DNA from: Nocardioides marmorisolisilvae
GTDB taxonomy: Bacteria > Actinomycetota > Actinomycetes > Propionibacteriales > Nocardioidaceae
Direction of reading: 5' to 3'
NCBI RefSeq assembly: GCF_003725775.1
Contig: NZ_RJSG01000002.1
Span: forward strand, 1,459,301-1,523,300
Length of the DNA: 64,000 nt
Below, in pieces: positions 1-64,000 of this stretch (position 1 is its first letter; each line of letters begins with the position of its first letter). The notes below the pieces were generated by a model. The model was not told the DNA's origin, ran no database searches, and worked only from the letters and a program-made list of their open reading frames with translations. The position numbers were made by a program, and so were the translations under genes.

Positions 1-96
1 AGTCGAGCCGCCCAGGTCCAACCCGCCCAGCTCGTCCAGGCACACGTGCAGACCCAAGGTCGGGTCAGCGAACGGCGGCGCCAGGAGCGAGGTCAT
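1..96 (-). CDS. N-terminal fragment of a LexA-controlled gene (runs off left edge)
   Basis: An open frame begins with ATG at 96 and continues without a stop to the window edge, giving 32 residues that start MTSLLAPPFADPTLGLHVCL. The only strong clue is an exact LexA box 14 bases upstream, so the gene is probably induced by DNA damage. In mycobacteria such boxes precede error-prone polymerase genes, recA/lexA and several 13E12-type DUF222/HNH genes. The fragment is too short to say which, if any, of these it is. A GAGG sequence about nine bases before the ATG could serve as ribosome binding site. Confidence 0.55.
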   Translation of the reverse strand, partial: MTSLLAPPFADPTLGLHVCLDELGGLDLGGST

Positions 97-109
97 GCAT
101 CAATCCTCG

Positions 110-127
110 ATCGAACACACGTTCGAT
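110..127. promoter_or_regulatory. LexA (SOS) box
   Basis: ATCGAACACACGTTCGAT is an unbroken palindrome (7-base arms, 4-base centre). Its core TCGAAC-N4-GTTCGA is the exact mycobacterial/actinobacterial LexA consensus. It lies 14 bases before the start codon at 96, a position where LexA would block transcription. Confidence 0.85.
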
Positions 128-190
128 ACAAGGTGGATCCGAGATCTGTGGAGAACTTTCTTCAGGCGGCCGCCTGTGACCGGGAACGGG

Positions 191-1588
191 TCAGCCGAGC
201 ACAGCGGCGCGGAGCGCCTCGAGCTCCTTGGGGAAGTCGTCGGCCAGGTCCTGGATGTCCGGCATCGCGTCCCGGTCCCCGAGGAGACCGACGTGCATCC
301 GGCCGTTGTTCGACATGACCGTCACGTTGAGCCCGGCGCCGTGGAAGATCGGCCCGAGCGGGTAGAAGCCCTCAATGCGCGCGCCGACGAAGTACAGCGG
401 CACCGGCGGCCCGGGCACGTTCGAGATGACCAGGTTGTGGATCACCGGGCCCTTCTCGGCCAGGCGCAACTTGGCGACGGCACGGACGGCGAGCCCGAAG
501 GTGCGGGGCGCGGCGAACTCGGCCCAGTCCTGGAGCGTGTCGGCCGAGATCGCGTTGTGGTGGTCCTTGGCGTGCGCGTTGTCCTCGGCGAGCTGGTGCA
601 GCCGCTCGACCGGGTCCTCAATGTCGGTCCCGAGCTTCGCGAACAGCGAGGAGACCTTGTTGGTGCCCCGTGCCTTGGTCGAGGTCTGGTGCACCGAGAC
701 CGGCACGCTGGCCAGGAGCGAGCTCTCGGGCAGCTCACCGCGATCGGCCAGGTAGCGGCGCAGCGCTCCCCCGCTGATCGCGAGCACCACGTCGTTCACG
801 GTGGCGCCCTCGACGTGGTGGCGGATCTCCTTGATCGTGTCCAGCGAGATGTCGGCGTACCCGACCGTGCGCCGGCCGCCGATGTTGCCGTTGAACGACG
901 TGCGCGGTGCAGTGAGCGGCGCGGCCATCGCCGTACCGCTGCGTGCCCGGCCGACAGTCTTGGTCACCAGGGACGTCGTGGCCGGCAGCAGCCGGAAGAA
1001 CTTCACCGGCTTGGCCAGGTTGTTGACCAGCCCGCGGCCGAACAGCTCCCAGTCGCCCGGCGGAGGCGGCGGGGTCTCGCCCTTCGGGGCGAGGTCGAGC
1101 AGCGGCGCGTTCGGCTCCAGGCTGCACAGGTAGGAGATCAGGTTCGCGCCCGAGACGCCGTCGACCGAGGCGTGGTGCATCTTGGTGAACACCGCGATCT
1201 GGCCGCTCTTGAGGCCCTCGATGACCCACATCTCCCACAGCGGGCGGGAGCGGTCCAGCGGGATGCCGGCCAGGTGGCCGCAGACCTCGCGGAGCTCCTC
1301 CTCGCCACCAGGAGCCGGTACGCCGAGCCGGTGCACGTGCCGGTCGATGTCGAAGTCCTCGTCGTCGACCCACAGCGGGTGGTCGATCTCGAGCGGGACC
1401 TCCTTGAGCTTCCGGCGGAAGTTCGGGATGGTCGCGACCCGGGCCTCCAGGACGGCCTTCATGTCCGCGAAGGAGTAACCGCCCGGGATGGTCGAGGGGT
1501 CCAGCAGGATGATGCCGCAGACGTGCATCAGCTGCGCAGAGCTCTCCAGGTAGAGAAAGCTCGCGTCGAGGCCGGACAGGCGTTCCAT
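191..1588 (-). CDS. WS/DGAT-family acyltransferase (wax ester synthase / diacylglycerol acyltransferase)
   Basis: The family uses acyl-CoA to esterify long-chain alcohols or diacylglycerol, making storage wax esters or triacylglycerol. The 465-residue protein has the usual length. The catalytic motif HHASVDG (HHxxxDG) is at residues 138-144, and the conserved NVPGPP motif is near the C-terminus. The ATG at 1588 begins the family's typical MERLSGLDASFLYLE start, so longer upstream starts were rejected. The gene is divergent from an esterase, and the 93-base gap holds an exact KstR operator, so both may respond to steroid or fatty acyl intermediates. The exact acceptor alcohol cannot be read from sequence. 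Confidence 0.92.
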   Translation of the reverse strand: MERLSGLDASFLYLESSAQLMHVCGIILLDPSTIPGGYSFADMKAVLEARVATIPNFRRKLKEVPLEIDHPLWVDDEDFDIDRHVHRLGVPAPGGEEELREVCGHLAGIPLDRSRPLWEMWVIEGLKSGQIAVFTKMHHASVDGVSGANLISYLCSLEPNAPLLDLAPKGETPPPPPGDWELFGRGLVNNLAKPVKFFRLLPATTSLVTKTVGRARSGTAMAAPLTAPRTSFNGNIGGRRTVGYADISLDTIKEIRHHVEGATVNDVVLAISGGALRRYLADRGELPESSLLASVPVSVHQTSTKARGTNKVSSLFAKLGTDIEDPVERLHQLAEDNAHAKDHHNAISADTLQDWAEFAAPRTFGLAVRAVAKLRLAEKGPVIHNLVISNVPGPPVPLYFVGARIEGFYPLGPIFHGAGLNVTVMSNNGRMHVGLLGDRDAMPDIQDLADDFPKELEALRAAVLG

Positions 1589-1609
1589 GCAGGGATGGTA
1601 CGCGAAAAC

Positions 1610-1623
1610 TGAAACTCGTTCTA
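1610..1623. promoter_or_regulatory. KstR-type operator
   Basis: TGAAACTCGTTCTA matches all eight fixed positions of the KstR motif TNNAACNNGTTNNA. It lies between the divergent acyltransferase (start 1588) and esterase (start 1682), 21 bases from the acyltransferase start, and could control both genes. Confidence 0.75.
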
Positions 1624-1668
1624 GTTTCGTGTTCTGGGCCACTCCCCGGCCGCTCCTTACCGCTCGGT

Positions 1669-1674
1669 TAGGCT
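1669..1674 (+). promoter_or_regulatory. -10 element of a probable leaderless promoter
   Basis: TAGGCT fits the actinobacterial TANNNT -10 element and is followed by seven bases and then the ATG at 1682. Transcription would start at or next to the start codon; no ribosome binding site is visible. Confidence 0.5.
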
Positions 1675-1681
1675 CGCGGCC

Positions 1682-2932
1682 ATGGGTTACCTGCGCCGCC
1701 AGGCGATCACCGCACTGCTGACCGCCAACGCCGTCAAGCCGCCGCCGCCGGGGAACTTCGGCCCGCTCGGCTTCGCCTTCGGCTGGCCCGCCGGTGAGCT
1801 CGCTCCCCAGCTCCTCACGCTGACCGCACTCGACACGGCCCAGGCGATCCTGCGCGGCAAGGCCTCGAAGGCCGGACTGCTGCTGGCCGGCGCCAGCGCC
1901 GCCGGGCTGGGCTACCTGATCCAGCAGGCGCGACGTTCGGGCGACCTCGCCGAGGCGCAGCTGGCCGCCTCCCTCGGCGACGGCTACCTCGACCAGATCC
2001 CCGACCGGGCGGTCGACGCCGACCTGAAGACTCCCCTGCGCGACCTGGCCCGCCCGTTCACCATGGCCAAGCCGGACGTCGAGGTCATCCGGGACATCAA
2101 CTACCGCGACGGGGGCAGCCGCGCCCGCCTGGACATCTACCGGCCGAAGGGCGTCGACCTCGGCGACGCGCCGGTCCTGGTGCAGGTGCACGGCGGCGGC
2201 TGGACGATCGGCGACAAGAGCCAGCAGGGCCTGATCCTGATGAACCGGCTCGCCCAGCGCGGCTGGGTCTGCGTGGCGCTGAACTACCGGCTGGCTCCCA
2301 AGCACCCGTTCCCGGCGCAGATCATTGACGTGAAGAAGGCCATCGCCTGGACGAAGGAGAACATCGCCTCGTACGGCGGTGACCCGTCGTACGTCGTCAT
2401 CACCGGCGGCTCGGCCGGCGGGCACCTGTCCTCCCTCGCGGCGCTCACCCCGGACGTGAAGGAGTACCAGCCCGGCTTCGAGGACGCCGACACCCGCGTC
2501 TCGGCCTGCGTCCCGTTCTACGGGATCTACGACATGGCCGGACTGTCCGGGACCAAGTACGACGTCGAGATGCGCGACCGCTTCCTCGGCCCGCTGATCT
2601 TCAAGAAGAACCCGCGGACCGAGCCGGAGCCGTTCGTGCTCGCCTCGCCGATCACGCACATCACCCCGGACGCCCCCGACTTCTTCGTCGTGCACGGGGA
2701 CAGCGACGGGCTCGCCTCGGTCGCCCAGGGTCGCGCGTTCGTGTCGCGGCTACGTGAGGTCTCGAAGAACCTGGTCACCTACCTGGAGCTGCCGAGCACC
2801 CAGCACGGATTCGAGGTGTTCTCCTCGATCCGCAGCCAGCACGTGATCCGGGCGGTCGAGCGCTGGCTCGAGTGGCACCGGGCCAACCGCCGCGGCGCTA
2901 CCGAGCTCGACACCGAGCTCGTCGACGCCTGA
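1682..2932 (+). CDS. Alpha/beta-hydrolase esterase/lipase (hormone-sensitive-lipase type)
   Basis: A 416-residue carboxylesterase. The oxyanion-hole motif HGGGW is at residues 170-174 and the nucleophile elbow GGSAG at 242-246 (Ser244). A later HGDSD and a QHGF motif probably supply the Asp and His. The N-terminal 130 residues are hydrophobic in part and resemble the membrane-linked extension of mycobacterial Lip esterases. The gene shares an intergenic KstR site with the divergent wax-ester/TAG synthase, which would pair lipid synthesis with ester hydrolysis. The natural substrate is unknown; short acyl esters or lipid esters are likely. It ends seven bases from the convergent acyl-CoA dehydrogenase gene. 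Confidence 0.88.
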   Translation: MGYLRRQAITALLTANAVKPPPPGNFGPLGFAFGWPAGELAPQLLTLTALDTAQAILRGKASKAGLLLAGASAAGLGYLIQQARRSGDLAEAQLAASLGDGYLDQIPDRAVDADLKTPLRDLARPFTMAKPDVEVIRDINYRDGGSRARLDIYRPKGVDLGDAPVLVQVHGGGWTIGDKSQQGLILMNRLAQRGWVCVALNYRLAPKHPFPAQIIDVKKAIAWTKENIASYGGDPSYVVITGGSAGGHLSSLAALTPDVKEYQPGFEDADTRVSACVPFYGIYDMAGLSGTKYDVEMRDRFLGPLIFKKNPRTEPEPFVLASPITHITPDAPDFFVVHGDSDGLASVAQGRAFVSRLREVSKNLVTYLELPSTQHGFEVFSSIRSQHVIRAVERWLEWHRANRRGATELDTELVDA

Positions 2933-6820
<3,888 letters not shown>

Positions 6821-6827
6821 TCTTGGG

Positions 6828-7580
6828 TCACTCCGGCTTCCGGAAGTAGAGGACCATGCTCTTGCCGATGAAGGGGTTCAGCGCCTTCTCGGCCAGCCGC
6901 GTGACGGTGGAGTACCCCGGCGTCTTCATGATGTCCCAGACCAGGACCTGGTGGAACGCCTTCACCACCGGGTGGTCGTTGTTCTCGACACCGACCGCCG
7001 ACTTCACCCACCAGTACGGCGCGTGCAGGCCGTGCGCGTGGGCCTTGCCCTCGAAGATCATCGCCGTGCCGGGAGTGCCGTCGTTGGCCCGACCACCCTT
7101 GGTGACCTTGTCGACCAGCTCGTGGTCGGTGTAGATCCGGATGTGTCCGCCCTCGGCGTTGTGGTACTCGGGCGAGAGGCGCCAGTTGATGACCTCAGGC
7201 AGCCACCGCGGGACGGTGATCGCCATGGTGCCGCCCGGGCGGAGCACCCGGATGAGCTCCTTGATCGCGGTGACGTCCTCCCAGATGTGCTCGAGGACCT
7301 CGGAGCACACGACCCGGTCGAACTCGCCGTCGGCGAACGGCAGCGCGAGGGCAGTGCCCTCCTTGATGTCGGCGGCAGCGCCCGCAGGCACCTCGCCGGC
7401 CTCCTTCATCGCGCCGAACAGCTCGAGCACGTTCGCGAGCTCGTCGGCGTCCTGGTCGAAGGCGACCACGTCGGCGCCGCGGCGGTACATCTCGAAGGCG
7501 TGGCGACCGGCGCCGCAGCCCATGTCGATGACCCGGTCACCGGGCTTCAGGCCGAGTCGGTCGAAGTCGACGGTCAGCAT
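6828..7580 (-). CDS. Class I SAM-dependent methyltransferase
   Basis: A 250-residue methyltransferase. Motif I is VIDMGCGAGRHAFEM (about residues 17-31), followed by an acidic residue in VVAFDQD and a PFADGEFDRVVCSEVLEH motif of the UbiE/Methyltransf_11 type. It lies 11 bases after the GT4 glycosyltransferase and just before the alpha-barrel gene, so the three are probably one transcript starting near 8866. The acceptor is likely the glycosylated product of the neighbouring glycosyltransferase, but nothing in the sequence identifies it. Confidence 0.85.
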   Translation of the reverse strand: MLTVDFDRLGLKPGDRVIDMGCGAGRHAFEMYRRGADVVAFDQDADELANVLELFGAMKEAGEVPAGAAADIKEGTALALPFADGEFDRVVCSEVLEHIWEDVTAIKELIRVLRPGGTMAITVPRWLPEVINWRLSPEYHNAEGGHIRIYTDHELVDKVTKGGRANDGTPGTAMIFEGKAHAHGLHAPYWWVKSAVGVENNDHPVVKAFHQVLVWDIMKTPGYSTVTRLAEKALNPFIGKSMVLYFRKPE

Positions 7581-7591
7581 CTGGGTGTTCC

Positions 7592-8866
7592 TTACTTCTT
7601 GATCTTCTTGACGCGCTTGTGCGTGCTGGTCGGGTTCGCCGCGTAGTCGGCGAGGACCCGCTCGTAGGCCTCGGCGGTGGTCTTGGCCACCGCCGCCCAG
7701 CTGAACAGCTCCTGGGCGCGCACCCGGCCGGCCTTGCCCAGACGCTCGCGGCGCTCGGGGTCGTCGAGCAGGTCGGCGATGGTGGTCGCCAGCTCGCCGA
7801 CGTCACCCGGGGTGACCAGCTCGGCGCAGAGACCGTCGGGGCCGACGACCTCGGGGATGGCTCCGGTGCGGCTGACCACCAGCGGGGTCTCGCAGGCCAT
7901 CAGCTCGGCGGTCGGCAGCGAGAAGCCCTCGTAGAGCGACGGGACGACGGCGATCTCGGCCGAGCCCATCACCTGGACGAGCTCGGAGTCGGAGATGCCG
8001 TTGACGAACTTGATGTGGTCGCCGATGCCGAGCTCCTCGATGAGCTTCTCGGTGCGGCCGCCCGGGGTCGGCTTGGTGACCAGCAGCAGCTCGAGGTCGC
8101 GCTCGGTGAGCAGCTTGGCGAACGCCTCCAGCAGGGTCGCGATGCCCTTCATCGGCGCGTCCGCGCTGGCCATCGCGACCAGGCGGCCCTTGACCCGCGG
8201 CTCGGTCGGCGGCACGAAGCAGTCGTCGACGCCGAGCGGGATGACCTGCATCTTCTCCAGGTCCGCGCCGAAGTCGTTGGCGGCGTCGACCTTGGAGGAC
8301 TCCGAGGGCAGCAGGATCCAGCGGGCACGGCGTACGACGGCCCCCTGCATCTTCAGGAACCCGTACCAGCGGCGCAGGCTGAGCTTCTTGCGCAGGGGCG
8401 CTGCGGCGATGTCCACGCGGCGGTCGAAGGTGATCGGGTGGTGCACGGTCGTGAGCACCGGGATGTCGAGCTCCTTCTCGATGTCCATCACGCCGTGGGC
8501 GAGCACCTGGTTGTCGTGCACGATGTCGAAGTCGTCCTTGCGGCCGCGCAGCACCCGCAGGACGCGCTTGCCGAAGGTCCGCGGCTCCGGGAAACCGGCG
8601 GTGCACATGATCGCGAACTCCTGGACGTCGATCAGGTCGCGGAACTCCCACGGCCAGACCATCCGGAACGGGTCAGGCTCGCGGTAGAGGTCCAGGCTCG
8701 GCACCTTGGTCAGGCCGACACCCTCGTCGAGCTCCGGGTACGGCTGACCGGAGAAGACCTCGACGGTGTGGCCGAGCTCGACGAGCTCACGGGAGAGGTG
8801 ACGGACGTAGACGCCCTGTCCTCCGCAATGGGGCTTGCTGCGGTAGGACACGAGTGCGATGCGCAA
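7592..8866 (-). CDS. GT4-family glycosyltransferase
   Basis: A 424-residue retaining glycosyltransferase with the GT-B fold. The N-terminal donor/acceptor loop is HCGGQGVYVRHLSREL, and the C-terminal EGFSLPTAE gives the E-x7-E motif of family GT4. The start is a TTG at 8866 (giving the typical RIALVSY start) with GAAAGGG seven bases upstream. Upstream residues in this frame do not look like protein. It heads an operon with a methyltransferase and an alpha-barrel protein, divergent from kstR. An imperfect KstR operator lies 57 bases before the start, so KstR may control the operon. Likely role: sugar transfer to a lipid or cell-envelope glycan. Confidence 0.88.
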   Translation of the reverse strand: MRIALVSYRSKPHCGGQGVYVRHLSRELVELGHTVEVFSGQPYPELDEGVGLTKVPSLDLYREPDPFRMVWPWEFRDLIDVQEFAIMCTAGFPEPRTFGKRVLRVLRGRKDDFDIVHDNQVLAHGVMDIEKELDIPVLTTVHHPITFDRRVDIAAAPLRKKLSLRRWYGFLKMQGAVVRRARWILLPSESSKVDAANDFGADLEKMQVIPLGVDDCFVPPTEPRVKGRLVAMASADAPMKGIATLLEAFAKLLTERDLELLLVTKPTPGGRTEKLIEELGIGDHIKFVNGISDSELVQVMGSAEIAVVPSLYEGFSLPTAELMACETPLVVSRTGAIPEVVGPDGLCAELVTPGDVGELATTIADLLDDPERRERLGKAGRVRAQELFSWAAVAKTTAEAYERVLADYAANPTSTHKRVKKIKK

Positions 8867-8922
8867 GGGCCCGCCCTTTCTTTTCCGGGCTGACCCGGGG
8901 TGTTTCTGCCATGTTTCTGAAC

Positions 8923-8936
8923 TGCAACGTGTTTCT
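8923..8936. promoter_or_regulatory. KstR-type operator, one mismatch (kstR autoregulation)
   Basis: TGCAACGTGTTTCT matches seven of the eight fixed positions of TNNAACNNGTTNNA. It lies in the kstR-glycosyltransferase intergenic space, where KstR autoregulation is expected. A second, weaker AGAAC/GTTCT-like pair is seen at 8967-8977. Confidence 0.6.
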
Positions 8937-9033
8937 ATTATGCCCTCTGGCTGCGCTAGCCTTGCCAGAACGGTTCTCGCGGGGGCAATTCTGCAGGGCC
9001 TATCGGCCGATTTCAGCGGAAGGGCAGGAGATC

Positions 9034-9645
9034 TTGACCACCACGAACTCGCTGACCGCCGAGGATCTCGGCTCCGCGGCCCAGCGCGACCGCCGCCGGC
9101 GGATCCTCGACGCCACCATCGCACTCGCCTCCAAGGGCGGGTTCGACGCCGTCCAGATGCGCGCGGTGGCCGAGCAGGCGGACGTGGCCCTGGGCACGCT
9201 CTACCGGTACTTCCCCTCCAAGATCCACCTCCTGGTCTCGGCCCTGGCCCGCCAGTTCGAGGACACCCAGAGCATGGTCGGCCGCAAGCCGGTCCCCGGC
9301 GAGACCACCTCCGACCGGGTCATCTACGTGCTGCGCCGGGCCACTCGGGGCATGCAGGGCGACGCGAACCTGACCGAGGCGCTGACGCGGGCGTTCATGT
9401 TCGCCGACGCCTCGGTGGCCACCGAGATCCACGTCGTCGGCATGCAGATGACCTCGATGCTGACCCGCGCCATCAAGGGCGAGGCCTACGTCGAGGGCGA
9501 GCAGCCCTCCGACGAGGACGTCGCCATCGCCCGGGTGATCAGCGACGTGTGGCTCTCCGCCCTCGTCTCCTGGGTCACCGGCCGGGCGACGGCCGAGGAG
9601 ACCGCGGAGCACATCGAGACCGCGGTCCGCCTCGTCCTTCGGTAG
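9034..9645 (+). CDS. kstR: KstR, TetR-family repressor of steroid catabolism
   Basis: A 203-residue TetR regulator. Its N-terminal region LGSAAQRDRRRRILDAT, then ASKGGF, VQMRAVAEQADVALGTLYRYFPSK and HLLVSAL, is nearly identical in pattern to mycobacterial KstR. The C-terminal ARVISDVWLSALVSW is also shared. KstR represses cholesterol uptake and degradation genes and is released by steroid CoA thioesters. The start is assigned to TTG at 9034 with GGAG three bases upstream (a short gap) and GGAAGG further up. Longer starts add residues that do not look like KstR. Five KstR-like operators within 14 kb on both sides support a working regulator. It ends three bases from the convergent SDR gene. 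Confidence 0.93.
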   Translation: MTTTNSLTAEDLGSAAQRDRRRRILDATIALASKGGFDAVQMRAVAEQADVALGTLYRYFPSKIHLLVSALARQFEDTQSMVGRKPVPGETTSDRVIYVLRRATRGMQGDANLTEALTRAFMFADASVATEIHVVGMQMTSMLTRAIKGEAYVEGEQPSDEDVAIARVISDVWLSALVSWVTGRATAEETAEHIETAVRLVLR

Positions 9646-9648
9646 GGC

Positions 9649-10407
9649 TCAGCCCCCGAACGCGTGGGTGGCGGTCACGCCGCCGTCGATCGCGATCTCG
9701 GCGCCGTTGATGTACGACGACTCGTCGCTGGCCAGGAACACGTACAGCGGCGCGATGTCCTCGGGGTAGCCCACCCGGCGCAGCGGCACCCGGGAGGCGC
9801 CGAACTCCATCGCGGCGTCGCCGCCGTGCGGACGGGTCATCGGGGTGTCGATCATGCCCGGGTGGATCGAGTTGACCCGGATCCCCTTCGGGCCGAGCTC
9901 CATCGCCGCGGCCTTGGTCATGCCGCGGATCGCCCACTTGGTGGCGACGTACCCGGTCAGCGAGGCCATTCCGGCCAGACCCTCGACGCTCGAGGAGTTG
10001 ATGATCGAACCGCCACCGTTCTTGCGCATGGTGCGGGCGACCGCCTTCATGCCCAGGAAGGTGCCGACCTGGTTCACGTTGACCAGGAACAGGTACTCGT
10101 CCTTGGTCATCTTCTCGATCTCGGCGAAGCGCAGGACGCCGGCGTTGTTGGCCAGCACGTTGACCGGGCCGAAGGTGGCGTTGGCCTCTTCGACCAGCGC
10201 GGTCCAGGAGTCCTCGTCGGAGACGTCGTGCTGCTTGAAGCGGGCGTTCTCGCCCAGCTCGTCGGCGAGCGCCTTGCCGAGGTCCTCGGCGATGTCGGCG
10301 ATGAAGACCTTCGCGCCCTGGGCGACGAACTGGCGGGCGATCTCGGCGCCCTGGCCCTGGGCGCCACCGGTGACGATGGCGACCTTGCCCTCAAGACGGT
10401 TGCTCAT
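9649..10407 (-). CDS. SDR dehydrogenase, 3-alpha/20-beta-hydroxysteroid dehydrogenase (FabG3) type
   Basis: A 252-residue short-chain dehydrogenase: cofactor motif GGAQGQGAEIA near residue 14, NNAG near 86, catalytic Ser and the YVATK segment (Tyr/Lys), and the long IRVNSIHPGMIDTPM segment. The overall pattern, including IINSSSVEGLAG and SDESSYINGAEIAIDGG, follows the 20-beta-hydroxysteroid dehydrogenase / FabG3 group. It is the last gene of the operon that starts at 13031 behind a KstR site and lies ten bases after another SDR. Reversible NAD(H)-dependent oxidation of a steroid hydroxyl is the likely role. Substrate position is an inference. Confidence 0.85.
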   Translation of the reverse strand: MSNRLEGKVAIVTGGAQGQGAEIARQFVAQGAKVFIADIAEDLGKALADELGENARFKQHDVSDEDSWTALVEEANATFGPVNVLANNAGVLRFAEIEKMTKDEYLFLVNVNQVGTFLGMKAVARTMRKNGGGSIINSSSVEGLAGMASLTGYVATKWAIRGMTKAAAMELGPKGIRVNSIHPGMIDTPMTRPHGGDAAMEFGASRVPLRRVGYPEDIAPLYVFLASDESSYINGAEIAIDGGVTATHAFGG

Positions 10408-10417
10408 GGTGTTCTCC

Positions 10418-11326
10418 TCAGACCTTCAGCTGCATGACGGAGTCGGCGGCGAAGCCGACGGACGGGTCGCGACCCTCGAAGTAGCCCCCGAGCTGCTGGT
10501 CGAGCTCGGCGAGGTCGAAGACGTCGCCGGTGGTGTCGAAGCGCTGCTCGACGACCGGGGCGCCGATCAGGGCCACCATGCCGCCGTACACGACGAACAG
10601 CTGGCCGGTGATGTTGGCCGCGGCCGGCGAGGCCAGGTAGGCCACCAGCGGCGCGACGTGCTCGGCCGAGTACGGGTCGACGGTCTTGCCCGACTCGTCC
10701 TCGCCGAAGACCGCCGCGGTCATCGCGGTGCGGGCGCGCGGGGCGATCGCGTTGGCCCGCACACCCATCCGGCCCAGGCTGCGGGCGGTGGAGAGCGTCA
10801 GCGCGGTGATGCCGGCCTTGGCGGCGGCGTAGTTCGGCTGGCCGGGCGAGCCGCTCAGGGACGCCTCGGAGGCGGTGTTGATGATGCTGCCGTAGACCTG
10901 CTCGCCGGACTCCTTGTGCTTCGCACGCCAGTACGACGCCGCGTTGCGGGAGAGCAGGAAGTGACCGCGCAGGTGGATCTTGGTGACCAGGTCGAACTCG
11001 TCGTCGGTCATGTTGAAGATCATCTTGTCGCGGGTGATGCCGGCGTTGTTCACGACGACGTCGAGGCCGCCGAGCTTCTCCGCCGCCTCGACCATCGCGT
11101 CCGCGGTGGCACGCTCGCCGACGTCGCCGGCCACCACGACCGCAGTGCCCCCGAGGGCCTTGATCTCGTCCACGGCCTCGTCGCCAGCACCGGGGAGGTC
11201 GTTGATGACGACCGCGGCACCGGCCTTGGCCAGGGCGACCGCCTCGGCGCGACCGAGGCCGGCTCCGGCGCCGGTGACGATGGCGACGCGGCCGTCCAGG
11301 GACAGGCCGTCGTTGATTTCAGGCAT
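10418..11326 (-). CDS. hsd4A: SDR dehydrogenase, Hsd4A-like (beta-hydroxyacyl-CoA/17-beta-hydroxysteroid)
   Basis: A 302-residue SDR with GAGAGLGRAEAVALA as cofactor motif, NNAGITRDKM, and an active-site NYAAAKAG segment (Tyr-x3-Lys). GHFLLSRNAASYWRAK and the PRARTAMTAAVFGED segment resemble the 17-beta-HSD4-type dehydrogenases of mycobacteria. There hsd4A sits between fdxD and yrbE4A. Here it also follows a FdxD-like ferredoxin and lies close to the Mce4 operon, which supports the name. The probable step is oxidation of a beta-hydroxyacyl-CoA during steroid side-chain breakdown. The assignment to Hsd4A is by pattern and context, not by alignment. Confidence 0.75.
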   Translation of the reverse strand: MPEINDGLSLDGRVAIVTGAGAGLGRAEAVALAKAGAAVVINDLPGAGDEAVDEIKALGGTAVVVAGDVGERATADAMVEAAEKLGGLDVVVNNAGITRDKMIFNMTDDEFDLVTKIHLRGHFLLSRNAASYWRAKHKESGEQVYGSIINTASEASLSGSPGQPNYAAAKAGITALTLSTARSLGRMGVRANAIAPRARTAMTAAVFGEDESGKTVDPYSAEHVAPLVAYLASPAAANITGQLFVVYGGMVALIGAPVVEQRFDTTGDVFDLAELDQQLGGYFEGRDPSVGFAADSVMQLKV

Positions 11327-11380
11327 GGGGGTACTGCTCCTTGCTGCGGTGGGTGGCGCCCGAGAAGTGGTGTGGTGCGC

Positions 11381-11575
11381 TCAGCCCTCGACGAGGCTGA
11401 TCGCGGACTTGGGGCAGGCCGCGATGGCCTGCTGGACGGCGTCGCGGTTCTCGTCGGTGACGTTCTCGTCGAGGATCTGGAGGAAGTCGTCGTCATCGAT
11501 CTCGAAGTTCTGCGGAGCCAGCGCCTCGCACAGCGCGTTGGACTCGCAGAGGTCGAAGTCAACCTTGATCTTCAT
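11381..11575 (-). CDS. fdxD: [3Fe-4S] ferredoxin, FdxD-like
   Basis: A 64-residue acidic ferredoxin with Cys10, Cys16 and Cys54-Pro. The second cysteine of a 4Fe cluster is replaced by Ala13, as in [3Fe-4S] ferredoxins that serve bacterial P450s. In mycobacteria the KstR-controlled FdxD delivers electrons to the steroid 26-hydroxylase CYP125 and sits beside hsd4A. The gene lies two bases after a PPOx-family gene whose 3' end carries the GGGAGG ribosome binding site, and two genes after a ferredoxin reductase. The operon thus contains a full electron chain, but the P450 partner is not adjacent. Confidence 0.85.
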   Translation of the reverse strand: MKIKVDFDLCESNALCEALAPQNFEIDDDDFLQILDENVTDENRDAVQQAIAACPKSAISLVEG

Positions 11576-11577
11576 GG

Positions 11578-12054
11578 TCAGTTCCCTCCTGGGGGTGCGG
11601 TCATCTTGCGGTGGTCCCAGCTGGCGATCTTCTCGGGCTCGACGATGACCCCGACGCGCTTGCGCGCCTGCCCCTGGACGATCTGGTCCCCGAACTCTCC
11701 GAGATCCGCTCCACCGGCCATCAGGGTGGCCACGCGGCCGCCGAGGTCGACCAGGGTGTCGAAGTCCTCGATCAGGCGGGCCTTGCCGAAGATGGTGGCG
11801 CCACGGAGCTCGAAGTAGTCGGTGCCGTCCTCGACCAGGCAGGTGATCCGCGGGTCGCGGCGCAGGTTGAGGATCTTCTGGCTCTTGCCGTAGGTCCAGA
11901 AGAACATCTGGCCGTCGACCATCACGTAGAACAGCGTGGTCAGGTGCGGGAACCCGTCGGGGCCGTTGGTGGCCACCTGCACCTTCATGTTGGTGTCGAG
12001 GAACTCGGTGAGCTCCTCGTCGGTCAGCTTGACCGCGTCGCGTCCGGCAGCCAT
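11578..12054 (-). CDS. PPOx-family (pyridoxamine-phosphate-oxidase-like) flavin/F420-binding protein
   Basis: A 158-residue split-barrel protein. The segments VQVATNGPDGFPHLTTLFYVMVD, TYGKSQKILNLRRDP and ELRGATIFGKARL are characteristic of PPOx-like proteins with deazaflavin or flavin cofactors. It overlaps the upstream ferredoxin reductase by one base (TGATG) and precedes fdxD by two, so it is translationally coupled to the redox pair. It may reduce a steroid intermediate or simply be a cofactor-binding accessory. No substrate is evident. Confidence 0.8.
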   Translation of the reverse strand: MAAGRDAVKLTDEELTEFLDTNMKVQVATNGPDGFPHLTTLFYVMVDGQMFFWTYGKSQKILNLRRDPRITCLVEDGTDYFELRGATIFGKARLIEDFDTLVDLGGRVATLMAGGADLGEFGDQIVQGQARKRVGVIVEPEKIASWDHRKMTAPPGGN

Positions 12055-13031
12055 CAGGATCCTTCGCTCGAGTGTCCGGGGAAGACGCCCTGGTCCGGGA
12101 AGACCAGCGGCGCAGCGTTGTTGATCGCGGTGGCGACCTCGCCGAACCCGACGGCGATCAGACGGACCTTGCCCTCGTACTCGGTGATGTCACCGGCGGC
12201 GAAGACCCGCGGCAGGTTGGTCCGGGTGGTGGTGTCGACCCGGATGTGCCGCTTGTCGAACTCCAGGCCCCAGTCCTTCATCGCGGTCAGGTCCGCGACG
12301 AACCCGAGCGCGGCGACCACGGCCTGGGCCGGCTTCACGACGATCTCGCCGTCGTCCTTGGTGATCTCGACCTTTTCGACATGACCGTCGCCGACCAGCG
12401 CGGTCACCTGCGCCTTGGTGATCACGTCGGTCGGTCCGGCGAGCACGGCGTCGACGGTGGCCTGGTGGGCGCGGAACTGGTCGCGCCGGTGCACCAGGGT
12501 GATCGAGTTCGCGATCCCGGTGAGCTGGTGGGCCCAGTCGAAGGCGCTGTCGCCACCGCCGACGATGACCACGTCCTTGCCGGTGTACTCCTCGAATGAG
12601 GGCACGAAGAAGACCAGGCCCTTGTTCTCCCAGCCGTCGCCGGCGGGCAACGGGCGCGGGGTGAACTTGCCGATGCCCGCGGTGATCACCACGACCTTGG
12701 CGACGACCTCGGAGCCGTCGTCCAAGCCCATCGTGACGGTCTCGTCCCCCAGGGTGAGCGCGTTGGCGGTCCGGTCCAGCAGGTACGTCGGGTTCGCGCT
12801 CGCGGCTTGCTCGACCAGCGCGTTGACCAGCTCACGGCCCTTGACGTTCGGGAAGCCCGCGACGTCCAGGATCGCCTTCTCGGGGTAGAGCGCCGAGACC
12901 TGGCCGCCGATCTCGGGCAGCGAGTCGACCAGCGTCACCGACATCCCGCGGAAGCCGGCGTAGTACGCCCCGAAGAGGCCCGCAGGCCCGGCACCGACGA
13001 TGAGGACATCCGTCTCGTGGGTCTGGGGCAC
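12054..13031 (-). CDS. Thioredoxin-reductase-like ferredoxin-NADP+ reductase
   Basis: A 325-residue flavoprotein with the FAD motif VGAGPAGLFGAYYAG near residue 12, the NADPH motif VGGGDSAFDWA in the middle and a C-terminal AAGDITEYEGKVRL segment. It lacks a CxxC disulfide, which marks the FNR branch of the thioredoxin-reductase fold (EC 1.18.1.2). It is the first gene of a five-gene operon (reductase, PPOx, ferredoxin, two SDRs). An exact KstR operator lies 22 bases before the start. The role is to pass electrons from NADPH to the FdxD-like ferredoxin for steroid hydroxylation. Confidence 0.9.
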   Translation of the reverse strand: MPQTHETDVLIVGAGPAGLFGAYYAGFRGMSVTLVDSLPEIGGQVSALYPEKAILDVAGFPNVKGRELVNALVEQAASANPTYLLDRTANALTLGDETVTMGLDDGSEVVAKVVVITAGIGKFTPRPLPAGDGWENKGLVFFVPSFEEYTGKDVVIVGGGDSAFDWAHQLTGIANSITLVHRRDQFRAHQATVDAVLAGPTDVITKAQVTALVGDGHVEKVEITKDDGEIVVKPAQAVVAALGFVADLTAMKDWGLEFDKRHIRVDTTTRTNLPRVFAAGDITEYEGKVRLIAVGFGEVATAINNAAPLVFPDQGVFPGHSSEGS

Positions 13032-13052
13032 CGCATCGTCCTTCCGGGAAAC

Positions 13053-13066
13053 TGGAACTTGTTCTA
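13053..13066. promoter_or_regulatory. KstR-type operator
   Basis: TGGAACTTGTTCTA matches all eight fixed positions of TNNAACNNGTTNNA. It lies in the 40-base gap between the end of the mce4 operon and the start of the ferredoxin reductase operon, so the reductase operon has its own regulated promoter. Confidence 0.8.
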
Positions 13067-13071
13067 ATTTA

Positions 13072-13827
13072 TCAGAACGGGGTCAGCTTGGACACGACCC
13101 AATCGCCATCCTTGCGCGTCATCTCCATCAGCACACGGTTCTGGTTCAGCTGCTGGTTCTTCGAGCCGGCCTTCGTGGTGATCGTGTTGACGAAGAGCAG
13201 CACCCGCGCAGAGCCCTTCTTGAGCGAGATCAGCGAGGTCGCCTCGACCGAGGCCTTCAACGTCAGCTTGGCGCTGGTGGCCTTCGGGCCGGCGTCCTTC
13301 ATCACCGCGGCGTACTTCGCGGCGAAGGACGGGGTCAGCACCTCGCGCGCGGCCTTCTCGTCCTCCGCCAGGGTCTTGTACCCGTAGGAGAGGACCGCCT
13401 TGGCGTTCGCGGCCGCCGCGCTCATCGCGGCGCTCCGGTACGTCGTCGAGGTCACCTGTCCGTTGCCGGCCGTCTGGAGGTCGTCCGTGCGGGCGCTCCA
13501 GACCAGCCCGGCGATCCCCAGCGCGAGCACCAGGCACACCGCGAGCAGGACCTGGGTCACCCGGTCCAGCACCGGGCCGTCCGGCTCGATCTCGAGGGTC
13601 GGCGCCGGCAGCAGCGTGATCGGTTCCGGTTCGGCCTCCGGAGCGGGCGGGTTCTCCCGGATGTCATGAGCGCTCCCGGCCGCGGGGAACGCTGCCGGAG
13701 CCTCGTTCTCGACCTCCGGGTCCACGGGCAGGTCGGAGTGGCAGTAGCGACACTTGACCGCCGCCGCGCGGATCACCTCGGCGCAGAACGGGCAGACCTT
13801 CTCGTCGGGTCCCAGCGTCTCGCTCAT
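13072..13827 (-). CDS. Mce-associated membrane protein with N-terminal zinc ribbon
   Basis: The 251-residue protein has three parts. Residues 12-32 carry CPFC and CRYC, a four-cysteine zinc ribbon of the UPF0547 kind. Next comes a Pro/Glu-rich linker and one membrane helix (about 90-110, LLAVCLVLALGIAGLVW). The extracytoplasmic part is typical of Mce-associated (Mas) proteins, ending RKDGDWVVSKL. Mas proteins stabilise Mce complexes. The zinc ribbon would face the cytoplasm, which is unusual for the family and suggests a regulatory or partner-binding role. It overlaps the preceding mas gene by four bases and is the last gene of the mce4 operon. Confidence 0.82.
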   Translation of the reverse strand: MSETLGPDEKVCPFCAEVIRAAAVKCRYCHSDLPVDPEVENEAPAAFPAAGSAHDIRENPPAPEAEPEPITLLPAPTLEIEPDGPVLDRVTQVLLAVCLVLALGIAGLVWSARTDDLQTAGNGQVTSTTYRSAAMSAAAANAKAVLSYGYKTLAEDEKAAREVLTPSFAAKYAAVMKDAGPKATSAKLTLKASVEATSLISLKKGSARVLLFVNTITTKAGSKNQQLNQNRVLMEMTRKDGDWVVSKLTPF

Positions 13828-14411
13828 GACACGAACTGCAGATCGTTGAGGAGCCAGCGTCCGCCGACCTTGGTGAAGTTGAGCTGGAAGCGGTAGTAGC
13901 GCTTGTCGTCGACCTTCTGGTGCTTGGCCTTCGCCTTCTGCATCGCCAGGTTGGTGACCGTGCTGTCGGCAGCGACGAAGACCACGGCCGCGTCGGCGTC
14001 CTGGTCGGTGATGCCGATGTACTTGATCGATCCGGAGGACACGGCCTGGCCCTGGCGCGCCGCGGCCGTCAGGTTCACGCTGGTGTCGCTGTACTGCTTC
14101 TTGAACGTGCCGGTCGACAGGTCGAGCACCTTCTTCACCCGCGGGTCCATGTCCCGGTAGTCCACGTCGAGGAACGCGAGCGTCGCCTTGCGGGCCGCCG
14201 CGGTGACAGCGTCCTCGCGATCCGCCGCGCGGGTCGCCTCGGCGCGACCGTGGTTCAGCGACTCGGGGTGCACGATGCGCAGGCCGGCGACGGTGAGGAA
14301 CGCGATCGCGAGCACACCGGTGAGCACGGCCACCACGAGCCGCGTGCTCACCGCGCCCAGCGCGGTGCGGCCGCGGTTCGGAGCCGCGGCTGACTGGTCC
14401 GTGTCTGTCAT
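13824..14411 (-). CDS. Mce-associated membrane protein (Mas)
   Basis: A 195-residue protein with a short cytoplasmic start, one membrane helix (about 24-46) and a C-terminal SnoaL/NTF2-like domain ending GGRWLLNDLQFVS, the usual pattern of Mce-associated proteins. The ATG at 14411 overlaps the mce4F stop (ATGA), and the stop overlaps the next mas gene in the same way. Its predicted job is structural support of the Mce4 importer at the membrane. Two mas genes end the mce4 operon in mycobacteria as well. Confidence 0.85.
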   Translation of the reverse strand: MTDTDQSAAAPNRGRTALGAVSTRLVVAVLTGVLAIAFLTVAGLRIVHPESLNHGRAEATRAADREDAVTAAARKATLAFLDVDYRDMDPRVKKVLDLSTGTFKKQYSDTSVNLTAAARQGQAVSSGSIKYIGITDQDADAAVVFVAADSTVTNLAMQKAKAKHQKVDDKRYYRFQLNFTKVGGRWLLNDLQFVS

Positions 14412-15643
14412 GGGTTCCCGTAGGTACCCAGCAGCATCGACTGCCAGGAGTTGTCGCCGAACACCGTGTGCCTCCCCATGGTCAGGTTCTCGTTCACCCG
14501 ACCTGTGCTCGCATCGTACGGGGCGACCCTGTTGGCGTTCCCGATGACACTCGAGGGCTGCGGCGCGTACTTCGAGCCGCGCATGTTGTACGGCGCACCG
14601 GACAGGCACTTGGCGTTGTACGTCGGGGTGTCGGCCAGGTCGGTCGCGGGACGCCAGTCCTTCGGCGGCAGGTAGCCGTCCGTGCAGGCGGGGACGTCGT
14701 AGTTGAGCTGCAGGTTGATGTGCCCGTACCCGTCCCCCGGCGTACCGGTGAAGCCCGAGGAGATGACTGCCGGGAAGGTGACCAGGGTCTGCTCGAGCGC
14801 GTTCAACCGGGCGGTGACCACCTGGTTGACGGTGACCAGGTTGCCGATGAAGGCCGGCAGCGTCGGCTGGAGCCCCTGGAGCAGCGAGTTGATCTCCTGC
14901 ACCGCCGGGGTCCCGCCCTGGATGATCGTGCGCAGGTCCTTGTCGGAGTCCTTGAGCGTGCCGGTCAGGTCGGCCAGGTTGGTCGCGATCGAGCGAATGT
15001 TGCCGGCGTTGGCCTGTTGGGTCGCCAACACCGTCCGACCGGACTCGAGCAGCTGGATGGTCTCGGCCTGGTTCGCCTTGGCGGCCGCGACCAGCTTCGA
15101 GCCCGAGTCGACCATCCGGCGCAGCGGGTCGGCGGTGCCGTCGAACATCGTGCCGAGCTCGGAGGTCACCGTGGCCAGGTCGGTCTGGTTGAGGGAGGAG
15201 ACCAGGCCGTTGATCTTGACCAGCAGGTCGTCGGTCGACTGCGGCAGGCTCGCGTCGGTGCCGTGGAACACCGTCGACGTCGTGGCGTACGGCCCGGACT
15301 TCGTCCTCGGCTCGAAGTCCAGGTACTGCTCCCCGACGGCCGAGAGGTTGTGCACGTAGAACGGCGAGCCCACCGGGATCTTGGTGCCCTCCTTGAGCGC
15401 AAGGGCGACCCGTACGCCGGAGGGAGTCACGTCCATGCCGGACACCTGGCCGACCTTCACCCCGCGGTAGGTCACCTCGCTGCCGACGAAGAGACCGCCT
15501 GAGGTCGGCAGGTCCGCGTGCACGCTCAGGCCCCGGCCGGTGACCTTGTCGACCAGCCCGAGGTAGTTGGCCGCCACGTAGACGATGCCGACCGCGCTGA
15601 GCACCAGGAAGGCGATCAGCCGGGTCTTGATGCCGCGGGTCAT
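14408..15643 (-). CDS. mce4F: Mce4F-type substrate-binding subunit
   Basis: A 411-residue MCE protein: N-terminal membrane helix (about 7-27), MCE domain (about 35-115, with GGLFVGSEVTYRGVKVGQV and AVGEQYLDFEP), a long helical segment (about 130-300) and a low-complexity end. GEQYLDFEP and the last position among six mce genes identify it as the F subunit. Six different Mce proteins form a tunnel that carries lipid from the outer envelope to the YrbE permease. Four-base ATGA overlaps with mce4E and with the mas gene show translational coupling. Confidence 0.88.
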   Translation of the reverse strand: MTRGIKTRLIAFLVLSAVGIVYVAANYLGLVDKVTGRGLSVHADLPTSGGLFVGSEVTYRGVKVGQVSGMDVTPSGVRVALALKEGTKIPVGSPFYVHNLSAVGEQYLDFEPRTKSGPYATTSTVFHGTDASLPQSTDDLLVKINGLVSSLNQTDLATVTSELGTMFDGTADPLRRMVDSGSKLVAAAKANQAETIQLLESGRTVLATQQANAGNIRSIATNLADLTGTLKDSDKDLRTIIQGGTPAVQEINSLLQGLQPTLPAFIGNLVTVNQVVTARLNALEQTLVTFPAVISSGFTGTPGDGYGHINLQLNYDVPACTDGYLPPKDWRPATDLADTPTYNAKCLSGAPYNMRGSKYAPQPSSVIGNANRVAPYDASTGRVNENLTMGRHTVFGDNSWQSMLLGTYGNP

Positions 15644-16938
15644 CCCCGACCACCTCCCAGCAGGCTCGCCAGACCGCCCAGCAGTCCGCCGGAGCCCGAG
15701 CCGGACTTCGGCTTCGAGCCCGAGGAGCTCGGGCCACCCAGGATGCCGTTGAGCAGCTTGCCGATCGCGTTGTTCTTGTTGCCGGTCGCACCGGGACCGG
15801 TGCCCGGGCACAGCGGGCTGGTCGGGAGCAGCGAGCACAGCTGGGTCAGCAGCGAGTCGTTCAGCGTCTTGCAGATCGCCGCGGCCGGGGTGGCCATGCA
15901 GATCTGGACCGGGTTCGGGATGTTCGAGCTGTCCCCCACCCCGCCGCTGCCGAGCAGCTTGGACAGGTCGAAGTCGACCGCGAAGAGGGCGTTCGCGTAG
16001 TCACCCTGGGCAAGGTCAGCTGCCTCCTTCGGGAACGGGAAGCTGGCCATCAGGCTCAGCCCCCGCGGCAGCGAGTTGCCAGCGTCCGCCAGCTCGCGCA
16101 GCGGCGGCGCGAGGTGTCGCAGCGTGGCGACGACGTCGTCCTTGCTGTTCTTGAGCACCTTGGTGCCGACCACGCCGAGCTTGTCGAGCTCGCGCAGCAT
16201 CTTCACCAGCGAGGCGTGCTGGCCGTTGAGCACCTTCAGCGCGGGACCGAGCGCGTCGATGGCCGCGCCGACCGCCTTGCTCTCCTTGTTCAGGGTGACC
16301 GCGAGGTGGTCGACGGCCTGCATCGCGTTGAGGATCGAGGCCTTCTGGTCGTCGAGCGCGCCGACCAGGCTGGTGATCTGGGTGAGCACGCCGCGGGCGT
16401 CGTCGGTGCGGCCGTTGAGCATCTTGTTGATCTCGACCGAGATGGTCCGCAGCTGCTGGACGCCGCCGCCGGAGAGCACGAAGGACAGCGCGCCGAGGAC
16501 CTCCTCGACCTCCGGGTTCCGGCCGGTCCGCGAGAGCGGGATGTTGTCGCCGTCGGCGAGCCGCCCGGTGGCGCCCTTCTCCGGCGGCAGCAGCGCGACG
16601 TACTTCTCACCGAGCAGGCTGGTCTGGCGGATCTCCGCGACGGTGTTGGCGGGCAGGTCGAGGTTCTTGCGGATCTTGAGGGTGACCTTCGCGTGCCAGC
16701 CCTCGCGATCGACCTGGTCGACCTGACCGACCGGGACGTCGTCGACCATCACCGCGGTCCGCGGGACCACGTTGAGCGCGTCGGTGAACTCGGCCGTCAC
16801 GGTGATCGCGTCACCGTTGCTGACCGCCTTGCCCCCGGGCAGCGGCAGGTCGTAGGCGCCGTCGAACCGGCAGGAGCTCAGCGCGAGCGCCAGTCCGAGA
16901 ACGGCAACGACGATGGTCAGGAACCTGCGGATGCTCAT
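15640..16938 (-). CDS. mce4E: Mce4E-type lipoprotein subunit
   Basis: A 432-residue MCE lipoprotein. The signal peptide ends in LALALSSC with the lipidated cysteine at residue 23. An MCE domain follows (about 40-120, DDVPVGQVDQV and SLLGEKYVAL), then helical repeats, and a Gly/Ser-rich tail ending GGLASLLGGGRG. Lipidation at the E position is the rule for Mce operons (LprN in mce4). It overlaps its neighbours on both sides by four bases. It anchors the Mce tunnel to the membrane and contributes one of six MCE subunits. Confidence 0.88.
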   Translation of the reverse strand: MSIRRFLTIVVAVLGLALALSSCRFDGAYDLPLPGGKAVSNGDAITVTAEFTDALNVVPRTAVMVDDVPVGQVDQVDREGWHAKVTLKIRKNLDLPANTVAEIRQTSLLGEKYVALLPPEKGATGRLADGDNIPLSRTGRNPEVEEVLGALSFVLSGGGVQQLRTISVEINKMLNGRTDDARGVLTQITSLVGALDDQKASILNAMQAVDHLAVTLNKESKAVGAAIDALGPALKVLNGQHASLVKMLRELDKLGVVGTKVLKNSKDDVVATLRHLAPPLRELADAGNSLPRGLSLMASFPFPKEAADLAQGDYANALFAVDFDLSKLLGSGGVGDSSNIPNPVQICMATPAAAICKTLNDSLLTQLCSLLPTSPLCPGTGPGATGNKNNAIGKLLNGILGGPSSSGSKPKSGSGSGGLLGGLASLLGGGRG

Positions 16939-18110
16939 TTGCTGCCTCCCAGGAGTCCCTGGAGGCCGTTCGACGGCGCACTCGCGGACACGTTGAAGCC
17001 CGGCAGCTGGATCCCGGCGCCGATGTCGGTGCCGTGCGCGGCCAGCGGGGCCAGCAGCTTCTCCAGCACCTGGCAGGCCAGCTGCGAGTTCTTCACACCG
17101 GCGTTGACGACCACGTCGCAGAGCACGTTGCCCAGGCTCTGTGCCGTCGGGCCGAACTGGACGCGCGACCCGATCGAGCCGGTCTTCACGTCGTACGCGA
17201 GCGTGAGGTTGCCCAGACCGAGCGGCGCGAGCTGGAGCGCGGTTGCGAGCGAGTCCTTCTCCTTGGCCAGCGCGCCGAGCGCGCCGGTCAGGTTCCGCAC
17301 GTTCGTGGTCAGCGCCTGCTTGTTGTCGTGCACGAAGGTCCGGACCGTGGTGACCACCCGGGCGAGCGACGCCAGCGCCTGGCGCAGGTCGTCGCGCTCC
17401 CCCGCGAGCTGCGAGGAGACGCCCGCCAGGTCGCCGATGAACTGCTGGACGAACGCGTCGTTGGTGGCGAGCACCTCGGTCAGCTGGGACAGCTGGCGCA
17501 CCGAGCTGAACAGCGCCCCGCTGTTGTCGCCGAAGGCCTGGATCGCCTGGGACATGCTCAGCAGCGTCTTGTTGGCCAGTGCGCCCTGCCCGCGCAGCGC
17601 GTTCGCCCCCGAGTGCAGCACCGAGGCGAGCGCGCCGTGGACGTTGGCGTCGTTCGGGCCGAGAGCCTCGGACAGGTTCGCGAGGCTCTTGTAGATCCGG
17701 TCGAGCTCCACCGGCGTACCGGTCTTGTCGAGCGGGATGTCGGCACCGGACTTCATCACCGCTCCCCCGGTGTACGCCGGGGCGAGCTGGACGAACCGGT
17801 CGGCGACCAAGGTCGGGGTCACGATCGCGGCCTTGGCGGACGCGGGCAGCTGGTAGTGGCTGTCGTAGGTCATCTCGACCCGGACGCTGTCGCCCTCGGG
17901 GACGACCGCGGTGACGGTGCCGATCCGAACGCCCATCAGGCGGACCTCGGAGCCCTTGTAGACGGCCACGGCTCGGGAGAAGTGCGCGGTCACCTTCTTG
18001 TCGTCGCTGCCGCCGACGAAGATCAGGAAGGTCGCCGCGACGAGCAGGACGGCCACCGTGACGGCCAGGACCTTCCCGCTCAGGCGGTCGAGGAGCGCGT
18101 TGGCATTCAC
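16935..18110 (-). CDS. mce4D: Mce4D-type substrate-binding subunit
   Basis: A 391-residue MCE protein with an N-terminal helix (about 12-32), an MCE domain (KGSEVRLMGVRIGTVTAVVPEGD and TLVADRFVQLAP) and a long coiled or helical part. A GTG at 18110 is chosen because its GTGA overlaps the mce4C stop, the pattern used through this operon. No lipobox is present, unlike the D subunit of the second mce operon in this window. It is one of six non-identical subunits of the Mce4 tunnel. Confidence 0.86.
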   Translation of the reverse strand: MNANALLDRLSGKVLAVTVAVLLVAATFLIFVGGSDDKKVTAHFSRAVAVYKGSEVRLMGVRIGTVTAVVPEGDSVRVEMTYDSHYQLPASAKAAIVTPTLVADRFVQLAPAYTGGAVMKSGADIPLDKTGTPVELDRIYKSLANLSEALGPNDANVHGALASVLHSGANALRGQGALANKTLLSMSQAIQAFGDNSGALFSSVRQLSQLTEVLATNDAFVQQFIGDLAGVSSQLAGERDDLRQALASLARVVTTVRTFVHDNKQALTTNVRNLTGALGALAKEKDSLATALQLAPLGLGNLTLAYDVKTGSIGSRVQFGPTAQSLGNVLCDVVVNAGVKNSQLACQVLEKLLAPLAAHGTDIGAGIQLPGFNVSASAPSNGLQGLLGGSK

Positions 18111-19105
18111 TGCGCACCTCCCGTCGACTCAGGCCGGGCACCCGGCTGGAACTCCCCGGAGACCAGGCCGACCAGGTTCGGCACGTAGGCGTCGAACCAC
18201 GGCCCCGTACCGATCACGTTGATCAGGATCGAGGCGTACGGCCCCAGGTTGTGGATCGTCTTCTGCAGCGAGGCCTCGCGCTTCCTCAGCAGCGTGGTGA
18301 CCTGGGTCAGGTCGGCCAGCACCGGCCCGATCTGCTTCTCGTTGTCCTTCACGATCCCGGACAGCGCCACCGAGAGCCGGCGCGCGTTGACCAGCAGCGT
18401 GTGGATGGCGTTCTTCCGCTCGCGGAGCTCGGTGAAGACCTGGTCACCCTGCTTCATCAGCGTGACGAGGTCGCCCTTGCGGTCGGCCAGCAGCTTGGTG
18501 ATCGAGTCCGCGTGCTTGAGCAGGGCCGCCAGGTCGTCGTCCCGGGACGCGATCGTCTGGGAGAGCCGCGAGATCCCGGTGAAGGACTCGTGCACCTGCG
18601 GCGCGGCGGCGTCGATGGTGCCGGAGAGGGTGTTCAGAGCCGCGGCGAGCTGCTGGGTGTTGAGCTTCTCGGTCGTCGTCGTCAGCTGGCTCAGCGTGGA
18701 GACGATGTCGTACGACGCGTGCGTGCGGCTGAGCGGGATCGTCGATCCGCCCTTCATCGTCCCGGTGCCGTCGGGCGTCAGGTTGAGGAACTTGCTGCCG
18801 AGCAGGTTGAGCACCTCCACGGATGCCTTGGTGCTGGTGCCGAACTTCGCCCCGTGCACGTCGAAGTTCACCGTCACGTGGTCGCCGTGGATGGTGATGC
18901 TGTTGACCCGGCCCACCCGGACCCCCGCGATCTGCACCATGTCGCCGCGGGACAGCCCGGAGGCGTCGGTGAAGTTCGCGTGGTACCCGGTACCGCGGAA
19001 GCCCGGGAACTTCTGCAGGTTGAAGGCGGCTGCCATCACGAGCAGCAGCACGATCAGGGAGACCGATCCGAGCCGCAGGATCGAGGAGCTGGAGTGGCGC
19101 GCCAT
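18107..19105 (-). CDS. mce4C: Mce4C-type substrate-binding subunit
   Basis: A 332-residue MCE protein with one N-terminal helix (about 10-30), an MCE domain containing GDMVQIAGVRVGRVNSI and LLGSKFLNLTPDG, and a helical C-terminal half. The ATG at 19105 forms TAATG with the mce4B stop and has GAGAGG upstream; a GTG three codons earlier is possible but less well placed. It forms the tunnel with the other Mce4 proteins. Confidence 0.87.
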   Translation of the reverse strand: MARHSSSSILRLGSVSLIVLLLVMAAAFNLQKFPGFRGTGYHANFTDASGLSRGDMVQIAGVRVGRVNSITIHGDHVTVNFDVHGAKFGTSTKASVEVLNLLGSKFLNLTPDGTGTMKGGSTIPLSRTHASYDIVSTLSQLTTTTEKLNTQQLAAALNTLSGTIDAAAPQVHESFTGISRLSQTIASRDDDLAALLKHADSITKLLADRKGDLVTLMKQGDQVFTELRERKNAIHTLLVNARRLSVALSGIVKDNEKQIGPVLADLTQVTTLLRKREASLQKTIHNLGPYASILINVIGTGPWFDAYVPNLVGLVSGEFQPGARPESTGGAQ

Positions 19106-20202
19106 TACGAGCACCTCTCCGCGGTGCTGTGGAACTGCAACGTCTTGGTCAGCTCGGCCGAGATCTGGTCGAGCAGCGGCTGGGTCAGGTTCGGGATGCC
19201 CAGCGTTGAGAGGTCGAGCTTCGGCAGCACGATCTTCCCGCTGAAGTCGCAGAGGTAGTAGTTGTACCAGGACCCGTAGGTGCCGATCCGGGCCTGCTTG
19301 CGGAACAGCTCGGGAAGCCGGTCGAGCGCCTCGTTGACGATCGCCTGGTTCTCCGGCTTGGCGAGGATCTTGGCGACCCGGCCGAGCTGCTTCACGTCCT
19401 CCTTGAGGTACGGACGGCCCTGGACCAGCAGGTCGGCGAGCTGCTGGGTGAGACTGCTGAAGTTGGTCAGCGAGGCGCCGATCGTCTTCCGGTCGTCGGA
19501 CAGGTTGCCCAGCCAGCCCTTCAGCTGGACGACCAGGTCGTCGAGCTGCTGGTGGTGGGCGTCGACCGTGCCGAGCATCTGGGAGAGGTTGGTGATCACG
19601 TCACCGATCAGCTCGTCCCGGTCGGCCAGGGTGTTGGTCAGCGACGCGGTCCGCGAGAGCAGCTGGCTGATGGTGCCGCCCTCGCCCTGGAGGACCTTCA
19701 CCAGGTTCATCGAGAGGTCGTTGATCTGCTCGGGGTCCAGGGCGCTGAACAGCGGCTGGAACCCGTTGAAGAGCGCGGTCAGGTCCAGCGCCGGCGTCGT
19801 CTGGTCCATCGGGATGGTGCCGCCCTTGGCCAGGCGCGGCGCTCCCGGGTCGCCCTGCGAGATCGACATGTACCGGTCGCCGACCAGGTTGAGGAACCGG
19901 ATGTCGGCGTGGCTCTTGGTGGTGAGCGGCACGTCGGACTTCACCGCGAACGTGACCATGGCCCGGCTGCGGTCGTAGATCTTCACGTTCTTGACCGAGC
20001 CGACCGTGACGCCGGCGATCCGGACGTCGTCGCCCTTGCTGATCAGGCTGGCGCTCTTGAAAACCGCCTTGTACTGGGTCGTCGACCCGAAGCCGAAGTG
20101 ACCCATGATCATCGCGAGCATCGTCGTGACGACGATCGAGACCAGGGTGAAGATCCCGAGCTTGACCGCGGCGACGGTGGTCGCGGTGTTCCGGGCGCTC
20201 AT
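19105..20202 (-). CDS. mce4B: Mce4B-type substrate-binding subunit
   Basis: A 365-residue MCE protein: N-terminal helix (about 12-35), MCE domain (GDDVRIAGVTVGSVKNV and NLVGDRYMSISQG), then the segment LTALFNGFQPLFSALDPEQIN that recurs in B subunits. The ATG at 20202 overlaps the mce4A stop by ATGA; upstream in-frame residues are mce4A shadow. Two cysteines occur near the C-terminus (YLCDF and ERCS), and Mce C-terminal ends often carry such a pair. Confidence 0.87.
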   Translation of the reverse strand: MSARNTATTVAAVKLGIFTLVSIVVTTMLAMIMGHFGFGSTTQYKAVFKSASLISKGDDVRIAGVTVGSVKNVKIYDRSRAMVTFAVKSDVPLTTKSHADIRFLNLVGDRYMSISQGDPGAPRLAKGGTIPMDQTTPALDLTALFNGFQPLFSALDPEQINDLSMNLVKVLQGEGGTISQLLSRTASLTNTLADRDELIGDVITNLSQMLGTVDAHHQQLDDLVVQLKGWLGNLSDDRKTIGASLTNFSSLTQQLADLLVQGRPYLKEDVKQLGRVAKILAKPENQAIVNEALDRLPELFRKQARIGTYGSWYNYYLCDFSGKIVLPKLDLSTLGIPNLTQPLLDQISAELTKTLQFHSTAERCS

Positions 20203-21320
20203 CGGAGGTCCTCCGAGTTGCTTCCGTCGGGCAGCTTCACGTTGCCGGCGGGCACGGGCGGGTTCGGCAGGCCGAGGCACCACGGGCCGTGGCCGGTGCC
20301 GGCGTACTGGGGAGCGTCGGCCGCCGTGTACGCCGGTCGCTGGATCGCGTCGAACGACATCTTCTGGCGCACCCGGTTGCCGCGGAAGATCTGGGCGAGG
20401 CGGCCGGTGTACCTGTCGATGCCCTGGAACAGGCAGGTGTACTCCGGCGAGTAGGTGTCCAGCAGCGTCACCAGCGGGCGGGCCAGGTGCGACTCGGTGA
20501 CGATGGCGTCGCCGTTGGTGTCCAGGATGTTGGTCCCGGTGATGGCGAGCTGGGTGGTCGCCGTGATGAAGCCCTTCAGGTCGTCCTTCGTGTCGACCAG
20601 GGTGCGCGCCGTCGTGGTCGCGTTGGTGAGCAGCCTGACGATGTCGGGCGCGGCAAGGGAGTACGTCTTGCTCACGCTGGCCAGCAGCTCGAGGTCCTTG
20701 CGCACGGTCGGCAGGTGCACGTTCACCGCGGCGAGGTAGGTGTTCAGGTCGCTGATCGTCTGGCCGAGCTTCTCGCCACGGCCCTCGAGCGCGGTCGACA
20801 GCGCGTAGAGCGTGGTGTTCAGGTCGGCGGGCCGGATGGAGCGCAGCAGCGGGAACAGCGTCGCGAGGATCTGCTGGAGCTCGACGTTCGTGGTCACCCG
20901 CGAGGCCGGGATGACCGAGCCGTTGTGGAGGGTCGATCCGGACGGTTCCTTCGGGTCGATCAGCGCCACGTACTTCTGGCCGAACAGCGTGGTCGGGCGG
21001 ATCTCCACCGAGACGTTGCTCGGGATCTTCTTGGCCTGGCTCGGCTTCAGGCCGATCTTGATGACGGCTTCCTTGCCGTCCTGCTTGATCGAGCGGACCT
21101 GGCCGATCAGCACGCCGTGCAGCCGGACGTCCCCGAACTTCGACAGCTGCAGACCGGCGCGGTCCGCCTTGACGGTCACGGTCGTCACCGGCGTGAAGAC
21201 CTTCTGGTAGATCGCGATCGACAGGCCGATGAGCACCACGACCGCGGTCATGTACGCGATGCCGGCGACCAGCAGCCGACGGTGCTCGGCCGGGGTGTCG
21301 TGCTCGATGTTCACCAACAT
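20199..21320 (-). CDS. mce4A: Mce4A-type substrate-binding subunit
   Basis: A 373-residue MCE protein with an N-terminal helix (about 18-40), an MCE domain (GDVRLHGVLIGQVRSI and LFGQKYVALIDP), a helical segment and a Pro-rich end. LFGQKYVAL is typical of A subunits. It lies six bases after yrbE4B. In mycobacteria Mce4A is needed for cholesterol import. The ribosome binding site before the ATG at 21320 is weak, so reinitiation after yrbE4B is likely. Confidence 0.88.
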   Translation of the reverse strand: MLVNIEHDTPAEHRRLLVAGIAYMTAVVVLIGLSIAIYQKVFTPVTTVTVKADRAGLQLSKFGDVRLHGVLIGQVRSIKQDGKEAVIKIGLKPSQAKKIPSNVSVEIRPTTLFGQKYVALIDPKEPSGSTLHNGSVIPASRVTTNVELQQILATLFPLLRSIRPADLNTTLYALSTALEGRGEKLGQTISDLNTYLAAVNVHLPTVRKDLELLASVSKTYSLAAPDIVRLLTNATTTARTLVDTKDDLKGFITATTQLAITGTNILDTNGDAIVTESHLARPLVTLLDTYSPEYTCLFQGIDRYTGRLAQIFRGNRVRQKMSFDAIQRPAYTAADAPQYAGTGHGPWCLGLPNPPVPAGNVKLPDGSNSEDLR

Positions 21321-21326
21321 GCCCGG

Positions 21327-22166
21327 CTACCCCGTGATCCGGACCGTGGTGGTGGAGCCCCAGATCGCGAAGCTCAGGAAGAAGTCAGCGACGACGACGG
21401 TCACGATCGACGTACGGATCGCGCGGCCCACGGCCATGCCGACACCTGCCGGGCCGCCCGAGGCGGTGTAGCCGTAGTAGCAGTGGATCAGGATGATCGC
21501 GATCGCCAGCACGATCAGCTTCAGGAACGACCAGAGCATGTCGATGGGCGGCAGGAACTGGATGAAGTAGTGGTCGTAGGTTCCGACCGACTGGTGGTAG
21601 ACGAGCGTGGTGATCAGCCGTGGTGACAGGTACGAGGAGCAGAGCGCCACGATGTAGAGCGGGATCACCGCGATGAACGCGGCGATCATCCGGGTCGTCA
21701 CCAGGAACGGCAGCGACGGGATGCCCATCACCTCGAGAGCGTCGATCTCCTCCGAGATCCGCATCGCACCCAGCCGGGCCGTGTAGCCGCAGCCGACGGT
21801 GGCGGCGAGCGCGATCGAGGAGACCAGCGGCGCCACCTCACGGGTGTTGAAGTACGCCGAGATGAAGGCGGTGAACTTGGCGACGCCGAGCTGGCTGAGC
21901 GAGGCGTAGCCCTGCATGCCGACCTCGGTGCCCGCGAAGAACGCGAGGAACGCGATCACGCCGGCCGAGCCCGCGATCAGGGTGAGGCCGCCGGCGCCGA
22001 AGGCGACCTCGGCCAGCGTGTTCAGGATCTCGCGCTTGTAGCGCCGCACCGCGCGTGGCGTCCACGCCAGAGCCTTGGCGTAGAACAGCAGCTGGTCGCC
22101 GCGCTCCTCGATCCGGCTGCGCTGCTCCTTGAGCATCGCTGCCGCGATCCCTGCCACCTGTGCCAT
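21327..22166 (-). CDS. yrbE4B: YrbE4B-type ABC permease (MlaE family)
   Basis: A 279-residue MlaE/YrbE permease with about five or six membrane helices. The family signature RLGAMRISEEIDALEVMGI is in the middle, and GCGYTARLG precedes it. Together with YrbE4A it forms the membrane channel to which the Mce tunnel attaches. The ATPase (MceG) is not in this window and is usually encoded elsewhere. It lies three bases after yrbE4A. Confidence 0.92.
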   Translation of the reverse strand: MAQVAGIAAAMLKEQRSRIEERGDQLLFYAKALAWTPRAVRRYKREILNTLAEVAFGAGGLTLIAGSAGVIAFLAFFAGTEVGMQGYASLSQLGVAKFTAFISAYFNTREVAPLVSSIALAATVGCGYTARLGAMRISEEIDALEVMGIPSLPFLVTTRMIAAFIAVIPLYIVALCSSYLSPRLITTLVYHQSVGTYDHYFIQFLPPIDMLWSFLKLIVLAIAIILIHCYYGYTASGGPAGVGMAVGRAIRTSIVTVVVADFFLSFAIWGSTTTVRITG

Positions 22167-22169
22167 GCC

Positions 22170-22943
22170 TCAGACCCCGTTCTGCGGGATCAGCTGGAAG
22201 GAGATGGCCGTGACGATCGAGTTCAGCGAGAACAGGATCATGAACGCGATGATCACCGACTCGTTGACCGCACGGCCGACGCCGCTGGGGCCGCCGCCGG
22301 CGTTGAGGCCCTTGTAGGCGCCCACGATCGCCGCCATGTAGCCGAACAGCAGCGCCTTGATCATCGCGATCCAGAGATCCGAGAGCGAGGCCAGCGCGGT
22401 GAACGAGGACAGGAACGCGCCGGCGGAGCCGCCCTGGACGATCACGGTGAAGAAGTAGCCGCCGCCGATGCCGGCCGCGATCACGATGCCGTTGATCATC
22501 AGGGCGACGAAGACCGTCGCGAGCACGCGCGGCACCACCAGGCGCTCGATCGGATCGACGCCGAGGACCTCCATGGCGTCGATCTCCTCGCGGATCTTGC
22601 GGGCACCCATGTCCGAGCAGATGGCCGAACCGGCGGCTCCGGCGATGATCAGGGCCGCAGCGATCGGGGCCGCCTCGCGGACGACCGCGAGGACCGCGCT
22701 GGCGCCGGCGAAGGACTGGGCGCCGAGCTGACCGGTCAAGTTGCCGACCTGGAGCGAGATGACCGCGCCGAACGGGATCGAGATCAGGATCGTCGGCATC
22801 AGCGTGACGCTGGTGATGAACCAGGCCTGCTCGATGAACTCGCGCAGCTGGAACTTGCTGGTGAAGACGGCTTTGGTGACGTCCACGACCATGGCGGCGA
22901 TCTCACCGGGTCCGCGAACGATGGAGGCAACCGAAAGCGCCAC
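22170..22943 (-). CDS. yrbE4A: YrbE4A-type ABC permease (MlaE family)
   Basis: A 257-residue MlaE/YrbE permease with the signature DMGARKIREEIDAMEVLGVDP and several membrane helices. The first codon is a GTG at 22943 with GGGAGGTG six bases upstream. It heads a ten-gene, tightly coupled operon (two permeases, six Mce subunits, two Mas proteins). A KstR-type site lies 55 bases before the start, as before yrbE4A/mce4 in mycobacteria. Confidence 0.92.
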   Translation of the reverse strand: MALSVASIVRGPGEIAAMVVDVTKAVFTSKFQLREFIEQAWFITSVTLMPTILISIPFGAVISLQVGNLTGQLGAQSFAGASAVLAVVREAAPIAAALIIAGAAGSAICSDMGARKIREEIDAMEVLGVDPIERLVVPRVLATVFVALMINGIVIAAGIGGGYFFTVIVQGGSAGAFLSSFTALASLSDLWIAMIKALLFGYMAAIVGAYKGLNAGGGPSGVGRAVNESVIIAFMILFSLNSIVTAISFQLIPQNGV

Positions 22944-22997
22944 CCGTTACACCTCCCTGGTCCCTCAACCGTCCCTGCAGACAACGAGAATCAAATC

Positions 22998-23011
22998 TAG
23001 AACTTGTTCTC
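22998..23011. promoter_or_regulatory. KstR-type operator, one mismatch (mce4 operon)
   Basis: TAGAACTTGTTCTC matches seven of eight fixed positions of TNNAACNNGTTNNA and contains a perfect AGAAC-TT-GTTCT palindrome. It lies upstream of yrbE4A, the first gene of the mce4 operon. Confidence 0.75.
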
Positions 23012-23074
23012 ATCTGTGGCAAATGCCCGTCCACAGGTCGTCTTTTCAACGAGTTTGTCCAGAATTGGTGACGC

Positions 23075-23599
23075 TCACCGCCCGGCGAGGTTGCGCAGGG
23101 CCTGGTCGACGTCCTCAGGGCGGTAGACCTGCTGGAACTTCTTGCGCGAGAACGTGGCGCTGTCGATCAGCGGCAGCAGTGAACGCTCCTCCAGCGCCGC
23201 GCGGACGAGCTCGTCGAACAGCTCGTCGACCTCGGTGATCGGATATCCCTCCCGGAAGGTCGAGGTCCGGAACTTCGAGTCCCGGATGCGCGCGACCAGC
23301 TCGCGCGCGGTCGGGCTGGCTGCTGCCTCACGCGCAGCGCTCTCCCCCGCCACCGGGGTCAGGCCGGCCATCTTCGCCAGGAACGCGTCGACCTCGCCCA
23401 TGTCGTAGCCCTCCCGCATCCGCACGGGCGTGAACTTCGCGCCGGCGACGATCGGGGCGAACGCGTGGCCCTCGCGCGCAGCCTGGACCAGGCGGTCGAG
23501 CAGGTCGTCGACCTCGCCCATGTCGTAGCCCTCGCGGAGCCGGACCGGCGTGAACCGCATGCGATCGATGCGACGGATGACGTCGTCGGAGTCGGCCAT
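23075..23599 (-). CDS. Protein of four DivIVA-like repeats
   Basis: The 174-residue protein is almost entirely four copies of a DivIVA-domain motif, at about residues 15-38, 55-78, 109-132 and 149-172. The consensus is F-x5-REGYDMGEVDxFLxxL. The first two copies share TPVR-[LM]-REGYDMGEVD, the third has REGYPITEVDEL, and the fourth is degenerate (QQVYRPEDVDQA). DivIVA/Wag31 N-terminal domains bind curved membranes and recruit polar growth or septum proteins. No long coiled coil follows, so this is not a Wag31 orthologue. It stands alone between the mce4 operon and uvrB, apparently with its own promoter. Confidence 0.8.
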   Translation of the reverse strand: MADSDDVIRRIDRMRFTPVRLREGYDMGEVDDLLDRLVQAAREGHAFAPIVAGAKFTPVRMREGYDMGEVDAFLAKMAGLTPVAGESAAREAAASPTARELVARIRDSKFRTSTFREGYPITEVDELFDELVRAALEERSLLPLIDSATFSRKKFQQVYRPEDVDQALRNLAGR

Positions 23600-23779
23600 G
23601 GCGTCAGGCTCTCATCTCCGGAGCCGATGACTGAACTTCGCCGGGGCGTGCGGCCGCAAGGCGGAGGAGGGAAGAAGGCCCCACCCCCGGCACTCACGGC
23701 GACGTGGGCAGGCTGCCGTTCATGACAGCGAAGCGGCCGTCGACCGACGACAACGCGGCGGACGCTCCGCCGGCGAAGT
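23600..23779. other. Intergenic space between uvrB and the DivIVA-repeat gene
   Basis: About 180 bases downstream of uvrB and upstream of the DivIVA-repeat gene (both on the minus strand). It must hold the promoter of the latter. I see no convincing gene, hairpin or operator. A plus-strand reading frame starting at 23722 runs into uvrB antisense and is not credible. Confidence 0.5.
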
Positions 23780-25888
23780 TCAGCGGGTTGCTTCCATCAT
23801 CTGGCGCAACTCCTTCTTCAGGTCCGAGATCTCGTCGCGCAGCCGGGCGGCGACCTCGAACTGGAGCTCGCCAGCAGCGGCGTGCATCTGCTCGGTCAGC
23901 TGCTGGACCAGCTCGGCCAGATCAGCCGACGGCAGGCCGGCCAGATCCCGGTTGGTCTCCTTCATCTTCGACAGACCCGGGACCGGCGCCTTCTTGGTCT
24001 TGGCGTCCATCCCGCCCCAGGTCGCGAGCAGCTCCTCGGTGTTCTCGTCCTCGCGGGCGAGCATCTCGGTGATGTCGGCGATCTTCTTGCGCAGCGGCGT
24101 CGGGTCGATCCCGTGCTCGGTGTTGTACGCGACCTGGATCGCCCGGCGGCGGTTGGTCTCGTCGATCGCCTTCTCCATCGAGGGCGTGATCTTGTCGGCG
24201 TACATGAACACCTGGCCAGAGACGTTGCGGGCGGCGCGCCCGATCGTCTGGATCAGCGACTTGTCCGAGCGCAGGAAGCCTTCCTTGTCGGCGTCCAGGA
24301 TCGCCACGAGCGACACCTCGGGGAGGTCGAGGCCCTCGCGCAGCAGGTTGATGCCGACGAGGACGTCGTACAGGCCGAGTCGCAGGTCGCGCAGCAGCTC
24401 GATCCGCTTGAGGGTGTCGACCTCGGAGTGCAGGTACCGGGTCCGGATGCCGTTCTCGAGCAGGTAGTCGGTGAGGTCCTCGGACATCTTCTTGGTCAGG
24501 GTGGTGACCAGGACCCGCTCGTTCTTCTCGGTGCGGGCCTTGATCTCCCCGATCAGGTCGTCGATCTGGCCCTTGGTCGGGCGGATGATGACCTCGGGGT
24601 CGACCAGACCGGTCGGACGGATGATCTGCTGGACCGCGTTCTCGGCCCCGCCGCCCTTGGCCAGCTCGTAGTCGCCCGGGGTCGCGGAGAGGTAGATGGC
24701 CTGACCGATCCGGTCGAGGAACTCCTCCCAGCGCAGCGGTCGGTTGTCCATCGCGCTCGGCAGCCGGAAGCCGTGGTCGACCAGGTTCCGCTTGCGGGAC
24801 ATGTCGCCCTCGTACATGCCGCCGATCTGGGGCACCGCGACATGGGACTCGTCGACGACCAGGACGAAGTCCTCCGGGAAGTAGTCGAGCAGGCAGTTCG
24901 GGGCACTCCCTCTGGTCCGGCCGTCGATGTGCATCGAGTAGTTCTCGATGCCGGCGCAGGACCCGACCTGGCGCATCATCTCCACGTCGTAGGAGGTGCG
25001 CATCCGGAGCCGCTGGGCTTCCAGCAGCTTGCCCTGGCGCTCGAACTGCGCGAGCTGGTCCTCGAGCTCGGCCTCTATGCCCTTGATCGCGCGCTCCATC
25101 CGCTCCGGACCCGCGACGTAGTGGGTGGCCGGGAAGACGTAGAGCTCGTGGTCGTCGGTGATGACCTCGCCGGTCACCGGGTGCAGCGTCATCAGCCGCT
25201 CGATCTCGTCGCCGAAGAACTCGACCCGGACCGCGTGCTCCTCGTAGACCGGGAAGATCTCGAGGGTGTCACCACGGACCCGGAAGGTGCCCCGGGTGAA
25301 CGACAGGTCGTTGCGGGTGTACTGGATCTCGACGAGCCGGCGCAGCACGCCGTCGCGGTCGAGCTCGTCACCGACCTTCAGGCGCAGCATCCGATCGACG
25401 TACTCCTGCGGGGTGCCGAGGCCGTAGATGCAGGAGACCGTCGAGACCACGATCACGTCGCGCCGGGTCAGCAGCGAGTTCGTCGCCGAGTGCCGCAGCC
25501 GCTCGACCTCCTCGTTGATCGAGGAGTCCTTCTCGATGTAGGTGTCCGTCTGCGGGACGTACGCCTCGGGCTGGTAGTAGTCGTAGTAGCTGACGAAGTA
25601 CTCGACCGCGTTGTTCGGCATCAGCTGCCGCAGCTCGTTGGCGAACTGCGCGGCCAGCGTCTTGTTGGGCTGCATCACCAGGATCGGGCGCTGCAGCCGC
25701 TCGGCGACCCAGGCCACCGTGGCGGTCTTGCCGGTACCCGTGGCTCCCAGCAGGACGACGTCCTTCACGCCCCCGGTGATGCGCTCATCGATCTCGTCGA
25801 TGGCAGCCGGCTGGTCGCCCGCAGGCTGGTAGTCCGAGATGACCTGGAACGGGGCCACCCGGCGCTCGAGATCGGTCACGGGACGCAT
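23780..25888 (-). CDS. uvrB: Excinuclease ABC subunit UvrB
   Basis: The 702-residue helicase-like subunit of the UvrABC nucleotide excision repair enzyme verifies damage and loads UvrC. Walker A is GATGTGKT near residue 48. The damage-probing beta-hairpin [17 protein letters not shown] is near 102, and the later helicase motifs QTIGRAARN and the C-terminal UVR coiled-coil domain (ending [13 protein letters not shown]) are present. The ATG at 25888 gives the standard actinobacterial N-terminus. A RecA-independent damage promoter ends six bases before the ATG, so the mRNA is probably leaderless. Confidence 0.97.
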
Positions 25889-25894
25889 AGGACG

Positions 25895-25917
25895 AGCCTA
25901 CGGGGGCCCACCGACAA
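25895..25917 (-). promoter_or_regulatory. RecA-independent DNA-damage promoter (PafBC type) of uvrB
   Basis: Read on the minus strand, TTGTCGGTG (25917-25909) is followed by an eight-base spacer and TAGGCT (25900-25895). This matches the mycobacterial RecA-NDp pattern TTGTCRGTG-N8-TANNNT exactly. Six bases separate the -10 element from the uvrB ATG. Confidence 0.85.
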
Positions 25918-25924
25918 GGACAGA

Positions 25925-25930
25925 TAGGTT
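25925..25930 (+). promoter_or_regulatory. -10 element of a probable leaderless promoter
   Basis: TAGGTT six bases before the GTG at 25937 fits a leaderless promoter for the phospholipase D gene. It is back to back with the uvrB damage promoter, and the two -10 elements are about 25 bases apart. Confidence 0.5.
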
Positions 25931-25936
25931 TCTCCC

Positions 25937-27196
25937 GTGAGGAGACCAGCGAGCATCGCGTTGTTCGCGGGCCGGGAGATCTGGCCCGTGGTCCGACGCA
26001 CCCTGCTCACGATCCTCGGGGTCCAGATCGTCCTCGCCCTCAGCCTGACCCTGGTCGACTCCTGGCGCCGTCGCGGCAAGAAGCCGCAGCCGTTCACCAC
26101 GCTGCCCCCGCAGGACGTGAAGATCGGTGACGGCACCGTGACGACGTACACGTTCGGCCAGGACCTGTACGACGACATGCTGGCCGCGATCGCCGACGCC
26201 CGTCAGATGGTGCTCTTCGAGACCTACATCTGGAAGGGCGACGAGATGGGCGAGCGCTTCAAGCAGGCGCTCACCGAGGCGGCCGACCGCGGCGTCGAGG
26301 TCTACGCGATCTACGACGCCTTCGCGAACATCGTCGTCGACCCCCGCTTCAAGGTCTTCTCCCGGGTCCTGCGGGTGCTGAAGTACCCCGTCTACAACGC
26401 CGGCTGGCGGTTCTTCGACCTGCGCCGCTACGGACGCGACCACCGCAAGGTGCTGGTCGTCGACGACGACGTCGCCTTCGTCGGCGGCTACAACATCGGC
26501 ACCCCGTACGCCACCGAGTGGCGCGACACCCACGTGCGGATCACCGGCCCGGCCGTGTGGGACCTGAAGCGTTCCTTCGCCGACTTCTGGAACGACCACC
26601 GCGACGGCCGCCGCCCGCTGCTGCTGGAGACCACCGACGCCGAGTGGGAGCCCCGGATCCGGCTGCACCGCAACCTGCCGCGGCAGTGGATGTTCCCGAT
26701 CCGCGCGATGTACCTCGAGGCCATCAACCGCGCGCGCCGCAACATCTGGATGACGCACGCGTACTTCATCCCCGACCAGGACTTCGTCGACGCGCTGATC
26801 GCAGCCGCCCGCCGCGGGGTCGACGTGAAGATCCTGGTTCCCCGCACCTCCAACCACGTCGTCGCCGACTGGATCTCCCGCGGCTACTTCGGACAGCTCC
26901 TCGACGCCGGCGTGCGCATCCACCGCTTCGAGGGCGCGATGGTGCACGCCAAGACCGCGACCATCGACGGCAAGTGGTCCACCGTCGGCACCGCGAACAT
27001 CGACCGGCTCAGCATGCAGGGCAACTACGAGATCAACGTCGAGTTCATCGACCCCGGGATGGCCGAGGTGATGGAGGACATCTTCCGCACCGACCTGGAG
27101 CAGTGCTCGACCCTGGCCCCGCGGGACTGGAACGCCCGCGGTGTGCACCGGCGCTTCACCGAGGCGGTGCTGAACCCGCTGCGCCACCTCCTGTAG
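25937..27196 (+). CDS. Phospholipase D-family protein (cardiolipin synthase-like)
   Basis: A 419-residue protein with one N-terminal membrane helix (about 20-42) and two HKD motifs: HRKVLVVDD followed by GGYNIG, and HAKTATIDG followed by GTANID. This is the signature of bacterial cardiolipin synthases and related phosphatidyltransferases. The length is somewhat below ClsA (about 480), with one instead of two N-terminal helices, so a ClsB-like or other PLD activity is possible. The start GTG at 25937 follows a leaderless promoter. No functional link to uvrB beyond the shared intergenic space is apparent. Confidence 0.87.
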   Translation: MRRPASIALFAGREIWPVVRRTLLTILGVQIVLALSLTLVDSWRRRGKKPQPFTTLPPQDVKIGDGTVTTYTFGQDLYDDMLAAIADARQMVLFETYIWKGDEMGERFKQALTEAADRGVEVYAIYDAFANIVVDPRFKVFSRVLRVLKYPVYNAGWRFFDLRRYGRDHRKVLVVDDDVAFVGGYNIGTPYATEWRDTHVRITGPAVWDLKRSFADFWNDHRDGRRPLLLETTDAEWEPRIRLHRNLPRQWMFPIRAMYLEAINRARRNIWMTHAYFIPDQDFVDALIAAARRGVDVKILVPRTSNHVVADWISRGYFGQLLDAGVRIHRFEGAMVHAKTATIDGKWSTVGTANIDRLSMQGNYEINVEFIDPGMAEVMEDIFRTDLEQCSTLAPRDWNARGVHRRFTEAVLNPLRHLL

Positions 27197-27223
27197 GAGG
27201 ATCCCCCGGCCCGCTCGAGTCGC

Positions 27224-27229
27224 TAGATT
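27224..27229 (+). promoter_or_regulatory. -10 element of a probable leaderless promoter
   Basis: TAGATT followed by seven bases and the ATG at 27237; no ribosome binding site is seen. It would drive the SDR/CMD gene pair. Confidence 0.5.
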
Positions 27230-27236
27230 CAGGCGC

Positions 27237-28130
27237 ATGTTCCGTCACCCATTCCGGGCCCCCGTCCGCGACCTGCGCGGCAAGAACGTCTTCCTCACCG
27301 GCGCCGCGAGCGGCATCGGCCGTGCCGTCGCCGTGCGCGCCGGGCGCGAGGGCGCCGTGCTGTTCCTCACCGACGTGAACCAGCCGGGCCTGATCGAGGT
27401 CGTCAACGAGATCACCGAGGCCGGTGGCGAGGTCGCGTACGCCGCCCCGGTCGACGTCGCCGACCACGACGCCGTGCGCGCGATGGCCGCCGAGATCACC
27501 GCCGACCACGGCTCGATGGACGTCGTCATGAACATCGCCGGCATCGCCTCGTGGGGCACGATCTCCGCGATGCCGCACAGCACCTGGCAGAAGGTCGTCG
27601 ACATCAACCTGATGGGCCCGATCTCGGTGCTGGAGTACCTGGTCCCGCCGATGATCGAGGCCGGTCGCGGCGGGCACGTCGTCAACGTGTCCTCGGCCGC
27701 CGGCATCATCGGGATGCCCTGGCACGCTGCCTACTCGGCCAGCAAGTTCGGCCTGCGCGGTGTCTCCGAGGTGCTCCGCTTCGACCTCGCGCGACACGGG
27801 ATCGGCGTGAGCCTGGTCTGCCCCGGAGGCGTCGACACCGGTCTGACAGAGACGGTGAACATCGCCGGCGTCGACAACCACAGCCCGCAGTTCCGCAAGC
27901 TCCAGGCCCGGTTCAAGAAGCGCGCAGTCACCCCGGAGCAGGCCGCCTCCTCGATCATGTGGGGCATCCGCAAGAACAAGTACTGGGTCTACACCTCCCC
28001 CGACATCCGGGTCGCGCACCTGGCCCAGCGCTACTTCCCGCCGGGCTACGTCGCCGCGATGAAGATCATGAACACCGTCGCGAACAAGGCCCTGCCCGAC
28101 GTCGGCCGCGCCGTCCGGAACGACGCGTGA
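27237..28130 (+). CDS. SDR-family oxidoreductase
   Basis: A 297-residue short-chain dehydrogenase with GAASGIGRAVAVRAG (NAD(P) motif, about residues 23-37), NIAGIA, catalytic Ser in VVNVSSAAG and YSASKFGLRG (Tyr-x3-Lys). The 40-residue C-terminal extension (YWVYTSPDIRVAHLAQRYFP) is typical of actinobacterial SDRs placed near lipid genes. It overlaps the following CMD gene by four bases (GTGA). The substrate is unknown. Confidence 0.85.
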   Translation: MFRHPFRAPVRDLRGKNVFLTGAASGIGRAVAVRAGREGAVLFLTDVNQPGLIEVVNEITEAGGEVAYAAPVDVADHDAVRAMAAEITADHGSMDVVMNIAGIASWGTISAMPHSTWQKVVDINLMGPISVLEYLVPPMIEAGRGGHVVNVSSAAGIIGMPWHAAYSASKFGLRGVSEVLRFDLARHGIGVSLVCPGGVDTGLTETVNIAGVDNHSPQFRKLQARFKKRAVTPEQAASSIMWGIRKNKYWVYTSPDIRVAHLAQRYFPPGYVAAMKIMNTVANKALPDVGRAVRNDA

Positions 28131-28663
28131 GCGCCCGGATCGCGCCGGGCGGCGTGCGCGAGCTCGGCCCGTTCATCTGGGGCTTCTCCCGGATCGCCGG
28201 CCGCGCCACCGGCACGAATCCCCCGGCGATCTTCACCACGCTGGGCCGCGGCAAGGGTCTGTTCTGGGGATGGTTGCACTTCGCCGGAAAGCTGATGCCC
28301 GGCGGCAAGCTCCCGCGGCGCGAGACCGAGATGGTCATCCTCCGCGTCGCCGCACTGCGCGCGTGCGACTACGAGTTCACCCACCACGTGCGTCTCGGCC
28401 GGCGGGCCGGCGTCACGGCTGAGGACGTCGAGCGCATCAAGATCGGCTCCACCGCCGAGGGCTGGAAGGGCCACGAGCAGCTGCTGATGCGCGTCGCCGA
28501 GGAGCTGATCGGCACCAAGGACCTCACCGACGCCACCTGGGCCGACGTACGGGCCGTGTACGACGAGCGCACCGCGATCGAGCTGCTGCTGCTCATCGGC
28601 CACTACGACATGCTCGCCACCACGCTGATGACGCTGCGGTTGGAGCCCGACGTCTCCCGCTGA
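28127..28663 (+). CDS. Carboxymuconolactone decarboxylase (CMD/AhpD)-family protein
   Basis: A 178-residue protein of the AhpD-like fold, with the family segment ILRVAALRACDYEFTHHVRLGRRAGV in the middle. The redox CxxC of true AhpD is not present (C-D-Y-E instead), so it is closer to the decarboxylase or orphan branch. The GTG start overlaps the SDR stop (GTGA), implying a two-gene operon. The function is not predictable; the pairing with an SDR suggests a small-molecule catabolic step. Confidence 0.82.
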   Translation: MSARIAPGGVRELGPFIWGFSRIAGRATGTNPPAIFTTLGRGKGLFWGWLHFAGKLMPGGKLPRRETEMVILRVAALRACDYEFTHHVRLGRRAGVTAEDVERIKIGSTAEGWKGHEQLLMRVAEELIGTKDLTDATWADVRAVYDERTAIELLLLIGHYDMLATTLMTLRLEPDVSR

Positions 28664-28691
28664 CCGCTCGACGTGATGCGCCGCGCTGGAT

Positions 28692-29660
28692 CTAGTTGAA
28701 GCCGCTCGGCAGGCGCGGCGTGTACGGCGCCTCCAGTGCCTCGATCTCGTCAGCAGACAGCTCGAGCTCGACCGCAGCGACCGCGTCCGCCAGGTGGTGC
28801 TCCTTGGTCGGACCGACGATCGGGGCTGCGACCACCGGGTTCTGGAGCATCCAGGCCAACGCGACCTGGGCCATCGGGACTCCCCTGCCCTCGGCGATCT
28901 TCTGGACCGCTTCGACGATCGGCTGGTTCTCGTCCCCGACGTACCGCTGGCCCATCGCGTCGTTCTCCGACCGGAGCGTGTCGGTGCCCCAGGGCCGGGC
29001 GAGACGTCCCTTGGCCAGCGGGCTCCACGGCAGCGAGCCGACGCCCTGGTCAGCGAGGAGCCCGAACATCTCGCGCTCCTCCTCGCGCTGGAGCAGGCTG
29101 TACTGGTCCTGCATCGAGATGAACCGGGTCCAGCCGTTGAGGTCAGCGGCGTGCTGCATCGAGGCGAACTGCCAGGCCCACATCGACGAGGCACCCAGGT
29201 AGCGGGCCTTGCCGGCCTTCACCACGTCGTGCAGCGCTTCCATCGTCTCCTCGACCGGGGTGTTCGGGTCGAAGCGGTGGATCTGGTACAGGTCGACGTA
29301 GTCAGTACCGAGGCGCTTCAGCGAGGCGTCGATCTGCTCCATGATCGCCTTGCGCGACAGGCCACCACCGCCGGGACCCTCGTGCATAGGGAAGAACACC
29401 TTGGTGGCCAGGACGATCTCGTCGCGCTTGGTGTACTCCTTCAGCGCGCGGCCGACGATCTCCTCCGAGGAGCCCAGGCTGTAGATGTTCGCGGTGTCCC
29501 AGAAGGTGACGCCGAGCTCGAGCGCCTGCCGAAAGATCGGCTGCGCCGCGTCCTCGTCGAGCATCCAGGGCGCGTTGTGGGGCGGTCCGCCGAAGCTCAT
29601 GCACCCGAGGGCGATGCGACTGACGTTGAGTCCTGAGTTACCGAGACGGGTGTACTCCAT
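28692..29660 (-). CDS. Aldo/keto reductase
   Basis: A 322-residue NADPH-dependent oxidoreductase of the AKR superfamily (TIM barrel). The catalytic tetrad can be seen as Asp in FWDTANIY, Tyr of the same motif, Lys in EIVLATK and His in YQIHRFD. The segment QDQYSLLQREEEREM and the late VGPTKEHHL cofactor loop resemble the YajO/AKR11-13 group. It is convergent with the CMD gene (28 bases between). It appears monocistronic; the substrate is unknown. Confidence 0.9.
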   Translation of the reverse strand: MEYTRLGNSGLNVSRIALGCMSFGGPPHNAPWMLDEDAAQPIFRQALELGVTFWDTANIYSLGSSEEIVGRALKEYTKRDEIVLATKVFFPMHEGPGGGGLSRKAIMEQIDASLKRLGTDYVDLYQIHRFDPNTPVEETMEALHDVVKAGKARYLGASSMWAWQFASMQHAADLNGWTRFISMQDQYSLLQREEEREMFGLLADQGVGSLPWSPLAKGRLARPWGTDTLRSENDAMGQRYVGDENQPIVEAVQKIAEGRGVPMAQVALAWMLQNPVVAAPIVGPTKEHHLADAVAAVELELSADEIEALEAPYTPRLPSGFN

Positions 29661-29700
29661 GACGCCACTCTGCCTCGCCCGTGGTTGCCGGTCGACACCT

Positions 29701-31455
29701 TTACGGCAGCGCGGCCGCCAGGCTGGAGCCCGGAGCGGTCGGGAACATCAGGCGGGAGCCGCTGCCCCCACCGATGGTGACCGTGTTCAGCGACGGCAGC
29801 GTCGGGAAGGACAGCGCGGACTGCCCGACCAGCGAGAGCTGGATCCGGTGGCCGGCCTCGAACCGGTTCGCGATCGGCCAGAACTCCACGTGGTAGTTCC
29901 GTGCCTGGAGCGGGAGTGCGAGCGAGGTGTGGCTGTAGTCGCCGTACGGCTGCACGAGCTGGCCGCCGGCGTACAGCGACTTGGTCGGGATGATGTCCGG
30001 GAACGCGGTGTTGAGGCGACCGACGGCCATCGGCTTGGACTCACCGTTCGGCGCGACGTCGGAGATCACCGCCCAGATCTGCGTCGACGGCAATGTGCTG
30101 GACAGCTTGAGGTCCAGCGTCGCGGGGCCGACCGCGGTCACGGCGGACTGCAGCGCGCCGGTCGTGTAGGTCAGTCCGGTGAGGTTGGTCAGGTTCATGT
30201 CGCTGAGCGCCGGGATGAAGTCGGTGAGCTTGTTCAGCGGCCCGCCGTCGCCACCGGCCACGGTCGCGATCGTGTTCGGGTCGGTCGCGAGCGGGAACGA
30301 CGTGGCTGCCGGGTAGGCCTGGAGGCTGGGCAGCAGGTCCGGAGCTCCGCGGGTCAGCGTGCCGTTGTTCAGGGACGCGACGCCCTTGGCCTTGGTCTTC
30401 GACAGGCTCAGCGAGGTCCAGGTCGTCCCGGGCAGCGGCCAGTCGGACCCGGTGAGGTGCACGAACTGGCCCTCGGACAGCGCCTCGCGGCTGCCGTCCG
30501 CCGCCAGGATCTCGACCCGGGGCTCGTTCTGGACGCCGTTGTCGATGCCGCGGACGTAGTGGTCGAACCACTGGTTGATCGCGCCCAGGCCGTAGTCGGT
30601 GCCGCGCGGGGCGCCGTCGTGGGCACCGGTAACCAGCAACCGGGTGTCGATGCCCTGGTCGCGAAAGTACTGGAACGCCTGGTAGTCACCGCGCGGTTCG
30701 ACGTCGAAGGTGCCGTCGAGCATGAGCACCGGGAAGTGGTTCACGTTGCCGCGGAAGCCGCGCTGGACCCAGTAGTCGTCGAGTGTCGGGTTCAGCAGAC
30801 CGGCATCGAACCCGGCGGTCACCAGCCCGATGATCACGTCGAGGGCCGAGGACGGGTTCCGGGTCATGCGCTCCTGGCCCTGCGCGAGCGCCGGTGCACC
30901 GATCGCACCGAGGACGGCGAGGCCGGGCACCGAGTTCGGGATGCCGCCCGGGACGAGCAGGTCGCGGTAGAGCTCGAACGTTCCCGAGCGCAGCACCGCC
31001 GCCTTCACGCACGGCAGCTCCTGGTGCATCGAGTTGAAGATGACGATCGAGCTCGCCGAGAAGCCGGCGATGGCCAGCGCGCCGTTGCTCCACGGCTGCT
31101 GGCAGGCCCAGCGCAGCACGTCGACGACGTCCTGCTGAGCCTTCGGCCCGAGCACGTCGAAGGAGCCGTCGCTGTCGCCGGTACCGCGGTCCTGGACGGC
31201 CAGGAAGTTGTAGTCCGAGGAGAACGAGTACGTCGCCCCGGACTCGCCGTACGGGGTGAACTCGACGACCGTCGGGCGTGGGGTGTCGACGCCGGCAGTC
31301 GTCAGGGTCGCAGCCAGGCTGGTGCCGTCGGAGGTGGTGACGCGGAGCTTCTGGTCACCGGTGGCAGCGCTGCCCGAGCTCATCGGGAGCAGGGCGGCGG
31401 TCAGGCTCACCCCGGCGGCGACAAGACCGGCGAGCGTACGACGGGTGCTGAGCAT
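29701..31455 (-). CDS. Secreted CocE/NonD (S15)-family hydrolase
   Basis: A 584-residue protein with a signal peptide (about 1-31, cleaved after SGSAA). The alpha/beta-hydrolase domain has the CocE signature VQDRGTGDSDG, the nucleophile region IAGFSASS, an Asp in LDGTFDVEPRGD and a His in GAHDG. A beta-rich PepX C-terminal domain follows. The ATG at 31455 has GGAGG five bases upstream. It starts 20 bases after the last mas gene of the second mce operon on the same strand, so it may be the operon's final gene. A secreted esterase or amidase supplying substrates to that importer is a reasonable guess. Confidence 0.87.
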   Translation of the reverse strand: MLSTRRTLAGLVAAGVSLTAALLPMSSGSAATGDQKLRVTTSDGTSLAATLTTAGVDTPRPTVVEFTPYGESGATYSFSSDYNFLAVQDRGTGDSDGSFDVLGPKAQQDVVDVLRWACQQPWSNGALAIAGFSASSIVIFNSMHQELPCVKAAVLRSGTFELYRDLLVPGGIPNSVPGLAVLGAIGAPALAQGQERMTRNPSSALDVIIGLVTAGFDAGLLNPTLDDYWVQRGFRGNVNHFPVLMLDGTFDVEPRGDYQAFQYFRDQGIDTRLLVTGAHDGAPRGTDYGLGAINQWFDHYVRGIDNGVQNEPRVEILAADGSREALSEGQFVHLTGSDWPLPGTTWTSLSLSKTKAKGVASLNNGTLTRGAPDLLPSLQAYPAATSFPLATDPNTIATVAGGDGGPLNKLTDFIPALSDMNLTNLTGLTYTTGALQSAVTAVGPATLDLKLSSTLPSTQIWAVISDVAPNGESKPMAVGRLNTAFPDIIPTKSLYAGGQLVQPYGDYSHTSLALPLQARNYHVEFWPIANRFEAGHRIQLSLVGQSALSFPTLPSLNTVTIGGGSGSRLMFPTAPGSSLAAALP

Positions 31456-31475
31456 GGTGCCTCCAGGAGCTGCGG

Positions 31476-32027
31476 TCAGCCGTTGTTCGACAGACTGCTG
31501 ATGTTGACCTCGTCGACCAGCCACCGACCGCCCTGGCGCACCATCTTCATGGTCACCCGCGGCTGGTCCAGGCCCTTCTGCGGACCGGTCGAGCCGCTTC
31601 CGGGGTTGCTGATCGTCTGGTCGACGAAGAGCAGCACGGTCACGTGGTCGGCGTCCTTCACGATGGGCGCGGAGTCGACCACCGTCCCGTTGGCCTTCGC
31701 CTTGAGCTGGACGACCAGCTTCTTGATCGGCGCGCTGACCTCGGCGTACTGCTTGCGGAACTTCGCGGTGCCTGCGTCGTCGACCCAGGCGAAGTCCTTG
31801 TTCACGGATTTGTAGTCGTAGGTGGTCATCTCGACCACGGCGACCCGGGCGGCCTTGTTCGCGGCCTTGCCGGCCGCAGCCAGGCGGACCGCCTGGTCCT
31901 CCCCCTTCGAACCGCCGGTCTGCCAGAGCAGGGTCACGACGAGCAGGGCGACCAGACTCATCAGCAGCAACGAGCCGAGTCCGGTCACGACGAGCTGGAG
32001 CCGGTCCTTGCGGTCGGCCTCACTCAT
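31476..32027 (-). CDS. Mce-associated membrane protein (second mce operon)
   Basis: A 183-residue Mas protein: short N-terminus, one membrane helix (about 12-35), and an NTF2-like extracytoplasmic domain ending GGRWLVDEVNISSL. It overlaps the preceding mce gene by eight bases. It would support the second Mce complex. It lacks the zinc ribbon found in the Mas protein at 13072. Confidence 0.85.
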   Translation of the reverse strand: MSEADRKDRLQLVVTGLGSLLLMSLVALLVVTLLWQTGGSKGEDQAVRLAAAGKAANKAARVAVVEMTTYDYKSVNKDFAWVDDAGTAKFRKQYAEVSAPIKKLVVQLKAKANGTVVDSAPIVKDADHVTVLLFVDQTISNPGSGSTGPQKGLDQPRVTMKMVRQGGRWLVDEVNISSLSNNG

Positions 32028-33159
32028 CGACGGGTCCGGGCGCGTGGGCCGCGCCGCGCTGCAGGTTCGGCGCGTTGCTCGGGCAGTGCCCGGTGGTGAC
32101 CAGCGGACGACGCTGCGGGTTGGTCGGCTCGCGCATCGGGGTGCTGTAGCGGCACACGGTCGGTCGCTGCGGGATGCCCTCGATCTGCACGATGCCGTTC
32201 TTGATCGCCCGCGGGATCACGCTCAGGCCTCCGGGGTACTCGGCCAGGATCACGCCGAGGTGCGGGGCGTAGCTGCGGAAGAGGTTCGAGACCAGGACCG
32301 CCGTGCTCAGGAACTTCGGCAGGTACCCGTCCATGTCGTCGAGCAGCTGCTGGAGCTCCTCGACGTGCTGCGGAGCGGTCTCGAGCGTGGTGCGCAGCTC
32401 AGGGTCGTAGTTCTTCAGGAACGCCGCGAACTCCTTGGCCGAGCTCGCCAACGTCCGGATGTCGTCGGCCTTCTCGGTCCCGATCGAGAGCACGGTGTTG
32501 CCGTTGTTGATCAGCCGCTCCGTCTCGGGCCAGAGCTCGTCGAGCTGGGCGAGCAGCTGGGAACCCTGGTCGACCAGCTTGCCGATCTCCTCGCCGGTCC
32601 CGGCCAGACCGGTGCTGAGCTCGGTGAGCAGAGTGTGCAGCTGGCGGGCATCGATCTGATCCAGGAGCTTGTTCACGCTGATGACCGTCGAGGCCAGCGT
32701 CTTGGGCAGGTCGGTGGACGTGGCCGGGATGACCGAACCGTCGTGGAGGAACGGGCCCTTCGACGTCTTCGGCTGGAAGTCGAGGTACTGCTCACCGACC
32801 GGCGAGAGGCTGCGGACCTTGACCACCGAGTTTGCCGGGATCTTGTCCGAGGACGTGATCACGACCTTCGCCTCGACGCCGTCGTCGGTCAGCTTGATCT
32901 GGTGGACCTTGCCGACCTTCACGCCACGGTAGGTCACCGACGAGCCCTCGAAGAGGCCGCCGGTCGAGGTCAGCTCGACCCGGATGGTCTTGGTGCCGCG
33001 CAGGATCGGGGTGTCCAGGACGTTGTTGAACAAGTACGCCAACGTCACCATCAGCACGACGATGACGCCGATGAGGCTCATCCAGAGCCGGTCAGCGAGG
33101 ATCCCGCGCAGGTTGTGCAGCGGCCGGACCGATGCGACCGAGTCGCCTCCGTAGCTCAT
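32020..33159 (-). CDS. MceF-type subunit (second mce operon)
   Basis: A 379-residue MCE protein with one membrane helix (about 27-47), an MCE domain (GGLFEGSSVTYRGVKVGKVHQI and PVGEQYLDFQP), a long helical segment and a Pro/Arg-rich tail. GEQYLDFQP marks the F position, as in the first operon. It overlaps the E subunit by four bases. Confidence 0.86.
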   Translation of the reverse strand: MSYGGDSVASVRPLHNLRGILADRLWMSLIGVIVVLMVTLAYLFNNVLDTPILRGTKTIRVELTSTGGLFEGSSVTYRGVKVGKVHQIKLTDDGVEAKVVITSSDKIPANSVVKVRSLSPVGEQYLDFQPKTSKGPFLHDGSVIPATSTDLPKTLASTVISVNKLLDQIDARQLHTLLTELSTGLAGTGEEIGKLVDQGSQLLAQLDELWPETERLINNGNTVLSIGTEKADDIRTLASSAKEFAAFLKNYDPELRTTLETAPQHVEELQQLLDDMDGYLPKFLSTAVLVSNLFRSYAPHLGVILAEYPGGLSVIPRAIKNGIVQIEGIPQRPTVCRYSTPMREPTNPQRRPLVTTGHCPSNAPNLQRGAAHAPGPVDE

Positions 33160-34280
33160 CGGGCACCTCCCAGCAGTGCGGTGAGACTGACCGGTGAGCT
33201 CGATCCGCTCGGCGCCTTGGGCTTGCCGGCCAGGCCGGTGAGGCCGCCGAGCAGACCGCCGGTGCCGTTGCCGTTGGTCCCGGTGCTGCCACCGCCGCCC
33301 GGTCCGAGCAGGTTGGGCAGGTTCAGGCCGGCGAAGTTGATGCCGAGCTTGAGGCTCAGGTAGTCACCGGGGGTGACGCCGTTCAGGGTGTTGCTGACGT
33401 CGACCAGCGCCCGCAGCGACGGGCCGAGCAACGCGGTGTTGTTCAGGAACTCCTGGAGGACCGGCGAGACCTCGCGGACCATCTGCAGGATCTGCGTCCG
33501 GGTCTTGACCACGACGTCGTTCGCGGTGCCGGAGAACTCGGCGAGCTTGGCCAGCAGCGCGGTGAAGTCGGGCGTGTTCTCCCGCAGGACAGCAGCCGCC
33601 GGCTGGATGTCCTTCAGCGCCTCGCGGATGATGGCGCGGTTCTGGTTCGCGATCTTGGAGACCGCTGCCAGTGCCCGCAGCGCCCGGTCGATGTCGCCGG
33701 TGGTCGCGTCGGCACCGTCGAGGAAGGTGTTGGCCCGGACCAGCAGCTCGCGCACCGTGTCCTCGCGGCCCCCGAGCGCCTCGTTGAGCTGGTCGGTCAC
33801 GGTCTGGAGCTGGTTGAGCCCGCCGCCGTTGACGAGCAGCGACGCCGACGACAGCGCGTCCTCGACCGTCGGCGCCGTGGTCGACTTCTTCGGGTCCAGG
33901 CTGCCGCCGTCCTTGACCAGGGCACCGTCGGCGGGGTTGGTGACGTCGACGAAGAGCTCGCCGAGCGGGGTCGTGTAGCGCAGCCGGGCCGAGGCGTCCT
34001 GGCGGACCTTGGCAGACCGACGGACCTCGAGTGTGGCGATGGCCTTGAAGTCAGCCGTGGTCACCGAGCGGACCTTGCCCTCGTTGACGCCGTTGACCTT
34101 CACCTGGGCGCCCTGGGCGAGGTTGAGGGCCTCGTCGAAACGCACCTTGATCGTGATGGTGTCGCCGCTGACGCCGTTGCCGGGCAGCGGCAGGTCGGCC
34201 ATGGTCGGTCCGCAGCCGGTGACCAGAGCGATCCCGACCAGGCCCGTGAGTGCGGCGAGCAGCCGCTTCCGGGCGCTCAT
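33156..34280 (-). CDS. MceE-type lipoprotein subunit (second mce operon)
   Basis: A 374-residue MCE lipoprotein with lipobox LVTGC (lipidated Cys23), an MCE domain containing VNGVNEGKVRSV and PLGELFVDVTNP, helical repeats, and a Gly/Asn/Ser-rich tail. The ATG at 34280 overlaps the D subunit's stop (ATGA). It is the usual lipoprotein of an Mce operon. Confidence 0.86.
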   Translation of the reverse strand: MSARKRLLAALTGLVGIALVTGCGPTMADLPLPGNGVSGDTITIKVRFDEALNLAQGAQVKVNGVNEGKVRSVTTADFKAIATLEVRRSAKVRQDASARLRYTTPLGELFVDVTNPADGALVKDGGSLDPKKSTTAPTVEDALSSASLLVNGGGLNQLQTVTDQLNEALGGREDTVRELLVRANTFLDGADATTGDIDRALRALAAVSKIANQNRAIIREALKDIQPAAAVLRENTPDFTALLAKLAEFSGTANDVVVKTRTQILQMVREVSPVLQEFLNNTALLGPSLRALVDVSNTLNGVTPGDYLSLKLGINFAGLNLPNLLGPGGGGSTGTNGNGTGGLLGGLTGLAGKPKAPSGSSSPVSLTALLGGAR

Positions 34281-35335
34281 CCCAGTCCCAGCAGTGCGAG
34301 GAGGTTGTTCAGGTTCAGCAGCGACGGTCCGAAGGCCGCACACATCTGGTTCGACTGCGGCGTGCTGCAGAGCGTGTTCACGATGCTCGCGACACCCGGC
34401 AGGATCACCGTCGGGTCCACCCGGACCTCGAGCTTGTCGCCGTGCAGGATCCCCTCGAGGTTCTGCAGCGCGACCGGCATCACTCGCAGGGTCTCGGTCA
34501 GCTGGTCCTTCTTGCTCATCAGGGTGTTCATCACCGAGACGCTCTGGTTGAGCGCCTGGACCAGCTGCTGGCGGTTGGTGTGGGCGAAGTCGGCGACCAG
34601 CGTGATCGCCTCTTGCAGCGAGACCAGCGTCGAGCGGAAGTTCTGCCGCTCATCGGCGAGCAGCTTGCTGGCCTGGCTGACCGAGCCGATGAAGTCCTTC
34701 ACCAGCTGCTGGTTGTCCGCGATCGCGGTCGTCAGCGCGTCGAGCGACTTCACCGTCGAGGAGATGTTCTCGCGCTGGTTGGAGATGGTGTCCACGGCGC
34801 TGCCGAGCGAGGTGATCGCCTCGTTGAACTCCTCGCCCTTGCCGTTCACCGCGCGCGAGCCGGAGAGCAGGATCCGCTTGATTGCGTCCTTGGTCTCCTT
34901 CGAGCCGGAGATGCCGGTGGCGAAGGTGTTCAGCGCCGCGAGCACGTCGTCGAAGTCGACCGGCGTACGGGTCTTCTCGGTGTCGATGACCGCGCCGTCG
35001 TGCATCTTCGGACCGGAGTGGTAGACCGGCGTCAGCTCGACGTACCGGTCCGTGGCGACCGACCGGGCGACCACGACGGCGCCGGCGTCCGCCGGGACTG
35101 CCTGGCCCTTGTCGATCTCCATCGTGACCCGGACGTGGTCCCCGTCGGGCTTGATCGAGGTCACCGTGCCGACCGGGACGCCGAGGATGCCGACGTCGTT
35201 GCCGACGAACAGACCTGCGGAGTCCTTCATCAGGGCGGTGATCTTCATCTTGCCGCCGAGCGACGGCACGCCGGTGCAGCCGCTCACGCCGAAGAACACG
35301 GCGAGCACCAGGAGGACGCTGAGGATCTTCTTCAT
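34277..35335 (-). CDS. MceD-type subunit that is also a lipoprotein (second mce operon)
   Basis: A 352-residue MCE protein beginning MKKILSVLLVLAVFFGVSGC, a clear lipoprotein signal with the lipidated cysteine at residue 20. An MCE domain follows (NDVGILGVPVGTVTSIKPDGD and VATDRYVELTP), then a helical region. In the first operon the D subunit has a plain membrane helix, so this operon encodes two adjacent lipoproteins (D and E). Start and stop overlap neighbours by one and four bases. Confidence 0.85.
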   Translation of the reverse strand: MKKILSVLLVLAVFFGVSGCTGVPSLGGKMKITALMKDSAGLFVGNDVGILGVPVGTVTSIKPDGDHVRVTMEIDKGQAVPADAGAVVVARSVATDRYVELTPVYHSGPKMHDGAVIDTEKTRTPVDFDDVLAALNTFATGISGSKETKDAIKRILLSGSRAVNGKGEEFNEAITSLGSAVDTISNQRENISSTVKSLDALTTAIADNQQLVKDFIGSVSQASKLLADERQNFRSTLVSLQEAITLVADFAHTNRQQLVQALNQSVSVMNTLMSKKDQLTETLRVMPVALQNLEGILHGDKLEVRVDPTVILPGVASIVNTLCSTPQSNQMCAAFGPSLLNLNNLLALLGLG

Positions 35336-36306
35336 CAGCAGTCTCCCGAGGTGCGGCAGCGGACGTCGTCCGGCGGGATCGCGGAACCGTTGACGAACAG
35401 GTCGCCCCAGGGGCCGTTGCCGGTGGCGTTGGCGACGTAGCGGACAGCAGGCGCGACGTTGTCGAGCAGGTCCTTGAGCACCTTGTCCTGGCTGCGCAGG
35501 GTGGAGAGGACCTGGTTGAGCTTCCGGAACGCCGGGCCGAGGTCTGCCTGGGTGTCGTCGATGATGCCGGCCAGGTTCTGCGCGAGCGCGGTGGTCTCGG
35601 TGAGCAGCGTGTGGATCGCCGCGCGACGGCTGTTGATCTCGTTCAGCACCAGGGTCGACTGCTTCATCAGGTCGACGATGTCGACGCTGCTGGCGCCGAG
35701 CTGGTCGGTGATCTTGCGCGCTGCGTTGAACAGCTCGGCGGTCTGGGTGCTCCGCGCGGTGACCGCCTCGGACAGCCGGGCCACGCCGTTCAGCGCCGGC
35801 CCGAGTCCTTCGGTGGTGGCGTCGAGGGTCTTGCTGGCCTCGGTCAGCGCCTTGGCGAGCAGCAGCGGGTCGAGCTTCTGCAGCGTTCCGGTGCCCTTCT
35901 CCAGCACGTCCTGGAGGTTGTAGGGCACCGACGTGCGCGAGAGCGGGATCCGGGAGATCTCGCCGCTGCCGAGCGGCTTCACGTCGAGGTAGTGGGTGCC
36001 GAGGAGCGTGGCGACCTTCACCGCGGCGGTCGTCTTGCTCCCCAGCCGCACGTCCTTGCTGACGGTGAAGGTGACCTTCACCTGGTCACCGTCGAGCTTG
36101 ATGCCCTTGATCTGCCCGACCGGTACGCCGTGCACCTTGACGTCCTCGCTGACCCGCAGCCCGGCGGTCTGGGCGAGGATCGCGGTGTAGGACTTCTTGC
36201 CGAACGGGATCACCGAGATGCCGACGACGACGAGGCCGAGGAGCGCGCCGATCAGGATGGCGACGAGGCCGATCTTGAACGGGTCACGGGCGGCGAGCGG
36301 CTTCAC
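35335..36306 (-). CDS. MceC-type subunit (second mce operon)
   Basis: A 323-residue MCE protein: membrane helix (about 12-34), MCE domain (EDVKVHGVPVGQIKGIKLDGD and LLGTHYLDVKP), helical region and two cysteines at the C-terminus (RCRTSGDC). The start is set to GTG at 36306, which has GGAGGT six bases upstream and overlaps the B stop by GTGA. A GTG at 36324 precedes the ribosome binding site and is rejected. Confidence 0.85.
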   Translation of the reverse strand: MKPLAARDPFKIGLVAILIGALLGLVVVGISVIPFGKKSYTAILAQTAGLRVSEDVKVHGVPVGQIKGIKLDGDQVKVTFTVSKDVRLGSKTTAAVKVATLLGTHYLDVKPLGSGEISRIPLSRTSVPYNLQDVLEKGTGTLQKLDPLLLAKALTEASKTLDATTEGLGPALNGVARLSEAVTARSTQTAELFNAARKITDQLGASSVDIVDLMKQSTLVLNEINSRRAAIHTLLTETTALAQNLAGIIDDTQADLGPAFRKLNQVLSTLRSQDKVLKDLLDNVAPAVRYVANATGNGPWGDLFVNGSAIPPDDVRCRTSGDC

Positions 36307-37319
36307 TTGCACACCTCCGACCACGGTCCGTTGCTGGACCCGTTGAGGTTCAGCTGCGCGGCGCCGACCCCGACGGTGATCGAGCAGAAGTACAGGTTCA
36401 CGGCGTTCTGGTAGCTCGACGCGCGACCGAGGGCGGCGAGCGCCTGACCGAAGGAGCCGAGGGCGTCGACGAACGGCTGCCGGTTGGCGAGGAACAGCTT
36501 CATGGTCGCGTTGAACTTCTTCACGGCCTCGACGGTCGGCGTACGGGCGTCGGTGAGCAGCTGGGCGGTGGACTGGATCAGCTCGCTCATCCCGTCGATG
36601 GAGGCGCCGATCGACTTGCGGTCGGCGGCGAGGCCGGTCATCAGCGCCTTCAGCTCGACCACGCTGCTGCGCAGCTCGGTGCCCTGGCCGGCCATGTCGG
36701 TGAGCACCGGGGTCAGGTTGTCCAGGACCTCGCCGACGATCTGGTCACGGTCGGCCAGGAAGTTGGTGAGCTTCGCCGTGCGTTGGAGCAGGCTCTCCAC
36801 CGTGCCGCCCTCGCCCTGCAGGACGCGGACCACGGACTCGGCCAGCTGGTTCACGTCGTCGGGGCGCAGCGCCTCGAACAGCGGGCGGAAGCCGTTGAGC
36901 AGCTCGGTCAGGTCGAACCCGGGGTTCGTGCGGTTCAACGGCACCGTCGAGCCCGCGGTCATCGCCGGCCCGTGCTTGGGTCCCTGGACCATCGCGAGGT
37001 ACCGCTGGCCGAGCAGGTTCTGGTAGCGCATCACGAGGGTGGTCGTGGTCAGCAGCTTCTGGCGCTTGACCAGGTTGAAGTCGACCTCAGCGCCTTCCTT
37101 GGTGATCTTCACGCTCTGGACGCGGCCGACGCGGACGCCGGCGACGCGGATGTCGTCGCCGCTGCGCAGGCCCGAGACGTCACTGAACTCGGCCTTGTAG
37201 TGGACGGTCTCGCCGGACAGGCCGTGCAGCATCGTGTTCACCAGCAGGTAGCCGAGCAGCACGGCGACCAGCGCGAACAGGCTGAACTTGACCAGGATGG
37301 CCTTGAACCCGGCGATCAT
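36303..37319 (-). CDS. MceB-type subunit (second mce operon)
   Basis: A 338-residue MCE protein with an N-terminal helix (about 10-30), an MCE domain (DDIRVAGVRVGRVQSV and NLLGQRYLAMVQG) and the B-type segment LTELLNGFRPLFEALRPDDVN. C-terminal cysteines occur in YFCS and SEVCK. Four-base overlaps link it to the A and C genes. Confidence 0.86.
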   Translation of the reverse strand: MIAGFKAILVKFSLFALVAVLLGYLLVNTMLHGLSGETVHYKAEFSDVSGLRSGDDIRVAGVRVGRVQSVKITKEGAEVDFNLVKRQKLLTTTTLVMRYQNLLGQRYLAMVQGPKHGPAMTAGSTVPLNRTNPGFDLTELLNGFRPLFEALRPDDVNQLAESVVRVLQGEGGTVESLLQRTAKLTNFLADRDQIVGEVLDNLTPVLTDMAGQGTELRSSVVELKALMTGLAADRKSIGASIDGMSELIQSTAQLLTDARTPTVEAVKKFNATMKLFLANRQPFVDALGSFGQALAALGRASSYQNAVNLYFCSITVGVGAAQLNLNGSSNGPWSEVCK

Positions 37320-38416
37320 CGGGAGCCTCCCGAGAGCATCCGGCTGACGCCGACCCGACCCGCACCGGTGCAGTTGTCACCACGGGCCGCACCGAACCGC
37401 GGGCAGTCGGCCCGGGTGTAGTACGGCGGCACGTCGAGGTTGAACGTCGTCACCGAGTTCAGGAAGCCGTCGTGCAGCACTGTCTTGAGCTTGTCGTCGA
37501 GGAGCTTGTTCGTCAGGAACGCCTCGGTGATGCCGGCGTGCCGGTTCGCGTACACGACGTCGAGCAGCCGGGCCGAGTTGTCGATGAACCGGATCAGGTC
37601 GGCGGAGTTCGCCTTCACGAAGGTGTTCGCCTGCGTGGTCAGCGTGAGTCCTCCGGAGATCAGGGTGGCGAGCGAGGCCTTCTCGTCGACGATCGTGCGC
37701 GCCGTCACCAGCGCGTCGTTGGTGGCCTGGAAGAGGTCCGGCGCGACCTGCTGGGCGAGCTCGAGGTTCTCGGCGAGCTTGCGGACGTCGTCGCGGATCA
37801 GCGGCATCTTCGGGTTGAGCTTGGCCAGGTAGGCGTTGGCCACGTCGATCGTCTTGCCGAGCTTGATGCCCCGACCGTCGAGTGCCTGCGCGGCGGAGCC
37901 GATCGCCGAGGCAAGCTCGGCCGGGCCGACGGCCTTGACGAGCGAGTCGATGTCGTCGAGGGCCTGCTGGAGCTCGAGGGTCCCCTGGGTCTTGTCCGCC
38001 GGGATCACCGCTCCGGCCCTCAACCCCTTCTTGGCCGCCACGCTCCCCTTCGGCGGCACCAGGTCGACGAACGACGTACCGAAGACCGTGGCCGGGAGGA
38101 TCCGGGCGACCACGTTGGCCGGCACCATGTCCAGGTCGTTCTGCGAGATCAGGATGTTCACCCGAACGCCGCCGTCCGCACCCGGCCCGATGCCGGTGAC
38201 GCGGCCGACGATGACGCCACGGACCTTCACGTCGGCGCCCTTGGCGAGCGAACCGCCGGCGTCGCGAAGCTCCGCGGAGACGTGCTTGGGGCCGCCGAGG
38301 CTCCCGGTCGACTTCATGAACAGGAGCGTGAGGGCGATCGCGAGCACGACGAGAGCCGCCAACCCGCGGACTGCGAGATCGCGGCGGGTCAGCTCCTTGC
38401 GGACGGCCTGGGCCAC
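37316..38416 (-). CDS. MceA-type subunit (second mce operon)
   Basis: A 366-residue MCE protein with one membrane helix (about 18-36), an MCE domain (ADVKVRGVIVGRVTGI and VFGTSFVDLVPP), and a helical region. It starts with GTG at 38416, five bases after the permease stop. The divergence from Mce4A (FGTSFVDL instead of FGQKYVAL) and the missing KstR site suggest a different lipid substrate. Confidence 0.86.
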   Translation of the reverse strand: MAQAVRKELTRRDLAVRGLAALVVLAIALTLLFMKSTGSLGGPKHVSAELRDAGGSLAKGADVKVRGVIVGRVTGIGPGADGGVRVNILISQNDLDMVPANVVARILPATVFGTSFVDLVPPKGSVAAKKGLRAGAVIPADKTQGTLELQQALDDIDSLVKAVGPAELASAIGSAAQALDGRGIKLGKTIDVANAYLAKLNPKMPLIRDDVRKLAENLELAQQVAPDLFQATNDALVTARTIVDEKASLATLISGGLTLTTQANTFVKANSADLIRFIDNSARLLDVVYANRHAGITEAFLTNKLLDDKLKTVLHDGFLNSVTTFNLDVPPYYTRADCPRFGAARGDNCTGAGRVGVSRMLSGGSR

Positions 38417-38421
38417 TCAGA

Positions 38422-39288
38422 TCACCCCGAGACCCGGAAGCCGGACGCGCTGCCCCAGAAGAGCAGCGTCATGACCATGTCGAGCAGGACGACCGAGACG
38501 ATGCTCGCGCGGATCGCGCGGCCGGTCGCCTCACCCACCGCCTGCGGACCGCCGCTGGCGCGCATGCCGTACCAGCAGTGGATCAGCGCGATCGCGGTCG
38601 AGAAGACCAGGATCTTCACCACCGAGAGGAACACGTCGCGCGGCAGGATGAACGTGGAGAAGTAGTGGTCGTACTGGCCCGGCGACTGGCCGAACAGGAC
38701 CACGACCGAGAGCGCCGAGGCGATGTAGGAGCCGATCAGGCCGATCAGGTAGAGCGGCAGGATCGCGATGCCGGTGGCGATCACGCGGGTCGTGACCAGG
38801 AAGCGGATCGGCGGGATCGCCATCACCTCGAGGGCGTCCACCTCCTCGGCGATCTTCATCGAGCCGAGCTGGGCGGTGAAGCGGCAGCCCACCTGGGAGC
38901 CGAGCGCCAGCGCCGCGATGATCGGGGCGAGCTCGCGGGTGTTGGCCGAGGCGGAGATGAAGCCGGTGAGCGGCGCGAGGCCGACGATCTCCAGGCCGTT
39001 GAAGCCCTCGATGCCGAGCGACGTACCGGCCGAGAGCGCCAGCAGCACCATGACGCCGATGGTGCCGCCGCCGACGACCAGGGCGCCCGAACCCCAGGCG
39101 ATGTCCTTGAGCTGGCGCAGCACCTCGCGGTGGTAGCGGTTGATCGTGATCGGGATCGAGGCGACGGTGCGCGCGCAGAAGGTGCCGAAGTCACCGATCT
39201 GGGCGAGAGCGGTCATCAGCCCGTCGACCATCTTGACGATGTAGTCGGCGACGCTGGGTCGCGGCGTCGGGCTGTCGGCGGCGCTCAT
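38422..39288 (-). CDS. YrbEB-type ABC permease (second mce operon)
   Basis: A 288-residue MlaE/YrbE permease with the signature QLGSMKIAEEVDALEVMAIPP and about five or six membrane helices. The first 30 residues form a cytoplasmic extension. It overlaps the partner permease by four bases (ATGA). Confidence 0.9.
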   Translation of the reverse strand: MSAADSPTPRPSVADYIVKMVDGLMTALAQIGDFGTFCARTVASIPITINRYHREVLRQLKDIAWGSGALVVGGGTIGVMVLLALSAGTSLGIEGFNGLEIVGLAPLTGFISASANTRELAPIIAALALGSQVGCRFTAQLGSMKIAEEVDALEVMAIPPIRFLVTTRVIATGIAILPLYLIGLIGSYIASALSVVVLFGQSPGQYDHYFSTFILPRDVFLSVVKILVFSTAIALIHCWYGMRASGGPQAVGEATGRAIRASIVSVVLLDMVMTLLFWGSASGFRVSG

Positions 39289-40112
39289 GTGATGCTCGCC
39301 GGGAAGACCATCACGTAGGCCTGCGTGATCGCGACGTTCACCGCGGCCAGGATGATGACGGACAGGACGACGGCCTCGTTGACCGCATCAGCCACGCCCT
39401 TCGGGCCGCCCTTGGCGTGCAGTCCCTTGTGCGAGGCGACGATGGTCGCGATGAAGCCGAACAGCAGTGCCTTGAACTCCGCGAGGAAGAAGTCCATCGG
39501 GTTGCTGAAGGAGATGAAGGAGTCGAGGTAGGCGCCGGAGCTGATCGAGCCGCCACCGACGTTCATCACGTAGGCGGTGGTCATCGCGGTCATCGAGACG
39601 ATGACGGTGAGCAGCTCGGCGACGACGAGGGCCGCCAGCACGCGGGGTGCGACGAGACGTTGGACCGGCGAGATGCCCATGACCTTGAGGGCGTCGATCT
39701 CCTCGCGCACGGTGCGTGCGCCGAGGTCCGAGCAGATCGCGGAGCCGACGGCGCCGGCGATCATCAGCGAGGTCACCAAGGGTGCGCCCTGACGGAGCAC
39801 GCCGATGCCGTTGACCGCGCCGGAGAACGAGGTGGCGCCGATCTGATTGGCGACCGCGCCGATCTGGACCGAGGTGATGACGCCGAACGGGATCGCGACG
39901 AGGATCGTCGGGAGCAGCGAGACCCGGGTCATGAACCAGGCCTGCAGCATGAACTCTTCCCACGAGAACTTGCGGCGGGCGATGTCCGAGGCCATGGCCT
40001 GGATCGACTCGACCCCGAGGACGACCAGCTCACCGCTGGTGATCACACCCTTGCGCGCACGGTCCAGGAGGTGGTCGAGTTGGGTGCGGCCGGGGATGGC
40101 GATACTGCTCAT
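39285..40112 (-). CDS. YrbEA-type ABC permease (second mce operon)
   Basis: A 275-residue MlaE/YrbE permease with DLGARTVREEIDALKVMGISP and multiple helices. The ATG at 40112 has GGGAGG six bases upstream. It is the first gene of an operon of two permeases, six Mce subunits, a Mas protein and probably the CocE-like hydrolase. The SCP2-like gene upstream on the same strand may be part of the unit. Confidence 0.91.
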   Translation of the reverse strand: MSSIAIPGRTQLDHLLDRARKGVITSGELVVLGVESIQAMASDIARRKFSWEEFMLQAWFMTRVSLLPTILVAIPFGVITSVQIGAVANQIGATSFSGAVNGIGVLRQGAPLVTSLMIAGAVGSAICSDLGARTVREEIDALKVMGISPVQRLVAPRVLAALVVAELLTVIVSMTAMTTAYVMNVGGGSISSGAYLDSFISFSNPMDFFLAEFKALLFGFIATIVASHKGLHAKGGPKGVADAVNEAVVLSVIILAAVNVAITQAYVMVFPASIT

Positions 40113-40228
40113 CTCTGCCTCCCACTGCTCGATGGCCGCCTGCATCCTGCAAAACGTCGCCCGGTGCCGGGAGTTACGCAGGTCACAGTTGGATTGCAGC
40201 GGTACTGTGCCAGTGATCTTGTCATCGA
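40113..40228 (-). promoter_or_regulatory. Probable promoter region of the second mce operon
   Basis: A 116-base gap upstream of the permease gene. It has no KstR-type motif. A short inverted repeat, CACAGT (40184-40189) and ACTGTG (40204-40209), could bind a different regulator, but six-base arms are weak evidence. Confidence 0.35.
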
Positions 40229-41107
40229 TCAAGCACCCTGGCTTCCCGGGATCCGCATCACCGAGTTGAAGCCCAGCGCCTTGAGAACCTGGCCCCGGAC
40301 CTGGAGCTGGCCGGAGACCACTCCCCTGACCGGGTTGAGGTGTCCGAGCACCAGGCGCAGGAACTCGTGCCCCTCGAGGACCAGGGTCGCGTCGACCGGT
40401 TCGTCGACTCCGGCGTCCGGCAGGACGGTGCACGCGCCGTCGGTGATGCGGACGACGTACCGGTCGACGTCGCCGTCGGGCCTGCCGCCGATCTCGAAGC
40501 CGACGCCGACCCGTACCCGCTCCGCCTTCTCGGCGATGACGAACTCGGGGACGCGCCGGAAGACCTCGGTCAGCACCAGCTCGCGAAAGCCGCCGGCCAT
40601 CACCGCAGCGAGGTGCTCGGTGCGGGCACCTTCGATCGCGGAGGAGACGGCGACGGGGTCGAGAGCCGCAGCATCGATCAGCGGTCGACCGCTGGCCGTC
40701 GTGACGCGGGTGCCGATCGCGAGCAGCAGGTCCTCGTCGCCGACGACGTCGAGGAGCCCGGAGAGGTAGAGCAGGGCGCCGTCGGCCTGGCCGGTGACCA
40801 GCCGGACGGCCGGAGCCAGCGGCAGCCGGAGACAGACCTGCGGATCGGCGTCGACCAGCGACACCCCGGTCGGGCCGAAGCGGACGGACCACGACTCGCG
40901 ACCACCCGCGGGCAGCTCCACCTCGACACGCACGACGCCAGGTGGTCCAGTCCACGGCCCCTGTTGGTTGGACAACGTTGCCACCAGAGCGGCAACGGCC
41001 TCGGCCCGGAGCTCAGCGGTCCCGAGCAGCGCGGTCAGCGTGTCGTCGTCCGCGGCGGCGAGCACGGCGGGATCCCACCGGCCCACGGCTGCGGCGAGGT
41101 GCTGCAC
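40229..41107 (-). CDS. Protein with two SCP2-like sterol-carrier domains
   Basis: A 292-residue protein in which two segments have the SCP2 pattern (beta strands, then DATL..EG..L..L..G). The first is about residues 55-145 (ending in LLYLSGLLDVVGDED) and the second about 195-292 (DATLVLEGHEFLRLVLGHLNPVRGVVSGQLQVRG). SCP2 domains bind sterols or fatty acyl-CoA. The start is placed at GTG 41107, preceded by GAGAGGAGA with proper spacing. A GTG at 41167 gives a longer, basic, unlikely N-terminus. It lies 116 bases upstream of the second mce operon on the same strand, suggesting a cytoplasmic lipid acceptor for that importer. Confidence 0.72.
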   Translation of the reverse strand: MQHLAAAVGRWDPAVLAAADDDTLTALLGTAELRAEAVAALVATLSNQQGPWTGPPGVVRVEVELPAGGRESWSVRFGPTGVSLVDADPQVCLRLPLAPAVRLVTGQADGALLYLSGLLDVVGDEDLLLAIGTRVTTASGRPLIDAAALDPVAVSSAIEGARTEHLAAVMAGGFRELVLTEVFRRVPEFVIAEKAERVRVGVGFEIGGRPDGDVDRYVVRITDGACTVLPDAGVDEPVDATLVLEGHEFLRLVLGHLNPVRGVVSGQLQVRGQVLKALGFNSVMRIPGSQGA

Positions 41108-41332
41108 GCGCTGTCTCCTCTCCCTGCCGGGGCGGGAGGCTCCCCCGGGTGTAACGGAGACTGTCACAGCCGTTTACAGAACGGAAGGCTGAACACAGCA
41201 CAAATTTCGGTTCTTCGTTGCTGATTAGCGATACGCCTGGGTTTCGTGTGTCAGGAGTCGTGACATACTCAAGTCCTCCCTCCCGTTCGGGCGTCTCGGC
41301 GTCCCGATTCCCTATCCCCCTGGAGGTGCTTC

Positions 41333-42631
41333 GTGCGCCGACTCGTATCCGCCCTGAGCGCTGCCGCCCTCGTCGTGACGGCTGGCGCCGCTGCCGCCGT
41401 CGCACCGGCCAGCGCGGCCGACCCGCAGCTGTGGGTCTACCAAGGCTCGTCCGGTGGCACGCAGATCAATGCGCTGGGTACGACGATCAGCTCCGGTCCG
41501 ACCGTCGCGTCGAACCTCGCCGACTCCGCCGTCCCGAACTCGCACACCTCGACCATCGCCTCCGTGCACCTCGCGAGCCTGCTCGACGTCGGTGCCGTGG
41601 AGAGCGGCCAGGTCGCCGAGCGCTGGACCAACCCGGGCTCTGACGGCAACGGCGTGAAGATCACCTCCCGCGTGAAGATCGCCGGCATCAACCTGCTGAA
41701 CGGTGCCATCAAGGTCGACGCGATCGACGGCTCCACCTCCGCCGCCGCGGACAGCACCACCTCGGGCATCAAGCTCGCCGGTACCGCGAACACCACGTTC
41801 GTGAACCTGACCATCGGCGGCAAGTCCTACCCGGTGAACATCCCGGCGAACACCAAGGTCACCATCCCCGGCCTGGTCTCGATCGTCATCAACGAGACCA
41901 AGGAGACCAAGGGCCCGAAGGCGATCCAGGAGCAGGGCTCCGCGCTGCACCTGACGCTGCTCAAGGCCCAGGGCAACGCCCCGGCCGGCGCCGAGATCTG
42001 GCTGGCCCGCACCCAGGCGGGTGTCTCCCCGGCCGGTACCAGTGACGCGCTCCCGGTGGGTGGCTTCGCCTACGGCACCTTCATCGGGGTCAAGGCCGGC
42101 GACAACATCAAGGTCCTCTCGCAGCCGACCGGCATGGTCAGCCTCCCGTCGCAGGGCACCAACGGCACGCCGTACACCAACTCCACCGCTGCGGTGAACG
42201 TCCCGAAGGTCGCCACCCTCGGCGTCCTGCAGACGCTGGTCAACGGCAAGACCATCCCGGGCTACGCGGATGCGAACACCGGGGCCGACATCGCCAACAT
42301 CAACCTCCTCGGAGGCGCGATCAAGGCTGATGCGATCAACGTGGCGACCCACGTCAACCACACCGCTGGTGGCGACGTCGCCGAGGCCCGGACGAACTTC
42401 GTCCACCTCGTGATCGGCGGCAAGCAGATCCCGATCGACGTCAAGCCGAACACCCAGATCTACCTGTTCGGCATCGGCCAGGTCTGGGTCAACCAGCAGA
42501 TCACCACGCCGGGTTACGCGGCCGTGGTCGGCGTCCGGGTGATCCTGTCCGTCGCCAAGTTCGGGTTGCCGGTCGGCGCTGACATCCAGCTGGGTGTCGC
42601 GGCGAGCTACATCTCGCTGCCGGGCGACTGA
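41333..42631 (+). CDS. Secreted choice-of-anchor-P-like protein with internal duplication
   Basis: A 432-residue protein with a signal peptide (about 1-29, ending ASAAD). The mature part has two similar halves: INLLNGAIKVDAI with FVNLTIGGKSYPVNIPANTKV, and INLLGGAIKADAI with FVHLVIGGKQIPIDVKPNTQI. This pattern belongs to the choice-of-anchor P family of actinobacterial surface or secreted proteins, whose function is unknown. GGAGGT lies six bases before the GTG at 41333. A strong hairpin follows the stop codon. It appears to be a single-gene unit divergent from the SCP2-like gene. Confidence 0.75.
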   Translation: MRRLVSALSAAALVVTAGAAAAVAPASAADPQLWVYQGSSGGTQINALGTTISSGPTVASNLADSAVPNSHTSTIASVHLASLLDVGAVESGQVAERWTNPGSDGNGVKITSRVKIAGINLLNGAIKVDAIDGSTSAAADSTTSGIKLAGTANTTFVNLTIGGKSYPVNIPANTKVTIPGLVSIVINETKETKGPKAIQEQGSALHLTLLKAQGNAPAGAEIWLARTQAGVSPAGTSDALPVGGFAYGTFIGVKAGDNIKVLSQPTGMVSLPSQGTNGTPYTNSTAAVNVPKVATLGVLQTLVNGKTIPGYADANTGADIANINLLGGAIKADAINVATHVNHTAGGDVAEARTNFVHLVIGGKQIPIDVKPNTQIYLFGIGQVWVNQQITTPGYAAVVGVRVILSVAKFGLPVGADIQLGVAASYISLPGD

Positions 42632-42641
42632 TCCACCAGCA

Positions 42642-43571
42642 CTAACGGGTAGACCCCGGCAGGTGTGTCCGCGGAGCCATCCGCGGACCCCGCCGGGGTC
42701 TTCCGTTTCCGGAGGCGGCCACCAGGTGCTGCACCCGGTGCCGGTGCGGACGGTACGGCTCGAGCAGCTCGGCGAGCGCGTCGTCGTCGACGTCCTCGCC
42801 GGTGAGCGCCCAGCCCACGTCCTTGGCGACGTGGTAGTCGCCGAAGCTGACGGCATCCGCATCGCCGAGCGCGGTCGCGCGCACCTCGGCGCTGCTCCAC
42901 ACCCCGATGCCGGGCAACGTGCGGACCCTGCGGTCGAACTCCTCGGGTGAACCCGCGCCGGCACGCTCGAGAGCATCAGCCACCCGGCACGCGGCGAGCA
43001 GCGGACGCGACCGGCCGCCGTCGACCGGCAGGCGCAGCCACTCCCACGACGGGATCGCGCGCAACTGCTCGGGCGTCGGCTGCAGCATCAGGCCGAGCGG
43101 TCCGGGCGCGTGCTCACCGTGCTGGCGCACCAGCTTCCGGAACGCCCCGAACGCCTCCTGACCCGTGACCTTCTGCTCGATGATCGTCGGCACCAGCGAC
43201 TCCATCACCAGCCCGGTCCGTCCGAGCCGCCAGTGCTGGAGTCGCCGCCAGGCTGCCGCCAGGACCGGGTGCTGGGGGTCGAAGCCGGAGACGTCGTCGT
43301 CCGCCCCGAGCATGGCCGGCAGCGCGTCCAGCGCCCAGTCCGCGCCCGGCCCCCAGGCCCTGGCCTGGATCTCGCCGTTGAGGTCGAGCGGCTGGACCTG
43401 GAACGTCGCCGCACCCTGGGGCGTGCGCAGCGCCCGCGCGTGGGTACCGTCTGCAAGCACCCGGTACGTCGGATCGCCGGCGCCTCGACGGTGCACCCCG
43501 AGCACCGAGCCGACCGGGCACGGCCACGCCGGTGTCCAGGTGCGGCTGGCTTCCAGGGCGGGGTCGGTCAC
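42642..43571 (-). CDS. DNA-3-methyladenine glycosylase II (AlkA-like, HhH-GPD)
   Basis: A 309-residue base-excision repair glycosylase. The helix-hairpin-helix motif LPGIGVWSSAEVRATALGD and the downstream DYHVAKD segment carry the catalytic aspartate region of HhH-GPD enzymes. EQKVTGQEA is also typical of AlkA. GTG at 43571 follows a TAGGTT -10 element by six bases, so the transcript is probably leaderless. The last 20 or so codons are the terminator hairpin of the neighbouring convergent gene, and the residues there (RPRRGPRMAPRTH) are not conserved-looking. Confidence 0.85.
   Translation of the reverse strand: MTDPALEASRTWTPAWPCPVGSVLGVHRRGAGDPTYRVLADGTHARALRTPQGAATFQVQPLDLNGEIQARAWGPGADWALDALPAMLGADDDVSGFDPQHPVLAAAWRRLQHWRLGRTGLVMESLVPTIIEQKVTGQEAFGAFRKLVRQHGEHAPGPLGLMLQPTPEQLRAIPSWEWLRLPVDGGRSRPLLAACRVADALERAGAGSPEEFDRRVRTLPGIGVWSSAEVRATALGDADAVSFGDYHVAKDVGWALTGEDVDDDALAELLEPYRPHRHRVQHLVAASGNGRPRRGPRMAPRTHLPGSTR
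42651..42706 (+). terminator. Bipartite hairpin terminator
   Basis: Outer arms AGACCCCGGC (42651-42660) and GCCGGGGTCT (42692-42701) are perfect, and an inner stem TCCGCGG/CCGCGGA (42668-42674, 42681-42687) extends the structure. TTCCGTTT follows. It ends transcription of the secreted protein gene. The structure lies inside the 3' end of the convergent glycosylase gene. Confidence 0.8.
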
Positions 43572-43577
43572 CGGGCC

Positions 43578-43583
43578 AACCTA
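43578..43583 (-). promoter_or_regulatory. -10 element of a probable leaderless promoter
   Basis: On the minus strand TAGGTT lies six bases before the GTG at 43571 of the glycosylase gene. There is no ribosome binding site. Confidence 0.45.
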
Positions 43584-43605
43584 GGCCACCGCTCCCCCAG
43601 GATCG

Positions 43606-44307
43606 TCAGCGACTGATGGCGATGACCGGCTTCCGGTTCGGGCTGAGGTCGTGCATCACGACGAGCATGAACCAGCTCGGCGCCGAGACGCAGCCAGCGG
43701 TCGCGCCCCTCCCGTTGACGTGCAGGAAGATCCCGGCACCGCGGTAGTGCACCGGGTTGTAGTAGTTGTAGGCGACCACGACGCTCATCAGGTACTGCGT
43801 CGGGTACGCCGCCAGGCGTTCGGACCCGTTGACCGGGGAGACCAGGTTCCAGCGGAACCCGCCGAGCTCCCGGCTGCGGTAGCGGTTGTAGTACGCCGAG
43901 GTGTTGTCCTCGACCCAGTAGTCGTTGGCGTCGAACTTCTTGTACGGCATCGACCAGCCGGCGTGCGGGGACTGGCTCCCGAACGTGTAGGGCAGGTTGT
44001 AGGTGCCGAGCGGCGTGGTCCCGGAGCCCTGCTTCCGGCTGGTCCCGTCGACCAGACCGCCGTAGCCGGTACGCCCCGACGCGGTGCGGGCGATGCGTTC
44101 CCAGCGACCGTTCACCTGCGTCCACAGCGTCACCATCGCGTAGGTGCCGTGGGTGTGCCGGACGGTGATCACCTGGCTGCTGCCCTGCGGCAGCGCGACC
44201 GACACCCCGTCGAGGGTGATCGTCCTGGTCGACGACGCCGTGGCTCCCGGCGCCGGGGCGAGCACTGCTGCTGCCACGAGCGCCGCTACCGCGGCCTTGA
44301 TGCGCAT
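43606..44307 (-). CDS. Secreted L,D-transpeptidase (YkuD domain)
   Basis: A 233-residue exported protein with a signal peptide (about 1-24, ending ATASS) and a YkuD catalytic domain. The motif HVNGRGATAGCVS gives the catalytic His196 and Cys206. These enzymes make 3-3 cross-links in peptidoglycan or attach proteins to it; some homologues are carboxypeptidases. GGGAGGA lies just before the ATG at 44307. A TTPLGTYNLPYTFG segment is also typical of the family. It is divergent from ligB with a 69-base gap. Confidence 0.88.
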   Translation of the reverse strand: MRIKAAVAALVAAAVLAPAPGATASSTRTITLDGVSVALPQGSSQVITVRHTHGTYAMVTLWTQVNGRWERIARTASGRTGYGGLVDGTSRKQGSGTTPLGTYNLPYTFGSQSPHAGWSMPYKKFDANDYWVEDNTSAYYNRYRSRELGGFRWNLVSPVNGSERLAAYPTQYLMSVVVAYNYYNPVHYRGAGIFLHVNGRGATAGCVSAPSWFMLVVMHDLSPNRKPVIAISR

Positions 44308-44347
44308 GCGTTCCTCCCTACCCCGATCCTCCCCGACGGAACCGTGG

Positions 44348-44370
44348 CTGTCGGCGGGAACCGGCAGGAT
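44348..44370 (+). promoter_or_regulatory. Weak RecA-independent damage-type promoter of ligB
   Basis: CTGTCGGCG (44348-44356) matches seven of nine bases of TTGTCRGTG. An eight-base spacer leads to CAGGAT (44365-44370), five of six positions agreeing with the uvrB-type -10, then six bases to the ATG. The spacing matches the exact uvrB promoter in this window; the match is imperfect. Confidence 0.4.
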
Positions 44371-44376
44371 GGACTC

Positions 44377-45879
44377 ATGCACCTGGCCGACCTCGCTCGC
44401 GTCTCGACCGCCGTCGCGGCAACGCGCTCCCGGCTGGAGAAGCGCGCGTTGATCGCCGACCTGCTGAGCGCTGCGCCTGCTGATGAGATCGACCTGGTCG
44501 CGACCTATCTCTCCGGGACACTCCGGCAGCGGCGGACCGGCGTCGGCTGGCGCGGGTTGGCCGACCTGCCACCGCCCGCCCGGGTCGCCTCGGTCGGCCT
44601 GCTCGAGATCGACGCGGCCCTCGAGCAGATCGCCGCCTTCTCCGGCATGGGCTCCTCCCTGGCCCGCAAGCGAGCGGTGCACGACCTCTTCGCCGCGCTG
44701 ACGGACGCGGAGCAGGACCTGCTGCGCGCGTTGATGACCGGCGGAGTGCGCCAGGGGGCTCTCGACTCGGTGATGCTCGACGCCATCGCCGCGGCTGCCG
44801 ACGTCCCGCTGGCAGTCGTGCGTCGGGCCGCGATGTTCAGCGCTCCCACCGGACCGATCGCGGTAGCAGCGATGACCGGCGGGGTCGACGCGCTCGCCGC
44901 CTTCGACCTGGTGGTCGGCCGGCCCGTCCGACCGATGCTGGCGTCCTCGGCACCCTCCGTGCCTGAAGCCGTCGCCGCACTCGGCGACGCGGTCGTCGTG
45001 GACACCAAGCTCGACGGCATCCGGATCCAGGTGCACAAGCAGGGCGAGGAGGTCCTCGTCTTCACCCGCAGCCTCGACGAGATCTCCGAACGGCTGCCCG
45101 GCGTCGTGACCGTGGTTCGCGCACTGCCGGCCGATGGACTGATCCTGGACGGCGAAGCACTGCTCGTCGCCGAGGACGGCCGCCCGCGTCCGTTCCAGGA
45201 GACGGCCTCGGAGACCGCCTCCCAGGGCGGCACGCTCGCGCGTCCGTACTTCTTCGACCTGCTCGCCGTCGGGGGCGAGGCACTCATCGAACGACCTGGC
45301 CACGAACGCTGGTCCCGGCTCGACGAGATCGTCCCGACCGCGTTCCGCACCGAGCGGATCGCCACGGACGACACCGCGACCGCGACCCGGTTCTTCGACG
45401 AGGCGGTGGCCGGCGGCCAGGAAGGCGTCATCGTCAAGGACCCGACGGCTCCCTACGAAGCCGGGCGGCGTGGCGCTGCCTGGGTGAAGGTGAAGCCGCG
45501 ACACACCCTGGACCTGGTCGTGCTCGGCGTCGAGTGGGGCTCGGGCCGACGGCGCGGGACGCTGTCGAACATCCACCTGGGTGCCCGCGATCCCGAGACC
45601 GGCGACTTCGTGATGCTCGGCAAGACCTTCAAGGGCATGACCGACGAGATGCTGGCCTGGCAGACCGAGCGGTTCACCGAGCTCAAGGTGTCCGACGACG
45701 GCTGGGTCGTGACGGTGCGCCCCGAGCAGGTCGTCGAGATCGCCTTCGACGGTGTGCAGCGATCGACGCGCTACCCGGGCGGCGTCGCCCTCCGGTTCGC
45801 CCGGGTCCTTCGGTACCGCGACGACAAGACGCCGGCAGAAGCAGACACACTCGAGGCCGTGCGCAGATTCCTCGCCTGA
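44377..45879 (+). CDS. ligB: ATP-dependent DNA ligase, LigB type
   Basis: A 500-residue ligase with the nucleotidyltransferase motif TKLDGIRIQ (adenylated Lys211), later motifs DGEAL, GGQEGVIVKD and the lysine pair AWVKVKP, and a C-terminal OB fold. The N-terminal DNA-binding domain begins MHLADLARVSTAVAATRSRL and contains LSGTLRQRRTGVGW, as in mycobacterial/archaeal-type LigB. The length matches LigB (about 507). The ATG at 44377 follows a probable leaderless, possibly damage-inducible promoter. LigB is dispensable in mycobacteria, where LigA does the replicative work. Confidence 0.9.
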   Translation: MHLADLARVSTAVAATRSRLEKRALIADLLSAAPADEIDLVATYLSGTLRQRRTGVGWRGLADLPPPARVASVGLLEIDAALEQIAAFSGMGSSLARKRAVHDLFAALTDAEQDLLRALMTGGVRQGALDSVMLDAIAAAADVPLAVVRRAAMFSAPTGPIAVAAMTGGVDALAAFDLVVGRPVRPMLASSAPSVPEAVAALGDAVVVDTKLDGIRIQVHKQGEEVLVFTRSLDEISERLPGVVTVVRALPADGLILDGEALLVAEDGRPRPFQETASETASQGGTLARPYFFDLLAVGGEALIERPGHERWSRLDEIVPTAFRTERIATDDTATATRFFDEAVAGGQEGVIVKDPTAPYEAGRRGAAWVKVKPRHTLDLVVLGVEWGSGRRRGTLSNIHLGARDPETGDFVMLGKTFKGMTDEMLAWQTERFTELKVSDDGWVVTVRPEQVVEIAFDGVQRSTRYPGGVALRFARVLRYRDDKTPAEADTLEAVRRFLA

Positions 45880-45931
45880 GACAAACCATTTATCTGTGTC
45901 GCCGTTTCCGACATGAACGCACAAGATGTCG

Positions 45932-45937
45932 TAGACT
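45932..45937 (+). promoter_or_regulatory. -10 element of a probable leaderless promoter, overlapped by a short inverted repeat
   Basis: TAGACT is followed by seven bases and the ATG at 45945. An inverted repeat CGACAT (45909-45914) / ATGTCG (45926-45931) sits directly upstream, where an autorepressing TetR protein would bind. Confidence 0.45.
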
Positions 45938-45944
45938 GGGTCAC

Positions 45945-46505
45945 ATGAGCACTCCCGCCTTCTACGACGAGCTCCGGGCCCTGCGCCTCGAGCGTGTGCT
46001 CGACGCCTCCGTCGCGATCATCACGGAGGAGGGGTGGGACCGGCTGAGCATGACCAAGGTGGCCCAGCGCTCGGGTGTCCCCCGCCAGAGCCTCTACAAG
46101 GAGGTCGGCACCAAGTCCGAGCTCGGCGAGGCCGTCGTCCACCGCGAGGTCGACCGCTTCCTCGCCGGCGTACGCGACGGGCTTGCTGCCCACCCGGGTG
46201 ACACGGTCGAGGGTCTCGGCGCGGCCGCCCGGTTCGCCCTGGAGTACGGCGAGACCAACGACGTGCTGAAGGCGATCCTGCGGCCCGGTCACGATCCCGA
46301 GCTCCTGGAGCTGCTCACGGTCCGGCCCGAGGCGGTCCTGGCCCAGGCCACCCAGGCGATCGGCGAAGCCCTCGGCGACGCATCGGAGGCCATGGTCGAC
46401 ACCATGGTCCGGTTGACCATGAGCCACGTGCTGCAACCGACCGTCGGCATCGACGAGGCCGTGGACCGGATCAAGCGCACGATCCACGGCTTCATCGCTG
46501 GTTGA
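45945..46505 (+). CDS. TetR-family transcriptional regulator
   Basis: A 186-residue regulator with an N-terminal helix-turn-helix (about 12-58; LSMTKVAQRSGVPRQSLYKEVGTKSEL) and a C-terminal ligand domain. The start ATG at 45945 follows a leaderless promoter. It is convergent with the Rieske oxygenase gene, with only a 13-base gap that is filled by a short repeat. It may regulate that P450/Rieske operon or itself; no direct evidence links them. Confidence 0.87.
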   Translation: MSTPAFYDELRALRLERVLDASVAIITEEGWDRLSMTKVAQRSGVPRQSLYKEVGTKSELGEAVVHREVDRFLAGVRDGLAAHPGDTVEGLGAAARFALEYGETNDVLKAILRPGHDPELLELLTVRPEAVLAQATQAIGEALGDASEAMVDTMVRLTMSHVLQPTVGIDEAVDRIKRTIHGFIAG

Positions 46506-46518
46506 GCTTGTCGAAACC
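46500..46518. repeat. Short REP-like element at gene end (copy 1)
   Basis: GGTTGAGCTTGTCGAAACC fills the gap between the convergent TetR and Rieske genes and supplies the TetR stop codon. Related sequences occur just after stop codons at 57544 and 62171. Similar GGTTTCGACAAGCTCAACC strings are common in actinobacterial genomes. Confidence 0.5.
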
Positions 46519-47529
46519 CTAGCGACCGCGCTCTTCCTCGATCATCGACTGCATGATCCGGCGCGCCCGCAGGGCGGCGCGGTCAGCCTTGACGTTGACG
46601 TAGCGGCGCGGCGCGGTGTCCTCGTCGAGACAGCGCTGCATGGTCTCGAGCACCGAGATGTCGCGGTCGGCCATCTCAGCGAAGACGTCGGCCAGCTGCG
46701 TGCCCACGTCGGGCGAGACCGCGTCGCCGCGCCAGGAGATCTGGACGAACACGTGCGTGGTGCCTGCCGACTCGGGGGTGAAGCCGTGGGTCCGGACCAG
46801 CTCGAGCTCGGGACCGTCGGAACCGGTGATCGTGTAGGTCTGCTTGTGCAGGCCCGGCGTCACGAACGTGCCGGTCTCCTTGCGGCCGAACGACTCTGCA
46901 CTGGTGAGCCCGGAGACCTGCGCCTCCCACGGCGCGAGCGGAGCCTTCGGCAGCTCACGCGTGTAGGACACCGAGACCTCGGACATCTCGACCTCCTCCA
47001 TCGGAGGGAGCGCCTCGATGCCCGGCGGCACCATCTCCGGGTGCATCTCGAAGACGTTGGTCAGGTCGAGGTAGTGCTCGTGCAGCAGCAGCAGGTTGGC
47101 GGCCACCGTGCGCAGCTCCCCGACGCTGCCCCATCCGTCTCCCTGGAGCCAAGGCGTCGACGGTGGAGGACGAAGCCGTTCGCCACCCGGGGTTCCGGTC
47201 CAGACCCAGATGAAGGGACCGCGCTCGACGACCGGGAAGGAACGCACCTGGGCGCCCGACGGCGGGTTGTCCTGGGACGGCACGCGCACGCAGCGGCCCG
47301 CTGCGTCGTAGGTGCAGCCGTGGTACCCGCAGACGACCAGGTCACCCTCGCGGTGGCCGGCCGACAACGGGTAGGGGCGGTGAGCGCACCGGTCCTCGAG
47401 CGCCGCCACCGAACCGTCGGAGAGGCGGAACAGCACGACGGAGGTGTCGACGATGCGTCGCGGAGTGAACCCGTCGCCGACCTCGTCGGAGGTCGCGGCG
47501 ACGTACCAGCAGTCCTGGGGGTAGCTCAT
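46519..47529 (-). CDS. Rieske non-heme iron oxygenase, large subunit (VanA-like)
   Basis: A 336-residue oxygenase. The Rieske [2Fe-2S] motif is C48-x-H50 and C67-x2-H70 (CAHRPY and CGYHGC). The C-terminal half is the catalytic iron domain; LLLHEHYLDLTNVFEMHPE probably supplies the iron-binding His residues. The family includes vanillate demethylase VanA and phthalate-type oxygenases, which need a separate FMN/[2Fe-2S] reductase. None is encoded alone here, but the upstream gene carries exactly such a module fused to a P450, and the two genes overlap by ATGA. Shared electron supply is therefore likely. The substrate is unknown; O-demethylation or hydroxylation is possible. Confidence 0.87.
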   Translation of the reverse strand: MSYPQDCWYVAATSDEVGDGFTPRRIVDTSVVLFRLSDGSVAALEDRCAHRPYPLSAGHREGDLVVCGYHGCTYDAAGRCVRVPSQDNPPSGAQVRSFPVVERGPFIWVWTGTPGGERLRPPPSTPWLQGDGWGSVGELRTVAANLLLLHEHYLDLTNVFEMHPEMVPPGIEALPPMEEVEMSEVSVSYTRELPKAPLAPWEAQVSGLTSAESFGRKETGTFVTPGLHKQTYTITGSDGPELELVRTHGFTPESAGTTHVFVQISWRGDAVSPDVGTQLADVFAEMADRDISVLETMQRCLDEDTAPRRYVNVKADRAALRARRIMQSMIEEERGR

Positions 47530-49931
47530 AGGTCCAGCACCAGCTTCTTCGACAGCGAGCGAGAGACGCAGGTCATGACGGTGTCCCCACGCTCACGCTC
47601 GGACTTGGACAGCACCGAGTCGCGATGGTCGGGTTTGCCGTCGAGCACGTCGGCCTCGCAGGTGCCGCAGATGCCCTCCATGCAGGAGCCCATCACGTCG
47701 ACGCCCGCCTTCTCGACGGCGTCGAAGATCGACATGCCCTCAGGCACGGACACGGTCACGCCCGAGCGCGAGCACTCCACCTCGAACGTGTCCAGCGCGT
47801 CCGCGGAGGCCTCGACCTTCTTGGCCGCGAACCGCTCCAGGTGCAGGCTGCCCTCGGGCCAGGCCTCGCAGTTCTCCTCGACCGCGTCCAGCAGCACGCC
47901 CGGTCCGCAGCAGTAGACCAGCGTGTCCGACCGCGGAGTCCCGAGGACCGCCGGGAGGTCGAGCAGACCCTTCTCGTCCTGGGGCCAGACCGTCACGCGG
48001 TCGTCACCCTCGAGCCGATCGAGAAACGCCATCGATGCCCGGGTCCGACCGCCGTACAGCAGGCTCCACTCGGCACCGCGCGCCTCGGCCGCCTCGATCA
48101 TCGCGATGATCGGGGTGATGCCGATGCCGCCGGCGATGAACTGGTAGCGCGGTGAGGCAACGAGCGGGAAGTGGTTGCGCGGTCCCCGCACGCGGATGGT
48201 CGAACCCTCGACGAGCTTGTCGTGGACGTGCGCCGACCCGCCGCGGCTGTTCGGGTCGCGGAGGACCCCGACCTTCCACGACCTCTCGTCTGCCGTGCTG
48301 CCGCACAGCGAGTACTGCCGCGTCAGCGAGGAGCTCAGGACGAGGTCGATGTGGGCGCCGGCAGTCCAGGACGGGAGCTGTCCGCCGGTCGGGTCGGCGA
48401 GGGTGAGCTCGACGATGCCCTCGGCGACCTCGCGGCGGGCCTCGATCCGCAGGTCGACCTCGCTCTCGGCGGTGCTCGTGACCCAGCCTTCGCGGGACGG
48501 GATGCGCGCGGTCTTCGGCGCGGCCGCCTTGCGAGGACCGGACCGTCGCTCCTCGCCGATCGGCGTGAGCGTGACCATCATCTTGGTGTAGCCGCGGACG
48601 AAGTTCGACTGCAGGTACTCCGGCTCCTCGACGACCTCGATGTCGTCGAACCGCGCCAGCAGCTCCTCCCACAGGATCCGCAGCTGCATCTCGGCCAGGC
48701 GGCTGCCCATGCAGCGGTGGGTTCCGATGCCGAACGACAGGTGGTGGCGCGCGTTCTGGCGGTCGATGATGAAGTCGTCGGGGTTCTCGAAGGTGCGCTC
48801 GTCTCGGTTGGCCGAGGCGTACCACATCACGACCTTGTCGCCCTTGCGGATGAACTGGCCGTTCAGCACCGTGTCCTGCGTGGCGATGCGGCGCATGTGG
48901 GCCAGGGGCGTCTGCCAGCGGATGATCTCGTGGACCATCTTCGTCACGAGCCCGTGGTCCGCCTTGAGCCGGTCGAACTGGTCCGGGAACTGGTTGAGCG
49001 CGTACACGCCGCCCGACATCGAGTTGCGGGTGGTGTCGTTGCCGCCGACGACGAGCAGGATCAGGTTGCCGAGGAACTCCATCGGGCGGTTGATCAGGTC
49101 CTTGGTGTCCTCGGACATCTGCATCAGGGTGATCAGGTCGTAGCCGGGCTTCTCGCCTGCAGCGCGGCGGGCTGCCTTGTCGTGCCACAGGTCACTGAAG
49201 CTCTTCGCCATGTCGCCGATGCCCCGGTACATCTCGTCCAGGTCGTTCGAGCCGCCGGTGCCCGATGCGCTGCCGGCTGCGAGGTCGGTCCAGTAGACGA
49301 GCTTGCGGCGCTCCTCGTACGGGAAGTCGAGCAGGGTGGCGAGCATCCGCGAGGTCAGCTCGACGCTGACGTGGTCGACCCAGTCGAACGGCTCGTGCAC
49401 CGGAAGGTCGTCCAGCACCTCCTGCACGCGGGAGCGGATCAGCCCCTCCATCTCCTCGAGGTTCTGCGGAGCGACGACACCCTGGACCGAGGCGCGCTGC
49501 TGGTCGTGGCGCGGCGGGTCCATGGCGATGAACATCTCGACGTCCAGACCCTCCGGCGGGCTGCCGATCACGATCTGCGGCTCCGCGGAGAACCGCTCGA
49601 AGTCCTTGTCGACGGTGATGATGTCGTCGTACCGGGTGACCGACCAGAACGGGCCGAAGGCACTGTTGGCCTGGAAGTGCACCGGCGCTTCGTCCCGCAG
49701 CCGTTTGAAGTAGGAGTGCCACTGACCTTGGCCGTAGAGGAACGGGTTGCTCAGGTCGATGTCGGTCAGCTCGACCTGGTCGACGTCAGGGATCTGCTCC
49801 TCGACGAAGACCGGCTGGTTGCTGCCGAGCACCAGCCTCTTGGCCTTCTGGAACAGGTGCAGCCCTTGGACCTGGCGCTGCATCGGGATCGTCGCCTGCG
49901 CCTTGGTGATGACTTGGTCGAGAACGCTCAT
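47526..49931 (-). CDS. Natural fusion: CYP153-like P450 with phthalate-dioxygenase-reductase module
   Basis: An 801-residue self-sufficient P450. Residues 1-455 are a cytochrome P450 with I-helix GGNDTT (296-301), ExxR in the EIIRW region (335-339) and the heme motif FGIGTHRCMG with Cys407. The wording resembles CYP153 alkane/fatty acid terminal hydroxylases (FGPFWSVTRYDDI, MFIAMDPPRHD, WQTPLAHMRR). A basic linker (about 460-490) leads to a reductase with RQYSL (flavin, 539), GGIGITP (NAD, 601-607) and a plant-type [2Fe-2S] site Cys750, 755, 758, 788. CYP116B enzymes have this architecture; with a CYP153-like head it is unusual. It starts a two-gene operon with a Rieske oxygenase. The probable reaction is terminal hydroxylation of an alkyl or acyl chain. 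Confidence 0.88.
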   Translation of the reverse strand: MSVLDQVITKAQATIPMQRQVQGLHLFQKAKRLVLGSNQPVFVEEQIPDVDQVELTDIDLSNPFLYGQGQWHSYFKRLRDEAPVHFQANSAFGPFWSVTRYDDIITVDKDFERFSAEPQIVIGSPPEGLDVEMFIAMDPPRHDQQRASVQGVVAPQNLEEMEGLIRSRVQEVLDDLPVHEPFDWVDHVSVELTSRMLATLLDFPYEERRKLVYWTDLAAGSASGTGGSNDLDEMYRGIGDMAKSFSDLWHDKAARRAAGEKPGYDLITLMQMSEDTKDLINRPMEFLGNLILLVVGGNDTTRNSMSGGVYALNQFPDQFDRLKADHGLVTKMVHEIIRWQTPLAHMRRIATQDTVLNGQFIRKGDKVVMWYASANRDERTFENPDDFIIDRQNARHHLSFGIGTHRCMGSRLAEMQLRILWEELLARFDDIEVVEEPEYLQSNFVRGYTKMMVTLTPIGEERRSGPRKAAAPKTARIPSREGWVTSTAESEVDLRIEARREVAEGIVELTLADPTGGQLPSWTAGAHIDLVLSSSLTRQYSLCGSTADERSWKVGVLRDPNSRGGSAHVHDKLVEGSTIRVRGPRNHFPLVASPRYQFIAGGIGITPIIAMIEAAEARGAEWSLLYGGRTRASMAFLDRLEGDDRVTVWPQDEKGLLDLPAVLGTPRSDTLVYCCGPGVLLDAVEENCEAWPEGSLHLERFAAKKVEASADALDTFEVECSRSGVTVSVPEGMSIFDAVEKAGVDVMGSCMEGICGTCEADVLDGKPDHRDSVLSKSERERGDTVMTCVSRSLSKKLVLDL

Positions 49932-49965
49932 GCCTTCAGCCGCCTTGGGGTGAGTTCCTGTCTCC

Positions 49966-50018
49966 TGACAAAACTAAACCACAAGTCGCGGGTGATGACA
50001 ATATCTAGTTTTTTGTCG
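49966..50018. promoter_or_regulatory. Repeated TGACAA/TTGTC elements upstream of the P450 operon
   Basis: TGACAAAACTA (49966-49976) and TGACAATATCTA (49996-50007) are direct repeats spaced 30 bases, followed by an inverted TTTTTTGTCG (50009-50018). The stretch is AT-rich compared with its surroundings and lies 35-87 bases before the P450 start, suggesting an operator region. Confidence 0.4.
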
Positions 50019-50053
50019 CAGCCCCTGGATTGTGTGCTCAGCCGGTGTGCTCG

Positions 50054-50560
50054 TCAGATAACCGCCCGACCCGCGGCCAGCGCTCCCCCGGAGTAGCGGT
50101 CGTCGCGGGTGACCTCCGCCCCGAGCCAGGCCGGCAGCACGAGATCCGCCTCCAGGTCCTCGACCTCGACCTCGGCGAGCACCAGGCCTGCGAGCGGGCC
50201 GTGGAAGACGTCCACCGCGAACCCGGCGCAGAGCGATCTGGTCTTCACCAGGTCGGCGCCCGGCAGCGCCACCAGCATCCGGTACTCGTCCTCGGACAGG
50301 TAGAGGTTGGTGATCGCGACGATCGACGGATCGTCCACGTCCGGCCTCACCTTCTGGGTGAGCTTGAAGACCGGCTCCCCCTCGCCGCGGACGGCCCGCA
50401 CCCGCAGCGTGCCGCCGTCCAGGTAGCGGTCCTCGATCAGGCGCGACTGCTCGAGCGGCTCCGGCGTACCGGTGACCAGGAAGCGCCGCTCGCGCTCCGG
50501 CTTGGCGTACTTCCCCTGCCCCGGCGTACGGCGCCACGTCTCCGTTCCCACGGCGACCAT
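50054..50560 (-). CDS. CYTH-domain protein (triphosphate tunnel metalloenzyme type)
   Basis: A 168-residue protein. The motif PERERRFLV corresponds to the ExExK signature of CYTH enzymes with Arg in place of Lys. Further strands carry alternating acidic and basic residues typical of the beta-tunnel (EDRYLDGGTLRVRAVRGEG, FKLTQKV, LAEVEVEDLEADL). CYTH proteins hydrolyse tripolyphosphate or thiamine triphosphate or cyclise ATP. It is divergent from a TetR gene with a 69-base gap. The ATG at 50560 is the first in frame. Confidence 0.8.
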   Translation of the reverse strand: MVAVGTETWRRTPGQGKYAKPERERRFLVTGTPEPLEQSRLIEDRYLDGGTLRVRAVRGEGEPVFKLTQKVRPDVDDPSIVAITNLYLSEDEYRMLVALPGADLVKTRSLCAGFAVDVFHGPLAGLVLAEVEVEDLEADLVLPAWLGAEVTRDDRYSGGALAAGRAVI

Positions 50561-50616
50561 GATGCACGTCGCGGGACGAGTTCCTCGTGCGACAAGTGTG
50601 TAAACCGGAGTTGCAC

Positions 50617-50622
50617 TACAGT
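50617..50622 (+). promoter_or_regulatory. -10 element of a probable leaderless promoter
   Basis: TACAGT followed by seven bases and the ATG at 50630 of the TetR gene. There is no ribosome binding site. Confidence 0.45.
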
Positions 50623-50629
50623 TCCGGAC

Positions 50630-51304
50630 ATGAGCACCCCCAGCCGGCAGTCCGCGGCTGCTGCCCGGCGCAAGGCGCGCGAGCAGCAGATCCTGGCTGC
50701 CACGCGGGCGCTCTTCGACGAGAACGGCGTCCGTGACGCCCAGATCGACGACATCGCCAAGGCCGTCGGCATCAACCGGGCGATCATCTACCGGCACTTC
50801 AGCGGCAAGGAAGAGCTGTTCGCGCTCGCCGTCGAGGGCTACCTCGAGGAGCTGAAGGATCGCCTGGAGAAGGCGGCCGCTGATGCGTCCGGCTCCCCCA
50901 CCGACAAGCTGCGCGCCGTGGTCGGCGCGTTCGTCGACTACGGCCTGGAGTACCCGGCGTTCGTCGAGTGCGCGCAGACCCTGATGCGACGCCCGGGGCC
51001 CGAGCTCCTCGAGCAGGTCAGCGAGGGCGCGCTGTTCCGCCTCGGCCGTGCGATCTCCGCCTGCCTGCGCACGCTGAAGGAGACCCTCGAGGAGGGTGCC
51101 GAGTCCGGCGACTTCAAAGTCGGCGACAGCGTGCTGGTCGCCAACTACATGTACGCCTCCGGGCTGGGAGCGCTCCAGCTCGCCCGGATCGGGATGCTGG
51201 TCAAGGAGAGCTCGCCGGGCATCCCGACGATCTCGCGCATCTCCGGCGACCAGGTCCGGGACTTCCTGACGACCACCGCGGTCGCCCTCGCTGCCGGCCA
51301 CTAA
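50630..51304 (+). CDS. TetR-family transcriptional regulator
   Basis: A 224-residue regulator. The N-terminal DNA-binding domain (about 15-62) contains AQIDDIAKAVGINRAIIYRHFSGKEELFALAVEGY; the C-terminal ligand domain has the TetR_C-like segment YGLEYPAFVECAQTLMRRPG. The ATG at 50630 fits a leaderless promoter. It is divergent from the CYTH gene and about 700 bases from the P450 start, so it is a candidate regulator of the P450/Rieske operon. GACAA also occurs upstream of this gene (50591-50595). Confidence 0.88.
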   Translation: MSTPSRQSAAAARRKAREQQILAATRALFDENGVRDAQIDDIAKAVGINRAIIYRHFSGKEELFALAVEGYLEELKDRLEKAAADASGSPTDKLRAVVGAFVDYGLEYPAFVECAQTLMRRPGPELLEQVSEGALFRLGRAISACLRTLKETLEEGAESGDFKVGDSVLVANYMYASGLGALQLARIGMLVKESSPGIPTISRISGDQVRDFLTTTAVALAAGH

Positions 51305-51308
51305 CCGA

Positions 51309-51347
51309 CCGGGGGCAGCGCGGAGCGGGTAGGTCAGCCGCCCCCGG
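51309..51347. terminator. Possible bidirectional terminator between convergent genes
   Basis: CCGGGGGC (51309-51316) pairs with GCCCCCGG (51340-51347) across a 23-base loop. It lies between and partly inside the 3' end of the VOC gene. No T-run follows, so the call is weak. Confidence 0.35.
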
Positions 51348-51744
51348 CGATGTTGACCAGCCACGAGGTCCCGAACCGGTCGACGCACATCCCGAACTCG
51401 TCGCCCCACGGCTGAAGGGCCAGCTCGACCGTCACGGTCCCTCCGTCCGACAGCGCCTGCCAGTAGCCACGCAGTTCCTCGGTGTCGTCCCCGCCGAGGC
51501 TGACCGCGAGATTGTTCCCGGGCCGCAACGTCTCGCCCGGCAGCATGTCGGCCGCCATCAGCGTGAGGCCGGACGCTGTTTCCAGCCGGCCGTGCATGAC
51601 CTGGTCGCCCACGCCGTGGTCGTCGGTGCCGAAGTCGCCGAAGTGGTTGATCGTGAGGTCGCCACCGAAGACGTCCTGGTAGAACGCCAGAGCGGCCGAG
51701 GCATCACCCGCGAAGCTGAGGTAGGGGTTCAGTCGAGTGGTCAT
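51334..51744 (-). CDS. VOC-family protein (PhnB-like)
   Basis: A 136-residue vicinal-oxygen-chelate protein of the PhnB/3-demethylubiquinone type. It begins LNPYLSFAGDASAALAFYQDVFGGDL and ends WGDEFGMCVDRFGTSWLVNI, the usual motifs at each end of this fold. The metal ligands are not all obvious. The function is unknown; many homologues are resistance or metabolic accessory proteins. It stands between the TetR gene and the thiolase gene. Confidence 0.88.
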   Translation of the reverse strand: MTTRLNPYLSFAGDASAALAFYQDVFGGDLTINHFGDFGTDDHGVGDQVMHGRLETASGLTLMAADMLPGETLRPGNNLAVSLGGDDTEELRGYWQALSDGGTVTVELALQPWGDEFGMCVDRFGTSWLVNIAGGG

Positions 51745-51825
51745 GGACCGACGATAGAGGGCTCATTCCAGCGCCGACGGGCCCAGAGGCTACGCCCTCA
51801 TCCGGGAAGAGCCACTCAAGCGAAA

Positions 51826-51851
51826 GGCGCGGGTGGTTGCCCACCCGCGCC
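51826..51851 (-). terminator. Rho-independent-like terminator of fadA2
   Basis: Perfect 11-base arms GGCGCGGGTGG (51826-51836) and CCACCCGCGCC (51841-51851) with a four-base loop, 26 bases after the fadA2 stop. On the minus strand the stem is followed by TTTCG. Confidence 0.75.
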
Positions 51852-51876
51852 CGTCACACATTCCACACGCTCGGTA

Positions 51877-53157
51877 TCAGCGCTCCAGGATGGCGACGAC
51901 GCCCTGGCCACCAGCAGCACACACCGAGATCAGCGCGCGGCCGGAGCCCTTCTCGTCGAGCAGCTTCGCGGCGTTGGCCACGATGCGCCCGCCGGTCGCG
52001 GCGAACGGGTGACCGGCCGCCAGCGAGGAGCCCTTGACGTTGAGCTTGCTGCGGTCGATCGAGCCGAGCGGCGCGTCCAGACCCAGGCGCTCCTTGCAGA
52101 AGATCGGGTCCTCCCAGGCCTTCAGCGTCGAGAGCACCTGCGAGGCGAAGGCCTCGTGGATCTCGTAGAAGTCGAAGTCCTGCAGCGTCAGGCCGGCACG
52201 GGCGAGCATCCGCGGGACGGCGTACGCGGGGGCCATCAGCAGGCCCTCGCCACCGTGCACGAAGTCGACCGCCGCGGTCTCGTAGTCGGCCAGGTAGGCC
52301 AGCGGCTTGAGGCCGTGCTCCTTGGCCCACTCCTCCGAGCCGAGCAGCACCACCGAGGCGCCGTCGGTCAGCGGGGTCGAGTTGGCGGCCGTCATGGTGG
52401 CGGCTTCGCCCTTGCCGAAGACCGGCTTCAGGGTCGCGAGCTTCTCGATGTTGGAGTCGGCACGCAGGTTGTTGTCCCGGTCGATCCCGTTGAACGGGGT
52501 GATCAGGTCGTCCTGCCAGCCGGCCTCGTAGGAGGCAGCCAGGTTGTGGTGCGAGTTCACCGCGAGCTCGTCCTGCGCCTCGCGGGTGATCTGCCACTCC
52601 AGGGCGGTCAGCGCCTGGTGCTCGCCCATCGACAGGCCGGTGCGCGGCTCGCCGTTGGACGGGATCGCCAGCGAGATGTCGCCCGGGCGGATCGAGGCCA
52701 GGATCTTGACCCGGTCCGCGTTGGTCTTGGCGTTGTTCAGCTTGATCAGCTTCTTGCGGAGCTTCTCGCCGATCGCGATCGGGGCGTCCGAGGTGGTGTC
52801 GGTGCCACCGCCGACGCCGGAATCGATCTGGCCCAGCGCGATCTTGTTGGCGACGTAGATGATCGCCTGGAGACCGGTGCCACAGGCCTGCTGGATGTCG
52901 ACGGCCGGGGTCTCGGCCGCGAGGCGGGTGGAGAGCACGGCCTCACGGGTGAGGTTGAAGTCGCGGGAGTGCTTGAGCACCGCGCCGGCGGCGACCTCAC
53001 CGAGGCGCTCACCCTCGAGGTTGAAGCGGGCCACCAGGCCGTCGAGGGCCGCGGTCAGCATCTCCTGGTTGGACGCCGTGGCGTAGACAGAGTTGGAGCG
53101 CGCGAAGGGGATCCGGTTGCCACCGAGGATCGCCACGCGGCGAGTCTTGTCCTGCAT
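51877..53157 (-). CDS. fadA2: Acetyl-CoA acyltransferase (thiolase), FadA2-like
   Basis: A 426-residue thiolase with the nucleophilic cysteine in QQACGTGLQA, the GHPFAATGG histidine and the C-terminal CAAGGQG cysteine. It cleaves 3-ketoacyl-CoA to acetyl-CoA and a shortened acyl-CoA. The ATG at 53157 has AGGAGAG upstream. It is divergent from fabG4-htdX. In mycobacteria FadA2, FabG4 and HtdX are encoded in the same arrangement, so orthology is likely. It is not KstR-flagged here: the shared intergenic region has a different inverted repeat. Confidence 0.92.
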   Translation of the reverse strand: MQDKTRRVAILGGNRIPFARSNSVYATASNQEMLTAALDGLVARFNLEGERLGEVAAGAVLKHSRDFNLTREAVLSTRLAAETPAVDIQQACGTGLQAIIYVANKIALGQIDSGVGGGTDTTSDAPIAIGEKLRKKLIKLNNAKTNADRVKILASIRPGDISLAIPSNGEPRTGLSMGEHQALTALEWQITREAQDELAVNSHHNLAASYEAGWQDDLITPFNGIDRDNNLRADSNIEKLATLKPVFGKGEAATMTAANSTPLTDGASVVLLGSEEWAKEHGLKPLAYLADYETAAVDFVHGGEGLLMAPAYAVPRMLARAGLTLQDFDFYEIHEAFASQVLSTLKAWEDPIFCKERLGLDAPLGSIDRSKLNVKGSSLAAGHPFAATGGRIVANAAKLLDEKGSGRALISVCAAGGQGVVAILER

Positions 53158-53235
53158 GAGAGGTCTCTCCTGATCTGCGGAAGGTGGAAACAATACTGGC
53201 GCGTAACATCGGGGATTGGAACGGAGTGAGTGCCA

Positions 53236-53285
53236 CGTCACGAAACTTGGACACTGAGTTACAGCTGAAGTTACATTTCGTGACG
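53236..53285. promoter_or_regulatory. Long-spaced inverted repeat between fadA2 and fabG4
   Basis: CGTCACGAAA (53236-53245) and TTTCGTGACG (53276-53285) are perfect 10-base inverted arms 30 bases apart. Between them are two GTTAC copies. The position in the divergent promoter region makes a regulator-binding or looping site likely. Confidence 0.5.
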
Positions 53286-53371
53286 GTACAACGCTCGGAC
53301 CCCCTGAAAACATCCCGTCGGACCCCCGCCCCCAGCGTGGGATCCAGCCCCCAGATCAGCAAGGAATCCCG

Positions 53372-54703
53372 ATGAACGACCGTTACCAGTCCTTCAGCTC
53401 GAGCCCGATCGGCCAGATGTTCGTCAAGAACCTCGGCCTGCCGAGCCCGGAGAAGCTCGACCGCTGGCACGAGGGCGCCCCGCTGGTCGACGGCACCGTC
53501 GTCGTGGGCGGCACCGGCCGCGTCGACGTGGTCAGCGTCCTGGACGGCCTCGGCATCGCCAGCACCACCAAGGCCGCCGAGGGCGAGAAGTACAAGGGCC
53601 TGGTCTTCGACGCCACCGGCCTGACCACCCCGGAGTCGCTGGTCGCGCTCCAGGAGTTCTTCACCCCGCTGCTGCGCAGCCTCAAGGGTTGCGCCCGGGT
53701 CGTCGTCATCGGTACCAACCCGACCCAGACCGAGTCGACCGACGAGCGGATCGCCCAGCGCGCGCTCGAGGGCTTCACCCGCTCGCTCGGCAAGGAGATC
53801 GGCAAGGGCAGCACCGTCAACCTCGTCTACGTCGCCCCGGGCGCCGAGAGCACCCTGGACTCGACGCTGGCGTTCTTCCTCTCCCCCAAGTCGGCCTACG
53901 TCTCCGGCCAGGTCGCCCGCCTGGGCCTGACCGGCACCAAGAAGGCCGGCAAGGTCGCCGACGCCGCCAAGCCGCTGGCCGGCAAGGTCGCGATCGTCAC
54001 CGGCGCCTCACGCGGCATCGGCGAGCAGATCGCTCGGGTGCTGCACCGTGACGGTGCCACCATCCTCGGCATCGACGTGCCGCAGGCGGCGAGCGAGCTG
54101 CAGGCGGTCGTCAAGGAGCTCGACGGCGACTTCCTGACCCTCGACATCACCGCCAAGGACGCGGCCCAGCGGATCGCCCACCACGTGAGCGAGAAGTTCG
54201 GCGGCGTCGACATCGTCGTCCACAACGCCGGCATCACCCGCGACAAGAAGCTCGCGAACATGGCCGAGGACCGCTGGAACTCGGTCATCGCCGTGAACCT
54301 GTCGGCGCCGGAGCGGATCACCGCCGAGCTGCTCGAGCAGGGCCTGATCAACAAGAACGGCCGGATCATCGGCGTCTCCTCGATCGCCGGCATCGCGGGC
54401 AACGTCGGTCAGACCAACTACGCCGCCTCGAAGGCCGGCGTGATCGGCTTCGTCGACGCGATCGCCCCGACGTTGAAGAACGACATCACCATCAACGCGG
54501 TGGCGCCGGGCTTCATCATCACCGCGATGACCGCCGCCGTGCCGTTCGCCACCCGCGAGGTCGGCCAGCGGATGAACGCGATGGCCCAGGGCGGCCTGCC
54601 GGTCGACGTCGCCGAGGCGATCGCCTGGTACTCCTCCCCCGGTTCGTCCGCCGTCAACGGCAACGTCGTGCGGGTCTGCGGCCAGATGATGCTGGGCGCC
54701 TGA
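53372..54703 (+). CDS. fabG4: FabG4-type high-molecular-weight 3-oxoacyl reductase
   Basis: A 443-residue reductase with two Rossmann domains. The N-terminal one (about 1-190) lacks a full cofactor motif. The C-terminal one (about 200-443) has GASRGIGEQIA, NAGITRDKK and the active site SSIAG with NYAASKAG. This two-domain layout defines the HMwFabG (FabG4) group, which reduces or oxidises beta-keto/hydroxyacyl-CoA with NAD(H). AAGGAA lies six bases before the ATG at 53372. It overlaps htdX by one base (TGATG). Domain length and neighbours match FabG4 of mycobacteria. Confidence 0.93.
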   Translation: MNDRYQSFSSSPIGQMFVKNLGLPSPEKLDRWHEGAPLVDGTVVVGGTGRVDVVSVLDGLGIASTTKAAEGEKYKGLVFDATGLTTPESLVALQEFFTPLLRSLKGCARVVVIGTNPTQTESTDERIAQRALEGFTRSLGKEIGKGSTVNLVYVAPGAESTLDSTLAFFLSPKSAYVSGQVARLGLTGTKKAGKVADAAKPLAGKVAIVTGASRGIGEQIARVLHRDGATILGIDVPQAASELQAVVKELDGDFLTLDITAKDAAQRIAHHVSEKFGGVDIVVHNAGITRDKKLANMAEDRWNSVIAVNLSAPERITAELLEQGLINKNGRIIGVSSIAGIAGNVGQTNYAASKAGVIGFVDAIAPTLKNDITINAVAPGFIITAMTAAVPFATREVGQRMNAMAQGGLPVDVAEAIAWYSSPGSSAVNGNVVRVCGQMMLGA

Positions 54704-55584
54704 TGACCGAGCGCATCGTGGAGGGCAGCGCTTCGGCCCTGCCGAGCATGCTGAAGGCTGCGCTGCCGGTCGTGCCCGGGGTCAACCTGATCCCGGGCGT
54801 GGCCAAGAAGGGCGGCGACCTGCCCGACCTGCGGCTGACCCGCAAGGACGTGGCGATCGACCCAGCGCACGTCGCGCAGTACCGGGACGTCTGCGGGTTC
54901 GAGCCCGGCCAGACCCTGCCGGTCACCTATCCGCACATGCTCGCCTTCCGGCTGCACATGGGGATCATGACCGACAGCTCGTTCCCGTATGCCGCCATCG
55001 GCAGCGTGCACCTGCGCAACTCGGTCACCCAGCACCGCGCGATCGCCCCGACCGAGCGTCTCGACGTCTCGGCCACGGCGACCAACAAGCGGATGCACGC
55101 CAAGGGCACGATGTTCGACTTCCTGACCACGGTCACCAGCGACGGTGAGCTGGTGTGGGAGTCGACCTCGACCTACCTGCGCCCCGGCCGCGGCGACAAG
55201 GACGCGAAGCCCGAGGGTGCGCCGTTCGAGGTCATCGCCGGCAACGGCACCGAGTGGAAGCTGGGCGCCGACCTGGGCCGTCGCTTCGCCGCGGTCTCGG
55301 GTGACTACAACCCGATCCACCTCTACCCGCTGACCGCCAAGGCCTTCGGGTTCCCGAGCCAGATCGCCCACGGCATCTGGACCAAGGCCCGCTGCGTGGC
55401 CGCGATGGAGAGCCGACTGCCCGACGCGGTCACGATCGAGGTCGAGTTCCGCAAGCCGGTGATCCTGCCGACCAAGGTCGCTTTCGGGTCCCGGATCGTC
55501 GACGACGGCCCGAACCAGGGCATCGACTTCTCGATGACCAACCCGAAGAACGGCAAGCCGCACGTGGTGGGTCGCACCCGCTGA
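54703..55584 (+). CDS. htdX: HtdX-like 3-hydroxyacyl-thioester dehydratase (MaoC/hotdog)
   Basis: A 293-residue double-hotdog dehydratase. The C-terminal half holds the hydratase-2 motif VSGDYNPIHLYPLTAKAFGFPS with the catalytic Asp/His. The N-terminal half is a degenerate hotdog. It interconverts R-3-hydroxyacyl and trans-2-enoyl thioesters. It is translationally coupled to fabG4, and with FadA2 this gives dehydration, reduction and thiolysis steps, as for Rv0241c-Rv0243 in M. tuberculosis. A strong hairpin terminator lies 12 bases after the stop. Confidence 0.9.
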   Translation: MTERIVEGSASALPSMLKAALPVVPGVNLIPGVAKKGGDLPDLRLTRKDVAIDPAHVAQYRDVCGFEPGQTLPVTYPHMLAFRLHMGIMTDSSFPYAAIGSVHLRNSVTQHRAIAPTERLDVSATATNKRMHAKGTMFDFLTTVTSDGELVWESTSTYLRPGRGDKDAKPEGAPFEVIAGNGTEWKLGADLGRRFAAVSGDYNPIHLYPLTAKAFGFPSQIAHGIWTKARCVAAMESRLPDAVTIEVEFRKPVILPTKVAFGSRIVDDGPNQGIDFSMTNPKNGKPHVVGRTR

Positions 55585-55595
55585 CCCGCGGACTC

Positions 55596-55630
55596 CGGGC
55601 CTGTCGAGATCTCTCGGCAGGCCCGTTTCC
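55596..55630. terminator. Bidirectional hairpin terminator (htdX / tesB)
   Basis: A 14-base stem with a single G-T pair (CGGGCCTGTCGAGA at 55596-55609 with TCTCGGCAGGCCCG at 55612-55625) and a two-base loop separates the convergent genes; TTTCC follows on the plus strand. Confidence 0.8.
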
Positions 55631-55632
55631 GT

Positions 55633-56493
55633 TTACGGGGCGTGGTAGCGGATCAGGCCCTCCTGGGCGACGCTCGCGACGAGGCGGCCGTCCTGGGTCC
55701 AGATCCGTGCGATCGCCAGGCCACGCCCACCGGAGGCGGACGGGCTGTGCTGGTCGTAGAGCCACCACTCGTCGGCCCGGAACGGCCGGTGGAACCAGAT
55801 GCTGTGGTCCAGGGACGCCGCCTGCATGCCCGGCGAGGCGATGAAGACCTGGTGCGGGATCAGCGTCGAGCCCAGCAGGGTCATGTCGCTGGCGTAGGTG
55901 AAGGCCGCGACGTGCGCGAGCCGGTCATCAGGCATGTCGCCCGCGACCCGGATCCACAGCCGCGCCTCGGCGGGCCTGGTCGGGTCGTTCAGCTCGCCGC
56001 CGGGACGGGAGTTGCCGGCGAAGCGGACCTCGAGGGCACCCCACTCCTTGGGCCAGTCGTCCTCGTTGCCGGTGCGCGAGCGGAAGATCTCGGCCAGGTC
56101 GACGCAGTCCTCGGGTGCCGGGACGTCGGGCATGGTGTCCTGGTGCTCGAGCCCGTCCTCGGGCACCTGGAAGTTCAGGGTCATCGCGAAGATCGGGCGA
56201 CCGTGCTGCCGGGCGAGCACGCGGCGGGTCGCGAAGGACCGTCCGTCACGCACGTCCTCGACGTCGTACACGATCGGGACCTGGGTGTCGCCGGGCCGCA
56301 GGAAGTAGGAGTGCAGCGAGTGCACCTCGTACGTCGGGTCGACGGTGCGGGTCGCGGCCACCAGGGCGTGCGCGGCCACCTGACCGCCGAAGACCCGCTG
56401 GAGCGAGGTCGCCGGCTGGCGGCCGCGGAACAAGTTGTCCTCGATGACCTCGAGGTCGAGCAGGTCGAGGAACTCCGCGATCGTCGAGGGCAT
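55633..56493 (-). CDS. tesB: Acyl-CoA thioesterase II (TesB family)
   Basis: A 286-residue double-hotdog thioesterase. The segment FGGQVAAHALVAATRTV near residue 35, HSLHSYFLRPGD, and the C-terminal DHSIWFHRPFRADEWWLYDQHSPSA are standard TesB motifs with the catalytic Asp/Thr/Gln set. It hydrolyses medium- and long-chain acyl-CoA. It overlaps the PAC2 gene stop by one base (TGATG) and is therefore second in a two-gene operon. It shares a terminator with htdX. Confidence 0.93.
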   Translation of the reverse strand: MPSTIAEFLDLLDLEVIEDNLFRGRQPATSLQRVFGGQVAAHALVAATRTVDPTYEVHSLHSYFLRPGDTQVPIVYDVEDVRDGRSFATRRVLARQHGRPIFAMTLNFQVPEDGLEHQDTMPDVPAPEDCVDLAEIFRSRTGNEDDWPKEWGALEVRFAGNSRPGGELNDPTRPAEARLWIRVAGDMPDDRLAHVAAFTYASDMTLLGSTLIPHQVFIASPGMQAASLDHSIWFHRPFRADEWWLYDQHSPSASGGRGLAIARIWTQDGRLVASVAQEGLIRYHAP

Positions 56494-57431
56494 CAGGCCT
56501 GACCTCCGCGGCCGTCGTCGTCGAGCCCGGCGAGGAACTCCTCGAACTGGGCGCCGATCTCCTCACCGGTGGGCAGGTCCTCGGGGTCGAGCTCGGTGTC
56601 GTCGGCCATCAGGCTGTCGGCCTCGCCGCGGTGGAACGCGTCGTACTGCTGCTCCAGGCCCTCGACCACGGCGCGCACCTCGTCGGAGTCGGCCACCTGG
56701 GTGGCGATCTCGACGCGGCGCACCTCGGCGGCCTCGTCCAGCTCGGCGGTGTCCCACGCCAACCCGGTCACCGCGCCGACCTGGCTGAGCATCGCGGACG
56801 CCGCCTCCGGGTAGCCGAAGGCGGCCAGGTAGTGCGGGATGTGCGCGACGAAACCGGTGGCGTCGTGGCCCCACTCGCCCAGGCGCACCTCGAGCAGCGA
56901 CTGGGCGCTCGACGGGATCCGGATCTCGCCGGCCCAGACGTTCTCGGAGATCAGCAACCGCTTGGAGGTCGCATGGTTGGTCAGCTGCACCGGTCGGGTG
57001 TGCGGGACGGCCATCGGCACCGAGCCGAGCATCACCGAGAGCCGGACCTCGAAGTGCTCGATCACCTTGCGCACGGCGTCGGCGAAGCCCTCCCAGCGCA
57101 TGTCCGGCTCGGGGCCGGTCAGCAGCAGAAAGGGGGTGTTGCTCAGGTCGTGCAGGAGGCGCACCACCAGACGCGGGGCGTCGTAGTCGGTGTAGTGGTC
57201 CTCGAAGAAGGTCATGGGTGGGCGACGGGCGCGGTAGTCGTAGAACTCGTCGACCTCGAAGCTCGCCACGATGCGGCTGCTCGAGCTCTCCAGCAGGTGA
57301 CCCGAAGCCAGGGCGGACGCGTTACCGGCATCCAGGAAGCCGTCCAGGGCGATCACCATCACCGGACCGTCGCTGAGCCCCTCGAGCTCGGGGACGTCGT
57401 CCACGATGTGTACGAATCGCGCCTGGGTCAC
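56493..57431 (-). CDS. PAC2-family protein
   Basis: A 312-residue member of the PAC2 (proteasome assembly chaperone 2) family with the segments VMVIALDGFLDAGNA, FEVDEFYDYRARRP and LLTGPEPDMRWEGF. Actinobacterial PAC2 proteins have no settled function. The C-terminal tail is acidic (DDTELDPEDLPTGEE). The GTG at 57431 is chosen because GAGGAG lies five bases upstream; a GTG two codons earlier overlaps this sequence. It is followed by tesB with one-base overlap. Confidence 0.85.
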   Translation of the reverse strand: MTQARFVHIVDDVPELEGLSDGPVMVIALDGFLDAGNASALASGHLLESSSSRIVASFEVDEFYDYRARRPPMTFFEDHYTDYDAPRLVVRLLHDLSNTPFLLLTGPEPDMRWEGFADAVRKVIEHFEVRLSVMLGSVPMAVPHTRPVQLTNHATSKRLLISENVWAGEIRIPSSAQSLLEVRLGEWGHDATGFVAHIPHYLAAFGYPEAASAMLSQVGAVTGLAWDTAELDEAAEVRRVEIATQVADSDEVRAVVEGLEQQYDAFHRGEADSLMADDTELDPEDLPTGEEIGAQFEEFLAGLDDDGRGGQA

Positions 57432-57543
57432 GCTCACTCCTCGGTCGGTGTCTTCAGGTCCAGCCTAGAGTCACCAACGCTGCGGACGCGCCCGGTATGC
57501 CCGACGGATCGCGTGATCCGAGTCCCACTGCGCCCAGGTCACC

Positions 57544-57563
57544 GGGTTTCAACAGGCTCGACG
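57544..57563. repeat. Short REP-like element at gene end (copy 2)
   Basis: GGGTTTCAACAGGCTCGAC, 11 bases after the stop of the peptidase gene, is related to the element at 46500 read in reverse (three mismatches). It falls between two minus-strand genes. Confidence 0.4.
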
Positions 57564-57573
57564 ATCACAGGGC

Positions 57574-58848
57574 CTAACCGTAGATCTCCAGGATCCGGTG
57601 GGCCGCGTCCTTGGCCAGCTCGGACCCGGAGATGCCGAGGACCTGCTCCAGCACGGCGTCCTGATCCTCGTCGGTGGTGCCGTCCCCGTTGTCGTGCAGG
57701 GCGTCCATCAGCTCCCAGAGGCGGGCCGAGCCCTGGGTTGCCACGATCCAGTCGCACGCCATCCAGGCCAGCGCGTAGTTCCACGCCTGGTCCGGCCCGT
57801 TGAACCCGGCCGAGGCCGGCAGCGCCGTGACACCCTGCCGCGCACGCTTCACCGCGACCGTCGCGATCCGTCGCTGGTCGGTCGGGATCGACCGGGCGCC
57901 CATGTACTCGGCCAGGCCCTCGGCGAACCAGACCGGTACGCCGTCGTCGCGATCGCCCACCGCGACGTGGGTGAGCTCGTGCCGCACGATCCGGTCCAGG
58001 AACGGCTGGCCGGCGCGGACCGAGCTCGGCAGCAGGGTGAACCGGACGCCCGCGACCGCGGACTGCCCCAGGACGGCGTACATCGGGAACGTCATCGCGC
58101 CGAGGTGCTTGATGTTGCCGCCGGGCACGCCCTCGTAGCTGTCGAGCACCGTCTTGGCGCTGAACACGTAGACGACGACCTTGCCGGCCCAGGCGAACGG
58201 GAGCCCGTCCTGGACGTTCGCGATCCCGCGCCGCAGTGCGCTGTTGATCAAGCCTGCCTCGTGCCAGGTGCCGTTGTCGTAGAGCTGGAGGGTCTGGCCG
58301 CTGCGGTAGACATGGATCCGGACGAGGTCCCAGGGCGAGGGCGAGGACCCCGGGAACTGCTTCCCGGCACCGGTCAGCTCGGAGATGATCACCGGCTTCC
58401 CACCCTTGCGTCCGAAGGCGAAGCCCGTGGTCCTGGCGATCGGGACGCTGTCGAACCCGGCGAGCTGGGTGGAGATCTTCACCTGCGGGATCGAGGCATG
58501 CGTCCCCCAGGCCTTGGCGCGCAGCTCGGCGGGCCAGTCGGACTTCAGGACGGTGTACTCGAGGGTCTGGACGGGCAGCGCCTGCATGTTCGCGAAGTAC
58601 CGACGCTGCCGGGAGATGAGGCGAGCGTTGCTGCTGTCCAGGGTGGCCAGGAACGCACTCAGCTTGTCGTGCAGGATCGCGTCGGCGCGCCGGTCGAGAA
58701 GCTTCTGGGCCTCGCCGGCGGTGACGGTGCCGGTGGCCGCGGTGGTGTGGATCGACGTGCTGTCGTTCGAGCAGCCCGACGCGAGTCCGGACCCGATCAG
58801 GAGTAGGGCGAGGACAGCGGTCCCCCAACCGCTTCGTGTCGATCGCAT
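57574..58848 (-). CDS. MA-family metallopeptidase lipoprotein
   Basis: A 424-residue lipoprotein: signal peptide with lipobox LASGC (lipidated Cys26), a beta-rich middle, and a zinc-peptidase site HELTH (290-294) with a downstream glutamate in WFAEGLAEYMG (Glu310). The pattern HExTH with WFxEGxAEY defines peptidase MA family proteins. It lies eight bases after dxs, so it is co-transcribed with it, although no functional link is evident. Its substrate is unknown; it would act at the outer face of the membrane. Confidence 0.85.
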   Translation of the reverse strand: MRSTRSGWGTAVLALLLIGSGLASGCSNDSTSIHTTAATGTVTAGEAQKLLDRRADAILHDKLSAFLATLDSSNARLISRQRRYFANMQALPVQTLEYTVLKSDWPAELRAKAWGTHASIPQVKISTQLAGFDSVPIARTTGFAFGRKGGKPVIISELTGAGKQFPGSSPSPWDLVRIHVYRSGQTLQLYDNGTWHEAGLINSALRRGIANVQDGLPFAWAGKVVVYVFSAKTVLDSYEGVPGGNIKHLGAMTFPMYAVLGQSAVAGVRFTLLPSSVRAGQPFLDRIVRHELTHVAVGDRDDGVPVWFAEGLAEYMGARSIPTDQRRIATVAVKRARQGVTALPASAGFNGPDQAWNYALAWMACDWIVATQGSARLWELMDALHDNGDGTTDEDQDAVLEQVLGISGSELAKDAAHRILEIYG

Positions 58849-58856
58849 GCCTGGCC

Positions 58857-60755
58857 CTAGGGCGCGTCCACCAAGGAGTGGCCAGCGTCCAGAGCCGTGA
58901 CGTCCTCGACGATCTTGCGGGCGAGCGCCTGCGCGGTCAGGCCGATCTTCTCCAGGATCGACTCGCGCTTGGCGTGGTCCAGGAACTCCTGCGGGATGCC
59001 GTGCAGCCGGAACGGGACCGAGACGCGTTCGTCGTTGAGCAGCTGCAGCAGGTTGGCACCGAAACCGCCGACCCGGCCGTTGTCCTCGACGCTCACCACG
59101 AGGCGGTGCTCGGCGGCGAGCGGAACCAGGGCCGGCTCGATCGGCTTGACCCAGCGCGGGTCGACGACGGTGACGCCGATCCCCTGGTCCTCCAACCGCG
59201 CGGCGACCTCGACCGCCGTGGCCGCCATCGCCCCGGCAGCGACGATCAGCACGTCCTTGGCCCCGCGTCGGACCAGCACGTCGGCGTCGCCGACCTTGGA
59301 CACGGTCGGGATGTCCTGCTCGGGCGGTGCGCCCTTCGGCAGCCGCACGATCGTCGGTGCGTCGTCGACGGCGACGGCCTCGCGCAGCAGCTCCCGGACC
59401 CGGGCACCGTCGCGCGGTGCGGCCAGGCGCAGGCCGGGCACGACCTGGAAGATCGACATGTCCCACATGCCGTTGTGGCTGGCGCCGTCGTCACCGGTGA
59501 CACCGGCGCGGTCGGTCACGAAGGTGACGCCGCACTTGTGCAGCGCCACGTCCATCAGCACCTGGTCGAACGCGCGGTTCATGAAGGTCGCGTAGATCGC
59601 CACGACCGGGTGCAGGCCACCCATCGCCAGGCCGGCAGCGCTGGTCACCGCGTGCTGCTCGGCGATCCCGACGTCGAAGGTGCGCTCGGGGAAGCGAGCG
59701 GCGAACCGGTCGAGCCCGACCGGGTAGAGCATCGCCGCGGTGATCGCGACGACGTCCTGGCGCTCCTCACCGATGGCGACGATCTCGTCGGTGAAGAAGT
59801 CGGTCCAGATCCGGCCCTTGGGGCGGGCGACGCCCGTCTCCGGGTCCATCGGGCCGACCTGGTGCATCTGGTCGTTCTCGTTGCGCTCGGCCGGGTCGTA
59901 GCCGAAGCCCTTCTGGGTGATCACGTGCACGATCACCGGGCCGCCGAACTTCTTGGCCTGGGTGAGCGCCTGCTCGACGGCACCGAGGTCGTGGCCGTCG
60001 ATCGGGCCGACGTACTTCAGGCCGAGGTCCTCGAAGAGTCCCTGGGGAGCGAGCGCGTCCTTCATGCCCTTCTTCATGGCGTGCAGGGCGTCGTAGACCG
60101 CCGGCCCGACGCCGCGAACACCGTTGAGGCGGCGCTTGACCTGGTCCAGCACCTGCTCGTAGCGCGGGTTGGTGCGCATCCGCGTCAGGGCGCTGGCCAG
60201 ACCACCGACGGTCGGCTGGTAGGACCGCCCGTTGTCGTTGACGACCATCACCAGGCTGCGGTCCTTGCCGACCGCGATGTTGTTGAGCGCCTCCCAGGCC
60301 ATGCCGCCGGTGAGGGCGCCGTCGCCGATCACCGCGACCACGTGCCGGTCCTCGCCGCGGATCGCGTAGGCCTTGGCCAGACCGTCGGCGTAGGAGAGCG
60401 ACGTGGAGGCGTGCGAGTTCTCCACCAGGTCGTGGTCGGACTCGGAGCGGCTCGGGTACCCCGACAGGCCGCCCTCGGTCCGCAGGGAGTCGAACTGGGT
60501 CGCGCGGCCGGTCAGCATCTTGTGCACGTAGGCCTGGTGGCCGGTGTCGAAGACGACCTTGTCGCGCGGGGAGTCGAAGACCCGGTGGATCGCCAGGGTC
60601 AGCTCGACCACGCCGAGGTTGGGTCCGAGGTGACCACCGCGGGGCGCGCAGGTGCGCACCAGCTCGTCACGGATCTCGGCGGCGAGCTCGGTGAGCTGGC
60701 GGTCGTCGAGCCGGCGCAGATCCTGCGGTCCGGTGATCGACTCCAGGTGCCCCAT
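58857..60755 (-). CDS. dxs: 1-deoxy-D-xylulose-5-phosphate synthase
   Basis: A 632-residue thiamine diphosphate enzyme that condenses pyruvate and glyceraldehyde-3-phosphate, the first step of the MEP isoprenoid pathway. [12 protein letters not shown], the TPP/Mg motif [16 protein letters not shown], and the [16 protein letters not shown] region with the catalytic glutamate are all present. The length is normal. The ATG at 60755 gives the standard N-terminus (GPQDLRRL). Expected to be essential if no other isoprenoid route exists; it also supplies precursors for any prenylated lipids. Confidence 0.97.
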
Positions 60756-60803
60756 TGCCCTGCTTCCCCCAGATCGGTCGTGGTGGTCGGTATTCGCGGA
60801 AGT

Positions 60804-61727
60804 CTAGTCCGCAGCCAGCGAGATCACGGCAACCGCCGGCTCCTCGAGGCTGCCCAGCCAGACCTGCCCGTGGTGCTCGCGCACGCCGGTGACCATGTGG
60901 AACCCGGTCGCGTCCGCGGTGAGGTCGTGCACGCAGCGGCCGTCGTCGTCGAACGCCATCACCCGGACCACTCGCTTCACCTTCGGCTGCAGCGCCGGCG
61001 GGACGGCCGAGACCAGGGCCCGCACCGCCTGAGGCATCCGCAGCACCCGCTCGCCCACGGTGTCCACGGTCGACGGCAGCGAGACCCAGATCAGTCCATC
61101 GGTTCCCCGCGCGATGTTGTCGGGATAGCCCGGCAGGTCGTGGCAGAGGAACTCCCGCCGCCCCGCCTTCGGGCCGGTGAGCCAGAGGCGGACGACGGTG
61201 CGGGTGGTCGTCTCCGCGACGGCGACGTAGGACTCGTCGGCGGACAACGCGACGCCGTTGGAGAAGGCCAGGTCGTCGAGGACGATCTCGACCTCACCGG
61301 CAGCCGTGCGACGGATCAGCCGACCCGTCCGGGTGTTCTGGATGAAGTCCTTGCGCCAGTGCTCGATGCCGAACTTCGTCGAGGAGTCGGAGAACCAGAT
61401 GTCCCCGTTGCTCGCGACGGCCGCGTTGTTGCAGAACACGAGCGGCATGCCGTCGACCGCGTCGACGAGCGTCTCGAGCTCGCCCGTCGCGATGTCCACG
61501 GCGAGCAGCCCGTGGTGGGCGTCGCAGACCAGCAACCGGCGCTCGTCCAGGAGCTCGATCCCCAACGGCCTACCGCCGGTGGTGCCGATCAACCGCGCGC
61601 TGCCTTCGGCCGGGTCGACGGCGTAGAGGTTCCCGTCGGCGGTGCCGGTGAAGACCGTGCCGTCAGGACCGACCAGCACGTCCTCCGTGCCGTGACTCGG
61701 CACCGGCACGATCCGCAGGGCGCTCAC
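60804..61727 (-). CDS. SMP-30/strictosidine-synthase-like beta-propeller protein
   Basis: A 307-residue six-bladed propeller. The segments EDVLVGPDGTVFTGTADGNLYAVDP, LVFCNNAAVASNGDIWFSDSS and LPGYPDNIARGTDGLIWVSL are typical of SMP-30/gluconolactonase and strictosidine synthase-like hydrolases. The metal ligands (Glu14-type, Asn, Asp) appear present. Its GTG at 61727 overlaps the NUDIX stop (GTGA), so the two are one operon. The substrate, probably a lactone or phosphotriester, is unknown. Confidence 0.83.
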   Translation of the reverse strand: MSALRIVPVPSHGTEDVLVGPDGTVFTGTADGNLYAVDPAEGSARLIGTTGGRPLGIELLDERRLLVCDAHHGLLAVDIATGELETLVDAVDGMPLVFCNNAAVASNGDIWFSDSSTKFGIEHWRKDFIQNTRTGRLIRRTAAGEVEIVLDDLAFSNGVALSADESYVAVAETTTRTVVRLWLTGPKAGRREFLCHDLPGYPDNIARGTDGLIWVSLPSTVDTVGERVLRMPQAVRALVSAVPPALQPKVKRVVRVMAFDDDGRCVHDLTADATGFHMVTGVREHHGQVWLGSLEEPAVAVISLAAD

Positions 61728-62155
61728 AACGCGCTCCGCAGGGTGGCGTACAGGTCGGAGGCCAGGAACAGCGGCAGGAAGTGCTGCGAGGACCCGGCCA
61801 GGTCCAGCTCCGGGATCCGTTCCGGGTCGACGAAGACGATCTGCCGGCCCTCGCCGACGGTGATGTCGTCGTCGGTCAGGTCCACGCGGGCCGCGTACAC
61901 GTGGTAGTGGCCGTGGTGGCCGTCCGGGTAGGTGTACTCGGCGTCCTGCCAGAGCGTCAGGCTGCCCTCGGGCAGGTCGACACCGATCTCCTCGGCCACC
62001 TCGCGGTAGACCGCGGTCCCGAAGTCCTCACCGTCCTCGACGTGACCGCCGACCATGCCCCACTGGTTCGCCGCCCTCGGCGCGAACTCGTCACGCTCCT
62101 GGAGCAGCACCCAGCCGCGGTCGTCGACGAGCAGCACCACCGCGAGTCTGGCCAT
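61724..62155 (-). CDS. NUDIX hydrolase
   Basis: A 143-residue protein with the NUDIX box GHVEDGEDFGTAVYREVAEE followed by IGV (G-x5-E-x7-REUxEExGU). Hydrolysis of a nucleoside diphosphate linked to another group is expected. WQDAEYTYPDGHHGHYHVY is a substrate-side loop. The gene is coupled to the SMP-30-like gene by a four-base overlap. The start ATG at 62155 has no clear ribosome binding site. Confidence 0.9.
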   Translation of the reverse strand: MARLAVVLLVDDRGWVLLQERDEFAPRAANQWGMVGGHVEDGEDFGTAVYREVAEEIGVDLPEGSLTLWQDAEYTYPDGHHGHYHVYAARVDLTDDDITVGEGRQIVFVDPERIPELDLAGSSQHFLPLFLASDLYATLRSAL

Positions 62156-62170
62156 ACCCGCACTCTGGCA

Positions 62171-62200
62171 CTTCGAGACGGTTGCTGCGCAACCTCCTCA
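62171..62200. repeat. Short REP-like element at gene end (copy 3)
   Basis: The segment from CTTCGAGACGG to GCAACCTCCTCA forms a small hairpin (GGTTGCTGCGCAACC) and ends in the stop codon of the hypothetical gene. It resembles widespread actinobacterial elements with a TTTCGAGAC...CTCCTCAACC pattern, related to the other two copies. Confidence 0.45.
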
Positions 62201-62638
62201 GTACTTCGCGTCGCTCAGCCCCAGACGGGCGGCGTACCGCTGACCGCGCAGCGCTTCCTCGACCAGGCCGACCGAACGGCGGATGCCGATCAGCCGGGCG
62301 CCCTCGTACTGCCAGACGTCGACCGCGGCCGCCATTTCGGTGTGGGTCGCGATGTCGCGCAGCAGTCCGCGGACCTCGCTCAAGCCTCGTTGGACCGCCG
62401 CTTGCCCGGCCTCGACGTGCAGGACGGCGAACCTGGCCAGGATCGCCGGGTGCCGGCGCAGCCCCGGGTACGTCCGGTACTCCGGCGGGCAGATGTCGAG
62501 CAACCAGTTGGTCGCGGTCCGCTCCCAGTCCGGCGTCCCCGGGGGCCGCACGCCGGCCGGCCATCCCGGCGGCGCGACCGTCGAGTCAGCAGGCGCTGCG
62601 GCGGGCAGGGGCATCGGGTCCGGCCGAGGATGGAACAT
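62198..62638 (-). CDS. Hypothetical protein
   Basis: A 146-residue protein with a Pro-rich N-terminal segment (about 1-45) and an alpha-helical remainder containing ERTATNWLLDICPPEYRTYPGLRRHP. I do not recognise a domain. The ATG at 62638 is embedded in an 18-base perfect palindrome, and its gene starts 46 bases downstream of the TetR stop on the same strand, so the two may be one unit. A longer start at 62671 adds residues that look like non-coding sequence. Confidence 0.65.
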   Translation of the reverse strand: MFHPRPDPMPLPAAAPADSTVAPPGWPAGVRPPGTPDWERTATNWLLDICPPEYRTYPGLRRHPAILARFAVLHVEAGQAAVQRGLSEVRGLLRDIATHTEMAAAVDVWQYEGARLIGIRRSVGLVEEALRGQRYAARLGLSDAKY

Positions 62639-62650
62639 GGCTCCATGTTC
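62633..62650. promoter_or_regulatory. Perfect 18-base palindrome over a start codon
   Basis: GAACATGGCTCCATGTTC has 8-base arms around a CT centre. It covers the ATG of the hypothetical gene and lies just downstream of a TetR gene. It could be a repressor site or an mRNA hairpin that hides the start codon. Confidence 0.5.
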
Positions 62651-62684
62651 GCACAGGTGTTCGAACGACACCAGGGCGACACGA

Positions 62685-63344
62685 CTACTTCAGCGAGCCG
62701 AGCAATCCCGTGATCGTCGAGACCAGCCGGTCGGTCTCGAACCGGTCCGGTTCGGTGAGCAGCAGCCGGCCGAAGTGCTCGAGGATCGCCAGGATCGCGT
62801 GTGCCGCCACCTCGGCGTCGAGCACCGGTCCCCCGCGCAGTGCCAGGCCGAGCTCGAGCAGCCCGGTCAGCTGGACCACGAAGTTCTCCCGGTCCCCGTC
62901 GATCCGGGACCGCGCCTCCGCGGGCATGCCCACCGGCGCCAGCAGGATCGGCTGCCAGACCATCGGGTTCGACCGCACCGTCTCGATCATCTTGCGCGCG
63001 GTCTCCGCGACCAGGCGGTCCGGGTCGGACAGGTCCGGCTCGGGGGGCAACGCCTCGGAGAGCTGGGTGAGGGCGCGTTCCTGCTGGCGGTCGAGCAGGG
63101 TCCCGAGCAGGTCGCGCAGACCACCCTCGAAGACGCCGTAGACCACCGGCCGGGTCACGCCGGCCTCCTTGGCGATGGCGTCGACCGACACCGCGGCGTA
63201 CCCGTCACGGACGATGATCGTCAGCGCCGCGTCCATCAGCTGCTCGCGGCGGACGTCAGCCGGCACGCGCGCAGCGTACGGGCGGCGCCGGGGCTTCTCG
63301 GCACCGGTCGGCGAGGCGGTCACAGGCGAACCGTACGCGGTCAT
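62685..63344 (-). CDS. TetR-family transcriptional regulator
   Basis: A 219-residue regulator with an N-terminal HTH (about 32-80; VSVDAIAKEAGVTRPVVYGVF) and a C-terminal TetR_C domain. The ATG at 63344 has GAGGAGG five bases upstream; an ATG-like start at 63386 is rejected. It is divergent from the MpaB-like oxygenase gene, with a 14-base palindrome in the gap that overlaps the oxygenase -10 element. It most likely represses that oxygenase. Confidence 0.87.
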   Translation of the reverse strand: MTAYGSPVTASPTGAEKPRRRPYAARVPADVRREQLMDAALTIIVRDGYAAVSVDAIAKEAGVTRPVVYGVFEGGLRDLLGTLLDRQQERALTQLSEALPPEPDLSDPDRLVAETARKMIETVRSNPMVWQPILLAPVGMPAEARSRIDGDRENFVVQLTGLLELGLALRGGPVLDAEVAAHAILAILEHFGRLLLTEPDRFETDRLVSTITGLLGSLK

Positions 63345-63389
63345 CCGAACCTCCTCGAAACCTGTGGCGTGGGTCACTGGACACAAATG

Positions 63390-63403
63390 CTACACCTGTG
63401 TAG
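63390..63403. promoter_or_regulatory. Probable TetR operator
   Basis: CTACACCTGTGTAG is a palindrome with six-base arms and a two-base centre. It lies between the divergent TetR and MpaB-like genes and overlaps the -10 element at 63401, so bound repressor would block that promoter. Confidence 0.7.
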
Positions 63404-63406
63404 TAA
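63401..63406 (+). promoter_or_regulatory. -10 element of a probable leaderless promoter
   Basis: TAGTAA is followed by six bases and the ATG at 63413; no ribosome binding site is present. It is overlapped by the palindrome at 63390-63403. Confidence 0.45.
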
Positions 63407-63412
63407 TTACTC

Positions 63413-64000
63413 ATGGCTATCTCCCTGCTGCGCAAACCGCAGATCACTCCGCACGAGGACTACGGCTTCTTCGGTCCCGACTCGGTGACCTGGAAGGTCT
63501 GGAGCTACCCCACCTCGCTGACCGTCGGCTTCCAGCGCGCCGTCGTGGTCGAGGAGCTCGATCCCGCCCTGGTCGCCTCCGTCGACGAGACCCACGCGAT
63601 CTTCGACCGGCCGCGGACCCGCTACGACCGCACCCTGCGCTACTTCGCCCTGGTCGCCTTCGGTGACTCCCGGACGACGTCGAAGGCAGCGGACATCCTG
63701 GTGAAGGTGCACAGCAAGGGCATCGGCACCGACCCGGTCACCGGCATCAAGTACGACGCCAACGACCCGCACAGCCAGCTGTGGATCCACCTCACCGCCT
63801 GGCACTCGATCCTCTACGCCTACGAGAAGTACGGCCCCGGTCGGCTCAGCGCGACCGAGGAGGCGCAGTACTGGGAGGAGTGCGCGGTCGCAGCCGAGCT
63901 GCAGACCTGCTCCCCCGACGACGTGCCGCGCACCCGGGAAGGCATCCAGGACTACTTCGAGCACATGCGACCGCAGCTGCTCGGCTCGGACCTGGCCCGC
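63413..64000 (+). CDS. MpaB/DUF2236-family oxygenase (3' end beyond the window)
   Basis: The first 196 residues of a protein with the DUF2236/MpaB pattern: an N-terminal region, RYDRTLRYFALVAFGD, KVHSKGIGTDPVTGIKYDAND and the conserved QLWIHLTAWHSILYAYEKYG (heme-ligand histidines in MpaB relatives). No stop occurs before the window edge. Relatives cleave aromatic or isoprenoid carbon chains, such as latex-clearing protein and MpaB in mycophenolic acid synthesis. The gene is probably under control of the divergent TetR protein. Confidence 0.8.
   Translation, partial: MAISLLRKPQITPHEDYGFFGPDSVTWKVWSYPTSLTVGFQRAVVVEELDPALVASVDETHAIFDRPRTRYDRTLRYFALVAFGDSRTTSKAADILVKVHSKGIGTDPVTGIKYDANDPHSQLWIHLTAWHSILYAYEKYGPGRLSATEEAQYWEECAVAAELQTCSPDDVPRTREGIQDYFEHMRPQLLGSDLAR

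Follow-up and report, generated by a model that had tools for sequence, protein, structure and literature searches.

Can a CYP153-type cytochrome P450 occur in nature as one chain with its own reductase and, if so, where did that reductase come from and which oxygenases does it serve? These questions are raised by a single gene in the window, the whole 64,000-nucleotide stretch of Nocardioides marmorisolisilvae DNA analyzed here. A first-pass annotation had placed the fusion at 47526..49931, which was correct, without giving a strand. The gene is a single 801-aa frame on the minus strand, running from an ATG at 49931 to a TGA at 47526-47528, and stop codons interrupt the plus-strand reading of the same interval (Table 1).

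Table 1. Features of the CYP153A fusion locus (positions within the window).
Feature	Position	Strand	Evidence
CYP153A~PDR fusion gene, 801 aa	47526..49931	-	Pfam, PDB sequence comparison, alignment A1
CYP153A heme domain, residues 1-455	48567..49931	-	PDB matches, identities, tree, alignment
Linker, approximately residues 456-489, Pro/Arg/Ala-rich	48465..48566	-	Alignment A1; boundaries approximate
PDR-type reductase module, approximately residues 490-801	47529..48464	-	Pfam, PDB matches, alignment, trees
ATGA overlap of fusion stop and Rieske start, 4 shared bases	47526..47529	-	Overlapping start in 24/24 fusion+Rieske loci
VanA_C-type Rieske oxygenase gene, 336 aa	46519..47529	-	Pfam, motif residues, tree
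Convergent TetR-like regulator (putative role)	45945..46505	+	Weak NCBIfam matches

Domain structure and family membership

Pfam recognized p450 (best stretch, residues 293-429), NAD_binding_1 (598-641) and Fer2 (721-791) in the 801-aa protein. When its sequence was searched against the PDB, residues 6-457 matched 5fyf (E 1.6e-213), followed by entries deposited as CYP153, residues 492-801 matched phthalate dioxygenase reductase (PDR) 2pia (E 2e-55), and 6kbh (CYP116B46) could be aligned with residues 77-801. The heme domain carries the heme Cys407, the ExxR motif (E335-R338) and the I-helix motif GGNDTT (296-301), while the reductase module has the flavin motif RQYS (538-541), the NAD(P)H motif GGIGITP (601-607) and the C-terminal [2Fe-2S] cysteines 750, 755, 758 and 788. 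All five cysteines were invariant in alignment A1, which comprises 25 rows (24 CYP153A fusions and one other P450 fusion, L064) and in which the linker length differs among relatives. The PDR-like C-terminal module with four [2Fe-2S] cysteines that was seen at first pass is thus borne out by Fer2, the 2pia match and the invariant residues; by homology, its flavin is probably FMN. A frameshift or assembly artefact was ruled out by 23 named full-length relatives sharing 71-87% identity. One relative is annotated in a PLSDB RefSeq record as a single CDS, 'cytochrome P450/oxidoreductase', and the P450 and reductase parts are alike under purifying selection (omega 0.03-0.22, 12 pairs).

P450s with more than 40% identity are assigned to the same family and those with more than 55% to the same subfamily. 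The P450 part was 68.7% identical to 5fyf, which we take to be CYP153A33, 57.0% to 3rwl (deposited as CYP153A7), 49.9% to 5h1z (CYP153D17) and 29.5% to 6kbh, which places it in CYP153, subfamily A, and outside CYP116. Phylogeny of the domain, as the first-pass annotation had proposed, gave the same answer: in a 36-row tree with CYP116B and other P450s, all 14 CYP153 rows formed one clade (100/100), with CYP116B on a separate branch. The CYP153-like assignment therefore stands, and a CYP116B origin of the heme part was rejected. The active-site positions are conserved, P126, S223, G296 and L343 being identical in the alignment to P136, S233, G307 and L354 of CYP153A33, at which mutation is reported to alter enzyme behavior. 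By homology, the substrates would be alkanes or fatty acids. P450, flavin/NAD(P)H and [2Fe-2S] parts lie in one chain with a PFOR module, the class VII architecture, and the fusion is very probably a self-sufficient terminal hydroxylase.

The first-pass annotation knew CYP153 fusions only as engineered proteins, which is contradicted by a 2022 review (PMC8918992). According to the review, Nie et al. (2014) found three natural CYP153 fusions, in Gordonia polyisoprenivorans VH2, G. araii NBRC 100433 and a third Gordonia, in which a CYP domain comes first, a ferredoxin-reductase domain follows and a ferredoxin domain closes the chain. Natural CYP153 fusions have thus been recorded before and the architecture itself is not new. 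Our search of the literature, mainly of open-access papers, turned up neither a natural CYP153 fusion that had been characterised nor an operon combining CYP153 with a Rieske gene. No earlier report was found there of the coupling to a Rieske gene or of the probable Rieske-operon ancestry of the fused reductase.

Distribution and origin of the fusion

The fusion was present in 13 of 294 Nocardioidaceae genomes and in 26 of 351 genomes of Gordonia's family. Repeats of an included record, identical sequences and L109 (split frame) were excluded from the trees, as were matches below 44% identity or 350 residues from the P450 tree. All 43 fused P450 rows formed one clade (SH-aLRT 99) nested inside unfused CYP153A, with an unfused CYP153A of Skermania as its sister. 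The 43 fused reductases likewise formed a single clade, and the CYP116B reductases stood on a separate branch, which implies independent fusion events. The fusion arose once, inside unfused CYP153A and independently of CYP116B. L111 (genome G151), at first sight another fusion with a Rieske gene behind it, was rejected because two separate neighboring ORFs encode its P450 and its reductase.

Ancestry of the fused reductase

In a tree whose stand-alone rows were fetched via Rieske genes, 15 stand-alone reductases were sister to the fused reductase clade (99/92). Rieske neighbors prove nothing by themselves in a set assembled this way, and a control based on reductase similarity was therefore run on the 351 genomes, scoring at most six candidates per genome and fetching 20 further reductase matches among those listed. 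Five divergent stand-alone reductases (L023, L024, L025, L026 and L036) were left out of the later reductase trees. Among the matches listed, all 15 best-scoring stand-alone reductases had a related Rieske gene immediately behind them, and a Rieske gene also came next for 17 of the 19 stand-alone rows that grouped with the fused clade (94, quick tree). The two exceptions, L234 and L235, adjoin a P450 and have no Rieske gene, and once they are in the quick tree the exact sister of the fused reductase clade is no longer settled. Association with a Rieske gene thus holds for the 15 best-scoring stand-alone reductases and for 17 of 19 in the nearest tree groups, not for every close one. In seven stand-alone relatives, the gene immediately preceding the reductase encodes a separate P450.

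The module might instead have come from CYP116B by recombination, which would amount to a heme-domain swap in one self-sufficient family. The domain order is identical, and the fused reductase is closer to CYP116B46 (47.8% identity) than to PDR 2pia (38.3%), but stand-alone reductases are up to 66% identical to it and the two CYP116B references branch outside the group of fused and stand-alone reductases (97/88; 96/84 in another tree), making such a swap very improbable. By the trees, ancestry of the reductase in a Rieske-operon lineage appears well supported. A database search with the reductase part had been suggested at first pass; in the similarity control, the nearest stand-alone relatives listed were mostly Rieske-operon reductases. 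Because the 15 best-scoring and 17 of the 19 nearest stand-alone reductases precede a Rieske gene, the fusion probably arose when CYP153A became joined to a reductase that belonged to a (P450–)reductase–Rieske operon.

The overlapping Rieske oxygenase gene

The first-pass annotation was silent on the Rieske gene, whose first 4 bases are shared with the end of the fusion and which we judge the more interesting part of the locus. A VanA-type Rieske oxygenase gene comes next in 24 of 43 distinct fusions, and all 24 loci have a 4-bp overlapping start (22 ATGA, 2 GTGA); the coordinates of the annotated record likewise show the overlap. In the genomes searched, the Rieske gene at ≥72% identity was found only directly behind a fusion, save one fragment. 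This position was occupied by 11 of 11 matches of ≥76% in the 351 genomes and by 9 of 9 near-full-length matches of ≥82% in the 294 genomes, window included. In a Rieske tree without L058 (in-frame stop), L249 and L250 (Rieske genes from the last control), the 23 fusion-linked rows formed one clade (100/99), whose sister (99/96) was 11 of the stand-alone reductase–Rieske operons. The reductase data accepted the Rieske-tree topology (p-AU 0.46), and the Rieske data rejected one detail of the reductase topology, the 15 operons as one clade (p-AU 0.005). Stem length was 0.41 for Rieske and 0.095 for reductase. The Rieske gene is under purifying selection (omega 0.09-0.20, 7 pairs). Since 19 of the 43 distinct fusions lack it, the fusion functions in its absence, and as the earliest branches of the fused reductase tree lack the gene, it may have been gained later instead of lost.

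The Rieske protein belongs to the VanA type by Pfam (PF00355 and PF19112) and by the CxH...CxxH motif, present in 23/23 rows. Its cluster ligands C48, H50, C67 and H70 are in place, as are D155, H163 and D290. The canonical 2-His-1-carboxylate iron-site motif is DxxHxxxxH. Comparison with DdmC revealed a departure from it, with Asn158 replacing the usual first iron His and His152 lying three residues ahead of Asp155. As the Asn occupies this position in all 23 fusion-linked rows, the protein may be altered in chemistry or inactive.

Clustering of flanking ORFs at 25 loci (24 named plus the window) revealed no alkane pathway gene conserved around the fusion. An alkane-degradation cluster was therefore rejected, the only neighbors common to most genera being the Rieske and TetR genes. 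Several relatives likewise have a TetR-like gene beside the fusion or beside its Rieske gene. Other common flanking ORFs occurred in subsets of up to 9 loci, and larger clusters were frame shadows of the fusion/Rieske genes.

Proposed electron flow

As a whole, the locus is best explained, and likely so, by a self-sufficient CYP153A on a Rieske-operon reductase that may also feed the Rieske oxygenase in trans. The fusion would act as an omega-hydroxylase of alkanes or fatty acids, with electrons passing within one chain from NAD(P)H to the flavin, the C-terminal [2Fe-2S] ferredoxin and the heme, as in class VII CYP116B. A CYP153A gene would have been joined once to the reductase gene of a mainly Rieske-serving lineage, some of whose operons would already have had a separate P450. 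The Rieske gene, presumably translationally coupled, would have been kept in 24 of the 43 fusions and be absent from the others. Where present, the neighboring Rieske oxygenase would also receive electrons in trans from the fused reductase, a step argued for by the reductase ancestry and by the neighboring ORFs, among which no other reductase was seen; we rate its chances as about even. The fused reductase is not the only PDR-type reductase of the genome: there are four weaker relatives (best E 7e-23 and 1e-18), which could supply the Rieske oxygenase with electrons.

A plain self-sufficient CYP153A, with the Rieske gene merely co-expressed and its product fed by another reductase or no longer an active oxygenase, would accommodate these weaker relatives, the 19 fusions without a Rieske gene, the missing iron His in 23/23 rows and the two close stand-alone reductases beside a P450 only. 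We consider it a serious candidate, if somewhat doubtful, as the nearest stand-alone relatives of the fused reductase come mostly from Rieske operons, the starts overlap in 24/24 loci, and the Rieske gene is under purifying selection and, one fragment excepted, confined at ≥72% identity to the place behind a fusion in the genomes searched. Conversely, the reductase could now mainly serve the Rieske oxygenase, with the P450 part a regulatory or structural appendage. Reductase ancestry would suit this reading, to which we give hardly any credence: heme, I-helix and active-site residues are conserved, fusions without a Rieske gene persist, and evolution has been slower in the P450 than in the reductase (the ratio of reductase to P450 distance has a median of 1.41 over 258 pairs with a Rieske gene and of 1.89 over 164 pairs without one, kinship ignored). 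Fourteen of the 19 rows without the gene form one reductase-tree clade, and the difference between the ratios was given little weight.

Supply of both oxygenases by the fused reductase, the reading we prefer, suggests that one reductase may power two oxygenase kinds. In its fullest form, the reductase on CYP153A would be a bifunctional electron hub that also reduces the coupled Rieske oxygenase with its rearranged iron site, the two enzymes would process a single substrate one after the other, and the module would be inherited from P450-reductase-Rieske operons whose reductase already served both; this we advance tentatively, at a little short of even.

Comparison with known systems

There is demand for CYP153A omega-hydroxylases as biocatalysts, and incomplete coupling is reported for artificial fusions: an engineered CYP153A with the CYP116B3 PFOR reached 32% for n-octane and 41% for dodecanoic acid and left octanoic acid unconverted. 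The natural CYP153A–PFOR proteins add 43 distinct examples with a reductase lineage unlike that of the artificial constructs. Their probable ancestry illustrates one route by which self-sufficient P450s may arise, a P450 joining the reductase encoded in the operon of another oxygenase, and makes testable whether one reductase serves a heme and a non-heme oxygenase.

Compared with CYP153A omega-hydroxylases (5fyf, CYP153A7), the heme domain is 57-69% identical with four key active-site positions kept. Whereas CYP153A enzymes are described in PMC3815936 and PMC3604635 as using separate ferredoxin and reductase, both are fused in the 801-aa protein. Engineered CYP153A-PFOR proteins (RhFRed / CYP116B3) have the same layout but are hand-made with a CYP116B reductase, the natural one being of another lineage. 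CYP116B itself (P450 RhF, CYP116B46; class VII) shares the order of heme, flavin/NAD and [2Fe-2S] domains, the PFOR type and about 48% reductase identity (to CYP116B46), yet its heme domain is only 29.5% identical and its reductase lies on a separate branch. The Gordonia fusions that PMC8918992 attributes to Nie et al. (2014) have the same domain order as the 801-aa protein; they are known at survey level, and the cited passage mentions neither a Rieske gene nor an origin. Finally, two-component systems of the vanillate demethylase / phthalate dioxygenase type likewise have a PDR-type reductase beside a VanA_C-type oxygenase, whereas here the reductase is fused to a P450 and the first iron His of the oxygenase is Asn.

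CYP153A Joined to a Reductase

The fusion ORF encodes a CYP153A P450 joined head-to-tail to a phthalate-dioxygenase-reductase-type (PDR-type) module, an identity based on its domain make-up, heme-domain identities and tree placement. The heme domain shares 68.7% identity with PDB entry 5fyf, 57.0% with CYP153A7, 49.9% with CYP153D17 and 29.5% with CYP116B46, and it grouped with CYP153 (100/100) in a mixed 36-row tree. The first-pass annotation had proposed exactly this layout, a CYP153-like P450 followed by a PDR-like module with flavin, NAD and [2Fe-2S] motifs, an observation that was true and well made. The four ferredoxin cysteines it had listed are, like C407, unchanged throughout alignment A1, which comprises 24 CYP153A fusions and a different P450 fusion (L064). 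Its view of CYP153 fusions as engineered constructs did not hold: PMC8918992 credits a 2014 survey with three natural CYP153s built of CYP, ferredoxin-reductase and ferredoxin domains, and adds that numerous further CYPs of such layout are indicated by BLAST. The architecture is thus not new; no characterized natural CYP153 fusion was found in the literature searched.

Features of the fusion protein and of the adjacent Rieske protein
Feature	Position	Strand	Remarks
Fusion ORF	47526-49931	minus	801 aa
P450 part	residues 1-455		of the 801-aa fusion
PDR-type module	about residues 490-801		holds a flavin and an NAD(P)H part, with the [2Fe-2S] part at the C-terminus
Rieske iron-site stretch	residues 152-163 of the protein encoded at 46519-47529	minus	HxxDxxNxxxxH, Rieske alignment A2

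Full-length relatives of the fusion were present in 23 named records, from Nocardioides, Marmoricola, Tsukamurella, Gordonia, Williamsia, Rhodococcus, Actinomycetospora, a Nocardioidaceae MAG and two Solimonas (Gammaproteobacteria). Of 294 genomes of the window's family (Nocardioidaceae), 13 carry the fusion, counting the window's; the family to which Gordonia malaquae belongs yielded it in 26 of 351 genomes. These three counts overlap, some genomes being in more than one. In one of the 13 (G159, locus L109), a frame break separates the domains, leaving the P450 and reductase parts in different frames, and the TetR match is partial only. In record NZ_LR134451.1 (H1, locus L201), which is listed as a plasmid, chromosome-like genes surround the fusion, among them class 1b ribonucleotide reductase; the record may be a piece of chromosome under a wrong label.

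Origin of the Two Parts

A 76-row tree of CYP153 placed all 43 distinct fusions in a single clade (SH-aLRT 99) nested in unfused CYP153A; the CYP153A fusion therefore had one origin. Its sister was the unfused Skermania CYP153A (85% identical), followed by three more unfused genomes. The Solimonas fusions were placed within the otherwise actinobacterial clade, which points to horizontal transfer.

The 43 fused reductases were likewise monophyletic in three trees (100/99, 100/96, and 99 in a quick tree), and two CYP116B reductase references fell outside the larger group of fused and many stand-alone reductases. Gordonia's family supplied the sister of the fused clade in the 100/96 tree (99/92): 15 stand-alone reductases, each with a Rieske gene directly behind it. 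As these had been collected via their Rieske genes, a control by reductase similarity alone was performed on 351 genomes. Among the matches listed, the best-scoring 15 stand-alone reductases all had the Rieske gene directly behind; 14 were already among the Rieske-collected loci and one (L249) was added by the control. Twenty further control matches were fetched for a 106-row quick tree, where the group of the fused clade (SH-aLRT 94) held 19 stand-alone reductases, 17 with a Rieske gene directly behind and two (L234 and L235) with a P450 alongside and no Rieske gene; no exact sister was singled out within this group. Seven of the 19 had a separate P450 gene directly ahead and the Rieske gene directly behind. 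One such operon P450, searched against structures, was nearest to CYP125/CYP124 types, not CYP153. Both fusion ingredients are present in one cell, because the four genomes with the nearest unfused CYP153A (G338, G378, G368, and G339) each carry a reductase–Rieske pair of this kind elsewhere, although these genomes may be kin and are not four independent observations.

Unfused P450–reductase–Rieske operons of Gordonia's family (L175-L179, L181, L184) had closely spaced or overlapping genes. By reading only, a GMC-oxidoreductase-like ORF lies downstream in L175 and L178 and a CoA-ligase-like ORF upstream in L178 and L181. A further reductase group from this family (L237-L239, L241-L243, L245, L248, L251) had the reductase gene preceded, not followed, by a Rieske relative only distantly similar to the window's (28-30%). 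Another natural P450~PDR fusion group (L064:6001-8193, L113-L117) has heme domains 27-30% identical to the window's and without a close PDB family (best for L064, CYP130, 146 bits); its reductases lie nearer the CYP153A set than the CYP116B ones.

The Rieske Gene Behind the Fusion

A VanA_C-type Rieske oxygenase gene lies directly behind the fusion, as in 24 of the 43 distinct fusions; 19 are without it. In all 24, the end of the fusion, with its TGA stop, and a start codon in the Rieske frame share four bases (22 ATGA, 2 GTGA). The Rieske frame then stays open in 23; the exception, L058 (Gordonia spumicola), has an early in-frame stop. The annotated coordinates of a Tsukamurella record likewise contain the overlap (245611-245614). 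Among 24 named genomes searched, 16 had the Rieske gene at ≥72% identity, Skermania, with its unfused CYP153A, had a 54% relative, and the seven whose fusion is without the gene gave no match at E 1e-20. All nine near-full-length matches at ≥82% in the window's family (the window's included) and all 11 at ≥76% in Gordonia's family were directly behind fusions. The exception was a lone 79% fragment (L174:4453-4827) in G302, a genome with no fusion match; it is probably a relic of the operon.

In the Rieske tree, the 23 fusion-linked proteins and those of 11 operons were sister groups (99/96), a placement compatible with the reductase data (p-AU 0.46). Grouping the other four pairs with those 11, as in the 99/92-sister reductase tree, was rejected by the Rieske data (p-AU 0.005). 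Because of this sister relationship and its acceptance by the reductase data, the reductase and the Rieske gene were most likely inherited together, the latter being lost later in several lineages. Alternatively, the Rieske gene may have been gained once, later, because it is missing from the branches that split first in the reductase tree.

In all 23 fusion-linked rows, Asn takes the place of the first His in the usual DxxHxxxxH motif, and a His stands three residues ahead of the motif Asp, where DdmC has Asn. His and Asn appear swapped at the mononuclear iron site. At the Asn position, the 11 nearest operon relatives have Asn or Asp, whereas L185, L186, and L188 have Tyr and L187 has His. 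The cluster ligands are intact and omega is 0.09-0.20 in seven pairs, indicating purifying selection; therefore, the protein is probably functional in some way. Rieske-like genes also lie directly behind stand-alone PDR-type reductases in seven Nocardioidaceae loci (L111, L130-L135), all having lost one to three of four cluster ligands. Several adjoin a P450 (CYP125-like in the two searched) and glutamine-synthetase-like and acetoacetate-decarboxylase-like ORFs, the acetoacetate-decarboxylase label being by reading only.

Proposed Function

By analogy with CYP116B, NAD(P)H would deliver hydride to the flavin of the fused reductase, from which single electrons would pass through the [2Fe-2S] center to the heme. 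The heme is predicted from sequence to hydroxylate an alkane or fatty acid at its terminal carbon. The fusion keeps the CYP153A33 residues P136, S233, G307, and L354, at which mutation changes that enzyme. The fused reductase may also feed the Rieske oxygenase, as suggested by its relatives, the overlapping start codon and the lack of another reductase among neighboring ORFs. However, 19 of 43 fusions have no Rieske gene, the window's genome contains other weak PDR-type relatives, the near stand-alone reductases L234 and L235 accompany a P450 only, and the iron site of the Rieske protein is unusual.

Although the architecture is known, its origin has so far been untold, and both this origin and the coupled Rieske partner merit a test. 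The gene order of the window locus is identical to that of the P450–reductase–Rieske operons, in which the P450 is separate.
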